Notes under the pieces: model-generated | What the model was told of the DNA's origin: nothing | What the model saw: the letters and a program-made list of their open reading frames with translations, nothing else | Databases searched by the model: none | Translations under genes and position numbers: made by a program | In this document: positions 1-36,150 of the stretch, piece after piece | How the letters are laid out: each line of letters starts with the position of its first letter | Position numbering within the stretch: position 1 is the first letter of the stretch | Assembly: GCA_016794545.1 (NCBI GenBank) | Contig: JAEUJX010000510.1 | Coordinates: forward strand, 1-36,150 | Direction of reading: 5' to 3' | Length of the DNA stretch: 36,150 nucleotides | Source of the DNA: Myxococcales bacterium | GTDB taxonomy: Bacteria; Myxococcota_A; Polyangia; Haliangiales; Haliangiaceae

Positions 1-1136
<1,136 letters not shown>

Positions 1137-1200
1137 CCGCAACGGTGAGTTTCGCGGTCTGGAGCGTGCGCCGAGCTGGGTCCGGCGCTATCCGATCGGC

Positions 1201-1599
1201 ATGATCGATCGCGCCCGGCTCGAGACCCTCGCCTACGCCGCCCTGCGGATCGTCTCCGGCGCCCTCCTCGCGTTCCACGGCACGCAGAAGCTGTTCGGGC
1301 TGTTCGCGAAGAAGGCCGGCCCGGAGGTGTTCTCGCAGATGTGGTTCGGCGGGGTGATCGAGCTGGTCGGAGGCCTGTTCATCGCGCTCGGCCTGTTCGC
1401 GCGGCCGGCCGCGTTCCTCGCTTCGGGCACGATGGCGGTCGCCTATCTCCAGTTCCATTGGAAGGGCGCGCTCGACGAGCGGTTCTTCCCCATCGTCAAC
1501 GGCGGCGAGCTGGCCGCGATCTACTGCTTCGTCTTCCTCCTGGTCGCCGTGAAGGGCGCGGGCGAGGTCTCGCTCGACCGCTTGTTTCGCCGCGCGTGA
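1201..1599 (+). CDS. DoxX-like small integral membrane protein
   Basis: This 132-residue protein has about four hydrophobic segments. It carries the N-terminal Arg-x-x-x-G...FxHGxxKLFG signature typical of the DoxX family, and a later GGxELxGG-like stretch (GGVIELVGGLFIALGLF). DoxX proteins are inner-membrane proteins of mostly unclear role, with links to redox and thiol stress in some bacteria. The ATG at 1201 starts exactly where the family homology begins. It stands 64 bp after the regulator and 29 bp before the TerB-like gene, so cotranscription is possible. A TATCCG hexamer 6 nt before the start is a weak -10 candidate. Confidence 0.85.
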   Translation: MIDRARLETLAYAALRIVSGALLAFHGTQKLFGLFAKKAGPEVFSQMWFGGVIELVGGLFIALGLFARPAAFLASGTMAVAYLQFHWKGALDERFFPIVNGGELAAIYCFVFLLVAVKGAGEVSLDRLFRRA

Positions 1600-1612
1600 G
1601 GTAGGCGCGTGG

Positions 1613-1618
1613 TAGCAT
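1613..1618 (+). promoter_or_regulatory. Candidate -10 element (TAGCAT) for TerB-like gene
   Basis: TAGCAT lies 10 nt before the ATG at 1629. A start site about 7 nt downstream would leave a leader of only a few bases. No good -35 is visible 17 bp upstream. Confidence 0.4.
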
Positions 1619-1628
1619 TCGCGCGGCT

Positions 1629-2510
1629 ATGGCACGGCGGGTACGCGACACGATCAACGGAACACTCCGCCCCAACGATCCGCGGCGGTTTCTGGTCGAG
1701 GCCATGCTCGGTGCGATGAGCGCGGACGGCAAGGTCCACGACGAAGAGCTCAAGGTGATGCACCGGCACATCGACGAGCACGAGCTGTTCTCTGGCCTGT
1801 CGGAGGCGAACCAGAAGGTGCTGCTCGATCTCGCGCGCGATGCCGTGCTGTTCGCCGGCAACTCGGTCGCGCGCATCCCCGCGATCGCGGCGGGCCTGCC
1901 GGGCCGGCTCTACCGCATCACGGCGGTCTCGCTCGCGTGCGAGATCGTGGTCGCCGATACGGCGATCGAGGCGACCGAGCGCAACTACCTCGACACGCTG
2001 CGGCGCGCGCTCCGGATCATCCCCCAGGAGTTCGAGGAGATCTTCGCCGCGGCCCGCGAGCACCGCAGCTCGCGCGACCTCGATGCGCGCCTCCTGCGGA
2101 TCCGCGAGCTCGTGCCGCACGCCGTCGAGATCGTCGCGCTGCGCTCGCTGACCCTCGCGAACCTGACACCCGAGCACCGCCGGCACACGGCCGACCTGCT
2201 CGGGTCGTTCCACGACCTCGCGCTCCGCCAGGAGGAGCTCGACAAGCTCGTCGACGCCGCCTTCGGCCGCATGCACTTCTCCCTGGACGTCGAGACCGTG
2301 CTCCGGCGGGTCGCCGAGCGGGTGCCGGACCCGATCGACCGCTACTGGCTCACCGTCTACGTCATGTGCACGGACATCCACGCGGCCCCGCACTGGCGGG
2401 CGCACGAGTACTACGCGTGCCTGCTGCGCGCGTTCGAGATCAGCGCCGACGACATCGATCGCGCCGCGCGCGATGCCGCGGCCCTCACCGCGGCGCTCGC
2501 GCGCGCATAG
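1629..2510 (+). CDS. TerB-like domain protein
   Basis: This 293-residue soluble, mostly helical protein has a TerB-like N-terminal half. Around residues 19-65 it reads MLGAMSADGKVHDEEL, with the acidic metal-binding pattern of tellurite-resistance TerB domains. Residues about 150-285 look like a second, more diverged helical repeat of the same kind. TerB domains bind metal and serve as stress or membrane-associated adaptors; no substrate can be inferred. A TAGCAT hexamer at 1613-1618 precedes the ATG by 10 nt. The stop codon TAG is part of a palindrome shared with the stop of the converging gene at 2515. Confidence 0.8.
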   Translation: MARRVRDTINGTLRPNDPRRFLVEAMLGAMSADGKVHDEELKVMHRHIDEHELFSGLSEANQKVLLDLARDAVLFAGNSVARIPAIAAGLPGRLYRITAVSLACEIVVADTAIEATERNYLDTLRRALRIIPQEFEEIFAAAREHRSSRDLDARLLRIRELVPHAVEIVALRSLTLANLTPEHRRHTADLLGSFHDLALRQEELDKLVDAAFGRMHFSLDVETVLRRVAERVPDPIDRYWLTVYVMCTDIHAAPHWRAHEYYACLLRAFEISADDIDRAARDAAALTAALARA

Positions 2511-2517
2511 CGCGCTA
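2501..2517. terminator. Palindrome joining two convergent stop codons
   Basis: GCGCGC (2501-2506) and GCGCGC (2510-2515) flank ATA. Overlapping this, TAGCGCGCTA at 2508-2517 is a perfect palindrome whose two ends are the stop codons of the plus-strand TerB-like gene and the minus-strand lipoprotein gene. There is no T tract on either side. It may act as a two-way terminator or RNA end stabiliser; this is inference. Confidence 0.35.
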
Positions 2518-2787
2518 CTTCGCGTCGAGCTTCTCGCGGCAGCGCCGCAGGTCGTCCTCGAGGGCCCGGCCGCGCCGCTCCTGCTTCTCGCTCGGCCGCG
2601 CGTCCTTCGCGACCTGCGCCATCGCGCGGTTTCGGTACGCGCGCCAGTCCGCGAGCGCCTTGTCGGCGCACGCGACATCGGCACACGCGCAGGCCTGATC
2701 GCGGAACACGGCGAGCTGGTCGAGCATCGTGTCGAACTCGTCGTTCGAGCATCCGAACGCCAGCACCAGCGCAAGCGCGAGCCGCAC
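2515..2787 (-). CDS. Small putative lipoprotein
   Basis: A 90-residue product begins with a short hydrophobic stretch ending in FGC at about residue 13, which fits a minimal lipobox. The mature part is charged and helical with a Cys-Ala-Cys-Ala...Cys-Ala pattern near residues 33-40. I recognise no family. The GTG start lies 9 nt after the stop of the exonuclease gene on the same strand, so the two are probably cotranscribed. The TAA of that upstream stop also forms a TAAGCT hexamer 6 nt before the GTG, so an internal promoter is possible. Confidence 0.65.
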   Translation of the reverse strand: MRLALALVLAFGCSNDEFDTMLDQLAVFRDQACACADVACADKALADWRAYRNRAMAQVAKDARPSEKQERRGRALEDDLRRCREKLDAK

Positions 2788-2796
2788 GGGGACAGC

Positions 2797-3714
2797 TTAC
2801 TGCGGACGGCGGGCGAGCGGCGCCCATGGGGGCGTGGCCGTCGGTGCGGCCTGACCGAACCGGTCGCGCGCCCAGGCCAGGAATCGGTCGCCGGGCAGCT
2901 CGAGCGCGGCGCGGCAGACCTCGAGCACGTGCGACGGCAGGTCCGACGCGAGCATCCGCTCGAGCAGCGCGCGGTCCGGCCCGGCCGCGATCTCGTGGAC
3001 CGCGCCGGTCCCGAGCGTCGCTCCCGGCGAGAACACGATCGCGTCGCCCTCCCAGCGCAGGTGGCGCGATGGACCGACCCAGCTCGCGGCACCGGCGCGG
3101 CTCTGCAGCGGATCGCTCTTCTGCGCGATCGAGTCCCAGTCGTGCCCCTCGAGGGCGAAGTGGCGGAGCATCCCGGCCAGCACCCGGCTGGTGGCCGCGA
3201 CGTCGCCGCTGGCGGTGTGCGCCGCGTCGAACTCGGCGCCGACGAACCGCTGGTGCGCGTGCATGAGGCTCCGCGGCTCGCACTGCTGCCACAGCCGGAA
3301 CGCGTCCACGATCTTCTTGCTCGCGAAGTCCGGAGGCCGCCGGGAGATCCGCGCGTACTCCGCCTGCAACATCTCGATGTCGAACGCGAGGTTGTAGCCG
3401 ACGATGATGTCCGCGCCGGCGAACGCCTCCGCGATCTCGTCCGCGACCTCGGCGAACGTGGGGCAGCTCTCGAGATCCGCGAGCGCGATCCCGTGTACCG
3501 CCTGCGCACCGGGATGGATGGGCACACCCGGGCGGATGCGCCAGACGCGGTTCGGTGCGCCGTCCTCGAGGCCCTGCTGGACGCAGAGCTCGATCACCTG
3601 ATCGTTCGCCCGGTCGGTGCCGGTGGTCTCGCAATCGAACACGACGATCCGCGGCGCACCCGGCGTGGTCGCCGGGGCGGGGAGCCCGTGCTGCTGCGGG
3701 AGCGTGCTGTCCAC
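2797..3714 (-). CDS. DnaQ-type DEDDh 3'-5' exonuclease
   Basis: This 305-residue protein has the three exonuclease motifs: FDCETTG (Asp27, Glu29), GYNLAFDIEML (Asp112) and HTASGDV (His166, Asp171), defining the DEDDh class related to the DNA polymerase III epsilon subunit. Two metal ions coordinated by these acids drive removal of 3' nucleotides. The region after about residue 190 resembles a degenerate form of the small domain often appended to stand-alone exonucleases of this class (an FxxG...G..VxEIA pattern). It is not the replicative epsilon by context, since no polymerase genes are nearby. The GTG start at 3714 is supported by a TAGGCT hexamer 8 nt upstream. Confidence 0.9.
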   Translation of the reverse strand: MDSTLPQQHGLPAPATTPGAPRIVVFDCETTGTDRANDQVIELCVQQGLEDGAPNRVWRIRPGVPIHPGAQAVHGIALADLESCPTFAEVADEIAEAFAGADIIVGYNLAFDIEMLQAEYARISRRPPDFASKKIVDAFRLWQQCEPRSLMHAHQRFVGAEFDAAHTASGDVAATSRVLAGMLRHFALEGHDWDSIAQKSDPLQSRAGAASWVGPSRHLRWEGDAIVFSPGATLGTGAVHEIAAGPDRALLERMLASDLPSHVLEVCRAALELPGDRFLAWARDRFGQAAPTATPPWAPLARRPQ

Positions 3715-3722
3715 GAGACGGA

Positions 3723-3728
3723 AGCCTA
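3723..3728 (-). promoter_or_regulatory. Candidate leaderless -10 element (TAGGCT) for the exonuclease gene
   Basis: Read on the minus strand, TAGGCT ends 8 nt before the GTG start at 3714. Initiation would fall at or within a base or two of the start codon. Confidence 0.5.
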
Positions 3729-3806
3729 CGGGGGCCCTCTGACACCCGATCCGCCTGGGATCGCCAAGCGATCGGATACGTTAGCGTTCCGAGGGATCGC
3801 CTCTGG

Positions 3807-3812
3807 TATGGT
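3807..3812 (+). promoter_or_regulatory. Candidate leaderless -10 element (TATGGT)
   Basis: TATGGT ends 6 nt before the GTG at 3819. It supports that GTG as the start of the lipoprotein gene rather than earlier in-frame codons. Confidence 0.5.
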
Positions 3813-3818
3813 CCGCGC

Positions 3819-4442
3819 GTGTACCGCCTCGTCGCCGCGATCGCGCTCCTCGCCGGGTGCAAGGTCAAGGACCCACCGCCGATCACCCAGCAGTGGCACG
3901 ATGGCTTCGAGCGGGACGAGCTCGGGGCCAACTACGTCGCGACCGGCGCCGGGTACGAGGTCTCGGCCGGCCAGCTGTCCGCGAAGGGCGCGCACAACCA
4001 CCCGCTGTGGCTGCGCAAGAAGCTCCCGCGCAACGCGCGCATCGAGTTCGATGCGTGGTCGACCGAGCAGCGCGGCGACATCAAGGTCGAGATCTGGGGC
4101 GACGGCGAGTCGTACGACCCCGACGGCGGGCGCTACGTCGCGAGCGGCTACGAGGTGATCTTCGGCGGCTGGTACAACTCGAAGTCGATCATCGCGAAGC
4201 TCGACGAGCACGGCACTGCGATGTCACAGCGAAGCGACGTCAAGGTCGTCCCCGGAAAGCACTACCACTGGCGCATCGAGCGTCAAGGCGGAACGCTCAG
4301 CTGGTACATCGACGACATGACCAAGCCGTTCCTCCAGTACGTCGACGTGAAGCCGCTCGATGGCGTCGGCCACGAGTACTTCGCGTTCAACAACTGGGAG
4401 ACGGATACCTGGTTCGACAACCTCGTGATCACGCCGCTGTGA
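3819..4442 (+). CDS. Putative lipoprotein with a laminin-G/concanavalin-like beta-sandwich domain
   Basis: The frame is open further upstream, but the GTG at 3819 directly yields a lipoprotein signal (YRLVAAIALLAGC; Cys at residue 14), so I choose it, giving 207 residues. The mature region is rich in alternating polar and aromatic beta-strand segments. Phrases such as FERDELGANY, LWLRKKLPRN, EVIFGGWYN, HYHWRIERQGGTLSWYIDD and FDNLVITPL at the end are typical of LamG/DUF1961-like carbohydrate-binding or hydrolase-related sandwich folds. No catalytic residues can be assigned. It is probably anchored in the outer membrane. It lies 27 bp upstream of the large kinase gene on the same strand. Confidence 0.8.
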   Translation: MYRLVAAIALLAGCKVKDPPPITQQWHDGFERDELGANYVATGAGYEVSAGQLSAKGAHNHPLWLRKKLPRNARIEFDAWSTEQRGDIKVEIWGDGESYDPDGGRYVASGYEVIFGGWYNSKSIIAKLDEHGTAMSQRSDVKVVPGKHYHWRIERQGGTLSWYIDDMTKPFLQYVDVKPLDGVGHEYFAFNNWETDTWFDNLVITPL

Positions 4443-4444
4443 GC

Positions 4445-4450
4445 TACACT
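4445..4450 (+). promoter_or_regulatory. Candidate -10 element (TACACT) for the large kinase gene
   Basis: TACACT ends 19 nt before the ATG at 4470 and starts 2 nt after the lipoprotein stop codon. The leader would be about 12 nt and contains GGGGA next to the ATG, so this gene could have a conventional short leader. Confidence 0.4.
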
Positions 4451-4469
4451 CTCCCGACGCGCACCGGGG

Positions 4470-7400
4470 ATGGAGCAGTTCGGAAAATACACGCTGATCC
4501 GCAAGATCGGCACCGGCGGTATGGCCGAGGTCTTCCTCGCGCGCACGACGGTCGCGCAGGGTCTGAACAAGACCCTCGTCATCAAGAAGATCCACACCGC
4601 GTACGCGCGTAGCCGCCAGTTTGTCACGATGTTCGTGGACGAGGCGAAGATCGCGCTCGGCCTCAATCACCCGAACATCATCCAGGTCTTCGACTTCGGC
4701 GCGGTCGGCGACACGTACTTCCTCGCGATGGAGTACGTCGAGGGCATGGACCTCCTGCGCCTGCTGCAGGAGGCGGCGAAGGCGCGCCAGCGCCTGCCCT
4801 ACGGGCTGTCCGCGTACGTCGTGCAGCAGCTCGCGAAGGGCCTCGACTACGCGCACCGCAAGACCGACGAGTTCGGACAGCCGCTCGGCATCGTGCACCG
4901 CGACATCTCCCCGCAGAACATCCTCCTGTCGTGGGACGGCGGGGTGAAGATCGTCGACTTCGGGATCGCCCGCGCACGCGACGTCCACGAGGAGGCGGGC
5001 GTCATCAAGGGCAAGTTCGCGTACATGTCGCCCGAGCAGGGCCGCGGCGAGCCCGTCGACTGCCGGAGCGACGTGTTCGCGGCCGGCATCGTGCTGTTCG
5101 AGCTCGTGTGCGCGCGCCCGCTGTTCCACGGCAAGGGCAAGGAGGCGCTCGAGATGGTGAAGTCCGGCGCCATCCCGCGGCCGCGCGACTTCGCGCCGGA
5201 GCTGCCGGAGAGCCTCGAGCGGATCATCCTGAAGGCGCTCGCGTTCCACCGCGCGGATCGGTTCCAGACCGCGCGCGACCTCCAGCACGAGCTCGGCCGG
5301 TTCCAGCTCGAGTGGGCGCAGCGCGCCGGCCACCTGATCGACTCGGGTCACCTCGCGCAGCTGCTCGCGCAGCTCATGCCCGCCGAGCAGCGCGTGGTCG
5401 CACCGCGGCCGCAGATCGAGGGCGACCCGGCGCGCTCGATCGCCGGCGAAGACTCGGCCCCGGAGCTCATCGACGACGTCAGCGAGCCCTCGGCCGCGGT
5501 CAGTGCGCCGCACCTGCTCGCCCCGAGCGCGCCCGTCACCGCCGCGAGCCTGCCACCGCCGGCGCGCCCGGCCACCTCCGACCCGCACGCCTCGCCGGCG
5601 CGCGCGCTGCGCGACAAGGAGCGCAAGCACGTCTACGTGCTCCAGGGCATCCTGCGCGGCATGGCGGCGCTCGAGCGCAAGCTCGGCGCGAGCGCGGCCG
5701 CGAAGCTGGTCAACGACTTCTATCGCGTCGCGCGCGACGTCGCGTTCAAGCACGAGGCGATCCTCGACGTCCCCAAGCTGCCGGCCGACGGCAAGGACGT
5801 CCCGATCCCCGAGATCACGGCGTTCACGCCGGTGCCGGGCGTGCCGGGCATGGGAGAGACCACGATCCGCGTGGTCGTCGGCCTGCCGGTGGCGAGCGAG
5901 GACGACGCCGGCCGCGCGATCAAGCTCGCGCTCGCGCTGGTCGACGCGCTCGATGGCATCGGCAGCGATGTCGAGCCGGAGCTGCGGCTCGCGCTCGCGG
6001 TGCAGCGCGGGGTCGCGCTCGTCAAGCGACCGACCAGGACCACGTCCAAGCACGCCGCCGAGGCGATCTTCGACGTCGAGGAGGCAACCGCCGCGTTCGC
6101 ACACAAGCTCGCGCGGCAGGCACGCGGTGCCGAGATCCTCGTCGGCGGCCGGGTGTTCCGCTCGGCGCGCAGCGAGTGGAACTTCGAGGCGCTGCCGGCG
6201 ATCGACCTGCCCGACGATTCGCCCGGAGGGACCGCGGCGAGCAAGGGCAACGTCGACGAGGACACCGACCCGGGCGTGAAGCGCGCGCGCGTCTATCGCC
6301 TGCGCGGCCCGAAGGAGCGCGCCCAGCGGCTGCGCGAGCGGCGCGACACCGGCCGCCTGCACGGGCGCGACCTGGAGCTGAAGGCGCTGCGCGACGCGTG
6401 GCGCGACGTGCTGGTCACCAAGCGCAAGCGCCAGATCGTGATCGTCGGGGACGCGGGCGTCGGCAAGCGCACGCTGGTGCGCCAGTTCCTCGAGGGCATG
6501 ACGCGCGAGGAGGCGGTGATCATCCGGACGACCGGCCGGGTCGGGACGGCGATGACGCCGTACGGGGTGATCGCGGACCTCGCGCGCGACGTGCTCGGGC
6601 TGGCCGAGGACGCCGAGCCGCACGAGGTCGAGCGCCGGCTGCTGCGCGCGATCCCGCTGGTGTTCCCCGGCGAGGAGGGCTCGCGCGAGGCGCGCACCGC
6701 GCTCCAGGTCTTCGGCATGCTGCTGGGCGCGCGCGGCGCCGCGCCCGCCGCCGAGGTCGACGCCGACACGCGGCGCCAGACGCTCGTCCAGCTGCTCAAC
6801 AAGATCGAGCAGAAGCTCGAGGGCGACAAGCCGATCATCCTCGTCGGCGAGGACATCCACTGGACCGATCAGGACAGCCAGGAGCTGTTCGCCGCGCTCC
6901 TCAAGATCGCGACGCCGCGCCCGATCTTCGGCCTGATGACGTCGCGGCCCGAGCCGCGGATCCTGAAGCTGGCGAAGGAGCTCGGCACCGAGCTGGTCGT
7001 GCTCGACGAGCTGCCCGAGGCCGCGCGCCGCGAGCTGCTCGCCGAGCGCTTCGTGCCGGGCGCCGACATCGACGAGCTGGTCGACCAGATCGTGTCGCGG
7101 GCCGGCGGCAACGCGTTCTTCATCCAGGAGCTGCTCGACACGCTGATCGAGCGCGGCATCGTCGTGCCCGACGGCGACGAGGGCGAGCACCCCGGCCTGC
7201 TCCGCTGGGTCAAGCGCGACGCGCCGATCCACGTGCCCTCGACCATCGAGGACCTCATCCTCACGCGCGTCGACTCGCTGCCGACCGCCGAGCGCGACGT
7301 CATCGTCCATGCCGCCGTGCTCGGCCGGCACGTGTCCGCGGCGCAGCTCGCGCAGCTGCTCGGCCATCCGGTGCGGCTCGAGCTCGACGAGCTGGTACGC

Positions 7401-9011
7401 CGCGGCCTCCTGTCGCCGCACGACGGCGAGTACCGGTTCAAGAACGACATGACGATGACCGTCGCGTACGGGCTCATCCCGCACGAGCAGCGCGTGCAGA
7501 TGCACCGCTCGGTCGCGGCGCGGATCGCCGGCGCGGCGAACTATCGCCAGGGGCAGGACGACGCGCTGATCGCGCGCCACCTCGAGCTCGCCGGCGACGA
7601 CGGCGCCGCGGCCGATCGCTACCTCCGCGCGGCGACGCACGCCGTCGAGCTCGGCGGCAACGCGGACGCGTTCCGCCAGCTGACACGCGCGCTGAAGCTC
7701 CTGCCGGTGCTCGATCACGATCGCCGGTTCAACGCGCACCGGCTGCGCGAGGAGATCCTGCGGCGGCTGGCGAGACGGCCGCAGCAGCTGCGCGAGCTCC
7801 ACGCGCTGCGCAAGGAAGCGGAGGCCACGGCCGCGCCCGACAAGCTCGCGATCGCGCACTGCGCGCTCGCGCAGTTCTACATCGACGTCGGCAAGGCGCC
7901 CGCCGCGCTGCGCGCCGCCGCGCCCGCGCAGCAGTACGCGCGCGAGGCGAAGGACACGCTCCTCGAGGCCGAGGCGCTGCGCCTGCGCGCCGCGATCAGC
8001 CGGCTCGTCGGAAATGCCGAGGAGTCGCTGCGCCAGGTCGATCAGGCGCTCGCGCTGTGCGACGCCGCGACGCCCGGCGGCACCGAGTCCGGCCGGCCGC
8101 CGACGCCGGTCCTGATCACGCGCGCGACGATCCTGAACCAGCGCGGCACGACGCTGTGGAACATCGGCCGGCTCGAGCAGGCGATCGAGAGCTACGCCGA
8201 GGCGCTCGTGATCTACCGCGCGATCGGCATGTCGCGGCACGAGGCGCGCGCGCTCAACAACATGGGCATCGTGTTCGCCGCGCTCGGCGAGTACGAGGAG
8301 GCGCTCGCCCACTACAAGAGCGCGCTCAAGATCGATCAGGCGCTCGGCGACCGCTCGAGCATCGCGCTCAAGCTCGGCAACATCGGCCAGTGCTACTCGG
8401 ACCTCGGCGATCTCGACCGCGCCGAGAGCTACCTCGGAAAGGCGCTGAAGGTCGCCGAGCAGACCGGCGATCTATCGGCCGCCGCCGATGCCGCGGTGTC
8501 GTGGGGCCAGACCAAGATGCAGCGCGGCGACACCCCGGCCGCGCTCGCGCTGTTCGAGCGCGGACTCGCGCTCGCCACCGAGAACCGGGAGCGCTACCAG
8601 GAGGTCCGTGCGCTCCAGTACATCGCGCTCGCGCACCTGACCGCCGGCGATCCACCGGAGGCCGCACTCGAGATGGCGCGCTCGGCGACCGACTGGGCGC
8701 GCAAGATGCCGATGCTGGTCGGCATCATCTACGGCCTGACGTTCCAGGGCCTCGCGCTGTCGCGGCTGTCGCGCCACGACGAGGCGATCGCCGCCGTCGA
8801 CGAGGCGGTCGCCCTGCTCGAGGGGTCGCGGCCGGAGGGCGCGGAGCACGTTCACCGCTGGCGCGCCGAGGTGCTCGCCGCCGCGGGCAAGGTCGCCGAG
8901 GCGCGCGCTGCCGCGAGCCGCGCCGCCGCCGAGGTCGAGGCGAAGGCGGCGAAGCTGCGCGATCCGGAGTTGCGCAAGCACTTCCTCGCGAGCCGGCAAC
9001 GCACCGTCTGA
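4470..9011 (+). CDS. Multidomain Ser/Thr kinase: kinase, degenerate cyclase-like domain, STAND-type ATPase, TPR repeats
   Basis: This is a 1513-residue protein. Residues about 7-280 form a complete Hanks-type kinase: glycine loop GTGGMAEV, Lys39, HRDISPQN (His143-Asp145) and DFG (163-165). A Pro/Ala linker (about 310-380) follows. Residues about 386-612 follow the order of a class III nucleotidyl cyclase (from VYVLQGILRGMAALERKLG to RVYRLRGP), but the first metal-binding Asp position reads Gly and the second is not recognisable, so it is probably not catalytic. Residues about 630-1000 form an AAA/STAND ATPase with Walker A GDAGVGKRT (about 660) and Walker B-like ILVGEDIHWTD. The C-terminal third holds TPR-like helical repeats (clear around 1220-1330). 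No membrane segment is seen. The architecture suggests a cytoplasmic signalling hub; partners are unknown. Confidence 0.93.
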   Translation: MEQFGKYTLIRKIGTGGMAEVFLARTTVAQGLNKTLVIKKIHTAYARSRQFVTMFVDEAKIALGLNHPNIIQVFDFGAVGDTYFLAMEYVEGMDLLRLLQEAAKARQRLPYGLSAYVVQQLAKGLDYAHRKTDEFGQPLGIVHRDISPQNILLSWDGGVKIVDFGIARARDVHEEAGVIKGKFAYMSPEQGRGEPVDCRSDVFAAGIVLFELVCARPLFHGKGKEALEMVKSGAIPRPRDFAPELPESLERIILKALAFHRADRFQTARDLQHELGRFQLEWAQRAGHLIDSGHLAQLLAQLMPAEQRVVAPRPQIEGDPARSIAGEDSAPELIDDVSEPSAAVSAPHLLAPSAPVTAASLPPPARPATSDPHASPARALRDKERKHVYVLQGILRGMAALERKLGASAAAKLVNDFYRVARDVAFKHEAILDVPKLPADGKDVPIPEITAFTPVPGVPGMGETTIRVVVGLPVASEDDAGRAIKLALALVDALDGIGSDVEPELRLALAVQRGVALVKRPTRTTSKHAAEAIFDVEEATAAFAHKLARQARGAEILVGGRVFRSARSEWNFEALPAIDLPDDSPGGTAASKGNVDEDTDPGVKRARVYRLRGPKERAQRLRERRDTGRLHGRDLELKALRDAWRDVLVTKRKRQIVIVGDAGVGKRTLVRQFLEGMTREEAVIIRTTGRVGTAMTPYGVIADLARDVLGLAEDAEPHEVERRLLRAIPLVFPGEEGSREARTALQVFGMLLGARGAAPAAEVDADTRRQTLVQLLNKIEQKLEGDKPIILVGEDIHWTDQDSQELFAALLKIATPRPIFGLMTSRPEPRILKLAKELGTELVVLDELPEAARRELLAERFVPGADIDELVDQIVSRAGGNAFFIQELLDTLIERGIVVPDGDEGEHPGLLRWVKRDAPIHVPSTIEDLILTRVDSLPTAERDVIVHAAVLGRHVSAAQLAQLLGHPVRLELDELVRRGLLSPHDGEYRFKNDMTMTVAYGLIPHEQRVQMHRSVAARIAGAANYRQGQDDALIARHLELAGDDGAAADRYLRAATHAVELGGNADAFRQLTRALKLLPVLDHDRRFNAHRLREEILRRLARRPQQLRELHALRKEAEATAAPDKLAIAHCALAQFYIDVGKAPAALRAAAPAQQYAREAKDTLLEAEALRLRAAISRLVGNAEESLRQVDQALALCDAATPGGTESGRPPTPVLITRATILNQRGTTLWNIGRLEQAIESYAEALVIYRAIGMSRHEARALNNMGIVFAALGEYEEALAHYKSALKIDQALGDRSSIALKLGNIGQCYSDLGDLDRAESYLGKALKVAEQTGDLSAAADAAVSWGQTKMQRGDTPAALALFERGLALATENRERYQEVRALQYIALAHLTAGDPPEAALEMARSATDWARKMPMLVGIIYGLTFQGLALSRLSRHDEAIAAVDEAVALLEGSRPEGAEHVHRWRAEVLAAAGKVAEARAAASRAAAEVEAKAAKLRDPELRKHFLASRQRTV

Positions 9012-9218
9012 GCCGCGCGAGATCGCCGCCGCCGCAGGTCAGGGCCGGCCCGCCGCAGGCACCCGGCGAGGTGTGGCAGATGCGATCGCGAGAACGCTCC
9101 GAAGGGCCAAGGCGTCTGTCCCGCCGCGCCCCGCTGTAAGCATCGGCCCCCAACAGCAAGTGTCAGCGGGTGAATCCTGCTCCCGTGGGCACGGCAGGTG
9201 CACCTTTGCCGAGAGCGA
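9012..9218. other. Intergenic region between kinase and pseudokinase genes
   Basis: This 207-bp gap holds no convincing ORF. A TAAGCA hexamer at 9137-9142 may be a -10 element. Near the 3' end lies a perfect 10-bp palindrome (listed separately). GCCGCAGG occurs twice (9031-9038 and 9052-9059). I see no clear intrinsic terminator. Confidence 0.4.
9192..9211. repeat. Inverted repeat with perfect palindrome AGGTGCACCT
   Basis: AGGTGCACCT at 9196-9205 is a perfect 10-bp palindrome, flanked by CGGC (9192-9195) and GCCG (9208-9211). It ends 7 nt before the preferred ATG at 9219. It could be an operator or an RNA hairpin next to the ribosome site. Confidence 0.35.
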
Positions 9219-10058
9219 ATGCGCATCGGCGACTACGACCTCTCGACGGCGATCCGGACGCCGGTCGGCGTGCGCTACGAGGCCACACATCGCCTCCTGC
9301 CCCGCCGGGCGGTGATCGAGCTGCGCGAGGCACGGGCCGGCGCGCGGGCCGAGGCGGTTCGCCTGCTCAAGCAGGCGTGTCTCCTCGATGCGCTCCACCA
9401 CCCGGCGATTCCGCGCGTGTTCGAGTGCGGCACGGTCGAGGGGAATCCCTGGGTCGCGTTCGAGCGCATCGACGCGGTGCCGCTGGAGGTCGAGCTGCGC
9501 GCAGGTGCGCTCGACCTCGACGATGTGCTCGAGCTCCTCGACGGTGTCGCCGGCGCGCTCGCGCACGCTCACGCGCGCGGTGTGCTCCACCGCGACATCA
9601 CCCCGGCGTCGATCCTGGTGCGGGCCATCGGTCGCGCCTACCCCGTCGTGCTGTCCTCCTGGACGAGCGCGTGTACCGGCGACGCCGAGCTGCGGATGCC
9701 GATCCGCGGCCCGATGCGGTTCCGGGCCCCCGAGGTGCTCGAGGACGACACGATCGACGGGCGCGCCGACGTCTACGCGCTCGGCGCCGTCGTGAAGGAG
9801 GTGCTCGCGGGCATCGGCGACCCGCACGCCGATCTGGCACCGCTGCTCGCGCGCATGACCGCGGTCGAGAAGTTCGAGCGGCCGAGCGCCGCCGAGGTCC
9901 GCGCCGAGGTCCGCGCGCTGCGCACCGCGCGGATCGCCGCGGAGTTCGCCGTCCCCGAGCGGACCCGGCCGCTCAAGTGGACGCCGCAGGTCGATCCGGC
10001 GCCTGCCAAGCCGACGACGGCCCTGCCGCGCGGCCCACGCACGCGTCCCCGCGGCTGA
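9219..10058 (+). CDS. Ser/Thr kinase-like pseudokinase
   Basis: This 279-residue protein follows the kinase fold from end to end but lacks key residues. The glycine loop is not recognisable (about residues 9-20), and the ATP-binding Lys position reads Glu34 in AVIEL. HRD is kept (124-126) but the metal-binding Asn five residues later is Ser131 (HRDITPAS), and the DFG motif is replaced by SSW (146-148). Structural motifs APE (170-172) and DVYALG (184-189) are retained. I chose ATG 9219 over GTG 9198 because homology begins there and an AG-rich stretch precedes it. The tail (about 245-279) is Pro/Arg-rich. It is likely a regulatory partner rather than an enzyme, possibly of the preceding kinase. 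Confidence 0.85.
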   Translation: MRIGDYDLSTAIRTPVGVRYEATHRLLPRRAVIELREARAGARAEAVRLLKQACLLDALHHPAIPRVFECGTVEGNPWVAFERIDAVPLEVELRAGALDLDDVLELLDGVAGALAHAHARGVLHRDITPASILVRAIGRAYPVVLSSWTSACTGDAELRMPIRGPMRFRAPEVLEDDTIDGRADVYALGAVVKEVLAGIGDPHADLAPLLARMTAVEKFERPSAAEVRAEVRALRTARIAAEFAVPERTRPLKWTPQVDPAPAKPTTALPRGPRTRPRG

Positions 10059-10112
10059 ACGTCGCAGCGCCGGTCACGTGCAAACCGCCGCGCGATCTGA
10101 CAGGGTCCGCCC

Positions 10113-10766
10113 GTGCGCCTGTCGGGCAACAAGCTCCTCCTGATCCTGCTCGCCGGGGTGCTCGTGCTCACCGCCTCGTTCGCGATCCCGATGTTCGCGT
10201 GCCGGGTCCCCGATCCGGAGCTCGACGACCTCGGCACGGTGCCCGCGTTCGCGCTCACCGACGATCGGGGCGCGGTGTTCACCGAGGAGGCGCTCCGCGG
10301 CCACCCGACGATCGTCGACTTCGTGTTCACCCGCTGCGACACGATCTGCCCGGTGGTGTCCGCGCGCATGGCGCGGCTGCAGGAGAAGCTGGCCGATCGC
10401 AAGGCGGAGTCGATCAAGCTCGTGTCGATCAGCGTCGATCCGGCGTACGACACGCCGGAGCGGCTCGCCGCGTACGCGGCGACGTTCGGCGCACGGCCCG
10501 ACAAGTGGCGGTTCCTGACGGGACCGAGCGAGAAGGTCCGCGAGCTCGTCGAGGGTCCGTTCATGAACTCGATGCTGAACGAGGGCGTGTCCGCCAAGGG
10601 TGCGCCCCAGATCTCGCACAGCGGCTACTTCGTCCTCGTCGACGGCGACCTCCGCATCCGCGGCGTCTACGACTCCGCGGATCAGCACCGGCTCGACGAG
10701 CTCGACCACCACGCGCGCTTCCTGGCGCGCACGGGCGAGGGCCGGAGCTACAAGTTCGGAAACTGA
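10113..10766 (+). CDS. SCO1/SenC/PrrC family copper-binding thioredoxin-like protein
   Basis: This 217-residue protein has one N-terminal membrane anchor (residues about 7-29). The thioredoxin-like domain carries the copper-binding Cys75-x3-Cys79 (FTRCDTICP) and the distant ligand His169 (ISHSGYF). SCO proteins deliver copper to the CuA centre of cytochrome c oxidase or act as periplasmic thiol reductants. No oxidase genes are in the window, so the client is unknown. The GTG start gives a sensible membrane anchor. A CAGGGT hexamer ends 6 nt before it, a weak -10 match. Confidence 0.93.
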   Translation: MRLSGNKLLLILLAGVLVLTASFAIPMFACRVPDPELDDLGTVPAFALTDDRGAVFTEEALRGHPTIVDFVFTRCDTICPVVSARMARLQEKLADRKAESIKLVSISVDPAYDTPERLAAYAATFGARPDKWRFLTGPSEKVRELVEGPFMNSMLNEGVSAKGAPQISHSGYFVLVDGDLRIRGVYDSADQHRLDELDHHARFLARTGEGRSYKFGN

Positions 10767-10781
10767 GCCGCCGAAAGGATC

Positions 10782-10803
10782 TCGCGCGACGAAGTCAGCG
10801 CGA
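10782..10803. repeat. Inverted repeat TCGCGC...GCGCGA
   Basis: TCGCGC (10782-10787) and GCGCGA (10798-10803) can form a 6-bp stem with a 10-nt loop just downstream of the SCO gene. There is no T tract. It may be a terminator-like hairpin. Confidence 0.3.
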
Positions 10804-10846
10804 AATCTCCTCACGGCGAAGGGACCTCGTGAGGGAAGTAAGCGCG
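10791..10846 (+). repeat. Direct repeat upstream of the exchanger promoter
   Basis: GAAGTCAGCGCG (10791-10802) and GAAGTAAGCGCG (10835-10846) match at 11 of 12 positions and are 44 bp apart, close to four helical turns. The second copy ends one base before the TAGACT -10 candidate. Between them, CCTCAC (10809-10814) and GTGAGG (10829-10834) form a further inverted repeat. This looks like a regulator-binding region for the exchanger gene. Confidence 0.35.
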
Positions 10847-10847
10847 G

Positions 10848-10853
10848 TAGACT
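10848..10853 (+). promoter_or_regulatory. Candidate leaderless -10 element (TAGACT) for exchanger gene
   Basis: TAGACT ends 8 nt before the TTG at 10862. The same hexamer occurs with near-identical spacing before the kinase gene at 30399. Confidence 0.45.
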
Positions 10854-10861
10854 AGGGCGCG

Positions 10862-11848
10862 TTGGCCCAGATCGTAAGCATCGTCCAGATGGTCCTGGGC
10901 ATCGCGATCCTGTACTGGGGCGCGGAGTGGCTGATCCGCGGCTCGGCGCAGGTCGCGCGCGCGTTCGGCGTGAAGCCGCTCGTCGTCGGGCTGACGGTGG
11001 TGGCCTACGGCGCGTCGGCGCCGGAGCTGGCGATCGCGACGAAGACCGCGCTGACGCACCACCAGCCGATCGCGCTCGGCACGGTGATCGGCTCGTGCGC
11101 GGCGAACATCTCGCTCATCCTCGGCCTCACCGCGCTGATCCGGCCGCCGGTGATCGACGGGCGCATCATCCGCCGCGAGGTGCCGGTGCTGCTCGGCTCG
11201 GCGATCGCCGTGCCGCTCCTCCTGCGCAACGGCGTCCTGTCCAAGCTCGAGGGCGGCCTGCTCATCGGCTGCGCGGTGCTGTTCACGATCGTCACGCTGA
11301 CCGTGTCGGCGAACCTCGATCCCGACGACGAGCTCGAGGTCGAGGCGCGCCGCGCCGAGGAGAGCGCGGCGACGCTCGCCGGCAAGGCGCGCCCGCGGGC
11401 GTCCCGCGCGGGCTCGGCGATCATGACGATGCTCGGCCTGCTCCTGCTCGTCGCCGGCAGCGATCTGTTCGTGCGAGGCGGGCGCGGCCTGGCCGGCGAG
11501 CTCGGCATGAGCGAGCGCATGCTCGGCCTGACCGTGATCTCGCTCGGCACCGCCCTGCCCGAGCTGATCGGCTCGCTGGTCGCCGCGGCGCGCGGCCACT
11601 CGGCGCTCGCGATCGGCTCGGTGATCGGCTCGAACCTCCTGAACGTCTTCCTGGTCCTCGGGATCACCGCGTACCTGCAGCCGATCCACGTGGGCGAGCG
11701 GATGCACATGGTCGATCTCGTGGGGCTCGTGGTGATCACCCTGCTCGGCGTCGTGATGCTCCGCGGGTCCCGGAGGATCTCGCGCGTCGAGGGCGCCATC
11801 CTGGTCGCGGCCTACGTGGCGTTCGTGGTCGCATGTTCCCTGTTGTGA
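10862..11848 (+). CDS. Na+/Ca2+-exchanger family (CaCA) membrane transporter
   Basis: A 328-residue polytopic membrane protein with the two alpha repeats of the cation/Ca2+ exchanger superfamily. The first reads GLTVVAYGASAPELAIA followed by GTVIGSCAANISLILGL. The second reads GLTVISLGTALPELIGS followed by AIGSVIGSNLLNVFLVLGI. The acidic Glu in each SAPE/ALPE motif is the expected ion ligand. Family members exchange Ca2+ (or other cations) for Na+ or H+ across the inner membrane. The start is taken as TTG 10862; an in-frame ATG at 10889 (codon 10) is possible. A central loop (about residues 150-185) is hydrophilic, as usual between the two halves. Confidence 0.92.
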   Translation: MAQIVSIVQMVLGIAILYWGAEWLIRGSAQVARAFGVKPLVVGLTVVAYGASAPELAIATKTALTHHQPIALGTVIGSCAANISLILGLTALIRPPVIDGRIIRREVPVLLGSAIAVPLLLRNGVLSKLEGGLLIGCAVLFTIVTLTVSANLDPDDELEVEARRAEESAATLAGKARPRASRAGSAIMTMLGLLLLVAGSDLFVRGGRGLAGELGMSERMLGLTVISLGTALPELIGSLVAAARGHSALAIGSVIGSNLLNVFLVLGITAYLQPIHVGERMHMVDLVGLVVITLLGVVMLRGSRRISRVEGAILVAAYVAFVVACSLL

Positions 11849-11858
11849 CGCGCACTTA

Positions 11859-11871
11859 GGCGCGATGCGCC
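11859..11871. terminator. Hairpin GGCGC-GAT-GCGCC after exchanger gene
   Basis: A perfect 5-bp stem with a 3-nt loop begins 10 nt after the exchanger stop codon. There is no T tract, so it is only a candidate terminator. Confidence 0.3.
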
Positions 11872-11917
11872 GGCGCAGCATTTCGTGCGGCCCGACAACC
11901 TCACCCCGGGCCATCAC

Positions 11918-11944
11918 GAGATAGAGGCGCGCCGTAGAGATAGA
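11918..11944 (+). repeat. Direct repeats GAGATAGA upstream of the metzincin-like gene cluster
   Basis: GAGATAGA occurs at 11918-11925 and 11937-11944, 19 bp apart, and between them lies the palindrome GGCGCGCC (11926-11933). The pair sits about 15-40 bp upstream of the likely -10 (TACAAG, 11959-11964). A related CACGATAGA occurs at 13483-13491 before the second paralog. This could be an activator-binding site shared by the cluster. Confidence 0.35.
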
Positions 11945-11958
11945 TCACATCGCGCAGC

Positions 11959-11964
11959 TACAAG
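11959..11964 (+). promoter_or_regulatory. Candidate leaderless -10 element (TACAAG)
   Basis: TACAAG ends 7 nt before the ATG at 11972. It lacks the final T of the consensus but keeps the spacing seen elsewhere in the window. Confidence 0.35.
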
Positions 11965-11971
11965 CATCGGC

Positions 11972-13393
11972 ATGAAGCGCACGTTTGCCGTCGTCGCGTC
12001 TCTGACCCTGGGGCTTGCTGGTGCGGCGAACGCCGAGATCCAGCCGAACATCGATGATGCGCCGAACAACCCGTTCGTCGTCCCGTCGGAGCGCCCGCAG
12101 GCGACGTACCGCTTCATCGACCCCGGCCTCGGCGGGATGGATCAGCCGCAGGTCTCCGCGGCGGCCACGTCGAACGTGATCTACCTGAACAACTGCAAGC
12201 CGAACGGCTGCCAGATCAGCCCGGGCGCCGACAACGCGCTCACGAACCGCTCGAGCATCCCGGACCAGGCGTCCACGGTGCAGCCGTTCGCGTACTCCGA
12301 TGCGGTCTGGCAGCAGGTCGTGCAGTGCGTCCGCGCGACGTACGCGCCGTTCGGCGTGCAGATCGTCACCGACCGTCCGGCCAGCGGCAACTACCACATG
12401 GCGATCGTCGCCGGCGTGCCGCAGAACGTGCAGATGCAGCAGGGCGTGGGCGGCGTGTCGCCGTTCTCGTGCGGCTACATCCACAACGCGATCTCGTTCT
12501 CGTTCTCGAACGTCTACGGCGGCAACGTCGACGACATCTGCTGGACGGTCGCGCAGGAGACCGCGCACTCGTGGGGCCTCGACCACAAGTTCGACAACCG
12601 CGATCCGATGACCTACCTGCAGTCGGGTCCGTCGCGGAAGGTGTTCCAGAACCAGGCCGGCCAGTGCGGCGAGTACAACGCGCGCCAGTGCCAGTGCGGC
12701 GGCAGCACGATGAACAGCTACGACGCGATCATGAAGACGTTCGGCAGCTCGACGCCGACGCCGCCGACGGTGAAGATCACCGCGCCGCTCGAGGGCGACA
12801 ACGTCCCGATGGGCTTCCCGATCCGCGCGGACATCATGGACGACATCGGCGCGTCGAAGGCCGAGCTCCGCATCGACGGCAACCTCGTCTCGACGCTGAC
12901 CACGCCGCCGTGGGTGTGGAACGCCCCCGCGTCGGTCGGCCAGGGCAACCACACGATCCACGTGAAGGGCTTCGACATCGGCGGCTCGTCCGCCGAGGCG
13001 ACCGTGAAGATCGTGATCGGGGCGGCGTGCAAGAAGCCCGGTGACTGCGCGAGCGACCAGGACACCTGTGTCGACGGCCGCTGCGTCGCCGGCGAGGGCA
13101 CCACCGGCGGCCTCGGCTCGACGTGTACGAAGAACGAGGAGTGCAAGTCGGGCCAGTGCGGCTCGGACGGCGCGGGCAACTCGTACTGCGTCGAGAACTG
13201 CGATCCGATGGGCAACGGCTGCCCGAGCGGCTTCGGCTGCATCTCGTCGGGCGCGAACGGCGGCGTGTGCTGGCCGGGCGCCGGCGACGAGGGCGGTGGT
13301 TGCTCCGCGAACACGGACGGCCGCGGCGGTCTCGCGATGCTCGGCCTCGGGTTCGCTGCGCTCCTGATCACGCGCCGCCGCCGGACGGCCTGA
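11972..13393 (+). CDS. Exported metzincin-like protein 1 with Ig-like, Cys-rich and MYXO-CTERM-type tail
   Basis: I take ATG 11972 (473 residues) because it begins a clear Sec signal peptide (residues 1-22, cut after AANA). Residues about 40-245 contain a metzincin-like core: Q195-E-T-A-H199-S-W-G-L-D-H205 followed by a Met-turn-like DPMTY (Met213). The first zinc-ligand His of HExxHxxGxxH is Gln. A fibronectin/Ig-like domain follows (about 265-355, starting PTPPTVKITAP). Next come two Cys-rich modules (about 358-440), then Cys, a hydrophobic segment and RRRR, the pattern of the MYXO-CTERM sorting tag. It is predicted to be exported and surface-anchored. Whether it is a protease is doubtful because of the Gln. 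Confidence 0.88.
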   Translation: MKRTFAVVASLTLGLAGAANAEIQPNIDDAPNNPFVVPSERPQATYRFIDPGLGGMDQPQVSAAATSNVIYLNNCKPNGCQISPGADNALTNRSSIPDQASTVQPFAYSDAVWQQVVQCVRATYAPFGVQIVTDRPASGNYHMAIVAGVPQNVQMQQGVGGVSPFSCGYIHNAISFSFSNVYGGNVDDICWTVAQETAHSWGLDHKFDNRDPMTYLQSGPSRKVFQNQAGQCGEYNARQCQCGGSTMNSYDAIMKTFGSSTPTPPTVKITAPLEGDNVPMGFPIRADIMDDIGASKAELRIDGNLVSTLTTPPWVWNAPASVGQGNHTIHVKGFDIGGSSAEATVKIVIGAACKKPGDCASDQDTCVDGRCVAGEGTTGGLGSTCTKNEECKSGQCGSDGAGNSYCVENCDPMGNGCPSGFGCISSGANGGVCWPGAGDEGGGCSANTDGRGGLAMLGLGFAALLITRRRRTA

Positions 13394-13425
13394 ATCCCCT
13401 ACACGGGGTTTCGCTGAGTTGCCCG

Positions 13426-13441
13426 GGTCTCACCCGAGACC
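13426..13441 (+). other. Perfect hairpin between metzincin-like genes 1 and 2
   Basis: GGTCTC (13426-13431) and GAGACC (13436-13441) flank the tetraloop ACCC. A second weaker stem CCCC/GGGG lies just upstream, starting 4 nt after the stop of gene 1. There is no T tract. The pair could partly terminate transcription or protect the RNA between paralogs 1 and 2. Confidence 0.4.
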
Positions 13442-13502
13442 AGGGAAAGCAAGCCGATTTCGCTAGGTTCGCTCGACCTCGGCACGATAGAACCGCAGGT
13501 CT

Positions 13503-15017
13503 ATGAAGCGACCGCAGCTGTGGGCCGTCACCACCGCCGCGGGTCTGTTCCTCGCGATGGGACAGGCCGCGGCCGAGAACGAGACCGTCGTCCCGTCGCA
13601 GGGTGACTCGATCAACGAGGACGCGCGGCCCGCGCCGCTCGTCACCCGGCCCCGGAGCGTGATGGTGTGGACCGACATCGACCCCGCCACGGTGTCGCCG
13701 GTCGTCAACACGAACAAGATCTACCTGAACAACTGCAAGCCGAGCGGCTGCGTGATCCGCAGCGGTCAGGCGAGCTCGATCGACGGCTCCGGCTACCAGG
13801 GCACGTGGGGCATCAGCGGCACCCGCACGCTCACCCCGTTCAGCGCGTCGGACGCGGTGTGGACGCAGGTCGTGGACTGCCTGAAGGACGTGTTCAGCCC
13901 GTTCGGCGTCGAGCTCGTCACGACCAACCCGAGCCCTGCCCCGCACTTCGAGATCATGATCGCGGGCTCGCCGACGGACCTCGGCATGAGCAACGGCATC
14001 GGCGGCGTGTCCCCGTTCTCGTGCGGCCAGTACATCCCGAACTCGCTGGTGTTCGACTTCCAGAAGGTGTGGGGCTCCGACGTCGAGGAGATCTGCTCGA
14101 CGGCCGCGCAGGAGATCGCGCACAGCTGGGCCCTCGACCACGTCACGGATCCGAGTGACCCGCTCACGTACAACCCGTACAACGGGCGCCGCCGGTTCAA
14201 GAACGCGCAGGTGCAGTGCGGCAGCGACTGCTCCGGCGGCCGCTCGCCGTTCGGTGACACGTGCACCGGCCTCACCAATCAGAACCACCCGTGCGCGTGC
14301 CCGAACGGCTCCACGATCCTGACGAACACGCAGAACTCGGTCACCACGATCCAGGCGCTGTTCGGCACGGGCAATCCCACGCCGCCGACCGTCAAGATCA
14401 CGGCGCCCAAGCTCGGTGCGGTCGTCGCCGCGGGCTTCCCGGTCACCGCCGACATCTCCGACGACAACGGCGTCGCGCGCGCGGAGCTCTACGTCAACAA
14501 CACGATGATCCAGATGCTCGGCGGCGCGCCGTGGGCGTTCAACGCGCCGGGCAACCTCGCGAACGGCACGCACAAGGTGAAGGTGATCGGCTACGACATC
14601 TACGGCACCTCGGCGTCCGACGAGATCTCGGTCGTGATCGGCAAGCCGTGCGGCGGCGACGGCGACTGCCCGAACGCCACCGACGTCTGCCTCGGCGGCC
14701 GCTGCGTCGCCGGGCCCGACGTGACCGGCGGCCTCGGCGCGTCGTGCACGTCGAACCCCGACTGCAAGAGCGGCACGTGCGCGAGCGACTCCTCGGGCGC
14801 CAAGCACTGCGTCGAGGGCTGCCTCCTCGGCGAAGGCCAGTGCCCCGATGGCTTCGGCTGCCTCGAGGCGGGCGGAGGGAACGGCGTGTGCTGGCCGGGC
14901 TACGACGATGGCACGGGTGGCGGCTGCTGCAGCGCGGGTAGCGATGGTTCGGGTCCGATGTTCCTCGGAGGTGTGGTGTGCGGAATGCTCGTGTTGCGCC
15001 GCCGTCGTCGTCGCTGA
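13503..15017 (+). CDS. Exported metzincin-like protein 2, MYXO-CTERM-type tail
   Basis: A 504-residue paralog of the preceding gene with the same domain order. It has a signal peptide (1-25), a metzincin-like core, an Ig-like domain (starting PTPPTVKITAP), Cys-rich modules and a tail GGGCCSAG, hydrophobic segment, RRRRRR. The active-site line reads Q203-E-I-A-H207-S-W-A-L-D-H213: Gln replaces the first His and Ala replaces the conserved Gly. The Met-turn position is Leu (DPLTY). The segment IYLNNCKPSGC matches paralog 1 almost exactly, also at DNA level, which points to tandem duplication. Its TGA shares its A with the ATG of gene 3, so translation is probably coupled. Confidence 0.88.
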   Translation: MKRPQLWAVTTAAGLFLAMGQAAAENETVVPSQGDSINEDARPAPLVTRPRSVMVWTDIDPATVSPVVNTNKIYLNNCKPSGCVIRSGQASSIDGSGYQGTWGISGTRTLTPFSASDAVWTQVVDCLKDVFSPFGVELVTTNPSPAPHFEIMIAGSPTDLGMSNGIGGVSPFSCGQYIPNSLVFDFQKVWGSDVEEICSTAAQEIAHSWALDHVTDPSDPLTYNPYNGRRRFKNAQVQCGSDCSGGRSPFGDTCTGLTNQNHPCACPNGSTILTNTQNSVTTIQALFGTGNPTPPTVKITAPKLGAVVAAGFPVTADISDDNGVARAELYVNNTMIQMLGGAPWAFNAPGNLANGTHKVKVIGYDIYGTSASDEISVVIGKPCGGDGDCPNATDVCLGGRCVAGPDVTGGLGASCTSNPDCKSGTCASDSSGAKHCVEGCLLGEGQCPDGFGCLEAGGGNGVCWPGYDDGTGGGCCSAGSDGSGPMFLGGVVCGMLVLRRRRRR

Positions 15018-16375
15018 TGTGGGGCGCGGCGCTCGGAGTCGTCGTCCTGCTCGCGCCGCTGGCCGCGAGGGCGGAGCCCGTCTCGCGCCCGCAGCCGCAG
15101 CTGCGCTGGTCGACCAACTCCGCACCACCGGCCGCGGCACCGTCGTCGCGGATCATCTTCGTGCACAAGTGCCCGCTCCAGGGCTGCACGATCCGCCCCG
15201 GCACCAACGACTCGCGGACCGACACCTCCGACATCCCGACCCAGCAGGTCGTGATCTCGCAGTTCAAGCAGTCGCCCGCGGTGTGGGACGCGATGATGGA
15301 GTGCGTGAAGAACACGTACGCGCCGTTCGACATCACGGTCACCGATGTCGATCCGGGCCCGAACGTGCCGCACTACGAGAACATCGTCGGCGGTTCGAGC
15401 GGCTCCGAGCTCCACCCCGACTTCGCGAGCGCGGGCGGCGTGTCGCCGTTCTCGTGCAACGAGATCCCGAACTCGGTCAGCTTCACGTTCGACGTGTACG
15501 GTCCCAACCCCGACCAGCTGTGCTGGACGGTCGCGCAGGAGACCGCGCACTCGTTCGGGCTCGAGCACGAGTACAACGCGGCGGATCCGCTGACCTACCT
15601 CTCCGGCGGCCCCTCGAAGAAGCGGTTCCAGGCCACCGACTCGCCGTGCGGGACGTTCTCGCCCGTGCAGTGCCGCTGCTCGGGCAAGGCGACGCAGAAC
15701 TCGTACAAGCACATCGTCGAGATGTTCGGGCCCGGCGCCGCCACGCCGCCGACGGTCGCGATCCGATCGCCCGGCGCGGGCGGCAAGGTGCAGCCCGGGT
15801 TCATCGTGCGCGCGGCCGCCGCCGACGACGTCAAGGTCGAGGAGGTCCAGCTGTTCATCGACGGCGTGGACACGATGGTGCGGGACGCCGAGCCGCCGTA
15901 TCTGCTCGCCGCGCCGGACGGCATCACCGACGGTCCGCACACGATCGAGGCGCGCGCGATCGACGTGGCCGGCGTTCCGGCGAGCGCGATGGTCGACGTC
16001 ACCATGGGCCCGCCGTGCGGCGGCGACAGCGACTGCTCCGGCGACGACGTCTGCGTGATGGGCGTGTGCCTCGCGGGTCCCGACGTGCCCGGCGGCATCG
16101 GCGACCACTGCACCGCGCCGACCGAGTGCCTGTACGCGAGGTGCGAGGGCGACGCGAACGACAAGCAGTGCGTCGCGGAGTGCGACCCGGGCGCGGCGAA
16201 CGCGTGCCCGAGCGAGTTCTCGTGCATCGCGGCCGGCGCCAGCGGCGTGTGCTGGTACAGCCCGTCGGCGGGCTGCTGCAGCGCGAGCAGCGAGCCCACC
16301 GCTCCGATCCTGCTCGGCGCGGGCGTGCTCGCCGCGATGCTCGTGCGCCGCCGCCGGCCCGCGCGCGTGCGATGA
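15017..16375 (+). CDS. Exported metzincin-like protein 3, MYXO-CTERM-type tail
   Basis: The third, most diverged paralog has 452 residues. I choose ATG 15017, which overlaps the previous stop (TGATG) and begins a good signal peptide (WGAALGVVVLLAPLAARA); an upstream GTG at 14978 would bury it. The core reads Q174-E-T-A-H178-S-F-G-L-E-H184, again with Gln for the first His; the Met-turn position is Leu. The Ig-like domain, Cys-rich modules and CC-hydrophobic-RRRR tail are all present. Conservation of Glu and of the second and third His across three diverged copies argues against simple decay. The stop overlaps the start of the DUF455 gene by ATGA. Confidence 0.88.
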   Translation: MWGAALGVVVLLAPLAARAEPVSRPQPQLRWSTNSAPPAAAPSSRIIFVHKCPLQGCTIRPGTNDSRTDTSDIPTQQVVISQFKQSPAVWDAMMECVKNTYAPFDITVTDVDPGPNVPHYENIVGGSSGSELHPDFASAGGVSPFSCNEIPNSVSFTFDVYGPNPDQLCWTVAQETAHSFGLEHEYNAADPLTYLSGGPSKKRFQATDSPCGTFSPVQCRCSGKATQNSYKHIVEMFGPGAATPPTVAIRSPGAGGKVQPGFIVRAAAADDVKVEEVQLFIDGVDTMVRDAEPPYLLAAPDGITDGPHTIEARAIDVAGVPASAMVDVTMGPPCGGDSDCSGDDVCVMGVCLAGPDVPGGIGDHCTAPTECLYARCEGDANDKQCVAECDPGAANACPSEFSCIAAGASGVCWYSPSAGCCSASSEPTAPILLGAGVLAAMLVRRRRPARVR

Positions 16376-17235
16376 CGATCACCTCCGCACCGCCTTTCGG
16401 CGCTGCTGCGCGACCCGACTCGTCGGGTCTTGCCACCGCCCGCGACTACGCGCGCGGGATCGTCGTCGCCGACACGCTGGCGGACAAGCTCGTGCCGCCG
16501 CCCGCGGAGCTCGTGCTCGAGGACGGCGAGCCGCCGCTGGTGATCCCGGCGCCCGGCCGGCCCGCGAACCTCGCGATGGTGCCGGGCCGCGCGGCCCGCG
16601 TGCCGCCGATCGCGGGCATGCGCGACCCGGCGCAGCGCGCGCGGATCCTCCACGCACTCGCGAACCACGAGCTCCAGGCGATCGAGCTGTTCGCGTGGGC
16701 GCTGCTCGCGTACCCCGACGCGCCGATCGCGTTCCGCCGCGGGCTCGTGGCGATCCTCGCCGACGAGCAGCGCCACCTCGGTCTCTACGACGCGCGGCTC
16801 CACGCGCTGGGCACGCGGTTCGGCGACCAGCCGGTGACCGGTCACTTCTGGGGCAAGCTCGACCACCTGGGCAGCCCGCTCGCCTTCGTGTGCGCGATGG
16901 GCCTCACGTTCGAGAACGCGAACCTCGACTTCGCGGGCGACTACGCCGCGGCCGCGCGCGCGTGCGGCGACCTCGAGACCGCGGCCGCGCTCGACCAGGT
17001 CCACGCCGACGAGATCGCGCACGTGCACTTCGGCTGGGTCTGGCTCGGCAAGCTCGCGCCCGGCCGCGACCCGTGGGAGGTCTACACGTCCACGGTGAAG
17101 TTCCCGCTCGGCCCGCGCCGCGCGCGCGGCGCCGTGCTCGACCGCGAGGCGCGCCGCAAGGCGGGGATGAGCGAGGCGTTCATCGACGCGCTCGACGCGG
17201 TCGCGCCGACCCGGCCGTCGGGCGAGCCGCGCTGA
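16372..17235 (+). CDS. Ferritin-like DUF455 family protein
   Basis: A 287-residue soluble helical protein whose Glu/His pattern fits a ferritin-like di-metal site. Glu100 or Glu105 (NHELQAIELFAWAL), Glu132-x-x-His135 (DEQRH), Glu181 (TFEN) and Glu214-x-x-His217 (DEIAH) are the likely ligands. It matches what I know of the DUF455 family, whose reaction is unknown. Its ATG overlaps the stop of metzincin-like gene 3 by 4 nt, and its own stop overlaps the ATP-grasp start by 1 nt. That is strong evidence of an operon mixing exported and cytoplasmic products. An oxidative or hydroxylating role is possible but is inference. Confidence 0.85.
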   Translation: MTITSAPPFGAAARPDSSGLATARDYARGIVVADTLADKLVPPPAELVLEDGEPPLVIPAPGRPANLAMVPGRAARVPPIAGMRDPAQRARILHALANHELQAIELFAWALLAYPDAPIAFRRGLVAILADEQRHLGLYDARLHALGTRFGDQPVTGHFWGKLDHLGSPLAFVCAMGLTFENANLDFAGDYAAAARACGDLETAAALDQVHADEIAHVHFGWVWLGKLAPGRDPWEVYTSTVKFPLGPRRARGAVLDREARRKAGMSEAFIDALDAVAPTRPSGEPR

Positions 17236-18134
17236 TGCCGTTCGTGATTCACGCGAACCTCGACGCGGAGGCCCGGTGGGCCGGCGGGGCCCTGCCCGCG
17301 CGGGTCGCCGAGCGGGTCAGCTACTACGCCGCGCTCGCGGCGTTCCTGGCGCACGGCGAGCTCTCCGGCGACGACGTCGAGGTCTGGGTGCCCGCCGCGA
17401 TCGACGAGCGCCGGCTCACGTTCGCGGCCGGCATCTACCCCGGCGCGCCGCCCGAGGCGGATCTCGTCTGGGCGCCCGATGCGGCGAAGGCCGCGAACGA
17501 TCGGCGGCTCGCGACGCGGCTCGCGGCCGAGGCAGGCATCGGTGTGCCGGGCGCGCGCGCGATCGCTTCGGTCGACGAGATCGACCTGCCCGGACCGTGG
17601 GTGGCGAAGGCGCCGTGGACCACCGCGGGCCGCGATCGCTGCCACGGCGACGGCGCGCCGACCGGCGAGCAGCGCACGCGGATCTCCCGCCTGCTCGCCC
17701 AGTTCGGCTCGCTCGTGCTCGAGCCCTGGCTGCCGCGCGCGTTCGACGTCGGCGTGTGCGCGATCGCGGTGCCCGGCCTCGCCGGCCAGGTGAGCCCGCC
17801 GCACGGCCTCGTCACCGACGCACGCGGCACGTTCCTCGGCATCGACCTCGCGCCACCGCCGCTGTCCGCCGAGCAGCGCGCGCGACTCGAGGCGTTCGTC
17901 CGCGACGTGCGCGCCCAGCTCCCCTACGCCGGTCCGATCGCCGTCGACGGGTTCGTCACCACCGACGGGCAGCTGTGCGTCTGCGAGATCAACGCGCGGT
18001 TCTCGTTCGGCTGGGTCGCGCGCGCGCTCGCCCGGCGGCACGGGATCGAGAAGCTCGGGTTCTCCGCGCCCCCGCCCGGCGCACACGTGCTCGTCGAGCC
18101 GCGCGGTGACGGCATCTGCGCGTGGATGATGTGA
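17235..18134 (+). CDS. ATP-grasp family ligase-like protein
   Basis: A 299-residue protein with ATP-grasp features: a lysine-containing strand and glycine/charged loop (WVAKAPWTTAGRDR, Lys125), the hinge LVLEPWL (Glu163), and the metal/phosphate motif ExNxR (Glu251, Asn253, Arg255 in CEINARFSFGW). Members join a carboxylate to an amine or thiol through an acyl-phosphate. The N-terminal third is short and may set the substrate. I cannot name a substrate. It starts on the last base of the DUF455 stop (TGATG), so the two are likely made together and may act in one pathway. Confidence 0.83.
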   Translation: MPFVIHANLDAEARWAGGALPARVAERVSYYAALAAFLAHGELSGDDVEVWVPAAIDERRLTFAAGIYPGAPPEADLVWAPDAAKAANDRRLATRLAAEAGIGVPGARAIASVDEIDLPGPWVAKAPWTTAGRDRCHGDGAPTGEQRTRISRLLAQFGSLVLEPWLPRAFDVGVCAIAVPGLAGQVSPPHGLVTDARGTFLGIDLAPPPLSAEQRARLEAFVRDVRAQLPYAGPIAVDGFVTTDGQLCVCEINARFSFGWVARALARRHGIEKLGFSAPPPGAHVLVEPRGDGICAWMM

Positions 18135-18151
18135 GATGCTGGCCCCGGACG

Positions 18152-19831
18152 ATGGGGTTCGCGGACTACACGAGCAGGTTCACGACGGGGTTGTGCCTCG
18201 AGCACGTCTATCACTGGGAGCGCACGCAGCCGGAGGCGCCGTGGCTGACGCAGCCACTCGGCGGCGGCAAGGTCGTGACGCTGTCGTGGCGCGAGGGCGT
18301 GGCCGAGGCGCGACGGCTCGCGACGTACCTCGCCTCGCTGGAGCTCCCCGCCGGCAGCTCGATCGGCCTGCTCTCGAAGGGCACCGCGTACTGGCTGATC
18401 GCGGACCTCGCGATCTTCCTGGCCGGCCACGTCAGCGTGCCGATGTACTCGACGTCGTCGGCGGACATGGTGCGGCAGATCCTCGATCACAGCGACGCGA
18501 AGCTGTTGTTCGTCGGCAAGCTCGACGCGTGGGAGCCGCTGCGCGGCGCGATCACGCCGGGCCTGCCGCTCGTCCGCATGCCGCTCGCCCCCGAGGGCGT
18601 CGACGGCGCGCGCTGGGAGGAGCTCGTCACGGCGCACGCGCCGCTGGCCGGCCATCCGGTGCGCGGTCCCGACGAGCTCGCGACCATCGTCTACACGTCG
18701 GGCTCGACGGGCAAGCCGAAGGGCGTGATGCACACGCACGGCTCGATCGCGCGCACCTGCATCGGCATCGGCGACGTCTACCCGACGATCGGCCCGGGCC
18801 ACCGGCTGCTCTCGCACCTGCCGCTCGCGCACGTCGCCGAGCGCCTGGTCGCGGGCATCGGCTCGATGTTCGCCGGCTTCCACGTGTTCTTCACCGAGTC
18901 GCTCCAGACGTTCCCGGCCGACCTCCAGCGCGCGCGGCCGACCCTGTTCTTCACCGTGCCGCGCCTGTGGCAGAAGTTCATGCTCGCGGTCAGCGAGAAG
19001 GTGCCGCCGAAGAAGCTCGCCCGCATGCTGCGGGTCCCGCTGCTCGGCCGGTACGTGCGGAACAAGCTGCTCCGCGCGCTCGGCCTCGACGCGGTCGAGT
19101 TCGCGGTCACCGGCTCCGCGCCGATCCCGCCGAGCGTGCTCGAGTGGTACGCGCGCCTCGGCCTGCACATCCTCGACGGCTACGGCATGACCGAGGACTT
19201 CGGCTACTCGCACGGCACGCGCCCCGGTCGCTCGCGCATCGGGTACTGCGGCGAACCGCAGCCCGGGGTCGAGCGCCGGATCGACGAGAACGGCGAGGTG
19301 CTCGTGAAGTCCCCCGGCGCGATGCTCGGGTACTTCAAGGAGCCCGAGCTGACCGCGCAGTCGTTCACCGAGGATCGCTTCTTCCGCACCGGCGACCGCG
19401 GCGAGATCGACGAGCTCGGCCGCCTGCGCATCACCGGACGGGTCAAGGAGCTGTTCAAGACGTCCAAGGGCAAGTACATCGCGCCGGTCCCGATCGAGCA
19501 CGAGCTCGCGAGCCACCCCGGCGTCGAGGCCGTGTGCGTCACCGGCGCCGGCCGCGTCCAGCCGTTCGCCTTGGTCCTGCTCGGCGCGGACGTGATGACG
19601 GGCGACCGCGACGCGCTGTCCGCGGGCCTCGCCGCCCACCTCGAGACCGTGAACGCCAGGCTCGAGAGCCACGAGAAGCTCGCGTTCTGCGTCGTCGTGA
19701 AGGAGCCGTGGCTGCCGGACAACGGCCTGCTCACGCCGACCCTGAAGATCAAGCGCGGCGAGATCGAGCGCCACTACGAGCCGCACGTCGACGGCTGGTA
19801 CGCCGACGGGCGCCCGTTGCTCTGGCAATGA
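18152..19831 (+). CDS. AMP-forming acyl-CoA synthetase (long-chain type)
   Basis: A 559-residue adenylate-forming enzyme. It has the P-loop YTSGSTGKPKG (181-191), a GYGMTED motif and the core motif RTGDRGEIDELGRL. The C-terminal hinge reads ITGRVKELFKTSKGKYIAP, with the long-chain FadD/FACS-type loop. It activates a fatty acid with ATP and couples it to CoA in the cytoplasm or at the membrane. ATG 18152 is taken as start; an in-frame ATG at 18122 overlaps the ATP-grasp gene. With only 17 bp after that gene it may be the last gene of the same transcription unit, though the link is less tight than among genes 13503-18134. Confidence 0.93.
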   Translation: MGFADYTSRFTTGLCLEHVYHWERTQPEAPWLTQPLGGGKVVTLSWREGVAEARRLATYLASLELPAGSSIGLLSKGTAYWLIADLAIFLAGHVSVPMYSTSSADMVRQILDHSDAKLLFVGKLDAWEPLRGAITPGLPLVRMPLAPEGVDGARWEELVTAHAPLAGHPVRGPDELATIVYTSGSTGKPKGVMHTHGSIARTCIGIGDVYPTIGPGHRLLSHLPLAHVAERLVAGIGSMFAGFHVFFTESLQTFPADLQRARPTLFFTVPRLWQKFMLAVSEKVPPKKLARMLRVPLLGRYVRNKLLRALGLDAVEFAVTGSAPIPPSVLEWYARLGLHILDGYGMTEDFGYSHGTRPGRSRIGYCGEPQPGVERRIDENGEVLVKSPGAMLGYFKEPELTAQSFTEDRFFRTGDRGEIDELGRLRITGRVKELFKTSKGKYIAPVPIEHELASHPGVEAVCVTGAGRVQPFALVLLGADVMTGDRDALSAGLAAHLETVNARLESHEKLAFCVVVKEPWLPDNGLLTPTLKIKRGEIERHYEPHVDGWYADGRPLLWQ

Positions 19832-19860
19832 CGGCGGGGTGGTCGCCGTCAGCCCGGCAT

Positions 19861-19881
19861 GGTAATACTGCCGGTATGACC
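19861..19881. promoter_or_regulatory. Operator dyad over the toxin-antitoxin promoter and start
   Basis: Half-sites GGTnATAC (19861-19868) and GTATnACC (19874-19881) form an exact inverted repeat with a 5-bp centre. The left arm contains the -10 candidate TAATAC (19863-19868, 7 nt before the ATG); the right arm contains the ATG at 19876. Ribbon-helix-helix antitoxins typically bind such dyads to repress their own operon, which fits here. Confidence 0.7.
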
Positions 19882-20193
19882 ACGTACGAGAAGATCGCGA
19901 TCAGCTTGCCGTCGCGGGCTGCCGAGACGATCCGGCGTGCGGTCAAGCATGGGCGCGCGAAGAGCGTGAGCGCGTATATCGCAGCGGCGGTCGAGGAGAA
20001 GACGACGAAGGAATCCTTCATGGAGCTTCTCGAACAGATGCTCGAAGAGACCGGAGGACCACTGACACCCGCCGAGCGTCGAAGAGCGGATCGGGAGCTC
20101 GGGTACGTCGCCCCTGCGCTATCGCCGGGTCGGATCCCTCGCGCACGCACGAAACGCCGGCCTCGAACCGCGAGCGGCACGCGGGCGAGGTGA
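19876..20193 (+). CDS. Ribbon-helix-helix antitoxin (VapB/CopG-like)
   Basis: This 105-residue protein begins with a ribbon-helix-helix pattern: a short strand (EKIAISLP), a helix with AAETIRRAV, and a second helix SVSAYIAAAVEEK. The middle helix probably wraps the toxin. The C-terminus is a basic tail rich in Arg, Pro and Lys. It precedes a PIN toxin gene by 3 nt. Codon use is less GC-extreme than in the neighbours (several GAA, CTT, CAT, TAT and TTG codons), consistent with a mobile cassette. The likely role is to neutralise the toxin and repress the operon through the dyad at its start. Confidence 0.85.
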   Translation: MTTYEKIAISLPSRAAETIRRAVKHGRAKSVSAYIAAAVEEKTTKESFMELLEQMLEETGGPLTPAERRRADRELGYVAPALSPGRIPRARTKRRPRTASGTRAR

Positions 20194-20196
20194 GTC

Positions 20197-20574
20197 GTGG
20201 CGGGCTTGACACTCGACGCAGGCGCGCTGATCGCGTACGAGCGTGGAGACCGGCGGATGATCGCGCGGATCACCAGCGCCCTCGATCACGAGGATCGCAT
20301 CGCCGTCCCGGCGGGTGTCATCGCGCAGGTCTGGCGCGACGGCAGGCGTCAGGCACGACTGGCACGGCTGCTCGCTCTGGACGACGTCGAGGTCGTCGCG
20401 CTCGACGGTCTCGCGGCTCGCGCCGCAGGCCAGCTCTGCGGCGTCACGGGTACGACCGATGTGGTCGATGCGTCCGTCGTGCTCTGCGCGCGGGCGCGAG
20501 CCCATCGGATCGCCACCTCCGATCCGGATGACCTGGCCAGGCTCGATCCGGCGGCCGAGCTCATCGTGGTCTGA
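20197..20574 (+). CDS. PIN-domain ribonuclease toxin (VapC-like)
   Basis: A 125-residue PIN domain. The first acidic residue is Asp7 (LTLDAGALIAYERGD), and the later acids are Asp88, Asp91 (TTDVVDASVVL) and Asp109 (TSDPDDL). The second acidic position, usually Glu, appears as Gln44 (AGVIAQVWRDG), a variant I believe occurs in one VapC subgroup. VapC toxins cleave specific tRNAs, rRNA or mRNA and stop growth when the antitoxin is lost. The GTG start follows the antitoxin stop by 3 nt, with GAGGTGA as a ribosome site overlapping that stop. Confidence 0.88.
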   Translation: MAGLTLDAGALIAYERGDRRMIARITSALDHEDRIAVPAGVIAQVWRDGRRQARLARLLALDDVEVVALDGLAARAAGQLCGVTGTTDVVDASVVLCARARAHRIATSDPDDLARLDPAAELIVV

Positions 20575-20609
20575 CCGGACGCTGGCACGATCTATCGGGT
20601 TCCGGCCCT

Positions 20610-20628
20610 AATTATACGGTGTAAAGTT
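20610..20628. promoter_or_regulatory. Imperfect dyad over the amidohydrolase promoter
   Basis: TAC (20615-20617) and GTA (20621-20623) flank GGT, with further matching pairs T20613-A20625, A20611-T20627 and A20610-T20628. It overlaps the -10 candidate TAAAGT. It is a possible site for the TetR regulator encoded at the end of this operon. The stretch is unusually AT-rich for the window. Confidence 0.35.
20622..20627 (+). promoter_or_regulatory. Candidate leaderless -10 element (TAAAGT)
   Basis: TAAAGT ends 7 nt before the GTG at 20635. A further TATACG-like hexamer just upstream could also serve. Confidence 0.5.
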
Positions 20629-20634
20629 CGGCCC

Positions 20635-22380
20635 GTGTTCGAGCTGAAGATCACCGGTGGCACGATCGTCGACGGGACGGGACGCGCGGCGTTCGAGGGG
20701 GACGTCGCGATCGCGGATGGACGGATCGCGGCCGTCGGCGACCTGCGGGGGCAGGCCGCCGATCGCACGATCGACGCGGCCGGGGCGCACGTGCTGCCCG
20801 GCTTCGTGGACATCCACACGCACTACGACGGCCAGGCGACGTGGGACGTCGACCTCCTGCCGAGCTCGCTGCTCGGGGTCACGACGTGCGTGATGGGGAG
20901 CTGCGGGGTCGGCTTCGCGCCGGTGAAGAAGGGCGAGGAGCAGCGGCTGGTCGAGCTGATGGAGGGCGTCGAGGACATCCCGGGGGCGGCGCTCGCCGAG
21001 GGCATCCCGTGGGGCTGGGAGTCGGTCGGCGACTACCTGGACTTCCTGGCGAAGGATCCGCGCGCGATCGACGTGCTCGTGCAGGTGCCGCACGATCCGG
21101 TGCGGATGTACGTGATGGGCGAGCGCGCGGTCGCGGGGGAGCGCGCGACCGACGACGACATCGAGGCGATGCGGCGCGTCGTCCGCGCCGCCCTCGAGGC
21201 CGGCGCCGCCGGGTTCTCGACCGGGCGCAGCGACAACCACCGCACGGCGAAGGGCGCCGAGACCCCGGCCTCCGAGTGCGACCTGCGCGAGCTCGTCGGC
21301 ATCGCGCGCGCGTTCGAGGGCCTCCGCCACGGCGTCGTGCAGGCGGTCAGCGACTTCGACATGGCGCGCGGTCCCGACCGATTCGATGGCGAGCTCGCGC
21401 TGCTGGTCGCGATGGCCGAGGCCGCCGGGCGGCCGATGTCGATCTCGACGATGCAGCGCGACGCCGAGCCCGGCCAGTGGAAGCGGATCTTCGCGGGCGT
21501 CGAGGCCGCGACGGCGCGCGGGCTCGACCTGCGCTGCCAGGTCGCGGCGCGCGGCATCGGCGTGCTGCTCGGGCTCGAGGCGACGTTCCACCCGTTCATG
21601 GGCTTCCCGACCTACAAGTCGCTCGCCGCGCTGCCGCTGCCCGAGCGCGTCGCGATGCTGCGCCGACCCGAGGTGCGCGCGGCGATCCTCGCCGAGAAGA
21701 CCGACAAGCTCGCCGGCGACGGCACGCCGATCCCGCCGCTCGCCGACGTGCTGCTCGCGAACATCGAGAAGGTCGCCATGCGGATGTTCCCGCTCGGCGC
21801 GCGGCCCGACTACGAGCCGAAGCTGATGGACTGCATCGCCGGGCGTGCCGCGCGCACCGGCGGCAGCGTGCTCGCGGCGATCTACGACGCGCTGCTCGAG
21901 GAGGAGGGCAAGGCACTGCTCTACTTCCCGATCTACAACTACGCGAGCATGAACCTCGACACGGTGCGCGAGATGCTCGTGCACCCGCGGGCGCTGGTCG
22001 GGCTCGGCGACGCCGGCGCACACGTCGGCACGGTGTGCGACGCGAGCATGCCGGCGTTCCTCGTGCAGCACTGGGGCCCGCGGCTCGGGCTCCCGCGGGT
22101 GGTGCGCATGCAGACGCACGACACAGCGCGGTTCATCGGCCTTCACGACCGCGGTACGCTCGAGGTCGGGATGCGCGCGGACCTCAACGTGATCGAGCTG
22201 CCGCGCCTGACGTTGCAGCGCCCCGAGCTCGTCCGCGACCTGCCCGCGGGCGGCAAGCGGCTGTTCCAGCGGGCCGAGGGCTTCCTCGCGACGCTCGTCG
22301 GCGGCGCCGTGATCGCGGAGCAGGGAGCATTGACCGGCGTCCGGCCCGGCCGGCTCGTTCGGATGGGAGGTGCCTCGTGA
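20635..22380 (+). CDS. N-acyl-D-amino-acid deacylase (D-aminoacylase) family amidohydrolase
   Basis: A 581-residue amidohydrolase-superfamily enzyme. It has the first metal motif HTHYDGQ (His61, His63) and the family-typical [11 protein letters not shown], whose Cys90 serves as metal ligand in D-aminoacylases. Further features are a late [10 protein letters not shown] motif and a small C-terminal beta domain. The family removes acyl groups from N-acyl-D-amino acids or related amides using one or two zinc ions; the exact substrate is not readable. The GTG start is supported by a -10 candidate 7 nt upstream. Its stop overlaps the next start (GTGA), and GGGAGG before that start lies inside this gene. 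Confidence 0.9.
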
Positions 22381-22883
22381 TCGCGTTCGTCCTCGGCGCT
22401 CTGACCTGGACCCTGCTCGAGTACCTGATCCACCGGTGGATGGGACACGACCGGCGCTTCAAGAAGACTCCGTTCGGCGTCGAGCACGTGCGCCACCACA
22501 TCGAGGGCAACTACTTCGCGCCGACGTGGAAGAAGGTGCTGTTCGCGCTCGGCCTCGGCGCGCTGCTCGTGCTCCTCGCCGGCATCGGATACACCGTGGG
22601 GCTGCTCGCGAGCTACGCGCTCTACGAGGTCCTGCACCGGCGGTATCACACGCACGGCGGCTTCGGTCCCTACGGCCGGTGGGCGCGCCGCCACCACTTC
22701 CATCACCACTTCGTCGACGGCCGCACGAACCACGGCGTGACCTCGCCGGTGTGGGACCTCGTGTTCGGCACCTACGCCCCGACCTCGGCGATCCCCGTGC
22801 CTCGAAAGCTGGTGATGCCGTGGCTCGTCGACGCGTCGGGCGCGATCCGCGCCGAGCACGCCGGAGTGTATCGGCTCCGGTGA
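22377..22883 (+). CDS. Fatty acid hydroxylase / sterol desaturase-type membrane enzyme
   Basis: A 168-residue membrane protein with the histidine clusters of the di-iron hydroxylase superfamily: His19-x4-His24, His37-x2-HisHis (40-41), HRRYHTH (87-93), HHFHHH (106-111) and His119. Hydrophobic segments lie before the first cluster and at about 55-83. These enzymes hydroxylate lipid chains, or desaturate related substrates, using O2. The GTG at 22377 overlaps the amidohydrolase stop by 4 nt and has a strong GGGAGG ribosome site. Coupling to an amide hydrolase suggests lipid-amide chemistry, which is inference. Confidence 0.88.
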   Translation: MIAFVLGALTWTLLEYLIHRWMGHDRRFKKTPFGVEHVRHHIEGNYFAPTWKKVLFALGLGALLVLLAGIGYTVGLLASYALYEVLHRRYHTHGGFGPYGRWARRHHFHHHFVDGRTNHGVTSPVWDLVFGTYAPTSAIPVPRKLVMPWLVDASGAIRAEHAGVYRLR

Positions 22884-23500
22884 GGCGAGCCGGCCGCCCG
22901 AAGCAGGACTCCGGCCTCTCGCACGAGGCGATCCGCACCACCGCGCTCGCGCTGATCGAGCGCGACGGGCTCGCCGAGCTGTCGATCCGCAAGCTCGGCA
23001 AGGAGCTCGGCTGCGAGGCCATGGCGCTGTACTGGTACTACCCGTCGAAGGACGCCCTGCTCGACGCCGTCGTCGACGAGCTGATCGCCCCGGTCGCCGC
23101 GGCGATGAGCGCTCCCGCGGTCAGCTGGCTGGAGCTGCTGCGCGCGGTCGCCCGCGCGTATCGCGACCTCGCGCGCGTGCACCCGCAGGCGTTCCCGCTG
23201 CTCGCGACGCGGCGGTTCGCGAGCGAGGGCACGTACGCGTTCCTCGACCGGCTGTTCGAGACCGCGCGCGCGCACGGCGTCACCGACGGCGACGCCGCTC
23301 GCGCGTACCGCATCGTCGGCAGCTACGTCAGCGGGTTCGCGCTGTCCGAGCTCGCCGAGCCGCGCGAGGCGGCGGAGCTGCGCGAGCGCTACCCGCGGGT
23401 CGCGGCGGTCACCGACCAGCTCGCGCCGAAGAAGCTCGAGGCGATCTTCGAGCACGGACTCGAGGTGCTGCTGGCCGATCTCACTTCTTCGCGGTCGTGA
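22880..23500 (+). CDS. TetR family transcriptional regulator
   Basis: A 206-residue protein with an N-terminal helix-turn-helix (ELSIRKLGKELGCEAMALYWYYPSKDALL, in two parts: recognition helix GCEAMALYWYY) and an all-helical ligand domain of the tetracycline-repressor C-terminal type. The GTG start overlaps the stop of the hydroxylase gene (GTGA), so it is the third gene of the operon. It probably represses the operon in response to a small molecule; the dyad at 20610-20628 is a candidate site. Its last 20 bp overlap the converging lipoprotein gene. Confidence 0.9.
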   Translation: MRRAGRPKQDSGLSHEAIRTTALALIERDGLAELSIRKLGKELGCEAMALYWYYPSKDALLDAVVDELIAPVAAAMSAPAVSWLELLRAVARAYRDLARVHPQAFPLLATRRFASEGTYAFLDRLFETARAHGVTDGDAARAYRIVGSYVSGFALSELAEPREAAELRERYPRVAAVTDQLAPKKLEAIFEHGLEVLLADLTSSRS

Positions 23501-23993
23501 TCTCGAGGCGCGCGACCGGGCGGACCTGCGGGAACGAGTCGCCGGCGCGGTGGAGCCGACCACCCTGACCGTGGAACCGCGGGAACGGATCCTTCGGATC
23601 GATCGTCGACACGATGATCTCGCCGCGGCGCGTGAGGAACAGCACCGGCTCGAGGCCGGTCGGCAGCGGACGCTGCTGCTTGAGGCTCATGCCGGCGGGC
23701 GACACCGCCTCGATGATCGTGCCGGGTGGCCTGGCCTCGGGCACCAGCGTCGCGATGAGCCACGCGGTGCGCTCGGCATCGGCGAAGTCGGGCTTCGTGG
23801 TGTTCAGCATCTGCGCCGTGATCGTCGTGGACGGGGTGCCGTCCACGAGCACCCCGATCGCGAGGTCCGCCGGCGGCGGCATGTCCTTGGGCGGCGGCTT
23901 GTCGGGCCACTGCTTGGTCTCCGCCTCGTTGCTCGCCTTCGAGCACGCCGCGCCGGCCACGGCGAGAGCGGCGACGAGCAGCATCCGGACCAT
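23481..23993 (-). CDS. Putative lipoprotein of unknown function
   Basis: A 170-residue protein with a lipoprotein signal (VRMLLVAALAVAGAAC, Cys17), followed by a Lys/Pro-rich linker and a compact domain of about 120 residues that I do not recognise. It overlaps the end of the converging TetR gene by 20 bp. It is transcribed divergently from the sirtuin gene with only 23 bp between start codons. A TACAAT hexamer 6 nt before its ATG is an excellent -10 candidate. Confidence 0.82.
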   Translation of the reverse strand: MVRMLLVAALAVAGAACSKASNEAETKQWPDKPPPKDMPPPADLAIGVLVDGTPSTTITAQMLNTTKPDFADAERTAWLIATLVPEARPPGTIIEAVSPAGMSLKQQRPLPTGLEPVLFLTRRGEIIVSTIDPKDPFPRFHGQGGRLHRAGDSFPQVRPVARLEITTAKK

Positions 23994-23999
23994 GACGGC

Positions 24000-24009
24000 A
24001 TTGTAGCAT
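24000..24009. promoter_or_regulatory. Divergent -10 elements sharing a TA step
   Basis: Within ATTGTAGCAT, the plus strand reads TAGCAT (24004-24009, 7 nt before the sirtuin ATG) and the minus strand reads TACAAT (24005 to 24000, 6 nt before the lipoprotein ATG). Both would give leaderless transcripts, and the two polymerases could not bind at once. Confidence 0.5.
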
Positions 24010-24016
24010 CGGCCGC

Positions 24017-24844
24017 ATGCAGGCCGTCCTCGACGCGCTCGGCGCCGCCGCCGCCCGCCCCGGCAAGGTCCTCGTCCTCACCGGCGCGGGAGTCTCCGCC
24101 GAGAGCGGCATCCCGACGTTCCGCGGCAAGGAGGGCTACTGGACCATCGGTGCGCGCGAGTACCACCCGCAGGAGCTCGCGACGTACGAGGCGTTCCGCA
24201 CGATGCCGTGGAACGTGTGGGCCTGGTACCTCTACCGCCGCGGCGTGTGCCGGCGGGCGGAGCCGAACGCGGCGCACCGGGCGCTGGTGCGGCTCGCGGC
24301 GGCGCTGCCGGATCGGTTCGCGCTCGTCACCCAGAACGTCGACGGGCTGCACCGCCGCGCGGGCAGCCCCGATGCCCAGACGTTCCCGATCCACGGCGAC
24401 ATCACGCTCGCGCGCTGCGCGGACGACTGCACGCTCGATCGGTTCCCGGTTCCCGACGGCGTCCCCGAGCTCGGCAAGGGCGAGGAGGTCTCGGAGGAGA
24501 CGAAGGCCCTGCTCGTGTGCCCGCGGTGCGGCGGAATGGCGCGGCCCCACGTGCTGTGGTTCGACGAGAGCTACGATGAACCGCGCTTTCATCTCGATAC
24601 CGTGCGGCGACTCGCGATGCAGGCCGCGGTGCTCGTCGTCGCGGGCACCAGCGCGCAAACCAACTTGCCCTGGCAGGTGGTGACACTCGCCGCGCGCGCC
24701 GGCGCGGTGATCGTCGATGTGAACGTGGAGGACAACCCGTTCGGCGACATCGCGGCGTCGTCGGGCGGCGTCGTCCGCGCGCCGGCAGCGACGGTGATGG
24801 ACAGGCTCGTCGAGGCTATTTACATCCGTCCGGCAACCGGATAG
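24017..24844 (+). CDS. Sirtuin NAD+-dependent protein deacylase
   Basis: A 275-residue sirtuin. It has the NAD-binding GAGVSAESGIPTFRG (23-37), TQNVDGLH (105-112), catalytic His126 (HGD) and a zinc site Cys134, Cys138, Cys168, Cys171. The WFDE and GTSAQTN motifs follow. A Tyr71-x2-Arg74 pair in YLYRRG resembles the YxxR of class III sirtuins that remove succinyl, malonyl or glutaryl groups, so desuccinylase activity is plausible but not proven. It acts in the cytoplasm on acylated lysines. The start is set by a -10 candidate 7 nt upstream, and it lies 16 bp before the next gene. Confidence 0.93.
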   Translation: MQAVLDALGAAAARPGKVLVLTGAGVSAESGIPTFRGKEGYWTIGAREYHPQELATYEAFRTMPWNVWAWYLYRRGVCRRAEPNAAHRALVRLAAALPDRFALVTQNVDGLHRRAGSPDAQTFPIHGDITLARCADDCTLDRFPVPDGVPELGKGEEVSEETKALLVCPRCGGMARPHVLWFDESYDEPRFHLDTVRRLAMQAAVLVVAGTSAQTNLPWQVVTLAARAGAVIVDVNVEDNPFGDIAASSGGVVRAPAATVMDRLVEAIYIRPATG

Positions 24845-24847
24845 TGC

Positions 24848-24853
24848 TAGCGT
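24848..24853 (+). promoter_or_regulatory. Candidate leaderless -10 element (TAGCGT)
   Basis: TAGCGT lies 3 nt after the sirtuin stop codon and ends 7 nt before the ATG at 24861. The next gene therefore seems to have its own promoter. Confidence 0.5.
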
Positions 24854-24860
24854 CCCTTCG

Positions 24861-25748
24861 ATGTTCGCGACGCGCGTCTACCACTATCGCGACCCCGCCG
24901 CGGTCATCCTCGGGCTCAAGGAGCTGCGCAAGCAGGGCCTGACTCCGCGTGGCCTGCTGTTCGTCGCGCTCGACCCGCGCGGCGAGACATACATCGCGGT
25001 GCCCGAGGATCTCGACGCGGTCGTCAACATCCGCGTCGGCGACAAGATGAGCTTGATCTCGCCGCTCGAGGGCCGCTACTTCCACTTCGATGCGATGCAT
25101 CGCCTGCCCGGCGACACCGTGCTGTGGAACGGGGACCGCCGCCTCGGCGACACCGGCAGCGCCCCCGAGGTCGCCTGCGCGGTCAGCGAGTGGCTGAAGG
25201 GCAGCTCGGCCAAGAACGTGTTCCTCGGCTGCACGCCGCACGTGCCGGGGTCGTGGTGGACCGTCGATCACCTCTCGGCGGTGACCGAGCTGCACGCGCT
25301 CGGCTACCTCGACTGCGTCGTCACGAACACCGGCATCCTCGCGCGCAAGATCGACTCGACGAAGCTCTACCACCTCGAGTTCCAGGCGCTCGCGCAGCAC
25401 GGCACCCCGACCGAGGGCTGGCAGGAGGTCTTCCACTCCGAGCTCGGCAACATCCTCCTGACCGAGCGCCGCGTGCTGAACTACCGGCTCGTCCTGACCT
25501 GCGAGCAGGGGCTCGTCGAGATCGACGTCTCCCACCTGCCGGACCTCGTGATCGAGACCGCGCGCGTCCCGATGCGCTCGGGCTTCGGCGTGGTCGGCCG
25601 CATCGATGGCGGCGCCTTCGCCGTGACCTCGGGAACAGTCGAGCCGTGGGGCCTCACGAACATGAGCCCCGCGATGCTCGTCGGCTCGCCGACGGAGAGC
25701 TTGCTCGAGCTGCCGCGCACGCTGCGCGCGATGCCGCTCGAGGACTAG
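24861..25748 (+). CDS. Hypothetical protein, 295 residues, not recognised
   Basis: This is a clear gene by codon pattern, length and its upstream -10 element, but I recognise no family. The protein is soluble with no signal peptide or membrane segment. An N-terminal alpha/beta-looking part (to about residue 90) is followed by a region with GSWWTVDH and FLGCTPHVPG and a C-terminal beta-rich part ending in a Leu-rich stretch. Cys and His residues around 117-130 (CTPHVPGSWWTVDH) could form a metal or active site. It follows the sirtuin by 16 bp on the same strand. Confidence 0.8.
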   Translation: MFATRVYHYRDPAAVILGLKELRKQGLTPRGLLFVALDPRGETYIAVPEDLDAVVNIRVGDKMSLISPLEGRYFHFDAMHRLPGDTVLWNGDRRLGDTGSAPEVACAVSEWLKGSSAKNVFLGCTPHVPGSWWTVDHLSAVTELHALGYLDCVVTNTGILARKIDSTKLYHLEFQALAQHGTPTEGWQEVFHSELGNILLTERRVLNYRLVLTCEQGLVEIDVSHLPDLVIETARVPMRSGFGVVGRIDGGAFAVTSGTVEPWGLTNMSPAMLVGSPTESLLELPRTLRAMPLED

Positions 25749-25784
25749 CTCGCCAAGCTCGCGACGCGGTCGTCAGGGCGAGCT
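25747..25784. terminator. Two-way terminator candidate between convergent genes
   Basis: AGCTCGCC (25747-25754) and GGCGAGCT (25777-25784) form a perfect 8-bp inverted repeat, and the loop contains a nested CGAC-GCG-GTCG stem (25762-25772). It spans the stop codon of the 24861 gene and that of the small gene at 25773. No T tract is present. Confidence 0.45.
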
Positions 25785-25985
25785 GTACAGGCCGCACAGA
25801 CACAGCATCGCGAACGCGAGCACCATCACCGCCGTCAGGGGCCACAGTCCGACGGCGATCGCGAGGCCCTCGCGCAGCTTCTCGGCCATCGGTCCGCGCG
25901 GCGCGGGCGGCGCCGGCGGCGGGGTCACGAGCTGGCCGCCGGCGCGGACGATTCGGGCCTGGGGAAGCGAGTCAAACGTCAGCAT
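25773..25985 (-). CDS. Small membrane protein, hypothetical
   Basis: A 70-residue product has a Pro-rich segment (PPPAPPAP, about 22-29) and one C-terminal membrane span (about 42-67, ending in LCLCGLY). I recognise no family. It is supported by a CATAGT hexamer 8 nt before the ATG (25994-25999, minus strand), by a GGAGAG stretch in front of the ATG, and by an inverted repeat at its end. It is divergent from the carboxypeptidase gene. Confidence 0.6.
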   Translation of the reverse strand: MLTFDSLPQARIVRAGGQLVTPPPAPPAPRGPMAEKLREGLAIAVGLWPLTAVMVLAFAMLCLCGLYSSP

Positions 25986-26048
25986 GTCTCTCCACTATGA
26001 CGCTTCCTGGAGACGCTGGTAGCGGGCGCAGTATTCGGCCGGACCGTG

Positions 26049-26054
26049 TAACGT
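26049..26054 (+). promoter_or_regulatory. Candidate leaderless -10 element (TAACGT)
   Basis: TAACGT ends 8 nt before the ATG at 26063. The CATAGT element of the divergent small gene lies about 50 bp away. Confidence 0.45.
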
Positions 26055-26062
26055 CCATCACC

Positions 26063-27790
26063 ATGAGCAAACCGTCCCCCCTGGCCGATCTGTCACTGGG
26101 GTTCCGGCATGCCTACCTGGACCACGAGCGCCTCACCGCGCAGCTCAAGGCCTGGGCAGAGAACTTCCCGGCCCTCTGCCGGCTCACCTCGCTCGCCCGC
26201 ACTCCGGAGGGCCGGGATCTGTGGCTCCTGACGATCGGGCCGGAGCCCGACCGGGTCCGGCCCGCGGTGTGGGTGGACGGCAACATGCACGCCGCGGAGC
26301 TGGCGGGGTCGTCGGCGGCCCTGGCGATCGCGGAGGACGTCCTGCGCCTGCACCTCGAGCCCGACACCGACACCGTGCCCGACGCGCTGGCGGCGCGGCT
26401 CCGCGAGGTGCTGTTCTACATCGTCCCGCGCGTCACGCCCGATGGCGCGCAGGCCGTGCTGCGCTCCGGCCGCTCGGTGCGCTCGGTGCCGCGCGACGAG
26501 CGCGTCGAGCGCGGCCGCCCGCGCTGGACGATCGGCGACGTCGACGGCGACGGCCTCGCACTGTCGATGCGCATCCCGGACCCCGGCGGCGAGCTCGTCG
26601 AGGCGCCGCAGTATCCCGGGCTGCTCGTCGAGCGCACGCTCGAGGACGAGGGGCCGTTCTTCAAGCTCTACCCGGAAGGCACGATCGAGCACTTCGACGG
26701 CAAGCGCATCCCGTCGCCGTTCTTCCTCGGCGACAACCCGATCGATCTCAACCGCAACTTCCCGTGGTCCTGGACGCCACCGCACGAGCAGATCGGCGCC
26801 GGCCCCTACCCGGCCAGCGAGCCCGAGGCGCGCGGCATCGTCGAGTTCGCGACGGCGCACCCCGAGATCTTCGCGTGGCTCGACTTTCACACCTTCGGCG
26901 GCGTGCTGATCCGCCCGCTCGGCCACGCGCCCGACGCGAAGATGGATCCGGAGGACCTCGCGATCTTCCGGCAGGTCGAGGAGTGGATGACCGAGCACAC
27001 CGGCTATCCGACGGTCTCGGGCTACGAGGAGTTCCTCTACGAGCCCGACAAGCCGCTGCACGGCGACCTCACCGACTTCGCGTACAACCAGCGCGGCGCG
27101 CTCGCGTACGTCGTGGAGCTGTGGGACCTGTTCAAGCGCCTCGGCATGGAGCGGCCGCGCAAGTTCGTCCAGCTCTACGAGCGCGTGACGCGCGCCGACC
27201 TCGTCAAGCTCGCCTGGTGGGACCGCGACGAGAACGACGGCCGCTGCTTCCCACCGTGGCGCCCCTTCGATCACCCGCAGCTCGGCCGCGTCGAGATCGG
27301 CGGCGTCGACCCACGCATCGGCATCTGGAACCCACCGCTGCACGAGCTGTCCGCGCTGTGCTTCTCGCAGGCGCAGGTGTTCCTCCGCGTCGCCGCGCTC
27401 GCGCCGCGGCTCCGCATCGGCCGCATCACGCGCGATCCGGTCGGCGCCGGCATGACCCGCGTCGAGGTCGAGGTGCTGAACGACGGGTACCTCGGCACGT
27501 ACGGCCTGCCGAGCGCGAAGAAGCTCGACTTCAACGAGCCGGTCTACGCGACGGCGAAGACCAGCGACACCTGCGCCCTCGTCGATCCGGGCAGCGCGCA
27601 CCAGACCCTCGGCCACCTCGACGGCTGGGGCCACGGACTGCACACCGGCGCGAACCTGCCGGCGTATCCGGGCACGCGCGGCTCGACGAACGCGGCCTGG
27701 GCGAGCTATCTCGTGCGCGGCACCGGGACGCTCGAGCTGCGCACCGGCGCCTGTCGCGTCGGCTTCGTGACGACGAAGATCGAGATCTGA
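26063..27790 (+). CDS. M14 family zinc carboxypeptidase
   Basis: A 575-residue protein with the M14 zinc site and catalytic residues: His76-x-x-Glu79 (GNMHAAE), Asn/Arg motif DLNRNF (228-233), His276 (DFHTFGG) and the general base Glu352 (VVELWD). The ATG at 26063 begins the family homology; the frame is open upstream but has no other support. No signal peptide is visible, so it may act in the cytoplasm, which is unusual for digestive M14 enzymes and fits peptidoglycan- or peptide-processing subfamilies. A C-terminal beta domain (about 450-575) is present. Its TGA abuts the TCA of the converging lipoprotein gene with no gap. Confidence 0.92.
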   Translation: MSKPSPLADLSLGFRHAYLDHERLTAQLKAWAENFPALCRLTSLARTPEGRDLWLLTIGPEPDRVRPAVWVDGNMHAAELAGSSAALAIAEDVLRLHLEPDTDTVPDALAARLREVLFYIVPRVTPDGAQAVLRSGRSVRSVPRDERVERGRPRWTIGDVDGDGLALSMRIPDPGGELVEAPQYPGLLVERTLEDEGPFFKLYPEGTIEHFDGKRIPSPFFLGDNPIDLNRNFPWSWTPPHEQIGAGPYPASEPEARGIVEFATAHPEIFAWLDFHTFGGVLIRPLGHAPDAKMDPEDLAIFRQVEEWMTEHTGYPTVSGYEEFLYEPDKPLHGDLTDFAYNQRGALAYVVELWDLFKRLGMERPRKFVQLYERVTRADLVKLAWWDRDENDGRCFPPWRPFDHPQLGRVEIGGVDPRIGIWNPPLHELSALCFSQAQVFLRVAALAPRLRIGRITRDPVGAGMTRVEVEVLNDGYLGTYGLPSAKKLDFNEPVYATAKTSDTCALVDPGSAHQTLGHLDGWGHGLHTGANLPAYPGTRGSTNAAWASYLVRGTGTLELRTGACRVGFVTTKIEI

Positions 27791-28318
27791 TCAGCGGCGG
27801 CGGTGATCGCGGATCACCGGGCCGCCGCCGCGCGCGCGCGGCTGCCAGCCGCCGCGGTTGTACGTGCGCACGCCGTTGCTGGTGCCCCACGTGCCACGCA
27901 CGTAGACGTGGTCGCGGCCGCGGTCGCGCTCCCAGTTGCCGTTGACCCAGACGTGGCCGTTGCCGCGACGATCCCAGTAGCCGCCCGTGTACACGTAGCC
28001 GGGGCGGTGACGCTCCCACCGGCCGTCGTACCAGCGGTTGCCCTGCCAGTAGCCCTGGATGTAGACGTGGCCCGGGCGCTCGGCCTCGTAGTAGCCCGGC
28101 GTCCACGCCCAGCCGTTGTTGACCCAGTTGTAGCGTCCGTTCACGTAGACGTAGCCCGGGCGCTCCTCGTAGTACGCGTTGACCTCGGTGTACGCCGGTT
28201 GCGGCGACGAGTACGCGACGTACGTTCCGCCGCCGACGTAGCCCGTCGAGCCGTATCCCGAGGCGTAACACCCCGCCCCCGCGGCCACCGCGAGCACCAG
28301 TGCAGCCAGTTTCTTCAT
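27791..28318 (-). CDS. Repeat lipoprotein (WXXGXW-like YVxGxW repeats)
   Basis: I choose ATG 28318 (175 residues) because it starts a lipoprotein signal KKLAALVLAVAAGAGC (Cys17). The mature protein holds five tandem units built on [RG]PGxVYxxGxW (RPGYVYVNGRY, RPGHVYIQGYW, RPGYVYTGGYW, GNGHVWVNGNW, GRDHVYVRGTW). They resemble the WXXGXW repeat family of exported proteins, whose role is unknown. The C-terminus is basic (HRRR). It is probably an outer-membrane-anchored, beta-rich protein. CATGAT 7 nt before the ATG is a weak -10 candidate. Confidence 0.87.
   Translation of the reverse strand: MKKLAALVLAVAAGAGCYASGYGSTGYVGGGTYVAYSSPQPAYTEVNAYYEERPGYVYVNGRYNWVNNGWAWTPGYYEAERPGHVYIQGYWQGNRWYDGRWERHRPGYVYTGGYWDRRGNGHVWVNGNWERDRGRDHVYVRGTWGTSNGVRTYNRGGWQPRARGGGPVIRDHRRR
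27794..27828. terminator. Long hairpin at the carboxypeptidase/lipoprotein junction
   Basis: GCGGCGG plus CGGTGATC (27794-27808) pairs with GATCACCG (27812-27819) and CCGCCGC (27822-27828), around a GCG loop, with a 2-nt bulge. This gives 15 base pairs starting 3 nt after the carboxypeptidase stop. It lies inside the last codons of the opposite-strand gene. There is no T tract. Confidence 0.5.
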
Positions 28319-28384
28319 GGTGAAGATCATGAAACGGCGATCGCGCACGCACAAGGGTGCGACATCTCCTACCCGACGGGGCGT

Positions 28385-28390
28385 GATAGT
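28385..28390 (+). promoter_or_regulatory. Candidate leaderless -10 element (GATAGT)
   Basis: GATAGT ends 8 nt before the GTG at 28399. Confidence 0.4.
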
Positions 28391-28398
28391 GATCGCAC

Positions 28399-29220
28399 GT
28401 GGCCCGTTACGCCATCGGAGACGTGCAGGGCTGCATGGCGAGCCTCGAGCGGCTGCTCGCGCTGATCGCGTTCTCGCCGGCGCGCGACGAGCTGTGGCTG
28501 GTCGGCGATCTCGTGAACCGCGGTCCGCGCAGCCTGGACGTGCTGCGCTGGGCGATGTCGATGGGCAAGAGCGTGACGTGCGTGCTCGGCAATCACGACC
28601 TCCACCTGCTCGCGCGGGCGGCGGGCGCGGCCGACGCGAAGAAGCGCGACACGCTCGACGAGGTGCTGGCCGCGCCGGACGTCGATCGCCTGATCGACTG
28701 GCTCCGCCAGCGACCGTTCGTGCACGCCCACCAGAGCCTCGCGCTCGTCCACGCCGGCCTGCACCCGCGGTGGACGATCGCGGACGCGAAGGCGCGCAGC
28801 GCCGACCTCGAGCGCGAGCTGCGCGGCCCCGCGTGGCGCGTGTTCCTGTCGAAGATCAACGGCGGCGGGAAGCCGCCGCGCTGGGACGACAAGCTCGGAG
28901 GCAGCGACCGCTGGCGCGCGATCCTCGCGTACCTGGTGCGCGTGCGCATGTGCCACCCCGACGGCAAGGTCGATGTCCAGTACGACGGCCCGCCGTCCGG
29001 CGCCCCCGCCGGTCTCGTGCCGTGGTTCAAGCTGCCCACGCCCGCGTGGGGCACGCACACCGTCGTGTTCGGCCACTGGGCGGCGCTCGGCCTCGACCTC
29101 GGACCGCGTCACCTCGGCATCGACACCGGCTGTGTCTGGGGCAGGTCGCTCACCGCGGTCCGGCTCGACGATCGCAGCGTGTTCCAGGTCAAGGCCGTCG
29201 AGCCGCCGCAGGGCGACTGA
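28399..29220 (+). CDS. apaH: Symmetrical bis(5'-nucleosyl)-tetraphosphatase
   Basis: A 273-residue member of the calcineurin-like phosphoesterase superfamily. It shows the metal motifs GDVQGC (7-12), GDLVNRGP, GNHD and HAGLHP in the right order, with the length and C-terminal GIDTGCVWG motif of ApaH. It splits Ap4A symmetrically into two ADP and can remove Np4-type caps from RNA. The GTG start is fixed by the homology, which begins at residue 2, and by the -10 candidate. It stands alone here, not beside ksgA or apaG. It ends 3 bp from the converging kinase gene. Confidence 0.95.
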   Translation: MARYAIGDVQGCMASLERLLALIAFSPARDELWLVGDLVNRGPRSLDVLRWAMSMGKSVTCVLGNHDLHLLARAAGAADAKKRDTLDEVLAAPDVDRLIDWLRQRPFVHAHQSLALVHAGLHPRWTIADAKARSADLERELRGPAWRVFLSKINGGGKPPRWDDKLGGSDRWRAILAYLVRVRMCHPDGKVDVQYDGPPSGAPAGLVPWFKLPTPAWGTHTVVFGHWAALGLDLGPRHLGIDTGCVWGRSLTAVRLDDRSVFQVKAVEPPQGD

Positions 29221-29223
29221 CGC

Positions 29224-30399
29224 TCAGGGCTTCTTCTTGTCCGGGGGGATCGGCGGCGGCGTCGGGTGCCGCTTGATCGCCGGCGCGGTGTGGGCCTGCG
29301 AGGGCGCCGGCGCGCCGCCCGGCGGGATCGTGTTCTTCTTCGCGGTCAGCGCGAGCGGCTCGACCGAGAGGTCCGCGGCCGAGTACGCGATGTCGGGCGG
29401 TCCCGCCGGCGCGGGCTTCGCCGTCGGATGCTCGGCCGTCGACTGGTCGTCGGTCGACTCGCCGCCGAGCACGCGGCGCGCCTCGACGACGGCGGCGCCG
29501 AGGGCGGTCGCCGGGTTGATGCCGACGGCCTGCTTCATCACCTGACCGAGCGCGTGCGCGAACTCGTCGGCGCTCGCGTAGCGGTTCGCCGGATCCGCCG
29601 CGAGCGCGGTGTCGAGCACCGCGGCGAGCGCCGCCGGCACGTCGGTGCGCCGCTCCGCGATCGGCGGCACGACGCAGTTGCGGATCTTCTTGAAGATCTC
29701 GACGTCGGTCTTGCCGTCGAACAGCCGCTCGCCGGTGAGGCTCTCCCACAGGAGGTTGCCGACGCCGAACAGGTCCGACTGCACGGTGTTCGGCTTCCCG
29801 AAGGCGACCTCGGGCGCGAGGTAGCTGAGCTTGCCCTTCACGGTGCCGGGCGCGGTCAGGCTCGCGATGCGGTCGCGCGCGCGCGCGAGGCCGAAGTCCG
29901 AGAGCTTCACCACGCCGTTCACGCCCATCATCACGTTGTGCGGCGACACGTCGCGGTGGATGACCGGGGCCGGGCTGCCGTCGGGTGCCACGCGCTCGTG
30001 CGCCGCGCCGAGCCCGCGCAGGGTGCCGATGCCGATGCCCGCGATCAGCGGCCACGGGATGTGGATGCCGCGCTGCTTGTACGCCTGGATGAACGCGCCG
30101 AGGTCGATGCCCTCGACCCACTCCATGATCAGGTAGTAGTTGCCGCCCTCGGCGACGAAGTCGTGGACCTGGACGATGTTCGGGTGCGCGAGCTCGCTGC
30201 CGACGCGCGCCTCCTCCACGAACATGTCGATGTAGTTCTTGAGCGCGCGGAACTCGGGGCGGATGTGCTTGACCGCCACCGCGCGCTGGAACCCCGCGGC
30301 GCCGCGGACCAGCGCCTTGTAGACGGTCGCCATCCCGCCCTCGCCCGCGATCTTGGTCAGCTGATACTTGCCTTCGATCGTCTGGCCGCTGAGATCCAC
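29224..30399 (-). CDS. Ser/Thr protein kinase (Hanks type)
   Basis: A 391-residue protein with a complete kinase domain (residues about 12-280): glycine loop GEGGMATV, Lys44 in VAVKHI, HRDVSPHN (148-155), DFG (168-170) and APE (195-197). The tail (about 310-391) is rich in Pro, Ala and Lys with no membrane segment, so it looks cytoplasmic. It belongs to the soluble kinase type common in Myxococcota. The gene follows the ABC-F gene on the same strand by 10 bp. A TAGACT hexamer that includes the ABC-F stop codon lies 7 nt before its GTG and may provide its own promoter. Confidence 0.94.
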   Translation of the reverse strand: MDLSGQTIEGKYQLTKIAGEGGMATVYKALVRGAAGFQRAVAVKHIRPEFRALKNYIDMFVEEARVGSELAHPNIVQVHDFVAEGGNYYLIMEWVEGIDLGAFIQAYKQRGIHIPWPLIAGIGIGTLRGLGAAHERVAPDGSPAPVIHRDVSPHNVMMGVNGVVKLSDFGLARARDRIASLTAPGTVKGKLSYLAPEVAFGKPNTVQSDLFGVGNLLWESLTGERLFDGKTDVEIFKKIRNCVVPPIAERRTDVPAALAAVLDTALAADPANRYASADEFAHALGQVMKQAVGINPATALGAAVVEARRVLGGESTDDQSTAEHPTAKPAPAGPPDIAYSAADLSVEPLALTAKKNTIPPGGAPAPSQAHTAPAIKRHPTPPPIPPDKKKP

Positions 30400-30409
30400 G
30401 GATCCGAGT

Positions 30410-32431
<2,022 letters not shown>

Positions 32432-32453
32432 GACGGCAGCGGCTTTTAGCACA

Positions 32454-32459
32454 TAGGAT
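32454..32459 (+). promoter_or_regulatory. Candidate leaderless -10 element (TAGGAT)
   Basis: TAGGAT ends 7 nt before the GTG at 32467. It overlaps the ATG at 32458, arguing that this ATG is not the start. Confidence 0.4.
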
Positions 32460-32466
32460 GTCGCCC

Positions 32467-33153
32467 GTGACCTATCGCGACGATCGCGATGCGGACCGGG
32501 CGCGGATCGAAGCGCTCGAAGCCGAGCTCGCGGCCGCGCAGCGCAAGATCGAGGAGCTCGAGGGCAAGCGCTCCCTCGCGCTCGCCGCGATCGGCAAAAC
32601 GTCGCTGATCGGGACCGGCGGCCGGCCCAAGGCGCCGTGGTACGGCGCTCCGCTCCGGCTCGAGCTCGCGCACATCTTCGACGGCGAGTACCCGCGCGAC
32701 GAGCTCGAGACCCTGATCGATCTGATCCGCGGGATCACGCGCGAGCCCGGGCGCGCCGAGCTGCTCAAGTCCTCGATCACCTGGTCGGCCGGCACGAACC
32801 CGAAGGCGACCGGTCCGTTCACCGTGGTCACGGTGTCGGTCCGCGACCGCCGGACCTCGCTGCTCGTCACCGACTCGCTCGGCCAGCTCGCGGGCGGCCT
32901 CTACGGCGGCCTCGGCGGCGGCCTCGGCGGCGGCGCGATCATGGTGCCGATCATCGCGTTCCTGTCGATGCCCGCGCTGATCCCGGTCGCCGTCGGCACC
33001 TGGCTCGGCGGCGTGTTCCTCGGCACGCGCGCGATCTTCAAGCGCGCGGCGCGGCGCCGCCAGGACGCGCTCGAGCACCTGTTCACCGCGCTCGTCGAGG
33101 AGATCAGCCGGCGCCTCGCGAAGGCGACCGAGAAGCCTCAGGGCGAGCCCTGA
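32467..33153 (+). CDS. Hypothetical protein with coiled coil and Gly-rich hydrophobic segment
   Basis: The start is uncertain. GTG 32467 (228 residues) fits the promoter spacing seen elsewhere; ATG 32458 would add three residues. Residues about 5-38 form a coiled coil (EALEAELAAAQRKIEELEGK). The middle (about 50-125) looks like an alpha/beta domain, and residues about 135-185 alternate a Gly-rich stretch (GGLYGGLGGGLGGGA) with hydrophobic segments that may insert in or lie on a membrane. The end is basic and helical. I recognise no family. Its last 16 bp overlap the converging CotH-like gene inside a hairpin. Confidence 0.75.
   Translation: MTYRDDRDADRARIEALEAELAAAQRKIEELEGKRSLALAAIGKTSLIGTGGRPKAPWYGAPLRLELAHIFDGEYPRDELETLIDLIRGITREPGRAELLKSSITWSAGTNPKATGPFTVVTVSVRDRRTSLLVTDSLGQLAGGLYGGLGGGLGGGAIMVPIIAFLSMPALIPVAVGTWLGGVFLGTRAIFKRAARRRQDALEHLFTALVEEISRRLAKATEKPQGEP
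33138..33153. terminator. Hairpin whose arms are the two convergent stop codons
   Basis: TCAGGG (33138-33143), loop CGAG, CCCTGA (33148-33153) is a perfect 6-bp stem. Its outer triplets are the stop codons of the two overlapping convergent genes, so both proteins end in Gln-Gly-x-Pro. There is no T tract. Confidence 0.45.
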
Positions 33154-34862
33154 ACGTCCGCGTTGCCCGAGAAGCTGCCGGTGACCGTCGCGTTCGCGCC
33201 GGTCGAGCCCTGCGTCAGCGTCAGGCTGCCGAGCATGAACCCGACCTGCGTCGCCATCATGGTCGTCGGGTTGTAGTCGAACACGCCGCCGTTGCCGTCG
33301 AAGAACCCGATGTCGATCACCCGCGGGAAGAACCGCGACGTGGGCACGCCCATCGACACCACGAAGATGTGGCCGTCGCTCGCGCGCTGCCCGAACACCT
33401 GGATCACCGCCGCGCCCGACGAGGCATCGGTGCCGGCGGTCGCGCCGACCGGCGCGAGCGCGATCGTCTGACCGGCCATCGTGAGGTTCAGGGTGCCCGT
33501 CCCCGTCGCGAACGGATTCTGCGCGCCGAGCGTGCCGTACGTCGTCGAGAACGTGCCCTCGACGTGCGCGACGACATCGAGGCACGGGTAGCTCGCGAGC
33601 GGCTGCGTCCACGTCGGCCCCGCGTCGAGCGCGGTCGACAGGCGCTGCCGCCGGTTGGTGATGAAGGTGCGGACGCCGGTGACGTTCGCGTGCCAGCCGG
33701 TGCCCTGCACGGCGTCCGCGATCGGCGTGATCAGCGTCTCCATCCGGGTCACCTCGGCGAGCAGCTTCGCCTCGTCGAACTGGTTCGCGAGCAGCTGCCG
33801 CTCGCGATCGAGGATCAGCTGCTTGGTCTGCGGCGCGTGGAACAGGCGGTTCGTGAGGATGCCGGCCGCCGCGATCGCGATCGGCCCCTGCTGCGCGCCG
33901 AGCCCGCCGAACGTGGCGCCGGGCTGAAACGTCGCGTCGGGCCCCCACGGGATGAACTCGAGCTTGCCGCTCGCCGGGTCCTTGTAGACGAAGTAGTTGT
34001 TGCGGTTGTTCGCGTAGCCGTCCCAGTGGTTCGTGATGATCTCCATCGCCCAGTAGGTGAGGAACTTGTCGACCTCGATGTGCGGCGCGAGCGCGGTCAG
34101 GAGGTTCGCGTCGCTCGCGGTCTCGAGCACCGTGGCGAACGGCTGCAGCACCGCCGGATCGCCCTCCCCCTTCACGTCGTACGTCGCGAGCCAACCGGTG
34201 CGGAGGTCCGAGAGCGTGCCCTCGAACAGCTCGCCGCTGCCGTCGGCGAAGTTCTTCGCGGTGAACTTCTTGTCGACGCTCTCGACGTTCACGTAGATGC
34301 CGAGGTCGGTGCCGTTGACCCGGACGTGCGCGAAGTTGCAGCGCGGCGCGACGAGCCCGGCGTCGCGGAACGCCTTGTAGGCGAGGCAGGTCCGCATGTA
34401 CGACGGGTCCTGCCGCGAGTTGTTGAACGTGAGCTTCTCGAGCCCGAGGTAGCGCGTGTCCTTGACGTAGTCGTCGAGGTCGACCTTGAGCGACGGCTTC
34501 ACCGGATCGAGGGAGCCGATGAAGCCCTTCTTGTGGATCAGGACGTCGGGGAACGACGTGCCGTCGATCGTGATCTGCGCGTGGAAGTCGGTGAACGGGC
34601 TCGGCGGCGGCCGCGACAGGCAGTCGCCCTCGATCACGCTGGCGATCGTGCGCGTCTGCTGGCGCAGCGTGTCCCAGTCACCCGGCGCCATCGTGATCGC
34701 CACGTCGACGATGTGGTCGGGGTCGAAGAACGGCCCCGCGTGATCGACGTAGGCATCGACCGGCGGCGCGTCGGCGGGCGGCGTGGCATCGGGGATCGCC
34801 CCCGCATCATCCCCACACGCCGCCGCCAGCACGACCATGATCATCCCCAGGAGGCGGCGCAT
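33138..34862 (-). CDS. CotH-like kinase-fold lipoprotein
   Basis: The frame is open upstream, but ATG 34862 starts a lipoprotein signal RRLLGMIMVVLAAAC (Cys16), giving 574 residues, and a TACCCT hexamer lies 7 nt before it. A Pro/Ala/Asp linker is followed by a CotH-type domain (about 45-400). Recognisable motifs are HKKGF, SLKVDLDDY, LEKLTFNN, NHWDGYANNRNNYFVYKD (the Asn/Asp motif) and IPWGPDATF (the late Asp). CotH proteins are secreted atypical kinases in spore coats and appear as lipoproteins in Myxococcota. The C-terminal part (about 440-574) is beta-rich and unrecognised. The protein is probably surface-exposed. Confidence 0.88.
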   Translation of the reverse strand: MRRLLGMIMVVLAAACGDDAGAIPDATPPADAPPVDAYVDHAGPFFDPDHIVDVAITMAPGDWDTLRQQTRTIASVIEGDCLSRPPPSPFTDFHAQITIDGTSFPDVLIHKKGFIGSLDPVKPSLKVDLDDYVKDTRYLGLEKLTFNNSRQDPSYMRTCLAYKAFRDAGLVAPRCNFAHVRVNGTDLGIYVNVESVDKKFTAKNFADGSGELFEGTLSDLRTGWLATYDVKGEGDPAVLQPFATVLETASDANLLTALAPHIEVDKFLTYWAMEIITNHWDGYANNRNNYFVYKDPASGKLEFIPWGPDATFQPGATFGGLGAQQGPIAIAAAGILTNRLFHAPQTKQLILDRERQLLANQFDEAKLLAEVTRMETLITPIADAVQGTGWHANVTGVRTFITNRRQRLSTALDAGPTWTQPLASYPCLDVVAHVEGTFSTTYGTLGAQNPFATGTGTLNLTMAGQTIALAPVGATAGTDASSGAAVIQVFGQRASDGHIFVVSMGVPTSRFFPRVIDIGFFDGNGGVFDYNPTTMMATQVGFMLGSLTLTQGSTGANATVTGSFSGNADVQGSP

Positions 34863-34869
34863 CACCCCC

Positions 34870-34875
34870 AGGGTA
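34870..34875 (-). promoter_or_regulatory. Candidate leaderless -10 element (TACCCT)
   Basis: On the minus strand, TACCCT ends 7 nt before the ATG at 34862. Confidence 0.45.
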
Positions 34876-34899
34876 GAGCATCTGCCGTGCCGTGCGTAA

Positions 34900-34960
34900 G
34901 TGGCCGATGCCACAGGCGCCACGGCCCGATCACCGCGCCGAGTGGCCGTTTCCAACGGCC
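34900..34960. terminator. Two hairpins downstream of the small minus-strand gene
   Basis: GGCCGTT-TCC-AACGGCC (34944-34960) is a perfect 7-bp stem with a 3-nt loop, 8 nt after the stop of the gene at 34969. GTGGC-CGAT-GCCAC (34900-34913) is a second perfect stem. Both lie between this gene and the CotH-like promoter and may insulate it. No T tract is seen. Confidence 0.45.
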
Positions 34961-34968
34961 CGGCGTGG

Positions 34969-35310
34969 CTATTTCCGGCGGCGGTCGCTGCGCGCGACCA
35001 TCGCGCTCGGCAGATCACCGCGCGCCTCCGCGGCGCGGATCTCGTCCCCGATCGCCTTCAGCTGCGCCAGCCGGGGCGGGTCGTCGCGGTAGCGGTCGAC
35101 GAGCTCCCCGTAGCACTCGCGCACGGCGTCCCCGTCGGGCGGGTCCGCCATCAGCGCGCGCACCACCACGAGCCGCCAGCGCAGCGCGAGGTCTCCCTCG
35201 ACCGCGAGCGCGAGCGAGTCGCCGAGGGCGCGCGCGGCGATCGCGGCCTCGGGGCTGCGCTCGGCCTGCTCGACGAGCGCGGTCAGCTTGGAGGTCGCGT
35301 CCCGGCTCAC
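34969..35310 (-). CDS. Small helical protein, hypothetical
   Basis: I choose GTG 35310 (113 residues) because a TACGCT hexamer lies 6 nt upstream and because the helical protein begins here; a GTG at 35337 would add nine residues and run through the promoter. The product is entirely helical and charged (ALVEQAERSPEAAIAARALG, a degenerate repeat-like N-terminus), with a basic C-terminal RRRK. I recognise no family. It could be a small scaffold or repeat protein. Confidence 0.6.
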   Translation of the reverse strand: MSRDATSKLTALVEQAERSPEAAIAARALGDSLALAVEGDLALRWRLVVVRALMADPPDGDAVRECYGELVDRYRDDPPRLAQLKAIGDEIRAAEARGDLPSAMVARSDRRRK

Positions 35311-35316
35311 GCAGCC

Positions 35317-35326
35317 AGCGTAGCAT
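35317..35326. promoter_or_regulatory. Second pair of divergent -10 elements sharing a TA step
   Basis: AGCGTAGCAT holds TACGCT on the minus strand (35322 to 35317, 6 nt before GTG 35310) and TAGCAT on the plus strand (35321-35326, 16 nt before ATG 35343). It matches the arrangement at 24000-24009 in eight of ten bases. Confidence 0.45.
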
Positions 35327-35342
35327 GTGTTACGCACGCCCC

Positions 35343-35861
35343 ATGCTCAGGGTGGTGATCGCGCTCTCGGTGCTCGCAGGCACGGCCCGCGCCGACGACG
35401 GGGCCGAGGTGAGCGATCGCTCCTGGCACGCCGGCCTCGACCTCCGCGCGGACCTCGGCGCGCACCCGATCCGCGCCGGCGGCGGGGTCCAGCTCGGCAA
35501 GCTCGACACGATGCTCGTCCTCGATCCGATGTTCTGGACCGACGGCCAGCACGACCTCGATCTGCTCGCGACGTGGAGCGTCGCCGACGGCGGCTACGGC
35601 CCTCTCGTGGGCTGGCGCACCTCGACGATCGGGATCCAGGGCGGCACGCAGCTCCAGCAGAAGCTCCTCGTGGGCCTCGGCGGCACGCTGCCGTCCGTCC
35701 GCTGCCTGCGCATCCACTGGCACTTCGAGCTCGCGACGCTCCTCGTCAAGCACGGCGGCGACCTGCCGACCGCGTGGATCTCGTTCGCCACCGGCCGCGA
35801 CTTCATCGACCTCCTCAACTTCGGGATGTTCGTGACGGTGGAGTATGCGCGTCCTCTGTAG
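35343..35861 (+). CDS. Putative outer-membrane beta-barrel-like protein
   Basis: ATG 35343 gives 172 residues with a clear signal peptide (LRVVIALSVLAGTARA). The mature part alternates short strands and turns (LDLRADLG, GGGVQLGKLD, LLATWSV) and ends in an aromatic/hydrophobic strand (FVTVEYARPL), a pattern like small outer-membrane barrels. I recognise no named family. An in-frame ATG at 35325 would add six residues. The next gene starts inside its last 17 bases, so the two are cotranscribed. Confidence 0.75.
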   Translation: MLRVVIALSVLAGTARADDGAEVSDRSWHAGLDLRADLGAHPIRAGGGVQLGKLDTMLVLDPMFWTDGQHDLDLLATWSVADGGYGPLVGWRTSTIGIQGGTQLQQKLLVGLGGTLPSVRCLRIHWHFELATLLVKHGGDLPTAWISFATGRDFIDLLNFGMFVTVEYARPL

Positions 35862-36150
35862 CGCGGCGCTCGCGCTCGCGGCGTGCGACGTCCCCCAGCC
35901 GGTCGTGATCTGTCACAACGGCAACTGCGTCGAGCCGACGAACGCCGGCGAGGACGACACGATCCCCGCGCTCCAGGCCTCGCTCGCGCTCGAGTACGAG
36001 GGGCGCCCCGCGTTCGACGGCGTCGAGATCGACACGTTCTGGCGCGGCTCGGACGGCACGTGCCTGTACGCGCACGACCTCGACGCCGAGCGGCTGACGC
36101 CGGCGCTCGAGCCCGCGCACGAGCTCGCGGCGTTCTTCGCGCGGCCCGGC
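35845..36150 (+). CDS. Putative lipoprotein, glycerophosphodiester phosphodiesterase-like, truncated by window edge
   Basis: This gene is read directly from the sequence, starting at ATG 35845 inside the end of the preceding gene, and runs off the right edge after 102 codons. The start gives a lipoprotein signal RVLCSAALALAAC (Cys14). A Cys-containing segment (ICHNGNCVEP) follows. Residues about 40-80 resemble the start of a GDPD/PLC-type TIM barrel: IPALQASL, then GVEIDTFWRGSDG and YAHDLD, matching the family's ExD and HD metal motifs. The function is inferred from these motifs only. Confidence 0.65.
   Translation, partial: MRVLCSAALALAACDVPQPVVICHNGNCVEPTNAGEDDTIPALQASLALEYEGRPAFDGVEIDTFWRGSDGTCLYAHDLDAERLTPALEPAHELAAFFARPG

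Follow-up and report, generated by a model that had tools for sequence, protein, structure and literature searches.

Three tandem metzincin-like genes from a myxobacterial family with glutamine at the first metal-ligand position

We found that three tandem genes in the window, a stretch of 36,150 nucleotides from a Myxococcales bacterium, belong to a family in which Gln is the usual residue at the position of the first zinc-binding His. The same domains keep the Glu and the two later His of the metzincin motif, and the residue at position 1 has interchanged with His repeatedly in step with a second residue of the motif. From these observations we lean, by a modest degree, toward the three products being surface-anchored metallopeptidases of a myxobacterial metzincin-fold family with Gln as its usual first metal ligand. 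The first His of HEXXH is usually deemed indispensable, and proteins that have lost it are classed as pseudoenzymes. If the proteins described here are active, this criterion for recognizing dead metzincins will have to be revised.

The three genes and their predicted fold

The genes and their features are as follows (all on the + strand).

11972..13393, +, copy 1: 473 aa, with a signal peptide-like start, a metzincin-like domain, a Big_7 Ig domain, and a MYXO-CTERM-like tail
12107..12769, +, copy 1, metzincin-like domain, residues 46-266 (span modelled; AF2 and VIA)
12554..12586, +, copy 1, motif QETAHSWGLDH (Q195, E196, H199, H205; sequence)
12602..12616, +, copy 1, Met-turn DPMTY (M213, Y215; sequence and column statistics)
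12764..12964, +, copy 1, Big_7 Ig domain (PF17957, E 5.5e-11)
13289..13384, +, copy 1, MYXO-CTERM-like tail (Cys, hydrophobic stretch, RRRR; TIGR03901, 19.0 bits, cutoff 20)
13503..15017, +, copy 2: 504 aa, architecture as in copy 1, the most deviant of the three
14109..14141, +, copy 2, motif QEIAHSWALDH (from Q203; sequence)
15017..16375, +, copy 3: 452 aa, architecture as in copy 1, start overlapping the stop of copy 2
15536..15568, +, copy 3, motif QETAHSFGLEH (from Q174; sequence)
16268..16357, +, copy 3, MYXO-CTERM-like tail (TIGR03382, 17.8 bits, above the cutoff of 15.85)

All three frames are open from ATG codons at 11972, 13503, and 15017, and all three proteins contain Cys-rich stretches. 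The sequence confirmed the central observation of the first-pass annotation, namely, three tandem exported-type paralogs with Gln at residues 195, 203, and 174, respectively, and with the Glu and the second and third His retained. The form common to them is QExAHxx(G/A)xxH, which departs from the canonical HEXXHXXGXXH; copies 1 and 3 have an exact QEXXHXXGXXH, and copy 2 has Ala for the Gly. The motif Gly is also lost in the orthologs of copy 2 (Ala, Arg). The general-base Glu is kept in all three copies, and the Met-turn has Met in copy 1 and Leu in copies 2 and 3 (DPLTY), as had been noted. The copies are indeed well diverged, the domains of copies 2 and 3 being 42-45% identical to that of copy 1.

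A Pfam scan of the three copies matched Big_7 and left the N-terminal domain without a metallopeptidase match; in a sequence profile search of the PDB, the top match was MMP-11 (E 0.044), confined to the motif. Weak Pfam matches to Peptidase_M10 and Reprolysin occur in some family members. We modelled residues 46-266 of copy 1, and copy 2, with AF2 from 21 input sequences each (window plus related loci), as protein only with no metal. The copy 1 model had a mean pLDDT of 88.3 and a pTM of 0.86, and the copy 2 model was of lower confidence (75.9 and 0.79). Foldseek placed matrix metalloproteinases at the top for copy 1, with a best E of 1.2e-4 to MMP13 at a probability of 1.00. With VIA, the same model matched archaemetzincin 2x7m (Z 10.6, rmsd 4.8, 141 aligned), 3lmc (Z 10.5, rmsd 2.6, 128 aligned), and adamalysins (adamalysin II) and MMPs at Z of about 10, and the copy 2 model matched 2x7m (Z 11.2, rmsd 4.2, 140 aligned). 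The best 50 rows were metzincins for both copies, at Z of about 9-11. The structure prediction called for by the first-pass annotation thus supports, at the level of the models, that copies 1 and 2 have a metzincin fold; copy 3 is 44% identical to copy 1, and the fold comparison rests on copies 1 and 2. Matrixins, adamalysins, and archaemetzincins share the motif spacing with the window copies, the predicted fold with copies 1 and 2, and the Met of the Met-turn with copy 1, but the copies have Gln for the first His and Ala at position 4.

The family and the residue at motif position 1

The source genome has 15 copies of the family at the BLAST level and 16 by profile. The family was found in 35 of 35 genomes searched within the order, with up to 16 copies per genome, and in 52 of 379 genomes in a sample of the phylum. 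A sample of the gammaproteobacterial class of Dokdonella immobilis had it in 6 of 274 genomes, strongly in Dokdonella alone. The nearest named records come from Kofleriaceae, Myxococcales, and Deltaproteobacteria MAGs.

In the set of 171 unique domains, the first motif residue is Gln in 125, His in 36, and Met in 6. Because the homologs mostly have Gln at the first-ligand column, the outcome named beforehand as contrary, His in most close homologs, is absent. Syntenic orthologs of the array genes carry the same Gln motif. Gln is found in nearly all of the clade around the three copies, which shows that they inherited the residue and did not acquire it in three separate events. As a control, we looked at matrixin-like loci of the same phylum that were hit by NF041905 (the MXAN_2677/2678 family), a model that is myxobacterial like the window copies and myxosortase-dependent by name. 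It matched 4 of 31 family members weakly and gave no match for copy 1. Unlike the window copies, the matrixin-like loci, themselves weak NF041905 hits, read HExxH in every case found, with no Gln among them, and we therefore take Gln to be a property of the family to which the window copies belong.

Two further loci of the source genome are on contig C663, where three more Gln-type paralogs form another tandem array at 36835-40471 (-), and a His-type relative lies about 10 kb from it at 50782-51264 (+). The Met-type members (L068, L071, L073, L176, L177, and L221) read MExAHxxGxxH, one of them with MEIGH, and keep the Glu and both His; the Met label requires two changes on the tree.

To follow the residue at position 1, we used two unrooted trees that were built without the motif columns, a quick one of 165 rows and a careful one of 79 rows, for which sequences were taken largely from the best-scoring matches of the individual searches and so form an uneven sample. 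There were 11 changes between Gln and His on the quick tree and 8 on the careful tree, which are read without direction since the trees are unrooted. On the careful tree, His needs 10 gains or losses, 9 of them forced by well-supported branches. These changes are coupled to position 4, three residues on, the typical paired states being HExGH and QExAH. On the quick tree, 9.4 of 10 independent pairs joined Gly at position 4 to His and a residue other than Gly (mostly Ala) to Gln, with 0 opposite (median p 0.004), and the careful tree gave the same coupling in 6.7 of 7, again with 0 opposite (median p 0.016). Because the column was chosen by scanning, these p-values are uncorrected, and the argument lies in the consistency and the rank: position 4 ranks first among 382 column tests, and the second-ranked column, in the strand region 20 residues upstream before the active-site helix, has 5.8 pairs. 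Exceptions are found in 8 of 120 Gln rows, which have Gly, and in 1 of 32 His rows, which has Ala. Repeated interchange with a coupled second position implies that both states work, and the coupled switching argues for a metal site that is under selection and functional.

Retention of the active site and its possible meaning

Where the motif is ungapped, 121 of 124 Gln-type, 36 of 36 His-type, and 6 of 6 Met-type domains retain the Glu together with the second and third His. The remaining domains have mostly lost the whole Glu/His/His set together, as in QTVGNLVGLEF. The Met-turn Met is present in 103 of 120 Gln-type domains and replaced in 16 (13 by Leu), versus none of 32 His-type domains, which suggests some relaxation; none of the 6 Met-type domains has it replaced either. 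A Tyr two residues past the Met-turn is found in 106 of 120 Gln-type domains, and a linkage between this Tyr and Gln had no significant support on the tree. The first-pass annotation had left three options for the copies: pseudoproteases, binding proteins, or enzymes with an altered metal site. The joint retention and the coupling of the His/Gln switch to Gly/Ala favor the altered site.

In such a site, the metal would be held by Gln and the two remaining His, and possibly by the Tyr two past the Met-turn (M/L-T-Y, compare SIMHY of astacins), with the conserved Glu as the general base. In astacins, the equivalent Met-turn Tyr binds zinc, and the metzincin Glu is a general base and not a ligand (PMC9848320). 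Within the same helix, Ala instead of Gly at position 4 may accommodate the change at position 1. Sec export followed by myxosortase processing of the tail would place the enzyme on the cell surface, where the adjacent Ig domain may bind substrate or matrix. The fold, the family-wide Gln, the joint retention, and the coupled switching are computational results, and metal binding, peptide hydrolysis, and surface location are inferred.

Copper is a plausible, if tentative, candidate for the metal. VMP3 of Volvox carteri is a catalytic QEXXHXXGXXH metalloproteinase that is reported to prefer copper (Heitzer and Hallmann 2002, as cited in PMC7717551; title also in PMC5704591), and it is the only characterized metalloproteinase with this motif that was found. 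In quantum mechanical work, H197Q favors Cu(II) in MMP8 (PMC7717551). As far as these sources describe it, VMP3, which is of the gametolysin type (M11), resembles the window copies in having QEXXHXXGXXH, in being extracellular, and in belonging to a multigene family, but it is eukaryotic and has other accessory domains. When the M11 profile PF05548 was run against the source genome at E up to 10, it gave no match at the three genes and one sub-cutoff match elsewhere; membership in M11 was rejected on this ground, and the likeness to VMP3 is one of functional analogy only.

The copies might accordingly be copper-preferring peptidases like VMP3, in which Gln, or Met in a sister branch, tunes the site from zinc to copper. 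This is a narrower form of the reading we prefer and is compatible with it, and we regard it as possible though doubtful. Met is a common copper ligand, and it stands at position 1 in the 6 Met-type members that keep the Glu and both His. SCO1 proteins are a copper chaperone family. The genome has two SCO1-like genes, and one of them, syntenic in several relatives, is found about 1.2 kb upstream of the array; a link between them is suggestive, the proximity having been noticed after the fact and seen only for this locus. Apart from the lack of detectable M11 homology, a site with Gln and Tyr as ligands could equally well hold zinc or some other metal. A bolder proposal, which we consider rather improbable, extends this to the whole family: the first ligand would have switched repeatedly among His, Gln, and Met, the non-His states being accommodated at position 4, to give surface peptidases with an altered metal choice, probably copper. 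If true, the family would be a natural series from a zinc protease site to a copper site. If the proteins are active, the copper enzyme of Volvox would have a bacterial counterpart with no relationship detectable by profile, and natural His/Gln/Met pairs would offer a way to test how metzincins choose their metal.

The proteins could also be pseudoproteases, in which the metzincin domain, the Ig domain, and the anchor act as an adhesin, receptor, or scaffold with no hydrolysis, which we judge somewhat unlikely. ADAM2, 11, 18, 22, 23, and 32 and UNC-71 resemble the window copies in being modular, surface-displayed metzincins whose first ligand position is taken by Gln, and the ADAM members with this Gln are inactive (PMC11266112). 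However, these ADAMs have lost the Glu, and often more ligands, reading QLLSL, QTLGQ, QSLAH, or QSIGH (PMC11266112, Table 2), whereas the copies keep both. Gln alone thus marks neither a dead nor a live site, and it is the kept Glu that makes the distinction. Some family members have lost the whole motif and keep the domain, and copy 2, in which Ala replaces Gly (Arg in orthologs) and Leu replaces Met, is the best pseudoprotease candidate of the three, so that the fates of the copies may differ. On the other hand, joint retention of Glu/His/His across the Gln-type domains is not needed for a binding role, and the recurrent interchange with a coupled position 4 speaks for two functional states. 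Six relatives (L014, L015, L025, L065, L066, and L072), in which the metal motif is mostly or wholly lost from a retained domain, are likely true pseudoenzymes.

Conservation of the ligands could reflect metal binding without catalysis, and the proteins might bind a metal without hydrolyzing peptides, to sequester or sense it or to carry out a different reaction. As this explanation would have it, the ligands stay constant even where the Met-turn and the Gly differ among some Gln-type members, but the general-base Glu, which is no ligand in metzincins (PMC9848320), is as conserved as the ligands, and we hold the explanation to be distinctly improbable.

The Gln codons CAG and CAA are one base from the His codons CAC and CAT, and Gln was nonetheless kept through deep divergence. 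The earlier suggestion that the shared Gln was selected and not decayed is upheld by the family-wide Gln, the open frames, and dN/dS values of 0.25-0.61 against syntenic orthologs, with no sign of decay, and is refined in that one inherited Gln takes the place of three hits. That the Gln is a recent loss of function in genes undergoing decay, for which the missing His alone would speak, is ruled out to a practical certainty by the same evidence together with the syntenic orthologs that share the motif.

Tails and neighboring genes

In Myxococcus xanthus, myxosortase cleaves proteins that have MYXO-CTERM tails, and these become anchored at the cell surface; the tail is defined by a Cys, a hydrophobic helix, and an Arg-rich end (PMC11980579). 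The assignment of MYXO-CTERM-type tails in the first-pass annotation held for the pattern, since a Cys, a hydrophobic stretch, and an Arg-rich end are present in the sequence of all three copies, and only in part for the models: copies 1 and 3 scored 19.0 and 19.9 with TIGR03901 against its cutoff of 20, only copy 3 exceeded the cutoff of TIGR03382, and copy 2 matched neither model. By a simple rule for the Cys/hydrophobic/Arg tail, 96 of 106 complete Gln-type ORFs have one, as do 11 of 30 His-type and 0 of 6 Met-type ORFs. The association of Gln with the tail was not significant on the tree, though the tail is far commoner in the Gln type.

The genes around the array with a Pfam assignment are listed below.

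10113..10766, +, SCO1/SenC-like gene (PF02630, E 6.3e-29), upstream of the array
10862..11848, +, Na/Ca exchanger gene (PF01699), between the SCO1-like gene and copy 1, syntenic in relatives
16372..17235, +, DUF455 gene (PF04305, E 1.8e-48), overlapping the end of copy 3, syntenic in relatives

The SCO1/SenC-like gene is syntenic in L016, L017, L018, L020, and L022. A plasmid search gave no match. Copies 2 and 3 overlap in TGATG at 15015-15019, and the ATG of the DUF455 gene at 16372 lies within the end of copy 3. Copies 2 and 3, the DUF455 gene, and an ATP-grasp-like gene follow one another with overlapping stop and start codons across 15015-18134, which suggests one operon. The DUF455 and ATP-grasp genes follow the array in L022 and L023, too.
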